DNA of 64,000 nucleotides from Polychytrium aggregatum. Lineage: Eukaryota > Chytridiomycota > Chytridiomycetes > Polychytriales. Of this stretch, positions 1 to 64,000 are shown piece after piece; the first letter of the stretch is position 1; the number at the start of each line of letters is the position of its first letter. The notes below the pieces were generated by a model that was not told the DNA's origin, ran no database searches, and saw only the letters and a program-made list of their open reading frames with translations. The stretch lies in NCBI RefSeq assembly GCF_025602895.1, contig NW_026516207.1, forward strand, positions 434,001-498,000, read 5' to 3'. Both the position numbers and the translations under genes were made by a program.

Positions 1-376
1 CGCCATCAACACCGCCATGCCATTTCCATATCCATTTCCATTTCCATATCCTCCCCGACTGTCCCGCGTCGCACTGGTATCCATGGCATCGCCTGCCAAG
101 GATGTGGCAGCGTCCGGCTCCTTGTGCGTGCGTCTGCCCAAACAGACACGGCCTTGGCCACAAGTGCGCCCGCTGGACAGCATCCCGAGACATCCGCCGT
201 CTCTTGAGCAGCTCGTCTCTGCCACGATCCTCTCCAGCCCCTCATCGGCACCCTCTCCCCCTTCCCCATCCCTCCCTCTCTGTCCTCTGTCGATCTCCCA
301 TCCCATCCCGTCCCGTCCCTGAGCACAGCACCTCTCCCCCATCCCATCTGCAGCGTCGAGCCCCTCGTCCACAGCC
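1..376. other. 5' flank of the RCY1-like gene
   Basis: Pyrimidine-rich sequence upstream of the first gene. It opens with short repeats of a CCATTTCCATATCC-like unit (about 18-56). Overlapping ORFs here are low-complexity and proline or serine rich on every frame, so I call no gene. It probably holds the promoter and 5' UTR of the gene starting at 377. Confidence 0.5.
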
Positions 377-3300
377 ATGTTGTCCCAATTCGTCAACTCT
401 ATAAACAACTCCGGTCTGATCCGGAAGGCCGACCTGCAGGGCTTGGCGATGCGGCGAACTCCCTCTTCGCAGTATCGCAATCTGCGAGAGTATTCTGACT
501 CTAACAATCCGTGGGACCCTGCCTCCTCATCCAGCTCGCTTACCTCTGACTGGGACGATCCCAACAGCGCCCCGCAGCAGCATCCCGGCCTTCGAGAAAT
601 GATAGCTTCCAAGAAGGCTGGCTCGTCCGTCGGCACCGGCAGCACCACGTCGCCCAAGCTCATCACCTCGCTGCCGCCAGACCTTGTCATCCGCATCTTT
701 TCATACCTGCATGTCTCGGATCTCCCAAAGGTTGCCTGCGTCTCGCGGCGCTTCAAGATCCTTGTGTACAACGATGCGGTCTATGCGCCAAAGCTCAAAG
801 CCCTTGGCTATGTTATCGAAGGACCCGATACCCAGGCGGCGCTCGGCCAGACCAAGTCCGACGACTTGGTCGATATTCTCAACTCCCGGCTCCGCCAGTT
901 GCCCGGCGGACAGTTCCTGCCCGGCAGCACACGATACCTCGAGACCGGGACAATGTGGGGCGGCATCGCCGCTCCTTCGGGCGATGGCTCGTCGAGCGCC
1001 GCAGCCGCAGTCTCTTCCAACGAGCCGCTGCCGACAAATCCCCCTGAAATTGCGATTGAGCAGCCTGCACGGGAGGGCACCCCGGCACCGGTCAGTCCCG
1101 GCGGCGCCACGCCTTCTCAAAAGATCACCTCGACCTTGCCCTCAAAGCCCTCGCCCATCACTGTCGGTGCCGGTGGACTGAGGGCCAAGAGTCGCAACAG
1201 CAGCAACATCACCATCGGGATGAGGCGGTCGACCTCGGGCGTCGCGTCGGGTGTCTCGTCAGTCTCCAGTATTGTCGATGGATCGGCACGGGCCTCGCGC
1301 GAATCGTTCAAGCAGATCTACACAGAGCTCCTGCCATACTTTATCGACTTTCGGAAGAAGCAAAAGGACTCGAAGCTGTTCAAGGACTTTAAGGACATCA
1401 CCGACGTCGCCACCATTCTGCGCCGCCTGCGGCTTTTCTCGCGGGCGAAATTCCTCCCCAACTGCGACGACATTGATTTTTCTCTCGAGACGACAATCGA
1501 GTGGTTCGAGTCCATGGTCCTGGCTCAGTTCGACCGGGCTTACGATACCAAGAGCTACGAGGAGATGCGTCAGAACGCCATGGCCTGCTTCAACCTCAAC
1601 GGCGGCGCCTCGTGCGTGTCCCTCTTCGTGGCCAAGAACCCCATCTTTTTCGACTCGACCTTCAACCCCTCCTTGATCAACGAGGCGGCGCGGCTGCAGG
1701 TCAATGGCATCAAGGCCTCGGGCTATGCCCTGGCCGACAACTTTGCATCGTTCATGGACCACCTGCTCAGCAACTCCCACGAGCAAATCTTGGTCATCTC
1801 CAAGGTTTTCCTGCCCCAAATGGATGCCGGCACGATCTTCATCACCAAGGTCTTTGAGGACTCGGTGTCTGAGTATCTTAACTCGACTCTTGTTGCTGCT
1901 CGCGATGGCGAGTCCACCGGAATCTACCTCCACACCCTGGCGGCCACGGTTCACTGCTGCAGCCAGTATGTCGAGTTCATTTCCAGCAACGCGCATGGCG
2001 TTGCGCTTCAGACCGATAACTTGAAGCTCGCTGTGGCGGCCATGTTCAAGCCGTATGCCGAGACGTACATAAATCAGGAAATTGACTACATGCTCAAGGC
2101 TTTTGAGGGCGAGTTTATGCGCTGGAAAAACAGGGTAAGTGCAGCACTGCCTCTGGTCGACACCCTCGGGTATGCACGGATGCATGTGTGCATGCGCACG
2201 CCAATACGGGCGAGCGTAAACCCAGACAGGATGGAGACCAATCCCTCCCCCGCAATCTCGCTTCGGCTGGCTGGGATACAGCAAGCACCAGCTGCCTCGT
2301 TGGAGTCTGTGATGCCTGTCTTACTCGTCTCGTAATGGTAACCGTGCTTTTGCGCTGCCGACAATAGAAAAGCAAGGCCGGAAAGCCCACGTCTGACCCG
2401 AGTTACATGACTGATGTTGAACAGTCGGTCGCCCATAAGCGCCATGTGATGCAGACCTTCAAGACGGTCCTGTTCGCACCCGTCGCCCTCACGATGACGA
2501 TCGGCACAACGATAGGTAGCACGGTACTTGGAAAGAAATCAGCGCAGCCCCAAAGTGCCACTACGCCCGTTGCCGAAGTCACCGACGACGGGAAGGTCCG
2601 ATCGGTCACCTACCATCTGGACGATGGCTCCCTATCGCGTCTGGTATCGCTGGAACTTTCCTTGAACCTGATTCACTTCAACAAGGAAAGCCTTGGCCGC
2701 GCAATGGTCATTACAGCGGCAACCGACTATTCCAAGCTGTAAGTAGCACCTGCCAGAATCCGATGACATTTGAGTGCGTGGATGTGTGGATGTATGATCT
2801 GTGGCTGTGTGGATGTTGGTCAATGAGGCGGCGCGCGCAGCTGGATAGACTAAAACTAGAACGGAAACTAAAGCTGAGCTACGTGTGTCTGTCTGCATCT
2901 CACAGGAGGATCAACATCGAAAAGATCTTTGTGAGGCTGCTCAAGGCCCTTGGAGAGAAGCACCTTAAACCTGGATTTGTGGCGTAAGTGTCGGCACACA
3001 CGATGCGCCATGGGGCGCTCGTGTTGGCAGGTTCCGTTGTGCATTCAATGATCAGACCAAGATACGCGAATCAGCGTCCCATTTGCTGACGAGGTACTCT
3101 GGATTTGTCGTCATCTACCCAACTGGCACTTTGCTCACTTGTTGCGCATGGCCTCTCACAGGGCCACCGATCAGCTGACGATGGTTGTCGACGGCAAGAC
3201 CCAGTCCGGCGCAACCGACTCGATGGAATTCTTCGAGCTGGTGCATATCGGCGACCTGATCTCCCAGATGGTGGATGCGTACTACTGCGAGGATATTGTA

Positions 3301-4432
3301 GGTGACTGGGTAGCTCTGGGCATCGGGCGCTGGTCAGCTTTCTGATTTCTTGATGCCTGGCTTACTTTGTCTCAATCGAACACCGCTACGCGATGGCGTG
3401 ACAGAAACCATGGATCGATGAGGGTGATTTCCTGTCCGAGATCATAATGGAGAAGAAGGCCTTTGAGCGACTACTGGACGATCAGGTGGCCGGTGGAATG
3501 GACAAGTCGATTCAGGCGCTGATCAACCAGGCCGACCACATCCTTATCACCGAGCAGCTTCCGACGGACTTCAATCCTGTCGGCGGCTTGGTCGAGCTGC
3601 GTCCAACGAAGGTGAGCCGACCATCGACCAGGCGGGCGCGCGCTGGGCTGGCTCAAGAGTATGCTGGGTGTACATTCCCTCTGTTTACTTCAAACGGATC
3701 GCACATGGATCTCCGCGACGCCTGCTTCCACTCTCTGGCTGACGCATCAGTGGGTCAATCTAAACTCCAGGCGTGCGAACATGTAGTCGAGTGTTTCAAT
3801 GCATACGCCAAAGCCCTCAATGGCGTGACCGAGAAACACACGGTCGAAGTATTCTTCAGCGAGCTTGCTGTCCGCTTGTTTGCGTAGGTGTTTGTGTTTG
3901 ATGTGCTCGTCGTCGAGTCGATGAGCGGGGGCTCCGCGGCTGTCGCATGCGATTCTGACGATCCCTCTTCCGCAGCGTCATCATCAAACACATCAAGCGG
4001 CATCAAGTCAGCCAGTCCGGCTCGATCCAGCTGATGTGGTGGGTGCAGACCCTTGGCCGGGGCATATCCGCACTAAGACCTTTGCTTGGTCGGCGTGGTC
4101 GGCGTGGTCGGCGTGGGCGAGAATCAGCGATCTGCGTCAAAGTTTATGGCTCACTTACATGTCACCTGTGTCGATGCAGCGACCTGAACCGCTACTACGA
4201 GTGGTCAACCTCGCTCCGGGTCTCCAGCGTGTCCAAAGTGTTTATTGTCCTCAAGGAACTCGGCAATCTCTTCATGGCGGATGGCGAGGTCGAACTGAAG
4301 ACCCTCGTCTATGACTCGTCGCGATGGGGAAACAATCTGCGTCTGGAAGAGATATACGAGCTGCTGGCGTCGCGGACAGACTACAAGAAGATACAGAAGT
4401 ACGTCGAGTCCAAGGACTGCTGCATACAGTAG
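377..4432 (+). CDS. RCY1: F-box / Sec10-like endosomal recycling protein (Rcy1/Pof6 type)
   Basis: Eight exons join in phase: 377-2134, 2425-2738, 2906-2983, 3162-3297, 3405-3611, 3771-3883, 3976-4038, 4180-4432, giving 973 residues. An F-box lies at about residues 98-140 (SLPPDLVIRIFSYLHVSDLP). The rest is the helical exocyst Sec10-like fold, recognisable by stretches such as EKKAFERLLDDQVAGGMDK and GNWS-free helices near the C-terminus. The protein ends in CCIQ, a CaaX-type prenylation box. Known Rcy1 and Pof6 proteins combine an F-box, a Sec10-like region and a C-terminal CaaX box, bind Skp1, and act in recycling of plasma-membrane proteins from endosomes. Function here is by homology. Introns are 92-290 nt with GTAAGT, GTAGGT or GTGAGC donors. 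The first intron, 290 nt, was chosen because both flanking exons are phase 0 and stops follow in the unspliced frame. Confidence 0.88.
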
Positions 4433-4931
4433 CGGCACTGTGCTCTGCCATGTGCTCTCCCTGTCTGCTCCAGGCTCGCTCCGCCTAGAACGGCAGCCAA
4501 CGCCAGCGTCTGGAGCACCCGACTTCGGACCTGCGAATTTTTTGGAAGACTGCCTGTCCATGGCTTCGGCTGCTTTGTGCCGATGGTCTCAGCTGCTCGA
4601 TGTCCCAATAGAGTGTCCGCGAATTGAACCAAGATTTGCCGTATCCATAGCCAAATGCAGGGTGAGATAGCCTGGGCCATTTTGCAATAAACGCTGATCA
4701 CTGTGGCAACCTCTGAGCAAAGGCCCATGGATGGCGCTGGGTGATTGTCGGCCAGACAACCGGGGTGTCCTGTCCCTTTCGTATTCACACACTGATTGGT
4801 CAGACAGGGAAGTGTGGCGCAGCGGCTGGCAGAAAAATCGAGTCGAAAACACCAGAGCCGAGTCGAGAACAGCAGAGCCGAGCTGCAAACAACCAAGCAA
4901 GGCAAATCGCAGCGAGGACAGGCACAGCACC
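4433..4931. other. intergenic, RCY1-like 3' end to EIF1AD-like start
   Basis: About 500 nt between two genes on the same strand. It holds the 3' UTR of the upstream gene and the promoter of the next. A run of imperfect GAGCCGAGTCGAGAACAGCA-type repeats lies at about 4855-4890. No ORF with convincing similarity was seen. Confidence 0.5.
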
Positions 4932-5943
4932 ATGAGCAAGAAGCACACCACCCAGCGGTTCCTCACGGAGATGCCGCTGCCAACCCCGGAGCACCCGGTC
5001 GTCAAGATCCTTGAGCCGCGAGGCAACTCGTTCCTGGTCCTCTTTGCAGACGGACAGACCACGCTGGCGACGATTCCGACAAAGTTCCGCAAGGTGCTCT
5101 GGATCAAGCGAGGTACGAGCAGAGTCAAGAGGGCAGGGGTGCTGCCTATCGGCGGGGAGCTGGTCTCCTCGAAGCTGATCCGGGCCTGCTCTCGAGGATA
5201 CGCCCACAGCACGGTTCCTTCCCACCTCCCTCCATCGGCCACCCAGATGCGCTGGAGGATAGCTGTGCGATTCCAAAAGAAAGAAAGCAAATCAGGCTTG
5301 ACAGGTCCTGGTCTGTGATATGCCTCTGACTTGCTTTTCCATCCATTCACCCATTTACCTTACTCTATGTCGTCCGACCGATTGCCGCCCATCGCCCTTA
5401 TCTTCACACAGGCAACTTTGTCATCGTCCAGCCCATCGTGGATTCCAAAATCAAAATCACCCACGAAGTGCTGTATGTTCTCGGGCCAGATCACATCAAG
5501 CATATCAAGCAGGCAGGACAATGGTGAGCTATAGCAGCTGCACGCCGGCAATCCTGAGAGGGCGACGGAATGAAGGAATGCCGGGAAGCAGGAAGCAGGA
5601 AGCAGGGAGCAGGAAGCAGTACCCTGCGTCCCATCCCCGATCGAGAGCACAGCATCGAGGAGGGGGAGGTTTGTCGTCATTTGGTTAATGAATGCTCATA
5701 CCTGACCCCACCGGCTACAGGCCGCCGGAATTTGAGCAACAGCAACAGCAGCAGCAGCAACAGGCTGAATCGAATGACCAAGACTCGAGCACAACGGCCG
5801 AGCGAACAGACCAGGCGGAACAAAGCGGATACAACGAGAACGGAGAGAATGACGATGAGGAGGAGGACGAAGAGGATGATGACGAACTGTTTTCGAACAC
5901 CAACCGCAGGGTCTACGACGATTCTGACGACGACGATGAATAG
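4932..5943 (+). CDS. EIF1AD: EIF1AD-like S1/eIF1A-domain protein
   Basis: Three exons, 4932-5112, 5412-5523 and 5721-5943, encode 171 residues. The N-terminal half is an eIF1A-type S1/OB fold: ILEPRGNSFLVLFADGQTTL, then FRKVLWIKRGNFVIVQPI. The tail holds a polyglutamine run, an Asp/Glu-rich tract, and DDELFSNTNRRVYDDSDDD. That last stretch matches the conserved acidic C-terminus of EIF1AD (compare LFVNTNRRQYHES in human EIF1AD). The family is nuclear and RNA-binding and distinct from the initiation factor eIF1A itself. Its exact role is poorly defined. Start chosen at the ATG immediately before the basic SKKHTTQR stretch. Intron 2 contains a GGAAGCA minisatellite. Confidence 0.88.
5585..5617 (+). 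repeat. GGAAGCA tandem repeat in EIF1AD intron 2
   Basis: Four near-perfect copies of a 7-nt AGGAAGC unit in tandem, inside the second intron of the EIF1AD-like gene. Confidence 0.75.
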
Positions 5944-6783
5944 ACGCCGATACCCCCCGGCCAAGAATCCTAACGCCGAATGTCGACGGGCTGGTGTGGA
6001 ATAGCGCTCGCCCAGTGCATCTGATCGAAAGGAATAAGGTGTCCGACGACTGCTGGGGGCAGTTTGGCGACTGCTCGACACTGCTACCGATATCCGAAAT
6101 GACTTGCTCGTGCACTTCCCAAGGTCGACCCGTCCACCATCGCCCCAAAGTTTCACCATCGTACTACTTTGGCATCATCCCGAGCAAGAAAGTCACAGCG
6201 TGACGAGTATCTCAGCGTCAATCCATTGTTCCGCGGACAGCGAGGCCAGTAGGCAACCCGGAGGCACCGTCCTTCTCTGAGCCCAATACAAATCCATGAG
6301 CTGACCATCGCATCCTGTGCCTGCATTCTTATTCGGTGCTGGAAATGAATCCACAACATATCAAGACGACGACGATGGTTTATTGGAGTGATTGGTGCGG
6401 CATGGCCGGTGTTGCTGCTGCTTCGCAGTCATTCCAATAAAACACGGGACACATTGGTTTTGACCATTGATCAAATGATTTGTTGCCCAATACCATCGCA
6501 CCCTGGCCATGACCATTCTGTGATGCGGTGCAATACCATCATCCGTGGCCTGAGAAAAGTTGCCCCCCATATTCAGCGTCCAAAAGCACCAGTCGCCGCT
6601 GGCATTCCAAGACCAGTGTGCATGTCGATTGTGGATACCGGAGAGCACCGGTGGTCTTCACTCGGAGGCTGCCAAGGTTATCTGTTATATTTCTTATGGC
6701 TCCGCTAGACGCAAGCCATCACATACTTCATGTTTATGGAAGCGCGTGTGTCCCGTTTTCTGAATAAAGTGTAGCTACTCAGA
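5944..6783. other. convergent intergenic region
   Basis: 840 nt between two convergent genes, EIF1AD-like (+) and isopropylmalate synthase (-). It should contain both 3' UTRs. GC content and codon structure drop compared with the neighbours. ORFs of up to 106 codons occur on both strands but none shows coding-type third-position bias or a recognisable domain. Nothing else seen. Confidence 0.5.
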
Positions 6784-9098
6784 TCAGAGGTTGACCCGCA
6801 CCGGCTGCTGGCTCACTTGCGTGACTGATTCGGCTGCCACGGATCTGGCAGCCTCCATTCTGTTGATGGCATTGATATATGCCTTGGCGCTTGCGACCAG
6901 GATGTCTTGGTCCGTGCCTTGGCCCTGGTACAGCGTCGGTTGATCATCCGAGGCAAACGAGTCGTCAGCAACAAGCTTGGGAGGCTGGCTGGCGGCCTTG
7001 GCGTCGAAGCTGTGGATGCGCACGATAACCCGACCCAAAGAGTCGGAGCCCTCGGTGACGCCCTTGACTTCATAAGAGACCAGGGCGTTGTTGCACTGGG
7101 TGATGCGGTTGATGGCGTTGAAGATGGCGTGGATGGGGCCGTTTCCGACGGCGGCGTCGGTGGCCTCTTCGGAGCTGGGCTCCTCGCTGTCGGCCTCTGG
7201 ATCGTTGGCACTGATACTGATGGAGACTGTGGCAGTTGCATGGCCCCGGGTGTTGGAGACAACATGCATGTCCGCGAGCTTGTACTTTTCCGAGCCCGAG
7301 GTTTTGATGTGCAGCTCCTCGTCCAGGAGGGCGAGCAAATCCTCGTTCGAGACGCCATGTTTCTTGGAATCGGCAAGGACCTTGAACTTTTCAAACAGGG
7401 TGTTGAGGAGCTCAGGGTGGCCTTGGAAGTGGTGGGCGTAGACGACGTTGTCGAGGAGCTCCTCGATGCGAGTGCGGAAGGCGTTCCGGCCCGAGTGCTT
7501 GCCCAAGAACAGCGACTGGGCGGTGCGGCCAATCAGCTCAGGCTCGATGATTTCATAAGTAGCCTTGTTCTTGAGGACGCCGTCTTGGTGGATACCGCTC
7601 TCGTGCGCAAAGGCATTGGCACCGACGATGGCCTTGTTGGGCTGGACGCTGACGCCGGTGCGTTTCATCACCAACTGGGAGGTGGGATAGATCTGCCGGG
7701 TGTCGATCAGGTGGTGAACTGGGAAGTAATCAGGGTGTGTGTTGACGGCCATGACGACTTCTTCAAACGAAGTGTTGCCTGCAGTGTTGAATGGATGATC
7801 AAAGTCAATCGAGTGAGCAGGTCAGGCAAAGTCAAGCCAGGCAAAGTCAAGCCGATGGAGACAGAGACAAATGGATCTACTGACCAGCTCGCTCGCCGAT
7901 GCCGTTGATGGTGACTTCGACTTGACGCGCGCCGTTGAGGACACCGGCAAGGGTATTTGCTGTGGCCATTCCGAGATCGTTGTGGCAGTGGACAGACCAG
8001 ACCACCTGGCACCGGCAATTCCTGGGTTAGCCTCACTCCGGTACTCATCACTCAAGAGCAGCGGGCTGTTGATCTCAGGCCACTCGGCCATACCTGGTCG
8101 GCGCCCTTGGTGTTCTGAATCAGGTATTTGATGCGACCGCCAAACTGCTCGGGGTTGTTGTAGCCAACGGTGTCGGCAATGTTGAGGGTTCCGGCACCGG
8201 CCTCGATGACCTTGGACAGGATAGTGCACAGAAACTCTGGATCGGTGCGTCCAGCGTCTTCGGGGGAGAACTCGACATCGGTGCAGCCGAGAGAGCGGGC
8301 GTAGGTGACCGCCGAGACGGCTCGTTCAATGCACTGCTCGCGGGTGATCCGGAGCTTGTACTCGAGATGGAGATCCGAGGTCGCCAGAACGATGTGGACT
8401 CGGTGGAGGGGTGCCTCCTTAATGGCTTCGTAGCACCGGGCAATGTCAGCGTGGACTGCTCGAGCAAGACCAGCGATCACCTGGTGATGGCCAAGAGCAG
8501 CAAGCGTCAGCGTGTGGTCGACGGAGGAGAGAGAGATGTCAATCTAGATCGACTTGGGCTGGCGACCAAGCAAGTTCCAGCGGAGGTACAACGTGGATCG
8601 AGGGATATGTGGACAAAGCTCTCGTACCATGGGCTTGCCGGACTTTCGGCCTTCGACCAGATGGCCGACCTCTTTGGCGACTCGCTTGACAGCGGCAAAG
8701 TCTCCGGGCGATGCGATCGGGAATCCGGCCTCGCAAATGTCGACTCCGAGACGCGAGAGCTGGCGGGCGATTTCGACCTTTTCGTCCTCATTAAGGGTGA
8801 CGCCGGGGGACTAGAGTGGAGGAAGGCGTGGTAGGTGGTATAAGTACTTTACAGACGAAAATATGGAAGCAGAAGGGTGGCGCGACAGCGGCAATAGATT
8901 GACTTGAAAGAATGGTGCGAGAGCGATAAGGAGAGGGGACGCGGAGATATGTATGGATGAGCCTGCAGCAGGACGAGCTCGACCGATCGGATCGACTCCG
9001 TGACCCGTCGATAGTGGTGTCTGGCATGGATGCTGTACCTGCTCGCCGTCGCGCAGAGTGGTATCGAAAACAATGAGCTGATCTTTCTGCATAACCAT
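6784..9098 (-). CDS. leuA: 2-isopropylmalate synthase (leucine biosynthesis)
   Basis: Five exons on the minus strand, 9039-9098, 8628-8810, 8094-8480, 7885-8005 and 6784-7778, encode 581 residues. The product should condense acetyl-CoA with 2-ketoisovalerate, the first committed step of leucine synthesis. Signatures in order: [10 protein letters not shown] (residues 11-20), [10 protein letters not shown], the metal-ligand stretch [17 protein letters not shown], and [21 protein letters not shown]-terminal LeuA dimerisation and regulatory domain covers about the last 180 residues, the usual site of leucine feedback. Order and spacing resemble the bacterial and plant type of enzyme more than yeast Leu4. 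No mitochondrial presequence is evident, because the catalytic barrel begins within the first ten residues. The start at 9098 leaves the usual short leader before the TLRDG motif. Confidence 0.93.
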
Positions 9099-9415
9099 GG
9101 TGGAAGAGTATCAAATCGAAGGCGGCTGACGGATAGGTGGCTGGGAGGGCAGGGCACTCAAGACAGGCGAGGAGGTGCGTTGGTGCTGGTCGCTCCGGAC
9201 CGGGCGGCCTCGCATTTTTATATATATTTTTTTCTTTGGATCAGCACGGAGGGATCGGCGAGGCGGATGGTCTGGTGCGGATCTGCGGTGTGGATTCCCA
9301 CACCAGGTTGCGTGGTGGTTGTCGAATGACCAGGCGCGCAGCAGACAAGGTTCAGGCTCAACCGGAGACACGGGATTGGCTGGCGGGCTGCATTCTGGCG
9401 GAACTGGAGGTATGT
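9099..9415. other. leuA 5' flank
   Basis: 317 nt between the leuA start (9098) and the stop of the next minus-strand gene (9416). It contains an AT-rich tract, TATATATATTTTTTT, at about 9220-9235, which is a plausible core promoter region for leuA. No ORF is called. Confidence 0.4.
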
Positions 9416-10440
9416 TCAAGCGGATGACACTGCCGGTAGCTCACGGACCATAACATGGATGTGCTGGACCTCGGGAACGGTTTTCTTGTGCGGCGGATTC
9501 TCAAAGAACTGGTACTCGACCTTGTCCAGGTCAAGCTGGGTCTTGAGAAAGTCGATGATCTGTTGGCGAGTCAGGATCTTCTGGGACCACAGGACCTTGT
9601 GGCTGATCTCGGGATGAAGAGCGTAGGGGTAGTCATTGTCGATGAGGGTCTGGCGAAGCGATATTGACCAGTTAGTGAGTCCGGCGGGGCAGAGACTGAG
9701 GAGAGATTCAAAGCTGCCAAAAAAAAAAGAAAATACCAACGCCGAGGAGCAGCAAGCCAAGGACTATCCATTGGGACTCGGGATATCGGCAGGGACCCAA
9801 CGCACCATCGTGAGCGACACCTTAGGGTCGGCAGGCCGGGCCTTCAACTTCCGAGAACCCGGGTCAGCCTCGGAAGGATACTTGAGGACGCGAATCTTGA
9901 TATAGTCTGGCAGAGAGTGCAGCTGTGAGTTCTGGGGTGTTGCTTTGAGTGACGGGGGAAGGCACGACATCGAGATTCATCATCGGAGCTCGACCAGAGC
10001 CAGCGGCGGCATGACCAATCGGAGAGACGGCTATGTGGTCGATAAATCGGATTCTAACCCACCGCCTGTCGACACATAGGTCTGCCTGATCTCGGCGATG
10101 CCTTTGGCATAGGTGTCGTTAACCTGGTCAAACCGAGGGCGGCGGTGCCAAGGTGGGGGCGGAGAATGATGATGATCGGATCGTTATCCCGATGGCCACG
10201 AAGAGCGGTATATGCCCATGACCCTGGTTGCGAAGCGAGGATGTGGTCGCAGGTCGGTGTTGTCCTGCGTCGACCCATGTCATCGCCGGACATTTGCGCG
10301 GGGCGGCATTAACCTCGTTCTGAACTCGCTGGCGAAGGGCATACCTCTTGGTAGCGACAGAATATCTCGGTGCGGCCTTGGCGAATAATGTCCCGCACCT
10401 CGTCCCAGTCGTATGCCTTGGTGAAGGGCGTGAATTCCAT
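9416..10440 (-). CDS. DUF3605 protein (N-acetylglucosamine-induced protein 1 family)
   Basis: Four exons, 10345-10440, 10063-10123, 9806-9906 and 9416-9649, join in phase to give about 163 residues. The fungal DUF3605 pattern is visible: an N-terminal YDWDEVRDIIRQGRTEIFCR stretch, DYIKIRVLKYPSE, then NDYPYALHPEISHKVLWSQ, and a terminal HIHVMVR. The family includes proteins annotated as N-acetylglucosamine-induced protein 1; the biochemical role is unknown. The donor of exon 3 is the least certain junction. I chose GTGCGT at 9805 because it keeps phase; a later donor is possible. Intron 3 carries an unusual uninterrupted polypyrimidine tract (about 9718-9731). Confidence 0.75.
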
Positions 10441-11695
10441 GGATGCAGCCGATGGACGGTCGTTCGACGGTTGTTCGACGGACGGTCGTTTGATCAAGGG
10501 CTGGTGCGGACCCAACAGACCAACAAGCTGATCAGCAACGACAGAAGAAAGTCGACAAGCCAGCCACGAAGGGCATGTCGGTGTTTTGGCTGGGCGCGAC
10601 AGCAGGACGGCGCAGGCCCCGACACCACCGAGCCAGCTGGTGTGGTGCACAAAGATGACGACAAAACAACAACAATCCGGCCAGCAACGCATCGCTGCAT
10701 GGAGGGAACGACGTGCTCATGATGTCGGTCTGGAGCCAGGCGTTCGCGACAGCGATCGCACAGGACGTGCTGCACACTGCGCCGGATGGGCCCAAGGTTG
10801 TATGGGACAGACTCGCCTGCTGTGGAGGGCAATCTTCACCATGTTCGCACCGCCCTCGGGCCTTGCCATCGTCACCCACCACCACCACCACCACCACCAC
10901 CCACTGGCATTTCTTCATGTCCATGCGAGGTTTCGGGAGCAAGGCGCGCATGTCTGCTGGGCCGAAGGAGAGCCGGCGGCAGCAACAACAACAACGCGGA
11001 AACAACGGCTGGCAATGGGACCGAGCGACACAAACAGCAGTCACAGACACGCACACAGTTGCCATAGATAGACCAAGACGCGCACAGAGAGGGGGATACA
11101 ATCGGCAATCGCCATGGACGCAACAAGACCAGGACAGCACAGATCGCCCACACAAACAGCCAAAACAATGCTGCAAACAGAGCTGCGCTACGCAGCACCG
11201 CCCTTGCACAACATATCCGACGCGTCCCGCCCCCAACAGCTGCACAGGCACTGCAGTGCCGACCGCGCGCCGCCGTGATACACGTGTGACTCTGTCGCGC
11301 ACAGCGTGCGTCGGTTTCCTTTTGCGGCGGGCCAAAAAAAGCACTGGCCTCGGCTGCAAGCGCCGCCACTGCGACTGTGGCTGTGGACCGAGAGCGACGC
11401 GCTCTCGCGAGAGCCGCGGCCAGCTGCGTTCTCGTTCGGGCGAGGGCCGCCGTCTCGCCTCTCTCGTCCCGGCCCGCGGCTTTGGTCTGCCCTTCCTTTC
11501 TCTTTTATGTCGTCGTCTTTCTGCTGCCGCCTCTCCTGCGTCCAGGTCGCTTGCTTGGTGCTCTGCTTCTGTCGTTTCCTTCCCCGGCCCATCTGCCGTC
11601 CTGCCTGCTTCGTGCCTGCTGTCTGCCGCACGCTCTTCTCTCACTCGTCCTCCCCCTGATCGTCGCCTCTTCCGTTCATCTCTCGCTCCAACACC
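10441..11695. promoter_or_regulatory. divergent promoter region, DUF3605 gene / septin
   Basis: 1.25 kb between divergent start codons at 10440 (-) and 11696 (+). It includes a CAC trinucleotide repeat at about 10877-10902, CAA-rich tracts, and long pyrimidine tracts before the septin ATG (about 11450-11690). A 17-nt string at 11364-11380 recurs exactly in the other divergent promoter at 38805-38821. Long overlapping ORFs on both strands are compositional and not called. Confidence 0.5.
10877..10902 (+). repeat. (CAC)n microsatellite
   Basis: About eight uninterrupted CAC/CCA triplets in the septin upstream region. A similar run is at 48510-48532 in another divergent promoter. Confidence 0.8.
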
Positions 11696-12787
11696 ATGGC
11701 CTCCCGAAGAGCTCGTCGCAATGCGGCCCACCAGTTCAACCTGATGATTGCCGGCCACGCCAACACTGGCAAGTCGTCGTTCATCCGCACCCTCTATGAG
11801 ACGCTCGAAGTCAGCAAGCTGGTCTACTCGCCCGAGGTCGAGGAGGCTCCCAAGTCGCCCTTCCCGCTCCACGAGATCGTCGAGCCCACGCCCACCACCG
11901 CCCGCATCGAGTTTGACGACGATTACACCGGAGAGCGCATCTCGCTCCGACTCATCGACACTCCCGGCCTGCCCGTGCCCGTCACCATCTACCGATCGAA
12001 ATCGGCGGACGAGTACAGCAGCCTGGCCTCTGCCTGGGTCTCGGGCATTCTCCGCTATCTCGAGGCCCAGTACGAGGCCACCCTTCTCGAAGAGTCCAAG
12101 GTCAAGCGCAACCCCAAGTCGCCCGACTACCAGACTCACGCCTGCCTCTACTTCCTGGATCCCCAGCTCACCCACGCCTGCGGCGGCCTCACTCCCATCG
12201 ACCATCTTGTCCTCAAGGAGCTCTGCCCCCGAGTCAACATCATCCCTGTCATTGCCAAGGTCGATCTCCTGACTGTCCGCCAGCTCAAGTCGCTGCGTGC
12301 CTCCATCCTCAAGGACATTGAGGAGCACGACCTCAAGATCTTCAACTTCCCCGACGACCCCGAGGAGGAGGACGAGGAGATGGCCGCCATCAACGCCGAG
12401 CTGCGATCGTTTGCTCCCTTTGCCGTCGTCAATTCGGAGGAGGAAAACGGCCATGTCGGCCTGATCATCGAGAACGAGCGTATCCTGTGCCGTCAGTACC
12501 TGTGGGGCCTCGTCGAGGTCCAGAACGAGGACCACTGCGACTTTTTGCGTCTCAAGCAGGCTGTCTTTGGCACCCACATGAACGAGCTGCGGGTCACCAC
12601 CAGAGAAATCTTCTATGAGGCCTGGAGAACCGAGAAGCTGCTGGAGGTTCGCGCCACCTCGAGCATCAAGGACAGCGTCGGTAGCTTCCCCCGCACCCCC
12701 GCCACGGCTCGACGCAACAGCAAGTCCGGCACCATCACCTCCCCGGCAGTAAAGCACCCCACTCTCGAACTCCCGTTGGAGAAGTAA
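11696..12787 (+). CDS. septin GTPase (divergent)
   Basis: A single-exon gene of 363 residues. It has the septin core: P-loop GHANTGKSS (residues 20-28), switch II DTPG, AKVD in place of the usual AKAD, and a septin unique element around YLWGLVEVQNEDHCDF and FGTHMNELRVTTREIFYEAW. Septins polymerise into hetero-oligomeric filaments at the plasma membrane and division or branching sites. The G1 loop differs from the usual GxxGxGKS, and an acidic insert (DDPEEEDEEM) follows G4. The C-terminal extension is short and lacks an obvious long coiled coil. It therefore looks like a non-core septin. Nucleotide contacts are present, but whether it hydrolyses GTP cannot be judged from sequence. Confidence 0.9.
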   Translation: MASRRARRNAAHQFNLMIAGHANTGKSSFIRTLYETLEVSKLVYSPEVEEAPKSPFPLHEIVEPTPTTARIEFDDDYTGERISLRLIDTPGLPVPVTIYRSKSADEYSSLASAWVSGILRYLEAQYEATLLEESKVKRNPKSPDYQTHACLYFLDPQLTHACGGLTPIDHLVLKELCPRVNIIPVIAKVDLLTVRQLKSLRASILKDIEEHDLKIFNFPDDPEEEDEEMAAINAELRSFAPFAVVNSEEENGHVGLIIENERILCRQYLWGLVEVQNEDHCDFLRLKQAVFGTHMNELRVTTREIFYEAWRTEKLLEVRATSSIKDSVGSFPRTPATARRNSKSGTITSPAVKHPTLELPLEK

Positions 12788-13394
12788 CATCGTCCCCACG
12801 ATAGATTGCCGCTTCTACCCGCTTTCTCCCTTTTTTTTTTTTACGGTGTTCCAGCCCCACCTGCTGCAAGTTTTCTTTTTTGCTGCAGTCTGGCTCTGCC
12901 CGTCCCATCGGATCGAAGCCCCGTCGGCGTCAGCGAATAAATACACATCACAAGGAAAGCGGAGGTAGAGACTGTGCTGCTTCCGAGACGATCCATGTGG
13001 TTCCGCTGGCCTGGTTATCTTGTTTGATAGATGTAAAGCTACTTGCCCCCCCCCTCCCGCTCTTCTCTTCATGTCTTTCTTTCTCCTTCCTGCCTGTACC
13101 GCTTCGTTGGCTACACTCAGTCTTCATGCTTTGTCCAGTGTCTCATTGTATTTCCCCCCCCCTTTCTTCCATTCTCTCTCTCTCTCTCTTTTCCTGTTGA
13201 TATGTCGGCGGGTGCTGGAATGCCTGTGAGTCGGCAAAGAATCTTGCTCGCCCGTTTACAGCTCAAAACGGGGCACTCAGTTGTTTTTTTGGATGGAAAT
13301 ACACGCGCACATCCATCATTCAGTCGAGCATCCGCCTCGTGGGAAACAGGGCAGGGCAAGGGGAGGCGTTCCGGCAGTTCCGCCAGCGGGAGCC

Positions 13395-13502
13395 ATGAAT
13401 ACGCACGACCAATGGACATGCATACGCATGGCCGATGGACATGAATACACACGACCAATGGACATGAATACACATGAATACACATGGCCGATGGACGTGG
13501 AT
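13395..13502 (+). repeat. minisatellite, ~24-nt unit
   Basis: About four and a half imperfect copies of a GAATACACACGACCAATGG-type unit, alternating CGACCAATGGACATG and TGGCCGATGGACATG variants. The array lies outside any called gene. Confidence 0.8.
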
Positions 13503-13613
13503 ATCCCAACAGCGGCCGGCAGCAGCAGTGGAGGTGCGATGGCCTGGTGTGACTGCATCTCAATGAGACTCCCATCGACGAACGGCGTCGGCCTCGGCCT
13601 CGGTCGGCAGGCC

Positions 13614-13680
13614 GTGGGAGCAGTCTTGCATACACAAATCTGGTCGATCTCCTGTGGCGACGACCGAGTGGCATTGATGG
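13614..13680 (-). pseudogene. Fanzor 3'-end relic
   Basis: About 65 nt match the segment near the Fanzor C-terminus in the copies at 18.1, 25.5 and 43.6 kb. The shared core is GGTCGATCTCCTGTGGCGA and the preceding CAGTCTTG(A/C)ATACAC. On the minus strand it encodes VVATGDRPD, matching IIATGDRPG of the full copies. No further element sequence is recognisable on either side, so this is a degraded fragment. Confidence 0.6.
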
Positions 13681-13914
13681 CGTGATGTGGGGTGTGGTGC
13701 ATGCATTCGACCACCTGGATACTTCTGTGGCTGCTCGATATCACGCTGTTTGGTCATGATGGGCGATGGACGGGGTGTATTCAGGACCAGAAAATAGCGA
13801 TGTATCGGACTCAAACCAGGCACGGTGCAATCGCAATCCAACAGAAATGCATATTCCGAGGCCGTGTTTGAGCCGGACAGACTCGAGTGTCGGAGGCCAT
13901 ACCACGGCAACAGA

Positions 13915-14106
13915 TCAAATCATGATCTCGCGCTTGATATTCCTGACCTCGAATGTCCGGCTGTCAAAGTAGGCCAGAACGGCCCTGGTGAACAGGTCAG
14001 CGCCCTTGTGCAAAAACTTCTTGGCCGCAATCACGGGCGTCATGCCCGAGCCCGTACCAGATGCAGCGGCACATCGAAACAAACAAACGTCCTGCTTGTT
14101 TGCCAA
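13915..14106 (-). CDS. possible terminal exon of an unrecognised gene
   Basis: A minus-strand ORF ending at 13915 carries the sequence [19 protein letters not shown] followed by [20 protein letters not shown]. About 80 percent of its codons end in G or C, like the certain genes here, so a real exon is plausible. I do not recognise a family, and no convincing upstream exon or start could be assembled. A possible acceptor lies just before GACGTTTGT at about 14100. It could also be chance. Confidence 0.25.
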
Positions 14107-14900
14107 ACCTCGGTGCCAGCCTTACCATCGGCGATCGACAGCGCCGGGGCGGGACTTGGCCGACAACGGCGTCCGCACCAGCAGCAGGCCGATGACCCCC
14201 CCCCGTTTGCGTCCCGGCCAGCCGGTGGCGGACGGGCCCAACAGGCCCCCTCGTCATGTCACTCCAGCAGGCAGCCGCTCTCATCCAGGCAGACTTCTTT
14301 GGCCTGGTCTGCCCTGGTCATTGTCGTTGACCCCGCTGGGCCTGTCTCGGCCTCTGGCCACCCAAAAGGCCCCCTCTTGCGGCCAATCGGCGCCCAGCCC
14401 GCGGCTGCGCATGCATCATCCCGTGGCTTGCGGTGCCGCGCTATCTCTTGCTTGCTGCGCGGCCGGGCGCACAGCCGCCTTGCTGCCGCTCGTCTGTGTT
14501 TCGCCAACGGCGCGTGCTCTCTCTCTCTGCTCTCTCTCTCTGCTCTCGCTGCTCTCGCTGCGCTCTCTCTGCGTCCTCTGCCCGCCCTCGCCGTCTTCTC
14601 GCCCCTCTCGCCCCTCCCGCCGCCCTCTCGCCCCGCCCCTCGGCCCTTGTCGCTGTCGTCATTTTCCCACGGAATCCGTCGTCGATTCCCACCCGTTTTT
14701 TTCTCGGCCGCCCGATCCTATAAATTGTGCCCCTCGCCCTGCCCTTCTCTTCCGCCCATCGCTCTCATCGGACCCGTTCTTTCGCCTCCCGCCCCGGTCG
14801 CCAACGCCCCTCCAGACGCCTCCTGCTCGCCCCAACCCATTGCTCTTTCCAAGGACCTTGCTTCCTCGCCTCGTCGACTTGCCCCGAGTGCTTTCGTCTC

Positions 14901-14975
14901 ATGTATAAGCACTCTTTCGAAAAGGTTTCCAACGACTACATTGCCGATCAAGTCTTCAAGAGCCACAGCCAGTAA
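14901..14975 (+). CDS. arginine attenuator peptide-like uORF of CPA1
   Basis: A 24-codon ORF (ATG at 14901, TAA at 14973-14975) ends 193 nt before the CPA1 start codon. Residues 11-19 read NDYIADQVF. In ascomycete CPA1/arg-2 genes the leader encodes a 24 to 25-residue attenuator peptide with a conserved core, for example QDYLSDHLW in Neurospora, in which Asp12 is essential. Here Asp12, Tyr13, a hydrophobic residue 14 and Asp16 fall at the same positions of a 24-residue peptide. Trp19 is replaced by Phe, and Ser15 and His17 differ. In known cases the nascent peptide stalls the ribosome at the stop codon when arginine is high and lowers CPA1 expression. Function here is inferred from position, length and motif. 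Confidence 0.8.
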
Positions 14976-15168
14976 ATCCCCACTGTCAGGCTTTTCCTTC
15001 CGCTATCTCGCGCCGCATACATATCGTCTCTCCAGTTATCGGACTCGCTCTGCAGCCCCTCCCCGTTGCTCTCTGTCCTGCGTCGATTCGCCAAGTTTCT
15101 GTGCCTCGAATCTCGTCTTGCCCCCCCTCGCTCCTTATCGCCGTATCTCCTCCAGCCCTCCTGCTCCC

Positions 15169-16681
15169 ATGCTCGCTCCAAAGTCTCTCTTCCGCCCCAT
15201 GATCCAGGCTGCTTCGCGCGGCTCTCGCTCCCTGGCAACGCTCGTTGCCGACCACCCGACTCTCAAGCCCTCGGCTGTTGCCAAGGGCATCTCGGACATT
15301 TTCCTGCCGGCCACCCTCAAGCTCCAGTCCGGCGAAACCTTCAAGGCGACCTCCTTTGGCGCCCCGCTCGTCAACTCCCCCATCTCGGGCGAGGTTGTCT
15401 TCACCACCTCGGTCGTGGGATATCCCGAATCCATGACCGACCCCTCTTATCGCGGTCAGATCCTGGTCTTTACCCAGCCTCTGGTCGGTAACTACGGCGT
15501 TCCTGCCCCGTCTCGCGACGAGTTTGGGCTCCTGAAGCACTTTGAGAGCGAGGGCATCCAGGTGAAGGGCATCATCGTCAACGACTACGCCGCAAAGTAC
15601 TCGCATTGGAATGCCATCGAGTCGCTCGGCCAGTGGTGCGCCCGCCACAACGTCCCCGCCCTCTCTGGTGTCGACACCCGCCAGGTCGTGACTCTGTTGC
15701 GCGAGCGCGGAACTACCCTTGGCCGCATCACGATCGGCGGCGACAAGGGCGATGCTGCTGCCGCTGCTGTCGTCGAATCGTTTTATGAGGATCCCAGCAA
15801 GACCAATCTCATCGCCGAGGTCTCGACCAAGACGCACACGATTTACAATTACGGTGGCGACGTCCGCATCGGTCTGATTGGTAAGTAATGCCCCTTGTCC
15901 TTGACGCTGCGGTCCGTGGCAGAAATCGTCCTGGGTTGTGCCTTGGCCCCACTTCCGCCATGGCATCGCCTCTGTCATACGTAGCCGCGCCGAGCGGCTC
16001 GCCCGCGTCGGCATTTGGCCGGTGGTTCCTTCTGCTCATGCTTGCCGTTCTATCCGCCCAGACTGCGGTGTCAAGCACAACATCATCCGCCACCTCACCA
16101 AGCGCGGCGCCCAGGTCCACGTTGTCCCGTGGGACTATGATCTCAGCAGCGACAACTTTGACGGCATCTTCATCTCCAACGGCCCTGGCAACCCCCTGCA
16201 CGCCACCAAGACCGTCGAGACCCTGCGCAAGATCATGTCTGCGGAGAACAACAAGGCCCCGACCCCCGTCTTTGGCATCTGCATGGGCAACCAGATCATG
16301 GGCATGGCTGCGGGCTTCCCCATCTACAAGCTGCCCTATGGCAACCGTGGCCACAACCAGCCTGCCCTCAACCTGGTCACTGGCAAGTGTGTCATCACTT
16401 CGCAGAACCACGGCTATGCTCTGCAGGACTCGGCCCCGGTCCAGGACTGGCTGCCCTACTTCCGCAATGCCAACGACGGCTCGAACGAAGGCATCCGCCA
16501 CAGCTCCCTGCCCTACAGTGCTGTGCAGTTCCATCCCGAGGCCATGGGCGGACCCCAAGATACCGAGTATCTCTTCCAGGACTTTATCGACCAGGTCCGC
16601 CACTACAAGGCCCGCCGCACGGGCACTATCGCTGCCGCTGCGGATGCTCCTGCCCGCGCCAGCGCCAGCGTCAGCATCTAA
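15169..16681 (+). CDS. CPA1: carbamoyl-phosphate synthase, arginine-specific, small (glutaminase) subunit
   Basis: Two exons, 15169-15880 and 16062-16681, encode 443 residues. The enzyme hydrolyses glutamine and passes ammonia to the large subunit for carbamoyl phosphate in arginine synthesis. The N-terminus ([20 protein letters not shown]) is basic and lacks acids, a likely mitochondrial presequence. The CPSase small-chain domain follows ([34 protein letters not shown]). The class I glutaminase domain is in exon 2, with nucleophile Cys311 in FGICMGNQ and the FHPEA stretch with the catalytic His and Glu. The usual motif is GICLGHQ, so Asn replaces His next to Gln. The single intron falls before the glutaminase domain. 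The ATG was chosen as the first one giving a presequence; the open frame runs far upstream through a CT-rich leader. An attenuator-like uORF precedes it. Confidence 0.95.
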
Positions 16682-17097
16682 TCGACCTGGCTGCTTCTCT
16701 GTGCTGTGGCCAAATATGCTGCATCCAATATATATATCGATCTAATTCAGAAAGCACACCGATAGATTTTCCCATTGATCGAGCGCAGGACTGCAGGACT
16801 GGCCAAAGTCATAATCCATATCTGGGCACAATCCGTCCAGAATCGTTGCTTGTTGCTGCCTGCTTGTTGCTGCCTGCTTGTTGCCTGTTGATGCGCTGCA
16901 TCAGATCCATCTTGGATGATTGTTGGATCCAAAGACATTGATCGTATCAGACACAGGGGCCACCAAGGGTTAACGAGCAGTGTCGTGTCAGCAAAGCCTG
17001 CTCGTCTGCCCCCGAACAAACAACAGGGTCCTTTTGATCCCTCTCCTCCCCGTCTGGCCCGTCTCTGTTCGATCGCCCGATCGCCGGGTTGGTCGGC
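16682..17097. other. convergent intergenic region after CPA1
   Basis: About 416 nt between the CPA1 stop and the stop of the minus-strand gene at 17098. It contains a TATATATATCGAT tract and three GCTTGTTGCTGCCT copies in tandem (about 16850-16885). No gene seen. Confidence 0.5.
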
Positions 17098-17624
17098 TTA
17101 CCTCGACGACTTGGTTTCGACGGTTCGTGGAGTCGCCGGCTTCGACAGCTCGTCGATTCTGCGCTCCAGCTCCAGAATCTTCAGCTCTGTGGCCTCTGCC
17201 ATGCGTCGCAGCGTCTCTTGATTGTCGTTCAGATCTTGTTGCAGCTTTTGGGTGCTGTATCCTTATGACGTGACGTCGTCAGTGCGATCCGGTCGAGCAG
17301 CGAACCCAAGCAAGATGAAACAAACCCAGGCGCAGAACGGGGGGGGTGAGCAAGGTGCAAGAGGCATAGAGATAGCGTTCGATGGTGGCGATGGACGAAG
17401 GGGCGAGCGGGCAAAACATGGGCAAAAAATCACCGGCGGCGTTGCATCTCATTGTCAAGAGCAAACAGCCTGGCCATACCAGTCGCAATGGCGATGCCGG
17501 CCATCACCAACAGGCCGACTCCAAAGAGCGTGCCGCTCACATGGGTCGTCGATGGGTTCGAAGCAGCACGGGTGCTCTGCGAGACTTGCTGGATACGCAG
17601 GAGACGAGAGGCAAAGAAGCCCAT
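17098..17624 (-). CDS. small single-pass membrane protein with coiled coil (unrecognised)
   Basis: Two exons, 17434-17624 and 17098-17254, joined by a phase-2 intron, give about 115 residues. The N-terminus MGFFASRLLRIQQVSQSTR is basic and amphipathic, like a mitochondrial targeting sequence. One hydrophobic segment follows (GTLFGVGLLVMAGIAIATGM), then a charged coiled coil (QKLQQDLNDNQETLRRMAE). This layout recalls small inner-mitochondrial-membrane assembly proteins, but I do not recognise a family. The last codon before the stop could itself be a donor (GAGGTAAGC), so further 3' exons are possible. Position between CPA1 and the mobile element gives no functional clue. Confidence 0.6.
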
Positions 17625-17923
17625 CCTGGGCAGCGGAGGAGAGGGAAGGCGGGGAGGGCAGATCAAGGACACTGAAAAAATTTCATGTTAATAAAATGAG
17701 CGAGAACGAAACAACGCGCTCTCGGGGCCACCTCGGTCGGCGAGAAGAGCAGTCTCTGGCGAGAAGCCTCTCGCCGTCACACGCACACACACTTTGCACA
17801 AGGGAGTCAAACACCTCCCATCGACCATCCCAAGAGGGATGGCAACCCCGAAGTGGACTGCCCAGAATATGGGCGACCCGGCATCCACTGTCGAAATACT
17901 CAAGGAACAGTGCGAGATGCTTA
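17625..17923. other. flank between small membrane gene and mobile element
   Basis: About 300 nt. The distal part, 17729-17923, is repeated in front of the deleted element copy at 43261-43490. It therefore belongs either to the element or to a larger duplicated block. It includes a CACACGCACACACAC tract that is longer in the other copy. Confidence 0.5.
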
Positions 17924-17949
17924 CAGTCTATCCAGAAAGAAACGGGACA
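17924..17949 (+). repeat. left terminal inverted repeat
   Basis: Starts CAGTCTATCCAGAAAGAAAC. Identical at 43492-43517 and similar at 25398-25423. It shares TATCCA..AAA.AAACGGGACA with the reverse complement of the right end at 21685-21711. Confidence 0.7.
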
Positions 17950-17961
17950 GTCACTTTCTGG
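17932..17961 (-). ncRNA. candidate omega-RNA hairpin at Fanzor 3' end
   Basis: A perfect 8-bp stem, CCAGAAAG pairing with CTTTCTGG, with a 14-nt loop, overlaps the Fanzor stop codon (TGA at 17951-17953) and the element end. TnpB and Fanzor guide RNAs are transcribed from this position, extending from the 3' end of the ORF to the transposon end. The homologous stem at 25406-25435 has CCAGGAAG with CTTCCTGG, so one pair changed on both sides. Expression and guide function are not shown by sequence. Confidence 0.5.
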
Positions 17962-20642
17962 CTTCTGAACCCCGCTGACTGACTTGTAGGCCCAGCGAGC
18001 AAGCCGTGCGATTGTTTCCCGTCCTGGTTGGCAATCTCTTTGTTTTGATTGGTTTCGGGAGCACAGTCTTGAATACACCCGGTCGATCTCCTGTGGCGAT
18101 GATCGACTGGCATACCGAGATCATGTTCCTGGCTGCATTGATGTCTCGATCCCACAGCGTATGGCAGCTTGCACAGCTCCGGACAAAGTGTGGTTTCTCG
18201 ATATCAAGATACTCGGGTGACTCGAGTCGCTTGGCTTCCCGACAATGTGAGCACACCTGGGATGTGTTGAACTCGTTCACCGAGTACACACGGATCTTGG
18301 AGACGGATCGTTCTGGTGGTCGTCTCTGGTGGTGGTGGAACTGCTCAAAGTACTTGGCGAACCTGAGTCTCCTGGGACTGGATGCATATCCCTTCCCCTG
18401 TTTCCAGGATGCATTCCCAAAGGCAATCACCACCTCGGTCTCCTTTGGTGCCTGGTCGATGACTTGCTTGCACATCTCGTGGACGGTGCGCTGTCGCTTG
18501 CTGTGGAGATCAAGCCGTTTGAACCGCCGTCGCCGGGTCAGGCTGAAGTACAGCTGTTTCTCCAGCATGTCTCCATCGAACACATGGCGAATGTATCGCA
18601 AGAAAGAAGGCACTCCAGGGATCTTGGGACTTGGTGTGGTGCTCATCCATTCCTGCAGACCAAGGGCCTTGTGGGTGCTCTGGATCCACCTGGTCGCTTG
18701 GGTGGTGCCACATCGATGCTGGTACTCCTTGTTGGAGAACGACACAATCTTCTCGTTGGCACGCTGTGCCTTGGTCACCTTGACACCGTCTTGCCCCTGG
18801 ATGGATGGTTGACCAGGTGCCCGAATGACAACGGTGAAGATCGATCCTACTCCAGGGTCGATCCCGATCCATGTGGTCCGAGAGTCGTCGATGGGACCGA
18901 CCCTGGTCTGGATCTTCTTCTCGGGGGTGAGCTTGGGTGTCTTGTCCACGGGTTCTGGCTTGACATCAGGATCCTTCTCCAGGATCTTGTATTTGAGTGT
19001 GGTGATCGAGCACCCGACTCCATCGGTGGTGATCTCGCAACCAAAGAGCTGCTTCCCCTTCTCCCTGGCACCAAAGAGTCTCGGATCCAGCTTGAAGTTG
19101 GTCTGCCAGAAGGTCTCTTGCTTTGTGGTGCCATTGACCTTGGTCTTCAGGTCGTCCCACTTGAGTCCAGTGCCAGTCTGGTATCCAAGGATTTCCCACA
19201 GTGCTTTGGTGTCGAGCTTGACATACTTGGCTCGGGCATCGCAGAGCGGGACCAAGGTGCACTGTGCTCGAGGGACATTGTGTCGCTTCTTCGTCTGGGC
19301 AAGCCGGTCGGTGAGGCGCTTGATCCGCTTCATGTTCACAGCGATCTGCTTGCACACCTCCTCGTGCTGGGTCTGGAGATCTTTCGAGTCTGTCAGCCCC
19401 GATGTGGTGGATGGGTTGACACATCTCCTCGTTCAGTCGCCCAGCGCTCTCCTTTCAGAACATCGGTTATCCCTCGCGAGCCTGGGAATGATCATCATCT
19501 GGATGGTCGCCACGAACAGCGTCCTCCTTCAGGTGGGTCAGTCGAGAGACCTTCACTGGCCAGATTTCGATACAACTTCGATACAGGTCCTGGTGGCTTT
19601 CGTACCGAAACTCATACAACTGGTCGGCATGTGTGGCGTAGGCTCTCTTCAGATCAACGAGGAGTGTCTTGGAGAGGGGATTCTCCATCAGCTTGACACA
19701 ATCATCGACGTGTGTATGCCGTTTGACATCCTTCGGAGCAACCAGGACCAGATTGCAGAATCGACGGAGGAGAGACCAGTAACGATCGAGAACGTGGGTC
19801 TCACAGTTGACTGCATAGGTCTTGACAGCCAAACCAAGAACCTGTGAGCCAGTACTCTTTGGGAGGGACACAGGAGGCAGGATACACGATTCGCTCCATG
19901 TACTTCGGTACATCTCATAGGTGTCGATGATGTGCCTGTCTTCTTGGGTCGTGCCTTTCTTGACACTAGTCATTCCTGTCTGCACCATGTTGAAACACTT
20001 TCGAATAAACGAGGAATCACTCGACGACACGGTGGGGAGGGTGATGCCCTCGTCCAAGCACCGCCTGAGATGCAGCTCCAGGAGACGAGATGCTTCGTAC
20101 TGCACGTGTGTTATGGCCCGGACAGTCTCCTCGATCTTGTCGTGCAAGGCGCCGTTCTTGATGATGGCGTCGAGGGTGCACTTGATGACCGGGTACTCTG
20201 CCTTGGCATACTCGTTTGGACCACAGTCGGGCTCAGTAGAGCTCCAGAGTGGCTTATAGAAACGGCACTTTGGGGTGTTGCTTCTGGCATGACCCTCTTC
20301 CCCACATGTGGTACATACAGGGGCTTTTGGTGCAGGCATCTCGACCACGAGGGCCGGAACGGCGATGTCTTCACTGGACTCGTCTGGAGGGGGTGCTTGG
20401 CAAACGGCGCCAAAGGCAGACGCCGAGTCAGAAGGGGGGCCCAACTCGGTTCGGGCCTTGCATTTCTTGGTGAAGGGCTTGACGTGGTTGGTCAATCCAC
20501 AGGCACGACATGATTTGATGACGGGTTTCTTGGCAGCAGGTGTGTCGCTGGGTTGTCCAGGATCTGGATTTGGGTCAGGTTGAGATTTTTTCTTGCGGGG
20601 AGGCATCTGTCGCGATTTCGACACCCCGCTGGTTCTACCCAT
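17951..20642 (-). pseudogene. Fanzor (eukaryotic TnpB-like RNA-guided nuclease), frame-broken
   Basis: Two long open segments cover one Fanzor protein. The N-terminal part (start near 20642 or 20606, stop at 19467) has two CCHC zinc knuckles, CRACGLTNHVKPFTKKC and CTTCGEEGHARSNTPKC, after a basic leader, then a helical recognition-like region (YEASRLLELHLRRCLDEG). The C-terminal part (open from about 19431, stop at 17951) has a long helical segment, RuvC-I in TTWIGIDPGVGSIF, a bridging region, EVVIAFGNASWKQG, the zinc ribbon CSHC...CASC, and RuvC-III DRDINAARN. These are the hallmarks of Fanzor and TnpB, which cut DNA guided by an omega RNA. Between 19467 and 19431 both frames meet stops and no GT..AG intron fits, so this copy appears disrupted. 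A misplaced or unseen intron is the alternative. Confidence 0.85.
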
Positions 20643-20692
20643 AGTCAAGAAAAAACCAAGGGCGAATTTGACGCACTTTCCGATGGTACGAT

Positions 20693-21625
20693 TCACGCCC
20701 AGAATCGCATCGCGCGCTCAATCAGCCGGGGAAGACATCTGGAAGCACCCTCCGCACGACGGACTCGAACAGGGTCACCATCCCGACCCTTGAACCCCTC
20801 AGACGCATTCAGCGCTGCCACCTTCCTGTACTGATGCTTCACAATCCCAAAGAAGTTCTCGATGGGATTGAAGTCGGGCGAGGCAGGTGGGGTGAAGATC
20901 ACTGACCATCCTCGGCGCTCGATGCAGTCCAGGACAGCCATTGTCTTGTGCATGCTGACATTGTCCATCACAATCACAGAGTCGTCTGGGAAGCTCGCTC
21001 GCTCAAAGAACTCGACCATCGAGTGTGTCTTGAATGATGTGGGGATGTACATGCGATGCAGCACACCAGAGTGGTTGATGGCAAATGCAGCCGAGACAGA
21101 CTTGTGCTTCATGTGATTGCGCTGGCGAAGCGGAGCACCCTTCGGTGAGTATCCGTAAAGAGGGAAAATGGATCTCCTGATCCCCGTCTCATCGACAAAG
21201 ACGAATCGTCGTGGGTCGATGGAGCGGACCTGGTCCCTGAACTGTGCCACTCGCTCATCCAGTCGCTTGGACTTGTTGAGGTGTGTTGCCCTCTTGTGTG
21301 AGAGACCTGCTCGCTGGATGGCAGTGTGGCAGAGTGAGAGTGATACTTTCCTCTGGAGGATGGACTCGAGCTTGCATCGCAACACAGGACCTGTCTGGAA
21401 CGGGTCCTGTTCAATCAGGGTGCGAATGACTGGACATGCCTGCTCAAAGAAAGTGGATCTGCGAGCTGGGACCCGGGATGGGTCATCCAGCTTGCATCCT
21501 CGGTGCCATCGATGGATGGTGCTTTTGGACACATTGAATATGGTGGCGACCTTACGCAGGCTATGGATGAGATCGTAGCATCGCAATGCGGCGGTGCGAA
21601 AGTCGGATGTGTGGCGAATGGTCAT
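20693..21625 (-). CDS. Tc1/mariner superfamily DD34E transposase
   Basis: An intact 310-residue ORF. An N-terminal helix-turn-helix is visible at about residues 23-42 (RKVATIFNVSKSTIHRWHRG), followed by a second winged-helix type region. The catalytic triad is Asp145 (FVDETGIRR), Asp221 (VIVMDNVSMHK) and Glu256 (SPDFNPIENFFGIVK), with 34 residues between the last two. Length and motif match IS630/Tc1/mariner transposases, which cut and paste into TA dinucleotides. The ORF lies between the right terminal repeat and the Fanzor gene on the same strand, 50-90 nt before the likely Fanzor start. Codon positions are uninterrupted, so the source may have been active recently. The last 15 codons recur in the deleted copies (26.3 and 44.4 kb). 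Confidence 0.93.
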   Translation of the reverse strand: MTIRHTSDFRTAALRCYDLIHSLRKVATIFNVSKSTIHRWHRGCKLDDPSRVPARRSTFFEQACPVIRTLIEQDPFQTGPVLRCKLESILQRKVSLSLCHTAIQRAGLSHKRATHLNKSKRLDERVAQFRDQVRSIDPRRFVFVDETGIRRSIFPLYGYSPKGAPLRQRNHMKHKSVSAAFAINHSGVLHRMYIPTSFKTHSMVEFFERASFPDDSVIVMDNVSMHKTMAVLDCIERRGWSVIFTPPASPDFNPIENFFGIVKHQYRKVAALNASEGFKGRDGDPVRVRRAEGASRCLPRLIERAMRFWA

Positions 21626-21684
21626 GGCCAGCGCGCGATAACATTGGGTAACAAAATATTCGATGAATGGTCAAAAACCTAGGG

Positions 21685-21711
21685 TGTCCCGTTTTTTATT
21701 GGATATCACAG
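21685..21711 (-). repeat. right terminal inverted repeat
   Basis: TGTCCCGTTTTTTATTGGAT followed by ATCACAG; imperfect inverse of 17924-17949. Confidence 0.65.
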
Positions 21712-22186
21712 TCTTGATCCACACACGACCACCATGGAGAGCGGGGTGTGACGACGAATACTGGCGAAGCACCATGTAGCGCGAGGAGTGGGGCTCGAGG
21801 GAGCGGACCGAACCAGAGTACTCTGCAGCGATATCTGCAGCGATATCGAACCACCCAACGACGCCAGCACCTATGGCCCACACGAGTGCGTGATTTTTGC
21901 GCTGGGGCGCGAGACCACATGACCACGTGACCACGGATCTGGTTGGATCCGATCCGATTCGAGCCAACGGGAGAAGGGCGACCATGCGCAGCACACCCGA
22001 GCCAATCGGGATGCGAGATCCCTGCTCCTCGGTCGCGCGGAATACAGGTGATGTCTGGTGGCGTGGCTTGGGTCCTGCCTACTTTTGTTTCGCTCGTCGC
22101 CCGCTTTCACCCTCTTCCCTCGCCGTCTCCCACATTTCGCCAACACCCACCCGCTTCTCTCCTTTCCCGCTGTCTCCCCGTTCAAC
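21712..22186. promoter_or_regulatory. upstream region of the Sel1-repeat gene
   Basis: 475 nt between the element's right end and the ATG at 22187. Contains a CTGCAGCGATATCTGCAGCGATATC direct repeat (about 21822-21848; 12-nt unit twice) and TC-rich sequence before the start codon. No gene seen. Confidence 0.45.
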
Positions 22187-23800
22187 ATGGCAAGCATGAA
22201 TGAGCCTGCTTCGAACACGGCACCACATCCCGCTCACCAATCCCAGGTCGAACCCCTCCTGGAATTGAGTGAGAGTCTCGAAGCCAGAACAACCTCGTCG
22301 ATTCCCGATATCACCCAACTCTCACTCGAACCCAACCCAGACATCTTCACCATCATCTGTTGCAACGACAGCTTCCAACTCACTCTCGACCACAGCACCA
22401 TCAAGACCCTGCTCAGAGTATGCAAACGAGCCCGACCCCTCCTGAGCTCCAAGGTGCCTCGCTTCCACCGTTGGTGCCAGATTGTAGGACTGTGTCATCC
22501 AGACGGACAGATAAAGATCGGCCTCACACCGAGCGACCAGATTGCCATCTCGCTGCATTGCGAAGATTCGTTCACAGCAGACCGATCCTGGCTTGAATAT
22601 CTAGCCGATAACGGCAATGCTGCGGCCTCGTATTTCCTGGCAAGGATCCTTCAAATCGAGGTTGAAGGGCAACCCTACATGGAACGATCCAAGAGGCAAA
22701 GCGTCCTCCAGCAAATCTTCCGCTTTCTGGAGAAGGCAACCAACACAATCCACACAATCGCAAAGTTCCACCTGGCTGGATGTTGTCGCAACGGGCTTGG
22801 TGTCGATCAAGACCACACCAAGGCTGTCGAGATATATCGTAATATCGCAGACCGTGGGATCTCTCAGGCTCAAGTCGCCCTCGGTCGATGCTACGAGAGT
22901 GGTGAAGGTGTCGATCAGAGCTTCACCACCGCGATCGAGTGGTATTCCAAGGCAGCAGATCAGGCCAACGAAGACGGTCGACTCCATATCGTGTTCCTCC
23001 GAGGATGGTTCTCGCTCATCGGCCACGGTGTCGAACAGAGCGATGAAACTGCCTTCAACTACTGGCATGAAGTCAGCACCCAATCCACCGACCCAGTCAT
23101 CAAGCCCATTGCCACGCACATGGTCGGATGGATGCACTATCTCGGTCGGGGTACCGTGCGCGACGAGCAGAAAGGTGTCAAGATCATCCGCGATAACCAA
23201 TCAGATGGGTTCAAGCTCGGAGAGGACGAGTGTCTGGCAAAAGAATATGGGGTGACTGCCAACTCCAACTCACCCACAGCCTGCAAGTTGTTCGAGTTAT
23301 GCCAGCTGGGATCGGACCGTGACTGGCTCTGCAGGCATTTGATGGTTGTGTGTCTGTTTCGTGGATTCGGAACCGCCCAGGACAGGAAGAAGGCAGCCGG
23401 TATCTTTGAGCAACTCGCCAACGATGGACACAGCGATAGCCAGTTTTGGATTGGAGAGTGCTACTACGGGAGCGGGGGAGTATCGAGGAACCAACAAAAG
23501 GCATTCGAGTGGTTCAGCAGGTCGGCCAGCCAAGGCAACTCATATGGTCAGTGGATGGTTGGATATTGCTACTACTACGGACACGGAGTCACCAAGGACT
23601 ACGCCAAGGCGGTCGAGTGGCTCCGCAAGTCGGCCGAACAGGGCAATCGGATCGGACAGAACGACCTGGGCTATTGCTACCAATATGGCCGTGATGTCCC
23701 CCGGGACATCGACACCGCCATTTTCTGGTACCGCAAGTCTGCCGACCAGGGATGGCAAGATGCCATCAACAACCTCAAGCAACTCGGCAAGTGGCCCTGA
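22187..23800 (+). CDS. Sel1-repeat (TPR-like) protein
   Basis: An intronless ORF of 537 residues. At least six Sel1-like repeats are visible from about residue 215: AVEIYRNIADRGISQAQVAL, AIEWYSKAADQ, AAGIFEQLANDGHSDSQFW, AFEWFSRSASQGNSYGQWMV, AVEWLRKSAEQGNRIGQNDL, and AIFWYRKSADQGWQDAIN. These 36-residue helix pairs scaffold protein complexes; Chs4/Skt5-type activators and many early-diverging fungal proteins use them. The first 200 residues show no recognisable domain apart from a possible poorly conserved BTB-like or kinase-adjacent region. No signal peptide or membrane segment. I chose the ATG at 22187, since the open frame upstream is pyrimidine-rich leader. The partner is unknown. Confidence 0.85.
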   Translation: MASMNEPASNTAPHPAHQSQVEPLLELSESLEARTTSSIPDITQLSLEPNPDIFTIICCNDSFQLTLDHSTIKTLLRVCKRARPLLSSKVPRFHRWCQIVGLCHPDGQIKIGLTPSDQIAISLHCEDSFTADRSWLEYLADNGNAAASYFLARILQIEVEGQPYMERSKRQSVLQQIFRFLEKATNTIHTIAKFHLAGCCRNGLGVDQDHTKAVEIYRNIADRGISQAQVALGRCYESGEGVDQSFTTAIEWYSKAADQANEDGRLHIVFLRGWFSLIGHGVEQSDETAFNYWHEVSTQSTDPVIKPIATHMVGWMHYLGRGTVRDEQKGVKIIRDNQSDGFKLGEDECLAKEYGVTANSNSPTACKLFELCQLGSDRDWLCRHLMVVCLFRGFGTAQDRKKAAGIFEQLANDGHSDSQFWIGECYYGSGGVSRNQQKAFEWFSRSASQGNSYGQWMVGYCYYYGHGVTKDYAKAVEWLRKSAEQGNRIGQNDLGYCYQYGRDVPRDIDTAIFWYRKSADQGWQDAINNLKQLGKWP

Positions 23801-25397
23801 TTCCCGAGTTCCTCCGAGCGCAACTCCTAAATAACCATATCCCAACACTGAACAAGCAAGCAGCCAAGCAAACCGCACCGCCAACACCCACCCCAAACAC
23901 CATGATACTAAGGAGTGGACTTGCAAAGTGATTCCGATGAAGCGGCAATGGCCGAGTGATGTTGTATTTGGCATTCAATACATCCAATATATCCAATATA
24001 CAATAGTGCTGTCCCATATTCATCGCTGATGTTGATCGACCGAGAGGAAACATCCGATGACCCGACAACGACAACTCGACATTCACAATCGATACTCATT
24101 CTATAACCAAAGATAGGTGGAAAGAGTTAGCACGACCCAGACCATCCCTCGCCACATGGTACCGAAGAAAGCAGGCAGCAAGCCACCAGCCTTCCCCGAC
24201 ACCAAGACCATCCTCCCTCGATCCGACACCAGGCAGCGTGCCCTGATCAGCATCGATGGACCGACAAAAGGATGGCAAAGGCGACGAATGGCCTGGATCC
24301 AAACGGGCATAGGTTCGCCTCTTCAGCCGCCAAAAGAAAGAAAATGACCACACTGCAGCTTTCTGGTCCACCCTCGATCCGACCCAGGGACGCTAGGGCA
24401 CGCCAGCGTATGTGGTAAGACCATGCGAGGATGAAACCAGTCCACTGCAGTGCAGCCTGGCGACTGAGAGAGGACTTTTAGGCCCTGGAAGCAAGGGAGA
24501 CGGAAGTATTAGTGCTGCGTCGCGCTGTCAGCCACACACGAGAGGAGGGGTATGCAATGCAGTGTGATGCGATGCGGATGGATGCTGGACTCATGGGGGC
24601 AATGCGGACCTTAGCTGTATAGACCAGACCGGCAGTTCACCCAGAGCTTCCCATGAAACCCCCAATCCACATGCATGCCAGGGGCCAACCAGCATACACA
24701 TGGATCAGTTCGCTCATGGGTCACAAAGGGCTACACTGGCAGCCTGGCTCCGACCGACAGCTTGCACTTGCTCGAGGGGGATGTCGCAGTTGCAGTTGAC
24801 CGAGGGTTGAATAGATGGACCGACACCGACAGGTTGCAGTTGCAGTTGAATAACGATCGACACCGACACCTTGATCGACACCTTGACCGAAATCTTGACC
24901 GACACCGACAGGGAAGGATCTTGACGAGGGACAGCGGGACAGCGGGGATGACGATCCGCTTGGGGACAGCGAGAATGACGGCGGAATTTGCGGGGTGCCG
25001 ACAAAAACGACCTGGACGACGACCCAGGTTTTATCCCTCGGCTTATCGCTTCCCCCACCGACACCCGTCCGCTCCTGTCGCCCGGGGAAGATCACCGGGG
25101 CGATCAGCTGCATCGATTCCCGGCCTCTCCCATGCCATCGTCGCTCGCAATCTCCCTTGCGTTGACTCACCGACCACATCGCTCGACCCAGCCAGATCCA
25201 ATCATCAAATCGAGCGATCCGACGAGCCCGATCCCCGACCGGGTCGACCAGCGAGCGCAAGCGATACGCACCTGGCCTGACTCACCTGAACAAGAGGATC
25301 GACCCGATAGCGACCCGCCGCATCGCAGATTAGCCCAAGACGGCATCCCCGGAAAGCAAAAGCAAAACGCTGGTCTCGTATTGGGAAAATCAATATA
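23801..25397. other. gene-poor region between Sel1 gene and element copy 2
   Basis: 1.6 kb without a gene I can support. 23980-24005 has a repeated CCAATATA motif. From about 24815 to 24960 there are short tandem units of CGACACCGACA and GACAGCGGGAC type, which generate low-complexity ORFs rich in Arg, Asp and His. No tRNA-like structure or recognisable protein was found. Confidence 0.5.
24815..24965 (+). repeat. degenerate tandem repeats (GACACCGACA / GACAGCGGGA)
   Basis: Clustered imperfect copies of ACCGACACC, CTTGATCGACAC and GACAGCGGGA units. They explain the low-complexity ORFs on both strands here. Confidence 0.65.
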
Positions 25398-25405
25398 CAG
25401 TCAAA

Positions 25406-25435
25406 CCAGGAAGAAACGGGACAGTTACTTCCTGG
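25406..25435 (-). ncRNA. hairpin at Fanzor 3' end, copy 2
   Basis: CCAGGAAG pairs with CTTCCTGG across a 14-nt loop. Relative to copy 1 the fifth base pair is changed on both arms, a compensatory substitution. The coding-side change is synonymous (AGA to AGG, Arg). Confidence 0.5.
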
Positions 25436-26345
25436 CATTAGCGACACAAGTCTGCTGATCTGTAGACCCCAGTGGGCAGGTCGTGAGATTGTTTCCCGTC
25501 TTCGTTGGCAATCGAGTGGTTTTGGTTGGTTTGGGAAGCACAGTCTTGAATACACTCGGTCGATCTCCTGTGGCGATGATCGACTGGCATACCGAGATCA
25601 TATTCCTTGAGGCATTGATGTCTCGATCCCACAGCGTATGGCAGCTTGCACAGCTCCGTACATAATGTGGTTTCTCGACATCAAGATACTCGGGTGACTC
25701 AAGTCGCTTGGCTTCCCGACAATGTGAGCACACCTGGGATGTGTTGAACTCGTTCACCGAGCACACATGGATCTTGGAGACGGATGGGTCTGGTGGTCGT
25801 CTCTGGTGGTGGTGGAACTGCTCAAAGTACTTGGCGAACCTGAGTCTCCTGGGACTGGATGCGTATCCCTTCCCCTGTTTCCACGAGGCATTTCCAAAGG
25901 CAATCACAATGTCGGTCTCCCTTGGTGCCTGGTCGATGACTCGCTTGCACATCTCGTGGACAGTGCGCTGTCGCTTGCTGTGGAGATCGAGTCGCTTGAA
26001 CCGCCGTCGCCGGGTCAGGCTGAAGTACAGCTGTTTGTCCAGCATGTCTCCATCGAACACATGGCGAATGTATCGCAGGAAGGGATCCAACCCAGGGATC
26101 TTGGGACTTGGTGTGGTGCTCATCCATTCCTGCAGACCAAGTATATTGTGGGTGCTCTGGATCCACTTGGTCGCCTGGCTGGTGTCTTTCGCTTGAGGGG
26201 AGCCATCTGGCGAGAAAATAGCGACGATGGCTGATTCTGCCCTCGGGGAAGAAAGAGTCTCCTCAAAACCAGCGCATTTTGGGCTGGCCGAGATACTGTG
26301 CAGTGGCGTCCTTGATTCAGATCCAGAAACGCATCGCTCGCTCAA
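25425..26345 (-). pseudogene. Fanzor C-terminal half, copy 2
   Basis: An uninterrupted frame of about 306 codons, of which the last ~275 are Fanzor. It resumes at QATKWIQSTH and keeps the RuvC-II region (IVIAFGNASWKQGKG), the zinc ribbon CSHC...CASC and DRDINASRN, and ends in ARK followed by TAA. The RuvC-I segment and everything N-terminal are deleted, so it cannot be an active nuclease. The first ~30 codons come from the transposase 3' end read in another frame plus unrelated sequence, so the apparent start is not genuine. Confidence 0.85.
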
Positions 26346-26680
26346 TCAGTCGTGGGAAGACATCTTGTCAAGGTGAGTCTTGCCTGATAGCCAAACGATC
26401 ATGTCATCTCGCTGACACACAGCCACGCTTGACTAGGTTTCCAACCAGAGAGATTCAGATGGTGGTGGTTCTTGTCCGCAATCGGAGTGGAGCTTCCAAC
26501 AATGATCCAATTGGTCATTCCTCCACACCAATCGCCCACCACCACCGTCAATCGGCTCAAGGTGATACCAAATGCCGTCAATCGACCATGGCCGGATTCC
26601 AACTTTTGCTGCTCCACATTCGACGTGACTTTCAGGTGACCGAGATGAGCAGCCGCGAGGGGGCCGGAAAAATTGATACC

Positions 26681-27399
26681 GGGTAAGTCGCCTCGCTGGC
26701 CGGCTGGTTCTTGTTTGCGGCCTGTGCTCTTCGAATGCCAGGCCACACAACCCACTCTCATATGCAAGCTGACGTAAAACCAAGCGCCATTCAAGGACGG
26801 GCAGCAGCAGCTGCAGCTGTAGTTCATAGCCCTACAATCCAGCAGTGTGGATATTCAGCGATACGGCTCAGAGTTCGTTCAGTCGACACCACATTTGTGA
26901 AATACGGGGCACTTGCCCCGCTCCAACCGAGCAGCAAGGCCACTTTCAATAATAACTGATCCCTTCAACAACATTCAAGCAAAGATCATAACCAACGCGC
27001 GATGCTTTGAATATATCATTTGGCTGTCGATCAAACACAAACTGGGGTGTCACATATTTTTCATTTTATATATTGCATTGACAGCAATTGACAACTGACA
27101 GCCGTATGGGCGACGCAATTCACAAAGATGAATCTGCTCGGAAAACATTCTAAAGAAGGCAGATGTCGGCACAGTCGAATCACCCGACCGAAGGTGAGTA
27201 TTCATGTGGGTCCAAAAAGAGAGAGGGTTGTGTGCTCATGTCGTGGGAAGCGGCAAGACTGAACTGCCTTTTGAGCGAGCGGGGCTGTAATGGACTTGAC
27301 GGGACAGTGTTGAATGGATGGAAAGCTGGGCACGGGGCCGATTGATGGGAGATGGGCTGGGTTGTCCAGCAACGACATGCGTCCATGGCGAAGGATCGG
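26681..27399. other. intergenic, AT-richer
   Basis: About 720 nt between element copy 2 and the stop of the giant minus-strand gene. 26990-27090 is the most AT-rich stretch of the window (ATTTTATATATTGCATTGAC), consistent with a 3' UTR or spacer. No ORF with support. Confidence 0.5.
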
Positions 27400-30300
27400 C
27401 TATTGGCTACGGGCCTTGGGCTGCTGATCGGCATCACCGGTTTCGAGAACGGTATTGGGGCGTGCCGGTGGCGGCTTTGGCGTTCGCAGCCAGCCCATGA
27501 TCGACCACGGATTCTCGATCGCAGTCTCAAGGGTCTTTTCGAGTGCCGAGGCCATCTTCTCCAGCGTCGTCGACGACTCGCCGTTTTGCAGCGGGGCATC
27601 GACGTCGATGTCAGTCTTGATGGCGAGTGGCGGCTTGCCAGCGGGGTTCTCATTGGTTGACGCTGTTGCTTCCACTGGGTCCGGTTCAACGGCCCGCAGC
27701 TCAACCGAGATTTCTGTCGCTCTGGCCTCGTCCAAGGGAGGCTGTTCGACTGCTGTTGCATTGCTCGACTGCTTGGACACCAGAGTGGACGTGCGAACAA
27801 TCACGGGGTGCCTTCCGGCCGCTGGATTTGGCTTCTGGGCAGGCTCGGGCTGCTCCAAGACTGGTTCCAGAGTGGGCTTCGCTTCCGCTGCGGTCTCGAG
27901 CTTGGTCTGGCTCAATCGAGTCTCCGGCAGAGACAGCGGAGCTGGTCCCGCACTCGACGCTGCGCTCATGGTTGCAGCAGATGTGTCGGAGGAGAAGCTA
28001 GACTTGACCAAAGCCGACTGTCGGCGCTTTGGAATGCCGAACGGCGACTGGAGATCAGGAAGGCTGTCTTTGGCTTTTGGAGGTGAGGCGACCGCCGGCT
28101 TGGACATGAGCGGCTTGGCCATTGGCCCTCCAAAGTCATCCAGGCTGAGTCGCGGCCGCAGATAGGGCGGCACGGCTGCTTGCTCATTGGACTTTTGTTC
28201 CGTGGCAGGCTTCTGATAGCCAAAGACATTCCCTTGGAAGCTTGGTGGCGGCTTGCTAGCCAGCGGCAGCTCCGTATTCAGCACGGAAGCGACCTGCGGC
28301 TCGTTGAACATGACGTTGTTGCTGGAGTTGACGATTTTCTCAACAGGCGTGCCTGGGATCTCGGCTATTCGCTGGGCGGCGACTCGTTTGTCTTGGAGGA
28401 TCGGGCCACTCAGCGGCGTCGACGATGAGCTCTCACCAAGGTCTGGCTTGTCCAAAAAGTCCTCCAGAGCAGAAAGGATATTGGGATCGTTCCAGTCGCC
28501 CGTGGCGTCGTTCAGGTCGCTCAACAGATGCGATTCAAAGTGCGTGCTGTTCCGCTTCTTGAGAACCCTGTCCGATCCGGCATCGTTTGAGCCGGCTGCG
28601 ACCGCATCGTCCTCCTCTCGGTCCTCGGTCAAGGGTGCCTCCCAGAGTGTCGAGTCTGCCGTCATGCTCATCTGTCCAATCGAGCTCTTGCGGCGCAGTG
28701 CCTGGGGGTCAACTCGCCCGCCTCCCACTGCGTTGAGAGAAGGGCGCCGGGTGCGGGTGTCGAGGTTCTCGTTCGACTGGACCTTTTGCAGCACTTTGTG
28801 GTTCAGTTGCTTGCTCTGTCGGCGCTCGGTCACGGTTTCGGGAGTGGCAGCACTCGGCGGGTTGTTGGTCGGTGTTAGCTGGAACGGAACACTGTCTCGA
28901 GTCTTGGTCGGCGGCGCGCCATCAGTGGCAGCAACTGCAGGATCCTTTTTGTTGAGGAAGTCAGTTTGAATCTGGAGCTGCACTCGAGACGACGACCGAC
29001 GCATGCTGGACTTGGCTGGTGGCTGTGGAGCGGACGGTGCCTGAGTGGACTGACCGATTTCTTCTTTGAAGGCCACCGTAGGACCAGGACCAGGGACAGG
29101 AGCAACCGGGGCAGCGGCAGTGGAGACCGGGGCAGCTGCTTGGGGCGGCATCGACGGAATGGGCGCCAGCTTAGGTGGTGCCGTGCGGTCGTCATCAGTC
29201 ACCGGCTCGTTGCCAGCAGCCGGAGGCGCGAACTGTTCGCCGAGCTGGCCCATCCAGATGCTGAGAGGACGCAGCCAGCCGTTCTGCCTCTTGGGCGGCG
29301 GCGGGGCTTTCAGGATCGGAACTTTGTGCTGGTTCGGTGCCTTGGCCGATGGTCTTGGCTGGTTGGTGGCCTGTGTGGACAGGCCAGGCTGCGCAGATAC
29401 CTCTGATGACGGCTGGGCAGGTGCTGGTGCTGGTGCTGGTGGGGCGGGTGCTGGCTGAGCGGGTTTGCTGGATCCGTGTGCGACGACAGACGACGATGCC
29501 TGAGGAGGAACTTGGCTCTTGGAGGTGCCGAGGCTGTGATTGCTCCCGTTGACGGCTTCGAGCGAGACCCGGCGTTTGCCGCCCGATAGGCCGGCACGCC
29601 AGGCCTCGAGCTTGGGGTTGATGGGTTTGTTGACGATGACGCCGTAGTCCGGCTCAAACACTTGGACAGCTCCAGCCGGCTGCGCCCCGAGCATCCGCTC
29701 CTTGGCTGCAGACGAAGCCAGGGTCGACATGCTGCCGTCGTAGAGGATCTCGTTGCGCCACCAAGGATCGTCGCGGTCGTCCTCGACATCCGAGTCCCAG
29801 TCCGAGTCCAAATCCCAAGGACGTGTGCGGGGGCGAGGCGGCATAAACGCTCCAAGGCCGTCGTCGTCTTCCTGCAGAGGTGCCCATGGATGATCGAGCA
29901 GGTATCGCACGCTCGCCAGATCCATTTCGACCTGTAGCCACTGCTGGTCTGTTCGGCGGACAATCGAGTCGAGTGCGTGCTGGTGCCCCTCCTTGTAGAT
30001 GATCAGCTCGGCCTTGTAGCTCACCAGTAGTTCTTTGGCGGCGTTGAGCTCCTCCTCGACCTCCTGCATCCTCGCCAGCTTGTCGTTGGCTTGTGCAAGT
30101 TGCGACTTGGCTCGAGTCAACTCTGTCTTGAGCTCCGCGATTTCAGACCGCGCTCCCGTCAGCTCCTCCTTCATCCGCAGCTTGAGTCGGTTCTGCTTGG
30201 CAAGCAAGCCCTGGGCTTTGGCAATCTGGTCCCGTAGCGACTGTACAGCCTCGACGTCGGCGTTCAGAAGGGTGTTGACTCCGACTGAGCGGGTCTTGAT

Positions 30301-33300
30301 GATCGAAGGGCCGATCGCTCGCGTCTCGGTGATCTCGTGCATCTCTGTCATGGAGGGAATCGTGGTCTTGGTCGGCTCCTCGTTACGGACGCCACCCAGG
30401 ACGCCCAAGAGACCCCTCCGGAGGCCAAACCGAGGGGTATCGGCGATCGAGAGTGAGCGGTCGCGCCCAGGTGCAGGAGGCGGCGATCGCGACCGCTCGG
30501 GCTCTGACGACGGAGCCACGACCTTGGGCTCGATAACAGACATGGACCGGCTGTGCAAGCGCGACGACTTGCCTGCCTTTGGCGAGGCTGAGAAATTAAA
30601 CAATCAGAACACGCCTTGTTCCAAACGATGCAAGGCAGCCGAGACAGCAGCTCGAGGTGGGGGGGAAAGGTCGCGGTGATACTTACCCAGGTCCCAAATC
30701 TTAACACACCCGTCGCCACTTCCGCTGAAGAGCCTGCCATCGTGGCCACATATCGACGCAACCGAACCAAAGTGCGCCTCGACGGAGCGCAGCGGCCGCG
30801 CGTTCTTGATATCCCACTCGACGATGTTCTTGTCGTCACCGGCAGAGTAGAGCTTGGGACCAGCGCAGCAGATGGACCGGACGCCGTGCGAACCGTGTCC
30901 CGTTACCGTTCGCAGGCACTGGTAGGTCGATATGTCCCAGGCCTTGATGGTGCCGTCGCGACTGCTGCTGTAGAGAACGTCATTGCCGAGACACAGCGAA
31001 AAGACCCAGTCCGAGTGTTCCTCGAGGACCTTGAGACAGCGGCCGGTGTCGATTTCCCACACACGAATGGTATGGTCGTTGCTGCCAGAGTACAGCAGGC
31101 CGTTTGTGGATGTGCACAGTGCTAATACCAGTCGCTTGTGTCCAGCGAGTGTCCACTTTCGGCGGCCCGTGCGGGGATCCCATTCGTTGACGGTGCGATC
31201 GCCGCCACCGGTATAGAGCCGTCCATCGTGCGAAATATGTAGCGCGGTGACATAGCCTTCATGGCCACCGATTGTCCGGGAACAGACCCCAGTCGACACA
31301 TTCCAGACCTTGACGGTGCTATCCTCGCTCCCTGACATAAGCCGGGACATGTGGAATCCGATACATGTGACGGCCTTGGTGTGGCCCGTGAAGGTGCGCA
31401 CGAGGGTCTTGGTTTCCAGGTCCCACTCGCTGATCGCACCGTCTCGTCCGCCAGCAAACAAGCTGTACTCGCCAACGCAGACACACGTTATTGGGCGGCG
31501 AGGCTGTGGCGTCAGCGTATCGAGACAGACCAACTCAGGGAGGGTCTTGGTCATCTTCGATGGAGTCGGTGCGACACCTAGGGTAGGCTGTCCAGCAGTA
31601 GCGCCCACAGCCAGCGAGGAGACGGCGATGGGCTGGGATGGAGGAGCCTGTTCCTTCTCGGTCGCGACCTCGGAGACGACGACCTCGCTCGCTTGCGCGA
31701 TTGACCGAAGCGGCTCAAAGAAGCTGACCCTTCGGTTTCGTGGGGGATCGGTATTGCTCTGGACAGCTGGCGGAGGCTTGGGTACAAATATGGGCTGTGT
31801 CGACGGGGCTTGCGATTTAACCACCTCCAAAGGGTCGTCTGCAGGTACGGTGGACTCGGGTCTTGTCGGCTTCGACACCGCCTGCTTCGAAGTAAGGGTC
31901 GTGTCAGAAGAGTCGGTGCTCCCTGTTTGCATCGAGGCCTGCTGCTTGGGCTTTTCGGGGGGCTGAACAGCTGCCGCAGATGGCTGCACTGTGCCAAGAG
32001 CAGGGGCAGGGGGAAGGGCAGTGGGTTCAGAAGTGGTGTCAAAGAGGCTTGTTAGCCGACCTAGGAACGACACTCGTTTGTTGAGACGAGGCGCAGGTTC
32101 CAGCGGAGGTGCCTTGGCGTTATCGCCCCAGGGTTCGGCGGCCGAGACCCGGGACGCTTCGGGTTTCTCATCGGGCTCTGCTCTGAGCCGAGACTCTGGC
32201 AGGACTTGGAGCCGCTCCGAGGGAGCCTTAGCGCTCGACAAGGTTGTCGGGCCGGCAGTATCGGATTCGTAGTGGGTCGGAGCCGAGACGGTCTTGGCGG
32301 CAACCAAGCTACTCGAGCGCGAAACGCGCCAGAGCTTACTGTCATCGTCTTTCTTGGCTGCAGACTGCTGGGCGTCGTGTGTCACGGACAGAGTTTCAAC
32401 AGCGCTGGATGCAGTTGCCGCGGAGTGGACAGAGTCACTGGGGTCAACGGCGCCAGCATCAGACGGCGTGGCGGTGGAGGCAGCAGAGGCGGGTGCAGAG
32501 TCGGAGATAGGTTTGGATGAAAGAATCCGAGGATCCGCGCCAACCGGCGCGGGGGTGGGTGGTGAGGTCTCGTTGATCGTGCCCAGCTGAGATGAGGGTG
32601 GTTTTGAAACAAGCGTCTTTCTCCGCGCTTTGATTGAAACTGAAAATGGAGATACATAAGCATCCGAGTTTTCCGGCTTCGAGCGCGTAGATCTGGGTGT
32701 GGACGTAGTAGTTTTATCACCTGGGGTAGACATATTGCCCTTCCGGGTGGCTACAGCGCTGTGCTGGGGCTGCTGCTGGGACTGGGGCTTGCTGTCGATC
32801 GTATCCTCTTTCGGCTCTGTTTCCAGCGTCGATCCGTTGGCTCCATCGTCTCCACCGACCCGATCGACTGACCTTGGAAGCTCCGTAGGGTATGAAACGG
32901 TATCGGGGCTGATATGTGGAAGCGGGGGAGGAAGATAGGGCGTGCCAGTCGGATCCACGATCGGCTCTTCGCTCAGCTCGATCACCGCTGGGAGCTCGAC
33001 CGAGGCAATCATATTGACAAAGGACGTCAGGATACCGTCCACACCGGAATCTACCGACGACAGCGGTTGCTTGGGTAAGGAGTTTGCGGCTGTTGATGGG
33101 AGGAGTCCATCACCGGTGATCATGCTGACGACCGAGCCGATAAAGTCGTCGACACTTTCGCTGACATAGTCTCGCTCCGTCGGTGCCAGTGCCGGTGCTG
33201 GTGCCGGGTCCAGGCTCTTTGTGAGAGCTGCTTCAAGTACAGGGCTCTGTGATATCCACGCGGGCGAGCGAAGGGGGGCTTCCTCGGCAGCCTTGGAGAG

Positions 33301-36300
33301 CTCGATATCATTCCATAGCTCTTCTTCGACATATTCTTCGGCTGGTTTGTCAAAGAGATGGGTTAGCTGATGTTTCCTCAGACGACAGCAAGACCAGCCG
33401 TTGTGTATACGCCTTGCATCAACCGTACGCACCAACAATCGCAATCTTGTCATCGAATCGAGCCGAGGGGAGGTCGAAATCGTTGAACGACATCTCATAG
33501 TCCTGGGTGACAGAGGGGTTCAGGGAGGAACGGCGATCATTGTCGACAGAGCAGGACTCGAGCATTTGCGGCTCGGCGCTGTTGGGCGAGAACAGCAGAG
33601 TCTTGTGTTCGGCGAGAGATTCTGCCTCGCTGCGTTGCTCGGTAGGATCCGAGTCACTGGTTGCGGTGCTCTCTGTGAGCTCCTTGTTCGCTTCGACACG
33701 GCGATCGTATCCGATGTGGTCCAGTGAGCCGTCTGCGGCTGCATCAGCAGTCCCGACAAAAGTAGACTCGAACTCGATCTTTGGCGAGCCGTGGACATAA
33801 TCAGAAGCTAGCGCGGCGAGACGCGAGTCTGTTCGCTCAATCGCGTCAATGACTGAGGGTTCAATATCGGCGTAAATTTCTCCTTCGGCGTTATCGTTCG
33901 CGGTATATATGGCGGCTTCGTCAACATAAGAAGAAAAATCGACGTTGGCATCGGCATCGGCATCGGCATCGGCATCGGCATCGGCATCGGCATCGGCATC
34001 GGCATCGGCATCGGCATCGGCATCGGCATCGGCATCGGCATCGGCATCGGCATCGGCATCAACTTCGATCCTGTCGATGATGGTAGTGTCGACAATGGTG
34101 CCGACGGTATCTGCATCGCTAATATTGGTGTTGGCGCGGGCCATGTCGATCCCGCCCGGCGTCGAGGCTGGGACATCTATCGCAGTCGTGGATATCAGAA
34201 CAGCATCCTCCTCCGAATCGACGGTCAAGTCAGAGGCGGCAGAGTGAGCTGTCGCAACGACAAGCGTTTCTGAGAGGGTCGTGTCCGAGGCTTCAGCAAT
34301 CGTCGATGAGGTCACATCGTCCTTGGCCAACGGTTCGATATACGGGTCGAAGTTGGAGTCTGCCAGCTCAATCACATCGACATGGCCAAAGGATTCTGTC
34401 GAGAATGAAAGTGACAGCGCCTCGGAATAGTCGGTAGATTCAACAAGGACGAGGCTGTCACTTTCGTCGGTAGCTTGGTTGTTGATATCCGTCAGGTTAG
34501 TTTGGACAAAGGCTACAGAACCAATATTAGCAACGGTTTGGTCCGAGTCCAAAGCCAAGGTAGAGTCTTCGAGGCCGTTGAGCGCCGGAGGCATCGGTGT
34601 TTCTTCATCAGCGAAAGTTCCGACAGATCCATCGAGGTATATGCTTTGGGCAGCTTGCGCGATCACATCGGTCACACCGAAGCCGGCAGTTTCGATTGAA
34701 CCAGCGGTATCACCGACGCGATCCAGCTCAGACACCTCTACTGTCTCAGCGGCGTCAACGGGTGCTGTGACATGGGTATTCTCAACAGTATCGACAGTCT
34801 CAACAGTCTCGACAACTTCGACAACTTCGACAGTCTCGACAGTCTCAACAGCTTCGACAGTTTCAACAGTCTCAACAGCTTCGACAGCTTCGACAGTCTC
34901 GACAGCTTCAATAGTCTCGACAGTGTCAATCGCTTGGATTGCCGCTTCCGCCATAATTTCACCCCCGACTTCTTGTACAGCGCCTGTCGCTGGTGAGGCT
35001 ATAAACGGCCCTGTGATTTCGTCCTGTAGAAGCGACACTTCGGAGCCACTCCCTTGATCAGCGTCGGTACGCTCGTACAGAGGGCTCGGTGGCAAGGGAG
35101 GAAGGTCGCAAAGGTAATCTGTGCTTCCCCTATCCTTGCCCGCATCCGCCTCAATAGCGGTTGCTCCGGGAACATAGAGCTCATCCAGAGTCATGGCCGT
35201 CTCAGAGCAGACATACGTTGTCTGTTCAGATTCGACGGTCGGTGGGGCATGTGTACCGCTCTCGAGGATCAGTTCAGTCATTGGCTCAGCAGAAAGCAGC
35301 GCGCCTTCTTCCATCGTACGAAGGGTCATAACCGAGGCCGAGAAGTCAAGCACAAGGTGGCCTGTCGATACGGGCGGTGGCAAAGGCAAAGCATCGTCAG
35401 CTTCCAGTTTAGACGACTTGAGATCGTCAATCGTGAGGGCCGAGTCGCTCTGGTGTGGAGCATAGTGAGGATCGTCCTCGAATTGGGCCAGGAGCTTGAC
35501 AGTGGCGGGATCGCTGATACCCAGACCAGCCTTTTCTTCGTGGAGCGACGCTGACAAGACAAGAGCTGAATTCTGCGGCGCCTCAGCTGTCCCGGTTGTG
35601 TCCAACACAGGTGCCGAAACCAAGGCGAGGGACATGGGGTGACCATCTGTGCGATCGGCCGAATACTGGGACGAGCTGGCATCAAGCTCCTCGAAGGAAA
35701 GGGCAGTACGGATGGCTGATGGCGGCGACAATGGGTTGAGCTTCAGGGTGTCGAACACAATCGGCGGGGTCAGCAGCGATGGCGAAACAAAGTCAGGTCG
35801 ACTGTCTCGGCGTAGGGCATGACGCTCAACGGCATGTAGCGCGGCGATGGATTTGCCGTCGAGATGAGCCAGCTCCAGTGTCGAAGCAGAGGACTCGGAG
35901 ACATATTCAAAGAAGGACACGGTGCTGGGAATCGGTTGGATGGGATAGAGCTCAAGCGACGAAGCTGTTCTGGATCGTGGCGAGGGCGGTAGCGGCGGCA
36001 AGAGCGTCATGTCGTAGGGATAGAAGGGAAGACTGTAGTCCGTGGGTATACTCGAGAGCCAGACAGAGTCACGGAGCTTGAGCTGGACACGGCCAGGCGA
36101 GAAGAGGCCTGGCTCTGTGTGGCGCAGAGCAAGCGCAGGGTCCGAGTGCGGGGGCGTCAGTGTGGTTCGTTCATACGGTCGGTGATCCGTGGTGTCAGGG
36201 CCACGACCAGACCGACGGCTGTGACAATCGCAGAGCGTGCGTTGCTTACCATGGCTCTCTAGAATCGTATCCTCAGAGGAGCACGAATCAATCTCAGTGT

Positions 36301-38323
36301 CTGGAAGCGACGAGAGTGGTTCTGTGAAGCAAACAGGATCCAGCAGAATATCAGTACCGCGGCGCCGCCAGCGGGTTGATCCCGAATGCTGCGCCTCGGA
36401 GTGAGTGCCCGCGGTGCATACCTGTGATGTCTGTGGTCGGAGAAAGCAGGTATGCAGCATGATCGTGGGTATGCTTTTGAGACGAAAACTGGTAAACGGG
36501 CGGCAGACTGAGACGGCGTTCAAGCAGGTCCTCGGGCGTGATTCTGTGGGACATGACCATGATGCTCTTGGAGCGCTGGGCTCGTGACTGCTTTCGTGAG
36601 GTGTCAATCTCGAGGGCATGAACCAGCTCTTCGCGCAGCGGGCTGAAAGAGGCGCGCCGAGAAGGAGGCGCACTGAGGCGTCGGGTGAAGACGACTTCGT
36701 CCTTGAGATGCTCCTCTCGGAAGGACGACCGACGGGAAATAGCGGACTTTACTGTGGTGGGGGAATGGAGCTGGCTCGAAAGGGGCTCGCCCTCGCGCAT
36801 GGATGTCGTGTCGTGCAAGAACGAAAACGGACCGCCTATGGAGGACCAGCCCGAATGAGGAGTGTCGTGCTCTCTAGCCGTGGGTAGAACGGGGCTACCG
36901 AGCTGGAGATGTGGCAGCGGGCTTGAGGCTGAGGAAGCGCTTGGCGGAAGCGAAACATGTGTGGCGCCAGAGGGCCAATCGGTGACGATGCGTAAGATGT
37001 TGGGATCTGCGGAGTACAGGTAGGGGTTGGCGGGTGGTCAGCGGAGACATGTCACGATCCGAGGTGCCAAAACCCGATGGGCCATCATCTGCAGGCATGC
37101 CATGGCCGCAAATAGACAGAGTTGGCGATCGCAAGCGAGCAGATGAGAGATAGCCACTCAATGGACTCGGGCTATACAGGGATGTGCTGGGCAAACTCAC
37201 CAAGCACGTCGATCCCCTTCGACTCGGATTCGGGAAGCGAAAAGGTTCTCGGAGGCGGAGACGACGTGGGCAGGTCGTCAATATCGATACCTTGCTCGTC
37301 AATATCGATACCCGCCTCGTCGATGTCGATACCCGCCTCGTCGATGGTGATGCTCTCGGACGATTTGGTGTTCTCCACAAGGATAGTCTCTTGAGAGACG
37401 ACAGCGGTGGTTGAAGACGGGGGTGGCGCGGGTACAGTGTCTTCTTTGGCATCGGTGCCGTCGTTCTCTATCGAATCGGCATTTGAAGCGGTGCCTTCGA
37501 CGGGAGCTCCAATATCACTTCCGACATCGACTTTGTTTCGGATATCGATGCCGCTGTCTTCTGCATTGGCGCTGGCACCGAAATAGCTCTCGTACACAGT
37601 CGTGCCGACCGCCTCGGTCGGCTCAGCAAGCGATGCAGACGAGAGAAACAGTGCCTCCTTGGCGGCTGGCTCAACGGAGTTGGAGGCGGAGACGGAGACG
37701 GAGACGGAGGGGGTCTCGGCAGGGTCTGCGACCGCTTGGTGGTCGGCAAGGGAGACAGCTCCGACAGCCCCGAGGTTGTGCTCAGCCTCGGGGAGGGCTG
37801 CCGGCGGCTGCCAGGGCTGCAAGGATAACGAACCGGGAAGTGAAGCGGGCGAGAGAGGAGGTTGGGCCGGAATGCGTTCGTCCAGAACGATACCCCGGAA
37901 CGACTCTGGACTCGACTGGTCGCTGTCGGTGATAGAACCTGTGACAGAGCCTGTCCCAGAGCCGGAGAACTCGTCGGGCAGCTGCGACGGCGCAGCGTCT
38001 GGCGATGAGCCCGCTGGCACTGCTGGGTGGAGGAGCAGCCACGGGTCGCAGGACAGCGACTCGGTGGCAGTTGGCGGGCCTGTATCGGATGCAAGCGACA
38101 GCGGGACGGGCTCGACGGCAGCCAATACAGGAGATTCGGGGAGTGGCGGAAGCAGGGCGACGAATTTGAAATGGTCGCCATCGACCAGGGGCTCGATGTC
38201 TTTGAGGAGCGGCTCTGCCAGCGGCCCTGGCTGATCATCAGCCGGCGACAGCAGGGGAGCGCCATGAAATGCCAGAGCGTCCGGCTCGCCCGCAGGGGCG
38301 GGGACGGGAGACTTGGAATCCAT
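27400..38323 (-). CDS. giant WD40 and coiled-coil scaffold protein (~3,479 aa)
   Basis: Five exons join in phase on the minus strand: 37201-38323, 36422-37006, 33433-36321, 30687-33341 and 27400-30587. Residues 1 to about 2130 are low-complexity, acidic and Ser/Pro/Thr rich, with GIDIDEA repeats, a VETVEAVE repeat block and a run of about 19 Asp-Ala pairs. Seven WD40 repeats follow at about 2130-2417 (for example TRTFTGHTKAVTCIGFHMSR region, GGRDGAISEWDL, GSEDSTVKVWNV, GSNDHTIRVWEI, GDDKNIVEWDI, GSGDGCVKIWDL). A coiled coil lies at about 2530-2650 (LKTELTRAKSQLAQANDKLA), then another disordered tail. I do not recognise an orthologue. The propeller suggests protein binding and the coiled coil oligomerisation. 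Donors are GTGAGT, GTATGC, GTGCGT and GTAAGT. Confidence 0.78.
33946..34060 (+). repeat. (GGCATC)n coding microsatellite
   Basis: About 19 uninterrupted copies of a hexanucleotide encode the Asp-Ala run of the giant protein on the minus strand. Near-perfect identity suggests recent expansion and length polymorphism. Confidence 0.9.
34770..34935 (+). repeat. VETVEAVE-coding minisatellite
   Basis: Repeats of TCGACAGTCTC, TCAACAGCT and related 9 to 18-nt units encode alternating ETVE and EAVE on the minus strand, within exon 3 of the giant gene. Confidence 0.8.
37262..37348 (+). repeat. GIDIDEA-coding repeat
   Basis: Three 24-nt units containing TCGTCGATATCGATACC-type sequence encode AGIDIDE repeats near the end of exon 1 of the giant gene. 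Confidence 0.75.
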
Positions 38324-39191
38324 GCGCCTGATTGGAAACACCGGCTGCGACGACGACGGAGGTGCAGCAGCGAGCAGGCGACGGGACAGAGGGGAGAAAT
38401 GCCAAGCCCGGCAGGACGAGGAGAAAGACGACGAGGACGGGAAGGCAGCAGCGGGGCCCGATTGACCTGGAACAAAAAACTAAGAGCGGACCACGAGGAG
38501 AGGACGGCGACGCAGACGCAGAAACGGTCGCGCAGAGCACAGCGGCAGTGGGTGGGCAGGGGAGGACATGTACGACGCGTGGTCGCACGGGACAAATGTC
38601 GCACGGGCGCGCACCACACAGACAGCTGCCGCGGCAGCACACGCACAAGGGTGTGGCGCAGGGTGCGTTGCACGAGCGCGCGTGCTGTTCTGGACCCAGA
38701 GCGCGCTGCAGCGCGGCTCCCACACAGACTGCCGCGCTCGCGAACTGGTTCTGTGGCCGCGGGTCCTTGTTGTGCGCGGTTGTATGAACAGCGAGCAGGC
38801 GCAGCGCCACTGCGACTGTGGTGGCGCGGCAGGGTGGCAGCACAGCGTCGCACGGACGCCGCGACCATGCACCAATCCGGCGCCTGCTCCGGGCCAGCAG
38901 ACCAGCCAGTCTGCGGCCGGTCTGCGGCCAGCCATCCCGTGGCCTGTGCGTCGGCGGCTGTCCGCCAAGGCCGTGCGCAGCCGGCAGCTGGCGCTCACGT
39001 GTGTCCGGGGGGCGGACGACCAACGTCCGTTCTCGCTTTGCTCGCCCTCTGCCCACCAGCATTCTTCCATCGTCCATTCCGCTCGCCCCCCTCTGCCTCC
39101 CGGCCCGCTGGTCAACCCTCCGTCGCTCCGAGTCTCAATCTTTCCGACCCCGCTCGCTCACCGAGAGCTTCGACCCCCGACACAACATAAC
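38324..39191. promoter_or_regulatory. divergent promoter region, giant WD40 gene / SNF7
   Basis: 868 nt between divergent starts at 38323 (-) and 39192 (+). Contains a perfect 14-nt palindrome GCTGCCGCGGCAGC (38625-38638), CGCG-rich tracts, and at 38805-38821 an exact 17-nt match to 11364-11380 upstream of the septin. Long ORFs crossing it are compositional. Confidence 0.5.
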
Positions 39192-40648
39192 ATGAACCTC
39201 TTTGGAAAGGCAAAGGCAAAGCCCAACGCGAAGGATGCCATCGTCAAGTTGAGGGAGACCCTGGAGATGCTGGACAAGCGCGAGAGCTATCTGCAGACAA
39301 GGATCGACAATGAACTCAAGCTTGCCCGGGCCAACGCCTCCAAAAACAAGAAAGGTGCGGCTCCAAAATAGCGCATCGTCGCTTTGCACGGCATCCGGCC
39401 GCGCCACCTGGGGCTTCCTGGGCGTCGCCGTCGCCGACATTCGCAGCGCCCAACCCATATCCGCCGATATCCTGTGTATCTCGTGTCCGTTTCACTCTCG
39501 GCCGACCCGCTGCCTTCTCTCCCAACTTGCTCGGCCATCGAAGCCCCTCTCTGGCCGTCAGTCGCACGATCTCATTCGTATTCATTTCCGCTCCTCTGAA
39601 CCCTTGTTGCGGTAGTCGCTCTGATGGCCCTGAAGAAGAAGAAGGTGTACGAAGGCCAGATGGAGAAGCTCTCCCAGACCAAGTTCACCATCGAGCAGCA
39701 GGTCATGACAATCGAAAATGCCAACGTCAACCTCGAGACCATCAAGGCTCTGAAGACCGGAGGCGATACCCTGAAAGCCATTCACGGCGAGCTGTAAGTT
39801 GTCTCGCGATGCGGCGCCACGGCAATTATGCTCGCTTTATTGGCAGAATGCTTCCAGCGCGGCTTTCTCCGCGAGCGATCCATGGACATAGAAGCACAGC
39901 CAAAGATCACACCATGGCGGCGCCTGATCAGCGCCACGACTGGGCATGCAGCCTATAGCGTTTTGGCGACCCTGCTTGATCGCCAAAGTTGCGATTCAGC
40001 TCTGACCATCTCACTTGCCGCGCCCAAATCGCCACCAGCAATGTGGACAAGGTCGATAACGTCATGGACGACATTCGCGAGCAGATGGACGTTGCCAACG
40101 AAATCAGCGAAGCCATCTCGCAGCCCACGTTCGGCCAGGAGCTGGACGAAGACGAGCTCAACGCCGAGCTTGAGCTCTTGGAGCAACAGGAGCTCGACAA
40201 TACGCTCTTGGACACCTCCAGGATCACCAGTGCGCTCCCGTCGCTCCCGAACGTCCCGACAACAAACCCCGGTGAGTATTTGTTCGGCAAACGTGTCTGC
40301 TGGGCCAGCATCCCACTACGATTCGACTGCCGGGCTGCAGCATGCCCTCGGTGGAGTATTGCTTCCGATCCCATCGGCCGGCCATGTTGTGTGGCAGGGC
40401 CACCTATGGCAGCTGCGACCGGCCGACACCGATCTAATCCATGCATTTCGATGGAACACCCACTGGCGTCTGTCGCTATTGTCGTATATCTTCCGATCTC
40501 GTTGGACACCCTCCCAATCGCCTACCCCCGTGGATGCCATGTTGTTCGCACAGCCGTCGCCAACCCGCCTCGTCCTGTCCGCGCTCAACCTGTTCTTGAC
40601 GACGACGAAGCCGAACTGGCCGAGCTGAAGGCCTCCATGGCCTTATAG
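39192..40648 (+). CDS. SNF7: ESCRT-III subunit Snf7/Vps32 (CHMP4)
   Basis: Four exons, 39192-39354, 39616-39793, 40039-40271 and 40554-40648, encode 222 residues, close to yeast Snf7 at 240. The N-terminus MNLFGKAKAKPN precedes the basic helical hairpin (LRETLEMLDKRESYLQTRID, ALKKKKVYEGQMEKL, ENANVNLETIKALKTGGDTL). The acidic regulatory half follows (DKVDNVMDDIREQMDVANEI, GQELDEDELNAELELLEQQE). It ends in DDDEAELAELKASMAL, the MIM/Bro1-binding type helix. Snf7 polymerises into the spirals that cut membrane necks in multivesicular-body formation, cytokinesis and membrane repair. Junctions are supported by phase and by alignment through every boundary. Confidence 0.95.
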
Positions 40649-41249
40649 CCGCGCCGCGCCGTCTGGATGCTGCCGCCGTAATCTTCGATACCGACGCAAG
40701 CTCCCCCCCCCTCAAATGCGACGAAGCTGCGGTATCTGCTCACCTGCGCCGACAGCCCAAGATCATATTCTCTGCTCAAGACATTACTTCCCACCTCCTC
40801 TCCTTCCCTCCTCACAGCACCATATCTAGCCACAGCCATGCAACGACGCTCTCGCCCTCAGTTCGCCGATGAAGACGAGGCCCCCAATACCGTGATAGCT
40901 TCCCTCGTTTTTATCTCGTTGCTCTGTCGTGTGTTGCGCTTATTTGATCCAGCCCCTCTGTACTGTCTTGGCAGTGTTTTGCACATACGACTGCACCTCA
41001 GACAAGGGCAGGAAGGGAGCCAGGACTATCACAATACAAGTGCAGCGCTAACGGCCAAATCGGGGAATCGGAAGAGGAAAGCGCAATTTGTTGCAGACAC
41101 CGATGACATCTCCCTGCAACTGGTTGCTACAGCTGCTCTGAGAAAACGAGAGACATGACGGTCGCTCTCACCCTCCAAAAGGAGTGCTACGGCTCTGTAT
41201 CCCATCAGATCATATCCCATCAGGTCATGTCCCATCAGATCATATCCCA
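40649..41249. other. convergent intergenic, SNF7 / SPT3
   Basis: 600 nt between convergent genes. It holds the possible small ORF at 40838 and, at its end, a 15-nt tandem repeat overlapping the SPT3 stop. Confidence 0.45.
40838..41158 (+). CDS. possible small basic protein (unrecognised)
   Basis: An ORF of 106 codons. The start context and first 19 codons (MQRRSRPQFADEDEAPNTV) and the last 30 (AQFVADTDDISLQLVATAAL) look coding, while the middle is hydrophobic and less biased. A hidden intron is likely, but I could not find in-phase borders. No family recognised. It may be spurious. Confidence 0.3.
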   Translation: MQRRSRPQFADEDEAPNTVIASLVFISLLCRVLRLFDPAPLYCLGSVLHIRLHLRQGQEGSQDYHNTSAALTAKSGNRKRKAQFVADTDDISLQLVATAALRKRET

Positions 41250-41257
41250 TCAGATCA
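41203..41257 (+). repeat. CATCAGATCATATCC tandem repeat
   Basis: Four 15-nt units of CATCAGATCATATCC or its CATCAGGTCATGTCC variant. The last unit supplies the SPT3 stop codon, so repeat-length change could alter the C-terminus. Confidence 0.85.
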
Positions 41258-43150
41258 AGCTGACCATCGTGCGCTGTAGTCCGCTTCGGAAGCTGTCCAT
41301 GCACTTGGATGGGCGCTGCAGTCTGCGGAACGCTTCTTGGATGTGCACCGGCTGCAACGGAGAGATCTCGGGCGGTGGACCGGCAAACAAATCAGGGATG
41401 CGTGGCCCGTCCCCATCGGCGGGCTTGCTCTGGGCCCACTCTTTGCGGACGTGGAGGCCGACCTCGGTCAGTTTAGACACAAGCTCGTATGCCAGGAATC
41501 CGAGGACATCCATGACCTCGTTATTGGTTCTGTTTTCGCAGTAGCTGCGAGAGGGCGGAGAATAGAATGGGTGGAGGGGCTGTCAGACATCACCAAGGAC
41601 GGATACTCCAACGGCGGGGGGGGAGCAAGGTGAGGAAGCACGCTGGTTTTCTGCAGCGAAATGGCTTACTTGGACATCATGCAAAACTCGCGGAACTTTT
41701 TGACTTTCTTGAAGGTGAATGATGCCTGTCGGCAGTCAGCGTAGTAGATATACTGATCCTTGGACATGGTCTTGGTGACGTCGTCAGCCGTCTGAATGCA
41801 CCCGTGATGAAATAATGGGCGAGGGCGAGTGAGTATGCTGCAGGAGACTCCAAAATGGGCGATGTGCAGCCCGGGGCCGCCAGGTGGTATTCAGCGAGCC
41901 AGATGGTATTCAGCGAGCCAGATGGTATTCAGCGAGCCATCAACGAATCCGGTGCCGACGCAATACCTTTAGGCGCTGTATCTGGTCTTCGTAAGCCTCC
42001 AGCTCCTCTTCGTCCTCGTCCTCGTCCTCGTCGTCGCTCAAGAGGCTGCTGTACTGCTGAATCAGATCCCAGGAAAACTTGATCTTCATGCGCTTGACCT
42101 TGAGCGGCTTATCTGGTTCATACAAACCGCTGGGTCAGCTCGCAGACGCCTTCACGACTACGTAGCCGCATCTGAACCTATTGCGTTGCTCGGCTCCTGT
42201 ACCCGCCCGCCCCCTAGTCCCATTCTCCATTCTCCATTCTCCGTTCTGGCCATATGGATATGGGCAGCTCACATCCAAACTATGGCCCCCATCGATCGGT
42301 CGAACAAAGCCCCCCCCCTCATTGAATTCAACGAGCTGACTTACCACCAGCACCTTCTTCCAACAGATCCTCGGCAGTGTCCGCTCCGCCGCTCGAGTCC
42401 TTGCCCTGGGCCTTCCGCACGTCCTTCCACGACAGAAAGATCTTGAGACGGTTCACCTTCTGTGTGTCCTTGCGGATCAGAAAGATCAGATCCTCGACGT
42501 TGATGAAGCGAGTGCCTCGCTTCAATGCGTGGCTGGCTGCCTGCGCCAGCTGCAGTCCGTAGTTGCGAAGGACAGGGAAGGGAGCGACACCACGCATGAG
42601 CGACACGAACAAGAATAAAGCAGCATGAGCGAGACAATCAATCCAGATAACGGGTACGGCGGCTCTCGAGTGGGTTGGAGGTTGCCCAATACTCTGCATC
42701 CATGCTGGAACTGCAGTGTCCGGTCTGGTCGGGTCTGGTCGGATCTGGTCGGGTCTGGTCCGGTCGAGTCTGGTTCAACTGGATCCAGCACCGGTCCCGG
42801 ATCACCAAGCGACTTACAATCTCGCAGAGCTGTGACTGCACGATATCCTCAACAAGCTCGACAGTGTCCTCGAGCGGATCTTGAACCTCGCCAAAGACAT
42901 ACATCATCTGGCGGATCTCGGACTGGTATACGTATTTCTTCTTCTCGACCATGGGCACCGACGCAAAGTGGAGACCCAGTGGGTGGCTCTGCAGCGGTTG
43001 TGCATGCTGTGGGATTTGCGCCAGCCCCGCCGGCAGCGGCTGCAGTGTCGCTGAGGAAGTAATGTCGGCGATGGCGGCGCTGGCACTGGATGCGGCCGAG
43101 GATGCAGACAGCGGGGGTTGCGGTGCAGCAGCGGCTGATGCAGACGACAT
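41250..43150 (-). CDS. SPT3: SAGA subunit Spt3
   Basis: Five exons, 42818-43150, 42345-42549, 41967-42112, 41670-41791 and 41250-41529, encode 361 residues. After an Ala/Ser/Pro-rich leader the first histone fold begins (YVYQSEIRQMMYVFGEVQDP, LVEDIVQSQLCEI, then FINVEDLIFLIRKD and LKIFLSWKDVRKAQG). An acidic linker is followed by the second histone-fold half with KDQYIYYADCRQASFTFKKV and MDVLGFLAYELVSKL, and the conserved tail HIQEAFRRLQ. Spt3 is the TBP-binding histone-fold subunit of the SAGA coactivator. The start at 43150 was chosen because the frame upstream runs into mobile-element sequence only about 110 nt away. Introns carry three different minisatellites. Confidence 0.93.
41881..41940 (+). 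repeat. 19-nt tandem repeat in SPT3 intron 3
   Basis: Three copies of AGATGGTATTCAGCGAGCC in tandem, within the intron between exons 3 and 4. Confidence 0.85.
42718..42776 (+). repeat. GGTCTGGTCGG repeat in SPT3 intron 1
   Basis: Five imperfect copies of a 10 to 11-nt GGTCTGGTCGG unit inside the first intron. Confidence 0.8.
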
Positions 43151-43328
43151 CCCTGGCAAGTGGTTGATCGGCGGGTCAATCGGCCGTGAGACGGCGCTTG
43201 AAAGCCGCCTCGTTTGCTGGATCACGGGCGGCCACGTGGATCGCCTGTGGTGCTGAAGGACACCTCGGTCGGCGAGAAGAGCAGTCTCTGGCGAGAGACC
43301 CCGAGGGAAGGCGAGAAGCCTCTCGCCG

Positions 43329-43331
<3 letters not shown>

Positions 43332-43361
<30 letters not shown>
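43332..43361 (+). repeat. (CA)n microsatellite
   Basis: About 15 CA units; the homologous site in copy 1 (17778-17792) has about half as many. Confidence 0.9.
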
Positions 43362-43366
<5 letters not shown>

Positions 43367-43488
43367 TGCACAAGGGAGTCAACCACCTCCCATCGACCAT
43401 TCCAAGAGGGATGGCAACCCCGAAGTGGACTGCCCAGAATATGGGCGACCCGGCATCCACTGTCGAAATGCACAACAGTGCGAGATAC

Positions 43489-44350
43489 TTACAGTCTATC
43501 CAGAAAGAAACGGGACACTTCCCCTTTCTGGCTTCTGAACCCCGCTGACTGACTTGTAGGCCCCAGCGGGTAGGCCATGGCATTGCACTCCTGTCTTCGT
43601 TGGCAATCTCTTTGTTTTGGTTGGTTGGGAAGCACAGTCTTGAATACACCCGGTCGATCTCCTGTGGCGATGATCGACTGGCATACCGAGATCATGTTCC
43701 TGGCTGCATTGATATCTCGATCCCACAGCGTATGGCAGCTTGCACAGCTCCGGACAAAGTGTGGTTTCTCGATATCAAGATGCTCGGGTGACTCAAGTCG
43801 CTTGGCTTCCCGACAATGTGAGCACACCTGGGATGTGTTGAACTCGTTCACCGAGCACACATGGATCTTGGAGACGGATGGGTCTGGTGGTCGTCTCTGG
43901 TGGTGGTGGAACTGCTCAAAGTACTTGGCAAACCTGAGTCTCCGTGGGCTGGATGCATATCCCTTCCCCTGTTTCCAGGATGCATTCCCAAAGGCAATCA
44001 CCACTTCGGTCTCCCTTGGTGCCTGGTCAATGACTTGCTTGCACATCTCGTGGACGGTGCGCTGTCGCTTGCTGTGGAGATCGAGTCGCTTGAATCGCCG
44101 TCGCCGGGTCAGGCTGAAGTACAGCTGTTTGTCCAGCATGTCTCCATCGAACACATGGCGAATGTATCGCAGGAAGGGATCCAACCCAGGGATCTTGGGA
44201 CTTGGTGTGGTGCTCATCCAGTCCTGCAGATCAAGGGCCTTGTGGGTGCTCTGGATCCACTTGGTCGCCTGGCTGGTGTCTTTCGCTTGAGGGGAGCCAT
44301 CTGGCGAGAAAATAGCGACGATGGCTGGTTCTGTTCTTGGGGAAGAAAAA
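43489..44350 (-). pseudogene. Fanzor C-terminal half, copy 3
   Basis: The frame is open from the deletion junction to the C-terminus, with the RuvC-II region (VVIAFGNASWKQGKG), CSHC...CASC and DRDINAARN. Small indels near the end (about 43560-43620) change the tail relative to copies 1 and 2. No RuvC-I and no N-terminal region, so catalysis is not possible. Sequence is closer to copy 2 in junction and closer to copy 1 at the 3' end. Confidence 0.85.
43500..43531 (-). ncRNA. hairpin at Fanzor 3' end, copy 3
   Basis: Stem CCAGAAAG with CTTTCTGG is conserved while the loop changed in sequence and length (16 nt). Confidence 0.45.
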
Positions 44351-44780
44351 ATCTCCTCAAATCCAGCGCATTTTGGGCTGGCAGAGATACTGTGCAGTGG
44401 CGTCCTTGATTCAGATCCAGAAACGCATCGCTCGCTCAATCAGTCGTGGGAAGACATCTTGTCAAGGTGAGTCTTGCCCGATAGCCAAACGATCATGTCA
44501 TCTCGCTGACACACAGCCACGCTTGACTAGGTTTCCAACCAGAGAGATTCAGATGGTGGTGGTTCTTGTCCGCAATCGGAGTGGAGCTTCCAACAATGAT
44601 ACAATTGGTCATTCCTCCACACCAATTGCCCACCACCACCGTCAATCGGCTCAAGGTGATACCAAATGCCGTCAACCGACCATGGCCGGATTCCAATTTT
44701 GCTGCATCTTGGTCTACAGCGTGTATTCATATTCGAGATGAGCAGCCGCGAGGGGGCCGGAAAAAATTGATAGTGCGAGG

Positions 44781-44892
44781 CTGCGGTACTTCGGCCCGAC
44801 CCGGCGACGGCGATCCAAGCGACCCGATCTCCACAGCAAGCGACAAGGGAATGGATATGCTTCCAGCCCACGGAGACTCAGGTTTGTCCGAA
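44781..44892 (+). pseudogene. inverted Fanzor fragment
   Basis: Reads on the plus strand, opposite to copy 3 directly before it. Frame gives TRRRRSKRPDLHSKRQ then GYASSPRRLRF, matching TRRRRFKRLDLHSKRQ and KGYASSPRRLRFAK of the full copy, with about 33 intervening residues (the RuvC-II region) missing. A separate relic or a rearranged piece of a neighbouring copy. Confidence 0.8.
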
Positions 44893-45019
44893 TGAGCCGA
44901 TTGCCCCATTGTTTATTCAACACGGGCTATATTTCGCCTCGGTCCGCCAGCCAGGCTTGACATTCTTGGATGCTCGCTCGAGATGTCTGTGTCCGACTGG
45001 TTGCACTTGGGAAGGAGGT

Positions 45020-48000
45020 CTACACCACACCGCGCCGAGCCAGGTCATCAATGTCCTGGTCAGAGTATCCCAGAACGTCGCGTAAGACGACATGGGTGTG
45101 CTCCCCGAGCACCGGCGGAGGCATGCGCACGCTCGGGGGGGTGTTGCTGTACTTGACTGGAGGGCCGATTAGCGAAATGTCGCCGGCACGGGGATGCTTG
45201 ATCTTCTGGACCATTCCCCGATGAATCACTTGGGGATGCTGAAAGGTCTCGGCTATGTTGTTGACCTAAGAGCCGACCGGCCGAAATTTAGTCCGTGCCA
45301 CACCAGCATTGCCTGGCCAGCACGGTTATAACAGGAATGCGTCGCCAGCGGCTACTCACGGGTGCAAACGGGACTCCGATGGGCTCAAGCAGACCAAGCC
45401 AGTGCTTTGTAGGATGTGTCGAGAAAACATCTGAAAGGATCTCAATCTGGTGCGAAGAAACGACCAGCGGTGAGATTGCGAACGTACTGCGAGCTTGACT
45501 GTAACCTTGTCCCAAGTGGCTATTGACCGGTCGATAGATGCACATGCAACGGGAAGGATGTCAACGTACCAGCTCCTTGCGGTGGGCAACTCTGTCCTTG
45601 TTGGTCTGGAACCGAGGATCTTGCAGCAGCTCTGGCTGGTCAATGGCCTGGCACAGTTTTTCGAACTGACCGTCATTGCCAGCGCCAATGACAACGAAAC
45701 TGTCCTTGGTGGGAAACGCCTTTGGACGACATGTCCACGCAAGTTGACACAGAATGTTCAGGCAGGCGGATACAGAATGTTCAGGGAGGTGGATACATAA
45801 TGTTTGGGTAGATGGAAACAGACGAGCGTATCAAAGTCGTAAGAATCTATCCGAGCGCATGATGTGCTATTTGGTCTTAGCGTCGACCGGAGCTTGCCCT
45901 TACCTGGTACGGGACGATTGCAGCATGGGATGTGCCCCATCGCTTGGCCTGTCAGAAGCGCGGCAGAGCAACAGTCAAACCACGGATGTAGGAGCCAAAT
46001 CGAGATTTGGATCGACTTGCTTTGCAGGGCAGCGTACCTCCTGGCCACCAATCAAATAGCTGTGACCGATGTTTGCCAGAGATGCGACTTGACACTCCTG
46101 TTGTGTTGGAGAGCGGCGTGTGAGCATGTGGTCTTCAACGATGCAGAGGTGCCATAAGGGGCTGTGCATGAGATCGGCTGGTCGCGTTGTGGGCTCAGGC
46201 TCGATACACGGGTTGATAGATCGTGCTATAACGCACGCATTCTTCAGCCTGCTTTGAAGGATCAGCTCACCAGCAACGAAACATCCAACTTTTGGCCCTG
46301 GCCAGTCCTGCCCCGCGCAATCAGAGCTGCCAATATGGCACCGTGTGCATAGAGACCGGTGGTCATATCGGTGATGGCCACGCCAACTTTGACCGGGGGG
46401 CCGTCGGGCTCGCCGGTTATGTACATCAGGCCGGCTTCGGCCTCGATGATGACATCATATCCAGCGTGGTGTGCAAACGGACCGTCGGGGCCGTAACCCG
46501 TGATCTGACGAAATGACGAGATGGTGAGATGGTGAGATGGTGAGATGGCAGATGCTGGGGCACTGATGAGACGACTTTGTGCGGTTGGACGATACAAGGG
46601 GGGTGCTGTCTTGCGAGTCAAAGCAGCGATTCAACTGTGACAGCAGCCACTCACTGAGGCATAGATCAAGCCGGGATTCTGCGTCTTCAGCTCCTCGTAT
46701 CCCAGGCCGAGTTTCTCCAGCTTGCCCTGGCATCGAATAGATATTCAGTGCAACTGCGCCACGTCCACGGCGAGAATGTAGGCAGCCAAAGATGTCCCTC
46801 GGTTCGGGACTGGTCTGCGGTATCGACAGCATCGATAGCATCGTCGACAGCACCATTGACATATCATTGACGGCACTCGCCGGGAACGCGGTCTCACCGG
46901 AATATGGTTTTCAATCAGGATGTCTGAGTTTGCAGCGAGTTTCTTGATAATGTCGACGCCCTCGGGATGCTTGAAGTTGACGGTGATGGACTTTTTGTTG
47001 CGGTTGATGCCAAGAAAGTAGGCGCTTTCGGGAGGGTTGGGATCGCTGGGATCGATATTTGGAGCAAACGGAGGTCCCTGTACGAGTCCCAAAATTGGAA
47101 TTCAGGCATAGGCATAGAAACCAACCGCGATCTGGGGGGGGGCATTTGGCTGGCGTGGCTATGGGTATCGACACGAGTGCGGCGGATACATGCACCGGTG
47201 CGCTCCGGGCCGATTCGCCTACCCACGAGCGAGTGTCGTCTTTGGATGTGTGCGGAAGCGGAGCAAGTCGGAGCAAGGTCAGAGCGGAAGCGGATTCAGG
47301 CGCGAACGCGCGTTGTTGGGCGGATGCAAAGATGGGAGACAGATTGCACGGCCTCGCACACCTCCTCCGGTCTTTGGATTCTCGACCTTGATGACTTCAG
47401 CCCTATCGAGTGGTCGGAGATTAGGCGACGTGACGACCGCAGCGCTGTCAAGCGAGCCGGCTGCAAGAGCAGCCGACAGACCGACATCGATGCTGCGGGA
47501 AAGAGCAAACAGAGGCGATGCAGCGGTGCTGGTTCGGAAGGGACGATGCAGGGCGGATTCGCATGATTCGTTCGATGCGGTGTCGAGTAAAGGCGCAGGA
47601 GAAAGCACGCTGGGACACCAAACGCACCCCATATCGCCGAGGATCATTGCTGGGACAAGACCGCGGCCACAGGAGGTTCATGTCGATCGGGGGCAGAGAA
47701 GCAATGATGATTACTGGAGTTCAAGGCTCTCTCGATCCATCAGCCATGCGATACGACTACACAAGTCACGCTGCAGATTGTGCAGAGAACCGGATGGTAG
47801 ATCGAGCATATCGAACCACACAGGGCCGTATCGAGCCACACAGGGCCGTATCGAGTCACACAGAGTCGCATCGAGCATATCGAGGGCAACTGGTTGCGGA
47901 ACGCGCGGACGACGATCTGCTCTTGTCCCTCCTGGATGACCCAGGCCGAGTCGGACAAGGTCGGCGGGACAGATCGATGCGACGACCGAGAGAACGGCGG

Positions 48001-48247
48001 CATGCCCATCGATGCTGCAGAAGGGGCACAGCGGCGCACTCGGACGGCATATGCACCTACCGCAATATGGGCCGGCCAAAACACGGGTGAGGTCCAGGAT
48101 CCTCACACCATGCAGCGGACCACCGAGGCCCTGGTGGGCTTGGCTGGGGAGCGACGACTGGAATCTCTGGAGGCAAAGCGAGCCGGACACGGCACCTCCG
48201 AGGCCGAGGCAACGGCGAGGGAGCAGGCGCCACAGATTGGCGGACAT
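45020..48247 (-). CDS. SUGCT: succinyl-CoA:glutarate CoA-transferase (SUGCT, CoA-transferase family III)
   Basis: Twelve exons join in phase: 48061-48247, 47628-47649, 47362-47402, 47223-47239, 46898-47077, 46655-46726, 46271-46504, 46038-46097, 45904-45948, 45570-45719, 45360-45446 and 45020-45265. They give 446 residues, against 445 for human SUGCT. The basic, Ser-rich N-terminus ([18 protein letters not shown]) is a likely mitochondrial presequence. Family III signatures run through the splice sites: [93 protein letters not shown], and [24 protein letters not shown] re-esterifies free glutarate to glutaryl-CoA with succinyl-CoA in lysine and tryptophan breakdown. Two microexons (22 and 17 nt) are needed to restore conserved residues (AMILGDM and DDTRSW). 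Related family III enzymes with other acyl acceptors cannot be excluded. Confidence 0.9.
46518..46549 (+). repeat. GATGGTGA repeat in SUGCT intron
   Basis: Four GAGATGGT units in tandem just upstream (on the transcribed strand) of the exon 7 acceptor, so they form its pyrimidine tract. Confidence 0.75.
47800..47887 (+). repeat. tandem repeat in SUGCT intron 1
   Basis: Four imperfect ~18-nt units of GAACCACACAGGGCCGTATC type, within the long first intron. Confidence 0.8.
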
Positions 48248-49905
48248 GGTGGATGGGTAAGATTGCCGGGAGGGGGAGGGATGGATTGGGACAGCACTGG
48301 GCGCGCGCTGGCACGAAAGAAGACTCGGAGATGGCACTGGGCAAACCGCACTGCAATTCCTGCTGCTCTGATATCGACGCGGCCGGGTTTCAGCAGCACC
48401 TGGTGCATATCCGCCAGGAAGCCACCACAAAGACACCAAGCAGCCCGCCATCGCACGTCGATGGGTTGGAGCAACATTGCAGCCGAGTATGCGTGCCCGG
48501 CTCTTCCACCCACCACCACCACCACCACCACCGCCTTCGCCGTGACAATACACCCCACTCCGAGCGCAACGCCCCCACCACCCCGCGAGGCAAGGCCCGC
48601 AGACGCAGGCACAGAACGGCCATCGCTCTGGATCGTTGTTGTCGGACAGCGGGAGGGAACCAAAGGCACCCGCTGGGCGATGGACAAGGGCGACGGTGTG
48701 CGCGTTGGCAGCGTGGCAGTGGCTCTGCGCAGAGTTCAGGCCCACGGACCAGCAAGGCAGGTCCCCCTCCTCCTCCACCCGCGTCTTTGGCCGCAGATCG
48801 ACAAGCTGCCAGGCAAAAGGCAAGGCCCGACAGACAGCCAAACAAGCACAGCAGCGCCAGCACCAGCAGAATAGACGGACATAGACACCAAAACCGACTG
48901 GATGCAAGGTTGATTTGGGGAGATGGTTCGGCCAGTTCCCTCGTCCTCGATCGCTGTTCATCTCTCAGCTCTCTGCTCTCTCAGCTCTCTCAGCTCTCGT
49001 CGATCCAAGTCCAGGACAGAGCGACGGCGCCGCACGGACTTTGCGCCACAGCAAGCGGCGGCGACAGCGAAGGCGACGCGTTCCGTTGCGGCGGTGCTGT
49101 GCGGCTCTGTGGCGGCGGGGGCTGTTGCTGCCGATGCACACGATCAGTGGCCAGCGCCGCCAGCACACTCACAGTCACCGTGATGTTGTGTCGGCGCGTC
49201 GTCGTCTTCGGACACAGCACAAGGCCGGAGTGACACCCACACGCGTCGCACCGAGCAGCCGCGGTGTACACAGCACAGTGACCGAAATGGAAGCTACCGC
49301 GCAGCCAGAGCCGAGCCGCGACACCTGTGACACATGGTAGCACATACATGGACACTGTTGTCTGTATTCTGCACAGCTGCGTGAGTCTCCACCACGCACA
49401 GCACACAGGCAGCACACAGACTGCACACAGACTGCACCCCGCCCCCGCCTGTCCGCCCGGCGCCGCCAGCGGCACGAGTCCCCAAGCGCTGTTTGGTCCT
49501 TCGGCCTTGTCCGCCCCGCCCGCAAACACCCTCTGTGTCGGCCCTGTCTCCCGTCGTCGGCCCCCTTTGCCGGCGTGCTTGCCCTTCTTCTCCCCCCCAC
49601 TGTCTGTGTGCGTGTCCCTTAAATCGCCTCGCTCCTATTTCCACCCGCCTCGTTCCTATTTCAACCCGCCTCGCCCCGCCTATCTTTTTCTTTTCGCTCG
49701 CCGGCCTCCTTCCCGCCCCCACCCACACACCACTCTCGCCTCTGGCTGACCTCCGGCTGACCTCTGGAAGTTCTTCCCGAGTCCTCTCCCCTCCTCAACT
49801 TCCAACCGACAAGAGTCTTCGAGGCCCCCGCTCCGTGCCCTCTCGTTCTATCGGCTCGGTTCCAAAACGCCCTCGGCTTTTGTCTCACTCGCTCAAGGCC
49901 GACGT
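48248..49905. promoter_or_regulatory. divergent promoter region, SUGCT / chitin synthase
   Basis: 1.66 kb between divergent starts. It contains a CCA microsatellite (48510-48532), CTCTCAGCTCTCTGCTCTCT-type runs (48960-49000), CACACAG-rich repeats (49395-49440) and two CCTCG(T/C)TCCTATTTC(C/A)ACCCG copies (49625-49675). Long ORFs here are compositional on all frames. Confidence 0.5.
48510..48532 (+). repeat. (CCA)n microsatellite
   Basis: Seven to eight CCA/CAC triplets, like the run at 10877-10902, again in a divergent promoter. Confidence 0.8.
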
Positions 49906-52900
49906 ATGAGCTCGTTTTACAAGTCATCCCAAGACCCGCTGCGAGCTTCCACACCAGGTAATATCGCGGACCCGTCCGATCGCAGCCACCGTCAGCTGCT
50001 TTTGTTCGGCCCCCCGGCTGCTGGGGCATGTCCTTGCTTCTCGATCCGGCCTCGCAGTCGTCTGGACAAAATCCCGACCGACGCACTCGACGCACAGAGG
50101 CTTGGGAACAATCCGGGCCGTGGCCAACAATCTGCCTCAGAGTCAGTCTGCCTTGGACCTGCACTGCCTTGGCCAGTGTGCTTCGTGGACGATTTTCGCT
50201 TGAGGAGGGCTGTTGGCGACCCCGCTGTTGGCGACCCAGCTGTTGGCGACCCCGCTGTTGGCGACCCCGCTGCGTTCGAGGATATCCTCTCCTGGCTGGC
50301 ACGACACGACAGCAACCCGCCACCCGATTTGCCTATGATCTTCCAGCACCCACCCTCCTGCCTTCTAGCGCTCGCTCCTGCTTTCCAGCACTCCTCCGTC
50401 TCCAGTGTCCTCATGCTGATCTTCATGCCCTCTCTTCTTGTCATCTCCCGCTCCGTTTGCCCCGCCTCTCGCTCCATTTCCCCCACCCGCAGCCATGGAG
50501 TCCCCTGTCGCTCCATCTGCTTCTTTGCCTAGGCGCAACACTGCCCGGCAAGGCGGTGCCATGCAGAGAAGCAACACTCTGTCCCGGAAAAAGTCCCTCG
50601 TTCGTCCCGAACGGGCTCCTCAAAATCGCACTCTCCATCCGGCCCTCAACAGCGACGGCACCATCCCCCGTCGCAGCAAGTCCGTTGTCAGCGAGCGCCA
50701 CTCCTCGCTCGGGCGCTCCGACACCATCTTCCGTCGCTCGCTGGGTCGCAAGCGGCGCGATGGCCCCGAACGTACCCCATGGGTCATTGCCAGCTACTTT
50801 CTGACCTGCTTCATCCCCAACAGACTCTTGTTTGTCTGTGGCAAGCGCGACGTCTACATCCAGCAGGCCTTCCGCGAGAAGCTTGCCCTCTGTGTCGTCA
50901 TCGCTCTCTTGATGTTTGCCGTTGGCTTCCTCACCTTTGGCTTCCAGTTTGTGCTCTGTCCGCCCAACGCCATCCCCACCTATCCCTATCTCGGCCCCTT
51001 CCCGAGCACCGTCGCCATTTCCGGCACCCCAACCAAGCTCTTCACCATCCGCGGCTCCATTTACTACATTAATCCCTCCAAGACCTCCGATCCCTTCCTC
51101 ACCAACGTTGTCAACCTCGACGGCGGCACCGACCTGACCTTTGCCATTCCCAGTAGCAACCCCGCCTGCGCCGGCTCCAGCAACGGCTTCTCGGATAGCA
51201 GCGATGCCCGTCTCAACAGTTGCTACGTCCAAAAAGGCTCCAACAAAACAAAAATAAGCTGCCTGGTGATCCAGCCTCCCAAGAACCAGCTCTCGGACTA
51301 CTTTGTTTACTATGGCGACACGCTCATGGCCTGGAACGATATCAATCAGAACTATGTTGTCTACAATGGGTAAGCCTGCGTCGCACCCTCCTGTCCTGTG
51401 GCGGCCATGGGCGTGGCCATGAAACGCGCCTGTGCCGTCTTCCTGGCTTTGCGGCCGTGCCCCTCCACCACCCTCGTTTGCCCTCGAGCTTTTCTGTCCC
51501 TGGTGTTTGCTGACCCCATGTGTCTTCTCTTCAGTGCCATTCTCGACATCACGCACTACTCCGACGTTCAGAACATCTACGGTAAGATTGTTGCAGCTCT
51601 CGATCGTGGCCCAGCGATCCGGTGATCTGGCTGCCGCTCCTGGTGGGCGCACGCTCAGCTCCCTCGCAACCAGCACCGTCCCAATCAGCATTATCAGCGT
51701 GTGGCTCATCGTCATTGCCCTCTCCACCCCCCCCTTCCTCTGAACTCTGCCCCAGGCTCTGCCATGACCAACGTCATCCAGAGCCACACTGGTAACAACG
51801 CCATCGCCCACGACATGACCGACACGATCGCTCGAAGCAACACTCTCCGCAGCCAAGCCGTCTGTCTTGCCGACACCTTCACCATTGCCAAGCTGAACGG
51901 GCTTTCGGTTGGCTGTGCCATCTCCTTTGTCGTCACCAACATCTCGCTGATTATCATTGCCGGCGTCGTCATCCTCCGCTTCATCTTGGCCATCTTCTTC
52001 TCGTACGCCATCGGCTGGCGCTTGGGCGACCGGGGCGATAAGACCACCAACCGCGCCGCCGAGCATCTGGCTCGCCGTGTGACCGAGCGAAGAACCCTGG
52101 CCCGCACTCGCACGGCCACCCGCACCAACATCCCTCTGGACTCTGTGGTGTCGCGCCAGCCAGCTGGCTCGTCCATCAACAGCCGTCGCGTCAATGGCAC
52201 CGAGAGCGTTGACGGCCAGAGCAGCTCCGCCTCGGATGAAACCCGCAGCCACCAGTGGGGCTGGAGCGCCAACTTTGGTTTCATGGACAACGCCGACGAA
52301 AACTCTGACCTGGCCAACGATCCCTTCCTCGACGAAAGCTTGGTGCAGTCCCTGATCCTGGTCACCTGCTACAGCGAAGGCTACCAGTCCCTGCGCAACA
52401 CCCTCGACTCGGTGGCCAAGACCTACTATCCCTCGACCCACAAATGTCTGTTTGTGATTGCCGATGGCATCGTCACCGGCCACGGCGAGCCAAAGTCCAC
52501 TCCCGACATGCTGATTGACATGATGGACGTTGACCCTCGCTTCAAGGGCGACGATCCCAAGCACGGCGGCGAGCCCCAGGCATTCAGCTACGTTGCCATC
52601 GCTGACGGCAACAAGCGCAAGAACTTTGCCCGCGTCTATGCCGGCTGGTACAAGTGGAGCCGAACCGAGGTCCTTGATGCCGAGAAGGAGAAGGAGAGGG
52701 AGAAGGAGCGCCACAAGAGAGGCTTCCGATCGAGCACTCTGCCCAACGACACGGCCAGCGCTTCCGAGGCATCCGAGTCGGACATAATGCCCGCCTTGAA
52801 GACCATCAAGGACCGCAAGGAGGGTCGCGTCCCCATGATCCTGGTTGTCAAGTGCGGCAACGACGAAGAGCGCAACGACCCGCATGTCAAGAAACCCGGC

Positions 52901-53316
52901 AACCGCGGCAAACGTGACACCCAAGTGCTGCTCATGAACTTCCTTACCAAGGTCATGTTTGACGATCGCATGACCGAGCTCGAGTTTGATATCTTCTTCA
53001 AGCTCTGGACCATCACCGGCGTGCACCCGGAGCGCTACGAGGGCCTGCTCATGATCGACGCCGACACGGAGATCTATCCCGACTCGCTGACGCACCTGGT
53101 TGCTGTCATGCACAAGGATCCCATGATCATGGGTCTCTGCGGCGAGACCAAGGTCAAGAACAAATGGGGCAGCTGGGTGACGATGATTCAAGTCTTTGAG
53201 TACTTTGTCTCGCACCACCTCAGCAAGGCCTTTGAGAGTGTCTTTGGCGGTGTGACCTGTCTGCCTGGCTGGTAAGTGGCCCCCTCCACCTTATGGGTCG
53301 TGTCTCAGCCGCGAGC

Positions 53317-53361
<45 letters not shown>

Positions 53362-54842
53362 CCCTGTCCTGCCCTGCCCTGCCCTGCGCTGTGAGTGTGT
53401 GTGTGATGGCGTCCCTGCCGCTCCAAAGGTTTCTGGCTTTGATGTCTGCTGCGGCCGCCGTTGCTGACGCTGCAAACCACTCGGCTCTGCCCAGCTTCTG
53501 TATGTACCGCATCAAGGCCCCCAAGGGCGACAACGGCCACTATGTCCCTGTCCTTGCCAACCCCGATGTCGTTGAAGAGTACGCCGAAAACATTGTCGAT
53601 ACCCTCCACAAGAAGAATCTTCTCCTGCTGGGTGAGGATCGGTTCTTGACCACGATGATGCTTCGTGCCTTCCCGCACCGCAAGATGATGTTCGTGCCCA
53701 ATGCCATTTGCAAGACCGTGGTCCCCGACGAGTTCAAGATTCTGCTCTCGCAGCGTCGTCGCTGGATCAACTCCACCATCCACAACCTGTTGGAGCTGGT
53801 CCTGGTTCGCGATCTCTGCGGCATCTTTTGCTTCAGCATGCAGGTACGACGAGTGCCCTTGCCAAGTTCTGCCCCATCCCCTTCTCGCGTTGGTCCTCAT
53901 CTATGGATGCGTCCATCCTGTCGCTAACGCATGCCTTTGCTTGTTCTCGTACGTCTCTAGTTTGTTGTCTTCATGGAGCTTGTCGGAACCGTCGTGCTCC
54001 CAGCCGCCATCAGCTTCACGCTCTACATCGTCTGCCTCGCGATCTACCTGGCGGTCACCTCCCCAGGCTCCCCCAACATGCCGACCCAACCCCTCCTCCT
54101 GCTGTTGGCCATTCTCGGCCTTCCCGCCGTCCTGATTGTCCTGACCGCCAAGCGCTGGATCTACGTCTTCTGGATGTTGGTGTACCTGTTGGCCCTGCCC
54201 ATCTGGAACTTTGTCCTGCCCCTCTATGCCTTCTGGCACTTTGACGACTTTTCGTGGGGCGAGACCCGCAAGGTCAGCGGCGAAGCCACCCAGGAGGATC
54301 ACTCCAAGGCCGATGGCGTCTTTGATGGCACCGGCATCAACATGAAGCGATGGATGGAATGGGTCGAGGAGCGCCGTGTCCAAGCCGAGCAAGCCGAGCA
54401 GGAGCGTCTGACGGCCTATCTCGCCAACAGCAACCGCATGGTGCCCGTGCAGGTGATGGCCCCCGGCGCGGCCCCGCCCCCCGGTAGCGTCCCAGTCTTC
54501 ATCCACGGCGGCCCTCTGCGCTCCAACGGCTCGATCCATAGCGGCAAGTCGGTCAGCGCCGCGCGCCACGGACACTCGGATTCGGACTTTATCCCGACCG
54601 TCAAGTTGAGCGGATACATCCCCACCTTTGAAGAGCAGCAGCGTGCGGGCTCGGTACACTCGACCTCGGGCACCTATCCTGGCGCTGCCACGCCTGTTCC
54701 CGGTGCTCTCCCTTACGACACGCCGTTCCCGCCCCGGCCCCAGGTCAACGCCGCGCACTTGGTTGCCCCGACGCGGACGACAAGTTCTGTCCAGTCTGGC
54801 TCCCAGAACAGCGGTTCCGCGACCCCCCACTCGGATATCTAA
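49906..54842 (+). CDS. CHS3: class IV chitin synthase
   Basis: Six exons, 49906-49957, 50493-51369, 51535-51581, 51756-53271, 53495-53843 and 53961-54842, encode about 1,240 residues. The enzyme polymerises UDP-GlcNAc into chitin at the plasma membrane. Layout: a basic disordered N-terminus, two membrane segments around [18 protein letters not shown] and [19 protein letters not shown], an extracellular region, then another membrane segment ([20 protein letters not shown]). The family 2 glycosyltransferase domain holds DAD (53057-53065), [19 protein letters not shown] (about 53632-53643) and QRRRW (53751-53765). Three to four C-terminal membrane helices and a Ser/Pro tail follow. I placed the start at 49906 because a 17-codon first exon splices in phase to the exon containing ATG 50495. 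If that intron is not used, translation would begin at 50495. Confidence 0.93.
50208..50272 (+). repeat. 15-nt tandem repeat in chitin synthase intron 1
   Basis: Four copies of GCTGTTGGCGACCCC inside the 535-nt first intron. Confidence 0.9.
53317..53361 (+). repeat. (GGCT)n microsatellite in chitin synthase intron 4
   Basis: About eleven uninterrupted GGCT units followed by CCTGCCCTGCCCTG pentamers. Confidence 0.9.
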
Positions 54843-55355
54843 GTCCAAGACCAGCCACACTCACCTTCCCTGGCCTTCCTATCGAGCGTGTGGGCTCGAA
54901 GAGGGGGGGGGAGGGAAGTTCACTAATATTACTTATAGACAGCAGCGCTTCCGGTGATGTCGCTATATATGCATTCCTCATGCCCCTTCCGTCCCCGCAC
55001 GACGGGGGTTCTTTCTTGTCCGCTTTCCTTCCTCTTCTTTTCTACCGGCATATCGTTTCTTCGAAGCATATCGTTTCTTCGAAGCATCATCTTCACATCT
55101 CTTCTCTTCCCCTTCCTTTCCAAGAGAACCACAGAAAATATCACTCCTTCAATCTCCATCCGAGTGGGCGAGCTGGCTGCTGCTTCAGCGGCTGTGTCTG
55201 TGTCGCTTGGTGTGGGCCCTGTCATGGCTGTCATTGGTGTCATGGCTGTCATTGCGGCTGGAACCCGGTGGTTGGTGCTGCGGCGCCACGAACCCATGGC
55301 AACATAAATTCGATGATCTCGCCAAACTCATCTGCAGTGCGCCCACGCCCGCTCG
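54843..55355. other. intergenic, chitin synthase 3' end to GNAT gene
   Basis: 513 nt. Contains a direct duplication of GCATATCGTTTCTTCGAA (55048-55083) and a duplicated GTCATGGCTGTCATTG (55220-55255). No gene seen. Confidence 0.5.
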
Positions 55356-56228
55356 ATGCGAACCACCACACTTGCCATGGAAACCAGTCCGCTAACGACC
55401 CACATCGCGATCGACCACCCCCTCATCCCGGGCCTTCATCTGACGGAGGCCCGATGGTCGGATCGCGCCACTCTCGTCAGGCTCATCAATGACGCTCCCG
55501 AGATCTCCCAAAACACCGTCGCCATTCCGTACCCATACTCGGACCAAGACGCCGAGTTTGCCTTGCGCGAGGTCTTTTGGAAGCAGGACCAGGCCACGGG
55601 GCAAGTCCGGAACTTTGTCATCCGCGGCCAGGACGATGTCCTCATGGGCGTCATCTCGCTCTTCCATCGGTCCGAGAACGATCCAAGGGACTCGGCCGAG
55701 CTCGGATACTGGCTCGGCAGTCCGTATTGGGGCAAGTCTGTGATGACCACCGTGGTCAGATGTGTTCTCCAGGTCGCATTCGGGGACTATGGGCTCCGGT
55801 CCGTCAGTAGCGGATGCTTCCTCGGCAACAACAGTAGGTGGCCAAAACATGAGCTCTGATACACAGTCACCACAACCACCACATCCATCATATCCACCAC
55901 GTCCACCACAACCACCACGTCCACCATTTCCTGCGTACTTCTCTCCACCATGTGATGGCCGATCTACTCCTCCCTCCAACACCTTCTTCAAAGTATCACA
56001 CAGATCGACGCAGGCCTGTTTGCCAGATGCGTCTCGCAACGCTAACCTCCTCGACCGTTGCTCTCGTGGTGTTCTCCGCTCTCCCTAGAGTCCCGGCGTG
56101 TCCTGGAAAAGTCTGGCTTCCAGCTGCTCGATGGCCAGAGGACATACACAAAGCTCAATGGACAAGTCGTCCAGAGCCACCGATTTGAGCTCAAGAACCC
56201 TGCGATGGCCCAGCAGGCAATGGAGTGA
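55356..56228 (+). CDS. GNAT-family N-acetyltransferase (RimJ/RimL-like)
   Basis: Two exons, 55356-55833 and 56089-56228, encode about 205 residues. The fold is the RimJ/RimL type of acetyl-CoA N-acetyltransferase: strand beta-1 LTEARWSDRATLVRLINDAP, central LMGVISLFHRSEN, ELGYWLGSPYWGKSVMTTVV (the acetyl-CoA pyrophosphate-binding loop region), and GNN followed after the intron by KSRRVLEKSGFQ, the conserved helix 4. Substrate (protein N-terminus, amine or antibiotic-like molecule) cannot be told. A second in-frame ATG lies at 55377. The 255-nt intron contains CCACCA-type repeats (about 55868-55930). Confidence 0.85.
55868..55930 (+). repeat. CCACCACAACCACCACGT repeats in GNAT intron
   Basis: Imperfect 9-nt units (CCACCACGT, CCACCACAA, CCATCATAT) in tandem. 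Confidence 0.75.
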
Positions 56229-56604
56229 AACCCGGAATCCCTAGACAGCGCTGCAGCGGGAGAATATACGCCCTCTTTAGACCATCAAGCATTGTCTTCC
56301 TTTGTCAATCCTGTCTTGAACGGAATGGAGTGCGCTCCAATGCTGATCTCCACAGAAGTGACCGCTGCGGCAACTCAGGAGGGCAAAGGCCGCACGCGAT
56401 GTGTCGATGCATCCATCCAACTCTCGTCCGCTGCTGCATCGCTGTCGACCGAGAGATGATCCCTCTCATTCGATTCCTATTGCTCGGTATCGCCTCTCCC
56501 CCTGTCATCTTTTGCTGACTCGGGCGGAGGCGTCGCTGCATCATCGAGGCGGATTGCACAGACGATCTATTCGACAAACCCGACAGCCTATTCGACTGCG
56601 CCGA
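56229..56604. other. convergent intergenic, GNAT / FKBP
   Basis: 376 nt between convergent genes. Nothing notable seen. Confidence 0.5.
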
Positions 56605-57403
56605 TCAGTCAATGCTCACCAGCTCGACCTCAAAAGTCAGTGGCGTGTTGGGAGGAATGCCGGCCTCCGGATTTCCCTTCTTGCCATAGGCCCAGTCACT
56701 CTCGATCACCAGCCTGGCCTTCTCGCCGCAAGACATGGTCATGAGAGCCTCGTCCCATCCGCGAATGACTCGTCCGTTGCCGACTGATTCCGGACCGGCG
56801 ATAGAGGAAGCAGAGTCGAGTCAGCGGCGGAGGACAGAGACACCAGGATGGAGGGCTGCTCGCTGCCTCGGCGCCAGCGAAAATGCCGAGCTCGGATCCG
56901 GCACTCAGGCAGGCCCTACCTTTGAATCTCAGCTGGACCGGCTTCTTCTTGCCCTTGGGGATGTTAGTGTCAAAGACAGATCCGTCCGGCAGAAAGCCAG
57001 TGTAGAAGCAGCCGACGTTCTGGCCCTTTCGCGGATACCGCTCGCCATCGCCTTTGGAGAGGATCGTCTTGGTGTACCTGGGAGGCTCGACGGCTTCGGT
57101 AATCTTTTTCTTCTCGGTCTTGGTCGTCTCAGGGACAGCTGGGGCATCGGTGATCTCGGCGAGGGCCTCTTCGAGCGGCTGTCCATCCGGGCGGAAGGCC
57201 TCGAGCTCAAACAGGGCGCTGTATGCGGCAACCAGCTCCTCCCGCTTGCTCGCCTTGGTGACGTTGGCGAGCTTGCCGTGCAGCTTGCGATCCTTCAGGA
57301 ATTGAGCGGTTGCATGGGTTTGCAGGAAGGTGGCGATATCTTTCTTGGAGACCGAGTCATCGCCGTTGAGGCTCTCGACCTGCCAGGGTGCAGCAGGAGG
57401 CAT
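56605..57403 (-). CDS. FKBP3: FKBP25-type peptidyl-prolyl isomerase
   Basis: Two exons, 56920-57403 and 56605-56783, encode 220 residues; human FKBP3 (FKBP25) has 224. The N-terminal basic tilted helical bundle is clear (VSKKDIATFLQTHATAQFLK, KLANVTKASKREELVAAYSA). A charged linker leads to PPRYTKTILSKGDGERYPRK. The FKBP domain follows: VGCFYTGFLPDGSVFDTNI, then across the intron VGNGRVIRGWDEALMTMS, ARLVIESDWAYGKKG and IPPNTPLTFEVELVSID. Active-site Tyr, Phe-Asp, Val-Ile, Trp and Tyr positions are kept, so isomerase activity and FK506/rapamycin binding are plausible. FKBP25 is nuclear and associates with nucleic acids and ribosome precursors. Confidence 0.94.
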
Positions 57404-57889
57404 TTGTTGGTGTGGAGGAGGAGGAGGGAGAGGAGGAGGGGGATCTGTGCGAATAGTGCCGGTGCTGGTGATGGTCAAGTATCGAGGCGTCGGTGTTGTT
57501 CGAGTCGAGGAGCTTGCGCAGACCAATGCTTGGAGAGCTGGCGGTGCTGGCCAGATGGGGAAGCAAGCCGGTGTCGGGCAGATCGCCTGGTGCTGGTGGC
57601 CAAGCCCGCCTGCTGGTCAAAAGACGGCTTGCCATGTGGCGCGCGCCTGGTTCCAAAGACATTTTTTTTGCAGGCGGGTTTTGCACTGTCCTCTTGCTGG
57701 TCGTGCTCGTTTGCAAGCGCACGGCGACGCCCGACCGAGCCTGTTGGCCTATCATCCCCCCTTGTCGGTCATCCATCCTGCTCGGCTGCACCCGAGGCCA
57801 TCTGTTGTCGCCCTCACGCTAGCAACACAAGCAGCCGATCGTCGCCCATCCGCCCTGAAGCCCTTCCCTCTGTTTGCCAGAGCCCGTCC
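57404..57889. promoter_or_regulatory. divergent promoter region, FKBP25 / RPC2
   Basis: 486 nt between divergent starts, with GA-rich sequence next to the FKBP start and a TTTTTTTT run at about 57661-57669. No internal gene seen. Confidence 0.5.
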
Positions 57890-60800
57890 ATGAACCGAGT
57901 GGCACCAGCCGGAGCAGCCTCGTCTGCCGCCGCTGCCGATGCAGCCAAAGAAAAGGCCGACCGAATCGGCCGAGGCAAAGGGTGGTCCATATTTGAAAAC
58001 GATGTCGTCGGCCGCGACGATATGCGATATTGGGGCAAGAACATGGTCGATCCTGTCGACAAGATCGAGGTAGGATCCACTCACCAAAAGCCAAGCTCAG
58101 CCAAATGCGCCAATCCTATGAAGCGACAAAGGCGAGGGGAAAAGTGGAAGAGCGGTTACGGCCAAGGCGGCCTCTACGACTGCTCGGCAATACCGAACTG
58201 GGCGAGCGGCTGCAGGTCAAGAGGACGATCTCCCGCCGCGGGTGATCGCAGGAGGCACAATGCCGGGCTGCTGGATGCGGAGGTTGCCCACCATTGATCT
58301 GGCGGCTTTGCTGGCTGTCGGACTGGATGCATCGTCAGCGATGGATTCATCCGGCCGCTGGTTCACCGATCGATCGGCCCGTGTGTCCGGTTGAGGCGCC
58401 TGCTTAACCACCCCTGTATCTGTCGACGCGGCATCCCAGGACAAATGGCGGCTGCTGCCTGCCTTTCTGCAGACCAAGGGCCTGATCCAGCAGCACGTCG
58501 ATTCATACAACTATTTTGTCGAGACTGGAATCAAAGAGATCCTGAGAGCCAACAACCGCATCGAAAGCGATGTCGACCGGGTCTTCTATCTCAAGTACGT
58601 ATGGCGTGGGGGCGTTCGCGGATCTGTGGGCGGACATTGCAGCCAGGGTGCTATGGATTCGACCCTCCAGCACGGAAGCGGCGTGGTGGTCTCTGGAGGA
58701 GCCGCAGAACGGCTTGTTCGTGCGGCGCCAAGCGAATGCAGCCTGGAGAGCAGCCCCACATCGAGCCCTCCTCACCAACACGCCGCTGGCGCTGCAGATT
58801 CAACGACATCCGCGTGCTGGTCCCATCGACCTACGATACCCAGCGGGGCATCCAGGTGCCTCTGACTCCGCAGGAGTGTCGTCTGCGAGATATCACCTAT
58901 GCCGGAACGATCGTTGTAGATGTGGAGTATGTCCGCAACAAGCAAATCATCAAGAAAAACAACATCGATATTGGCAGGATGCCCATAATGCTCCGCAGCA
59001 AGCCCTGTGTTCTCTACAAAAAGTCGCCCGAGGAAATGGTGCAGATGAAGGAGTGTCCTCTCGACCCCGGTATGTGCCAGGAATCTCCGTCGCCGCCTTC
59101 ACCGAAAGCGGGCCGTGGTATCTGGGCTGACACCAGGGCGATCCCCCTCCACACACAGGCGGCTATTTCATCATCCGTGGTACAGAAAAGGTCATTCTGA
59201 TCCAGGAGCAAATGTCCAACAACAGAATCATCGTTGAAAACGACCGGACCGGTGGAATCGGCGCCAGCGTCACGAGTTCAACCGTTGAGCGGAAGAGTAA
59301 GACCACGATCCTGTACGTCCCCGCGACCGGAAAAATCATTCTCAAGCACAACAGCCTGACTGCCGATGTCTCCGTCATCACGATCATGAAGGTATGTGGG
59401 CGTGGTGGACTGCTGAGAGAGGACGGGGTTTGGGGCGCCGAGCGCTACGTTGCGTTGTGTTGTGCTGCATTGCATTGCTGTACTCGTCTACTTACCTGCC
59501 CCCAACGTCGCACACAGGCCCTTGGAATCGACTCGGATCGTGAGATCGCCGAGCTCATCTGTGGTGAAGACCCCGAGTACCTCACTCTGCTGTCACCGTC
59601 CCTCGAGGAAATCTCCAAGCTCGAGATCTTCACTCAGACACAAGCCCTAGACTCGCTTGGCTCCAAAGTCAAGCCTTCCATGTCCTTCAAGAAAACCTTT
59701 ACGCCCCGCAAGAGCAACGTCGAGGAGGCAAAGGAGTACCTGGCAACGAGCTTCATCGCCCACATTCCGTGTGAAGAGCGGGACGGGCGATACAACGTGC
59801 GACCCAAGGCGATTTACCTGGCCACGATGATTCGGAGAGTCCTCCAGGCCATCCGTGAGGGTGGCATTGTCGACGATCGTGACTTTATCGGCAACAAGCG
59901 TCTCGAGCTGTAGGCAGCGCATCCATCTTTTGTCGACGCACTCATTCCTATTGAGTTGCTTTGTTGCATGTGACGACACACGGCTCCCGCCACACGTCTT
60001 ATTCCATGAATAGGAATGCCGAGTCCATATACGGACGCCTGTTGTCATAGCAATGCTGGTGTTCTTACCATTTCCTACCGCTCTTCCCACAGCGCCGGTC
60101 AGATGATTTCACTGCTTTTCGAAGATCTGTTCAAGTCGTGGATCGACCAGCTCAAAATGGGTATCGACAAGGAGTTGAGGAGAACCAATCGCACCAAGCA
60201 GTACGACGCCATAACCACCGTCACAGGTCGCTCTAGATACATCACCGATGGTCTCTTCAAGGCCATCTCCACGGGCAACTGGAGCGTCAAGCGGTTCAAG
60301 ATGGAGAAGGCAGGGGTCACGCACGTGTTATCTCGCCTCAGCTATGTCTCGGCCCTGGGTATGCTCACGCGTATTTCCAGCCAGTTTGAAAAGTCTCGAA
60401 AAGTCAGCGGACCGCGTAGTTTGCAGGTGAGAGTCCCGTGCGCCGGCGTATCTGCCTCGCCGCCAGTCCATGTAGATAGTGTCTTGCATTCCTGTCACCA
60501 CCTCCACGGTCAGCTGCATTTTCCGATCACTAAGCGCCACATCGCTTCTCCCCCCCTCTTCTCGTGTCGCCCTTGCCAACTTGTAGACCTCGCAATGGGG
60601 CGTCATCTGTCCCTCGGATACGCCCGAAGGAGAGGCCTGTGGTCTTGTCAAGAATTTGGCGCTGATGACCCACATCACCACTGACTCGCCGTCTGAGCCT
60701 GTGCGAGCCCTCGCCTTTGCCCTTGGCGTCGAAGACATCAACATGCTCACGGGCGCAGACCTGTATCGCCCAGGCACATACTTGGTCTACCTCAACGGTG

Positions 60801-63128
60801 TGATCTTGGGCGTCCATCGCCTGCCCGACAAGTTTGTGCGTGATTTCCGGCGGCTGCGTCGGGCTGGCCGCGTCGGCGCCTTTGTGTCGGTCTATCGCAA
60901 CGTGCTGCAGAGCGTCCTCCATATCTCGAGCGACGCCGGGCGAGTCTGCCGCCCACTCATCATTGTCGAGAAAGGCAAGTCCAAGGTGAACGCCAGCGAC
61001 ATCCGTGATGTCATGATGGGCTTCCGCACTTTCAACGACCTCGTTGTCGAGGGCAAAGTCGAGTACCTCGACGTCAATGAAGCTGGCGACAGCGATATTG
61101 CTGTATATGAAGCCGATATTGTCTACAGCGAAAGCCGCGATCCAGATTTTGCGCACAAGTGGGGCAGCAAAACCGAGGATCCAAGCGGCCTGCCTAACAC
61201 GCAGCATCTCGAAATTGCCACCTTTACTCTCCTTGGAGCTGTGGCCGGGCTGATTCCGTATCCTCACCACAATCAGTCCCCGCGCAACACCTATCAGTGC
61301 GCTATGGGCAAACAAGCAATCGGCGCCATCGCCTACAACCAGCTGACCCGCATCGACACGCTGCTCTATCTCATGGTGTACCCGCACCATCCGATGGTCC
61401 GCACACGCACCATCGAGCTGATAGGCTACGACAAGCTCCCGGCTGGACAAAACGCCACGGTTGCTGTTATGAGTTACAGTGGCTACGATATCGAAGACGC
61501 CCTGGTCCTGAACAAGGTAGGCAGCTGCTTTGTCGTCGGAATCGCACTAGTCAATGTGTAGCCAGACTTTTGGCTCGGTCCGTGTTCACACCAGGGACAC
61601 TGCGATAGCCAGCTAACTGATAGGCTCTGCATTGCAACGCAGGCGTCGATCGATCGAGGCTTTGGTCGCTGTCAGGTCATGCGCAAGTTCAGCACCATGA
61701 TCAAAACCTATCCCAACCGCACCTACGATCGTCTGCTTGGCCCGCCCGACGTCCAGCCAGACGAGGTCGTTATCGACCCCCGCTACGAAGCAATCGATCT
61801 TGACGGCTTGGCGCATGTTGGAGAAATCTGCAAAAAAGGCAACATCCTTATCAACAAACAGTCGCCGGTCGAGACCGCTGCCATGGATGGCCGCTCGGAC
61901 GGGGACATGACCACGGTGACCTACAAGCCTGCGATGGAATCCTACAAGTATCCGTGCGACGGCGCCGTTGATCAGGTACGAGAGAGGATCGGCGATAGCT
62001 GTGATTTACTACCGCTCTCCAGAGCGCCGCGATGCCGCTGCACTTTTCGCCGTAGTAACTGATGTTGCTCTCGATCTGCCATGATGACAACGCCAGGTAC
62101 TCTTGACCACCAATGAGGAGGACCAGATGCTGGTCAAGGTTCTTGTTCGCCAGACCCGCCGCCCCGAGCTGGGCGATAAGTTCTCCTCCCGCCACGGACA
62201 GAAGGGTGTCTGTGGCATTATTGTCCAGCAAGAGGACATGCCTTTCACCGACCTTGGCATTTGTCCGGACATCATCATGAACCCGCACGGCTTCCCATCG
62301 CGTATGACCGTCGGGAAAATGATCGAGTTGCTTGCTGGAAAGGCCGGCGTCCTCGCTGGCAAGGTCCAATACGGAACGGTGGGTTCTCTCTCGGCAAAAG
62401 AACGACTACCGGAGTGGCGCTTTCGACGGTCAGCCATGCCACGCCGCGCTACACTGCAGCAAACATGATGGACTGGCTCCAGCTCTAACCGCGATTGATG
62501 GTGTGTAGTGCTTTGGCGGCAGTAAGGTCGAGGACATGTCACGCATCCTGATCCAGAACGGCTTCAGCTACTCTGGCAAGGACTATGTCACCTCCGGCAT
62601 CACGGGCGAGCCGCTCTCTGCATACATCTTCTTTGGTCCGGTTTACTATCAGAAGCTCAAGCACATGGTCATGGACAAGATGCATGCGCGCTCTCGGTAT
62701 GTCGGGCAGCCTGCGGAGGATAAAGCGCCGGATGCCAAGGTTTGCACTGGTACCGATCTGTACCCGGAAATCACTGCTGATGCTTTGCTCTATTCCACAG
62801 CGGCCCCCGGGCCGTGCTCACGCGCCAGCCAACGGAAGGTCGATCCAAGGAAGGCGGTCTCCGTGTCGGAGAGATGGAGCGCGACTGTCTCATCGGCCAC
62901 GGTGCTGCGTCGCTGCTGATGGAGCGTCTGCTGTTCTCGTCGGATGCCTACGATGTCGAGGTTTGCCAGGAATGCGGCCTGCTTGGCGGCTGGCAAGGCT
63001 ACTGTCCCTATTGCCGCAGCCGCAAGCATGTCGCCACGGTCAAGATCCCGTATGCATGCAAGCTGCTCTTCCAAGAGCTGATGTCCATGAACGTCGTGCC
63101 GCGAGTCAAGATCGAGGAGTGGTCATAG
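57890..63128 (+). CDS. RET1: RNA polymerase III second-largest subunit (RPC2)
   Basis: Eleven exons, 57890-58069, 58440-58594, 58798-59069, 59159-59391, 59518-59909, 60093-60426, 60587-61516, 61643-61975, 62097-62378, 62509-62696 and 62801-63128, give 1,208 residues. The product is the beta-like subunit that builds the active-site cleft with RPC1 and transcribes tRNA and 5S genes. Landmarks in order: [155 protein letters not shown], and a C-terminal zinc ribbon [17 protein letters not shown]. These match the Pol III paralogue (Ret1) rather than RPB2 or RPA135. Exon 2 ends at a GTACGT donor at 58595; the downstream GTATGG breaks phase. Confidence 0.95.
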
Positions 63129-63574
63129 CCGCCTCCCTCTCTGTGTCCGCTTTGCCCATCTACCTACCCCACCCGACAGTCAAAGTCTGATCCGCCTGGA
63201 AGCCTGCGATTCTGCAGCTTGCGCTACCAACAAGGCAGCAATAGATGGTATTATGTGGCAGCCGGGTGCCGACGAAAGTGTGCGGGCAATCTATGCGGAG
63301 AATCGGGGTGTGTCTGGGACTGCGACCATTGCTTCAGTCGCATGGTCGTGCCAAGATCTATCAGTGGGTGGGTGAGGAGAAGTGAGCGAGAAGGGAAGAG
63401 GGTTGGTGTGATGGCCCTGTGGATGAGAGGGAAAGAGCCCTATCAAACAGCCCTGAGGAGATCGTGCATGCAGATCGCCGGCGGTACGGACGAGGACGTC
63501 GAGGACGTCGAGTGTCCATCGGTGCCGCGCGGGTGCCGGAGCCGGTGCTCGAGCTGGGAAGATGGGTGGGCTGG
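63129..63574. other. convergent intergenic, RPC2 / GGC1-like
   Basis: 446 nt between convergent genes, G-rich in its second half (63360-63570). The region has no supported ORF. Confidence 0.5.
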
Positions 63575-64000
63575 CTACTGTTTCTCAAGCCACTGGAGGA
63601 TGGACGGATAGATGGTCTGGGCGACAGTGAAGGTGAATGTGATCTTGGGTGCGGCAACGATCAGCTTGGGCGTCAGTCCTCGGAAGAACGCCCAAAACCC
63701 CTCCTTGACAACAATGTGATGCAAAATCGCACGGCCTGTTTGCGGGCGATCGAGAGGCGCCGCTTGGATGCGTGTCTTGACGACATCAAAGGGCGAAACG
63801 ATGGTGATGGAGAGGACCGAAGCCACCAGAGACGACACAAAGTTCTGATAGAGCGTTGCCTGGCGATAGTCTGACAGCCCAAAGAACAGTTCCTTGCCAA
63901 GAGCGGCGAATCCAAAGAGCGAGGATGCTCCGGTGGCATTGCGCATGATCGCCCAGAATGAGCCGCGATAGAGTTGGTGCAAGGAGCCGAGCCCCGGCAG
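63575..64000 (-). CDS. GGC1: mitochondrial GTP/GDP carrier (Ggc1-like), 3' part
   Basis: The last ~141 residues of a mitochondrial carrier; the gene continues beyond the window. Visible are the end of the second repeat (LYRGSFWAIMRNATGASSLF, GFAALGKELFFGLSDYRQAT) and the third repeat with the carrier signature SPFDVVKTRIQ and GFWAFFRGLTPKLIVAAPKI. GLSDYRQATLYQNFVSS and RGLTPKL closely resemble yeast Ggc1 (GLKDYSQATWSQNF, KGLTPKL), which exchanges matrix GDP for cytosolic GTP across the inner membrane. Ends at 63575 with LQWLEKQ. No intron in the visible part. Confidence 0.85.
   Translation of the reverse strand: MPGLGSLHQLYRGSFWAIMRNATGASSLFGFAALGKELFFGLSDYRQATLYQNFVSSLVASVLSITIVSPFDVVKTRIQAAPLDRPQTGRAILHHIVVKEGFWAFFRGLTPKLIVAAPKITFTFTVAQTIYPSILQWLEKQ

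Follow-up and report, generated by a model that had tools for sequence, protein, structure and literature searches.

The leader of the CPA1 gene carries a single uORF that, judged from its sequence, very probably encodes an arginine attenuator peptide (AAP), homologous to the known ones though divergent in sequence. The uORF occupies 14901..14975 on the plus strand of the window, by which we mean the whole 64,000-nucleotide stretch of DNA analyzed here, and comprises 24 sense codons and a TAA stop codon. It was first noticed in a sequence-only reading, and its coordinates, length and sequence agreed when they were read again from the DNA. AAPs serve as a model of how a nascent peptide can detect a small molecule within the eukaryotic ribosome. 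An AAP in a flagellated fungus, if true, would move this device back towards the root of the fungi, suggesting that intraribosomal arginine sensing dates far back in this kingdom.

The CPA1 gene and its leader

The downstream gene had been named as CPA1, and this is borne out by a CPSase small-chain domain in its protein (Pfam 4e-43) and by a two-exon model on the plus strand. Exon 1 (15169..15880) encodes an apparent mitochondrial presequence and the CPSase small-chain domain, and exon 2 (16062..16681, stop codon included) encodes the glutamine amidotransferase half with GICMGNQ. The 181-nt intron between them (15881..16061, plus strand, GTAAGT...CAG) was placed from the reading frame and homology, and the joined exons encode a protein of 443 residues. 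The PDB sequences that match it best belong to mitochondrial CPSases of the ammonia-dependent type and to free-standing small chains of CPSase. Read by eye, the N-terminus appears to resemble a mitochondrial targeting sequence; the free-standing small subunit and this apparent presequence suggest that the enzyme is arginine-specific.

A TATA box (TATAAA, 14719..14724, plus strand) is the only match to TATA[AT]A in 13901-15168 and is the likely core promoter of CPA1, with transcription expected to start about 30 bases downstream of it. Within 14741-15250, ATGs were found only at 14901, 15169 and 15199. The last of these lies inside CPA1, and the uORF ATG is the sole ATG from the TATA box (14719) to the CPA1 start (15169). 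The uORF stop codon is separated from the CPA1 ATG by a C/T-rich spacer of 193 nt without any ATG (14976..15168, plus strand). Because the frame of the uORF differs from that of CPA1, the uORF is not an N-terminal extension of CPA1. The uORF start has the context TCTC-ATG-T, with C at -3 and T at +4, which is a weak context under general eukaryotic rules. Since the CPA1 start likewise has C at -3, the two starts do not contrast in context.

Resemblance to arginine attenuator peptides

The uORF peptide was compared with the AAPs of N. crassa arg-2 (24 residues) and S. cerevisiae CPA1 (25 residues). The uORF peptide carries D12, Y13, I14, A15, D16, Q17 and F19, followed by a basic residue at position 20, and its core reads D-Y-I-A-D-Q-V-F-K. 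It shares with both reference AAPs the pattern D-Y-[IL]-x-D-x-[ILV]-[WF]-[KR], and the first core Asp lies 12 residues before the stop in the uORF peptide and in the two references. The N. crassa peptide precedes the same gene, has the same number of codons and shares S10, D12, Y13, D16 and the 12-residue distance between D12 and the stop, with conservative pairs at positions 14 (Ile/Leu), 18 (Val/Leu) and 20 (Lys/Arg). However, the uORF peptide differs from it by Asn11 for Gln, Ala15 for Ser, Gln17 for His and Phe19 for Trp, and residues 1-9 are unlike. The earlier remark that the peptide otherwise does not resemble known ones is thus fair for residues 1-9, and the residues that it had listed as kept (D12, Y13, I14 and D16) or different (A15, Q17 and F19) agree with ours. 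The yeast peptide also precedes the same gene and shares D-Y-I-x-D and the Lys of the core as well as the distance to the stop, whereas the uORF peptide is one codon shorter and has the core Ser, His and Trp replaced. The position of D13 in the yeast sequence used agrees with the D13N mutant reported in PMC7969011.

The core identity is modest, with 4/12 residues identical and 9/12 positive against N. crassa, and 5/12 identical and 8/12 positive against yeast. Where these references have Ser-Asp-His-[Leu/Ile]-Trp at residues 15-19, the uORF peptide keeps Asp16 and a branched residue at 18 and replaces Ser by Ala, His by Gln and Trp by Phe. Three core residues therefore depart at positions where both references agree, which could mean that a once-functional AAP lost its arginine sensing through the changes Trp19 to Phe and His17 to Gln and is today no more than an inhibitory uORF. 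We consider this unlikely, because D12, Y13, D16 and the basic residue 20 are kept, residues 14 and 18 are conservative and residue 19 is still aromatic. Furthermore, the distance to the stop is maintained, and the uORF is intact in both copies in the assembly.

The likeness was quantified with a core score, defined as the mean BLOSUM62 score of codons 9-20 (14925..14960, plus strand) against both reference AAPs, anchored at the stop. The uORF scored 31, and the two references scored 57 against each other. As a control, 264 kb of the same contig, namely 20 stretches of 10 kb and the window, were searched on both strands for ATG-started ORFs no longer than 60 aa. With nested starts counted separately and the uORF itself excluded, this gave 5924 ORFs, of which the 3105 of 16-50 aa were scored. 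No control ORF reached 31, either when anchored (0/3105, best 20) or with free placement (0/3105, best 22), and the motif DYxxD of the uORF peptide was present in 0/3105. Shuffles of the peptide reached this score once in 200,000 when anchored and 11 times in 200,000 with free placement, and random 12-mers did so once in 1,000,000. The comparison is also gene-specific, as it concerns a single uORF in front of the only gene for which an AAP would be expected. The proposal of an AAP-like position, length and core is thus supported by the 24 codons, the distance from D12 to the stop and the lack of equally high scores among the 3105 control ORFs. A search of PDB sequences with the uORF peptide gave no match up to an E value of 10, and a search of its own genome for further AAP-like sites returned only the two haplotig copies.

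The composition of the uORF also differs from that of its surroundings. The uORF has 33% A and 51% purine, compared with 10% A and 27% purine in the rest of the leader (14751-14900 and 14976-15168), and the three most purine-rich 75-nt windows among those listed start at 14901-14903. When the remaining leader was simulated with a first-order model, only 3/100,000 simulations were as purine-rich as the uORF. Its synonymous codon choice is weakly gene-like, with a log-odds value of 2.13; gene-like recodings had a mean of 2.33 and leader-like recodings a mean of -2.20, with 844/20,000 of the latter as high as the uORF. An unconstrained segment of this leader would not be expected to be purine-rich and gene-like in this way.

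These results bear on whether an ordinary uORF merely lowers CPA1 translation through initiation alone and resembles an AAP by chance. The presence of some uORF in such a leader is not unusual, since 14,824 of 20,000 random leaders of the same composition contained some closed uORF, and the identity of 4-5/12 with the known AAPs is not high in itself. However, none of the 20,000 simulated leaders contained an ORF with the AAP score (best 18.5), and the rarity of that score among genome ORFs, shuffles and 12-mers, its occurrence before the expected gene and the unexpected composition make a chance resemblance improbable.

A different origin for a working peptide would be convergence, in which an AAP-like peptide arose independently in this lineage and acts on arginine through the same tunnel mechanism. 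There is precedent outside the fungi in the uORF of Toxoplasma gondii ApiAT1, which is described as arginine-responsive, dependent on a critical Asp and AAP-like, and the yeast AAP is reported to be partly functional in Toxoplasma (PMC8370653). In contrast to the uORF studied here, that uORF is 99 bp long and lies before an arginine transporter gene in Apicomplexa, and its authors speak of possible convergence (PMC8370653). In our case, the gene and the distance from Asp to the stop are those of the two reference AAPs from Dikarya, and this common gene and common geometry favor descent over convergence as the simpler account. A conserved AAP uORF is also reported for S. cerevisiae, N. crassa and Cryptococcus (PMC7049704). 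The uORF of the Cryptococcus CPA1 orthologues also precedes this gene, there in a fungus outside the ascomycetes, and is described as AAP-encoding, ribosome-occupied and linked to mRNA decay (PMC7049704), although Cryptococcus is a basidiomycete, unlike the zoosporic host, and is likened here by that description and not by peptide sequence. An independent origin therefore seems improbable to us, to much the same degree as a chance resemblance.

Several features of the leader could instead suggest that the stretch belongs to a riboswitch or other RNA structure, or that it forms an upstream exon coding for a different protein. The uORF frame is open upstream and spans 83 aa from stop to stop, and two non-consensus GTA sites touch the uORF (GTATAA at 14903 and GTAAAT at 14972). 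An 8-bp perfect inverted repeat (GAGTGCTT...AAGCACTC) at 14886-14914 places the uORF ATG in a hairpin loop. However, C/T-rich DNA is open by composition, and neither a consensus splice donor (GT[ACG]NG[CT]) nor a branch point (CTRAY) was found in 14741-15168, so nothing points positively to splicing of the uORF. The hairpin could tune initiation at the uORF, but it is probably a chance feature because such arms are frequent in the window (31 counted). The leader also folds more poorly than shuffled versions of itself (z +1.77), 99 of 100 of which do at least as well, and it gave no Rfam match up to an E value of 1, which leaves the RNA-structure explanation unsupported. The reading as an RNA structure or known RNA was dropped on these grounds, and together the RNA and exon alternatives have very little probability left.

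Proposed mechanism and its implications

We favor a homologous AAP as the product of the uORF, because the Asp-Tyr pair, the second Asp, the aromatic residue, the basic residue and the distance to the stop are all kept, which makes the AAP mechanism the most likely one. In known systems, the AAP is reported to stall the ribosome at its own stop codon in the presence of arginine, and the D13N change in the yeast AAP abolishes the arginine response (PMC7969011). The stall at high arginine is described as lowering translation of the small CPSase subunit and exposing the mRNA to nonsense-mediated decay (PMC7969011, PMC11550727, PMC7049704). The ribosome occupancy of the Cryptococcus uORFs is consistent with this mechanism, and the C. 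deneoformans CPA1 orthologue is reported to be up 5-fold in upf1-delta (PMC7049704).

By analogy, ribosomes scanning the CPA1 leader would initiate at the weak uORF start with moderate efficiency, and the nascent D-Y-I-A-D-Q-V-F-K core would sit in the exit tunnel near the peptidyl transferase center. High arginine would then hold the ribosome at the TAA stop codon (14973..14975, plus strand), which is read directly from the DNA and which the AAP literature cited above leads us to predict as the arginine-dependent stall site. The stalled ribosome would block scanning to CPA1 and expose the mRNA to nonsense-mediated decay, whereas at low arginine the uORF would be bypassed or terminated fast, and CPA1 would be made. 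We infer translation of the uORF, its dependence on arginine, its action in the tunnel and the decay of the mRNA from the likeness to known AAPs.

If the peptide works, it shows which residues of an AAP can vary, and as a naturally occurring form in which Phe, Ala and Gln stand in for Trp, Ser and His, it would make the residue needs for arginine sensing directly testable in existing Neurospora and yeast extracts. We think it rather probable that the ancestor shared by zoosporic and terrestrial fungi already had an AAP before CPA1, and that the essential part of the peptide is just D-Y-[I/L]-x-D together with one aromatic and one basic residue, set at a constant distance from the stop, Trp19, Ser15 and His17 being replaceable. 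Among the papers listed in the literature searches, covered for the most part as titles and opening lines of abstracts and not including the survey of Hood et al. 2007, we found no report of an AAP in a chytrid or other non-Dikarya fungus. That survey (Hood, Spevak and Sachs) is reportedly the key one for AAPs across species, and Spevak et al. 2010 is said to be a mutational study of the AAP; the priority of an AAP in a zoosporic fungus is therefore uncertain.

Host, gene copies and other features of the window

The gene content of the genome indicates that the host is a zoosporic, non-Dikarya fungus, in line with the early-diverging fungus that had been thought probable from the window; this assignment comes from gene content rather than from a tree. 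The assembly comprises 64.7 Mb in 418 contigs, and many features occur on two near-identical contigs. The genome encodes the flagellar radial spoke protein 3 (RSP3), which had no match in any of 14 prokaryote control genomes. The Chitin_synth_2 model gave 71 matches in the genome, the best at 3.9e-229; it was above the cut-off in 4/14 controls too, so its weak matches mean little. For LYS2, five neighboring pieces on C57 jointly cover positions 101-1379 of the 1390 in the alpha-aminoadipate reductase model. None of the pieces alone reaches the cut-off of 1030.1 bits, and the five sum to about 1581; in the 14 controls, 12 had matches below the cut-off and none above it. It is RSP3, the chitin synthases and the LYS2 pieces together that point to a zoosporic fungus.

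A genome search for the CPSase small-chain domain found C364 (CPA1), C4 (a near-identical copy) and C24. The C4 copy is identical over the uORF and differs from the window (14501-16800) at 4 of 2301 aligned columns, namely by one indel in the leader (near window position 15147), one indel in the CPA1 reading frame and two substitutions. With so few differences, it is uninformative on conservation or selection. A frame shift splits the CPA1 gene of this copy in two, and the copy is a haplotig carrying sequencing errors or else a second allele that is broken. The C24 match, the only other distinct one, lies in a long frame and was taken as a URA2/CAD-type gene, whose leader served as a control. 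Eight ATGs were read upstream of its likely start, and four of them open ORFs of 16-59 aa, with AAP scores of -19.5, -6.0, -20.5 and -23.0. None of these four scored ORFs is AAP-like, two shorter and two longer ORFs falling outside the scoring. Searches for relatives of the CPA1 protein found none by tblastn among 6 stretches that matched a pattern in viral_contigs, and none among 25 pattern matches in genome_contigs.

Other genes were observed elsewhere in the window. On the minus strand, 27400-36619 holds three long ORFs in a row, of 1047, 964 and 1066 residues; the middle one (964 residues) has many WD40 repeats, and its neighbors have no Pfam match above the cut-off. A chitin synthase gene at 52331-54368 was matched in several pieces and has a near-identical copy on C392. 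At 377-2335, the window encodes a protein of 652 residues in which an F-box is joined to a Sec10-like exocyst helical bundle.
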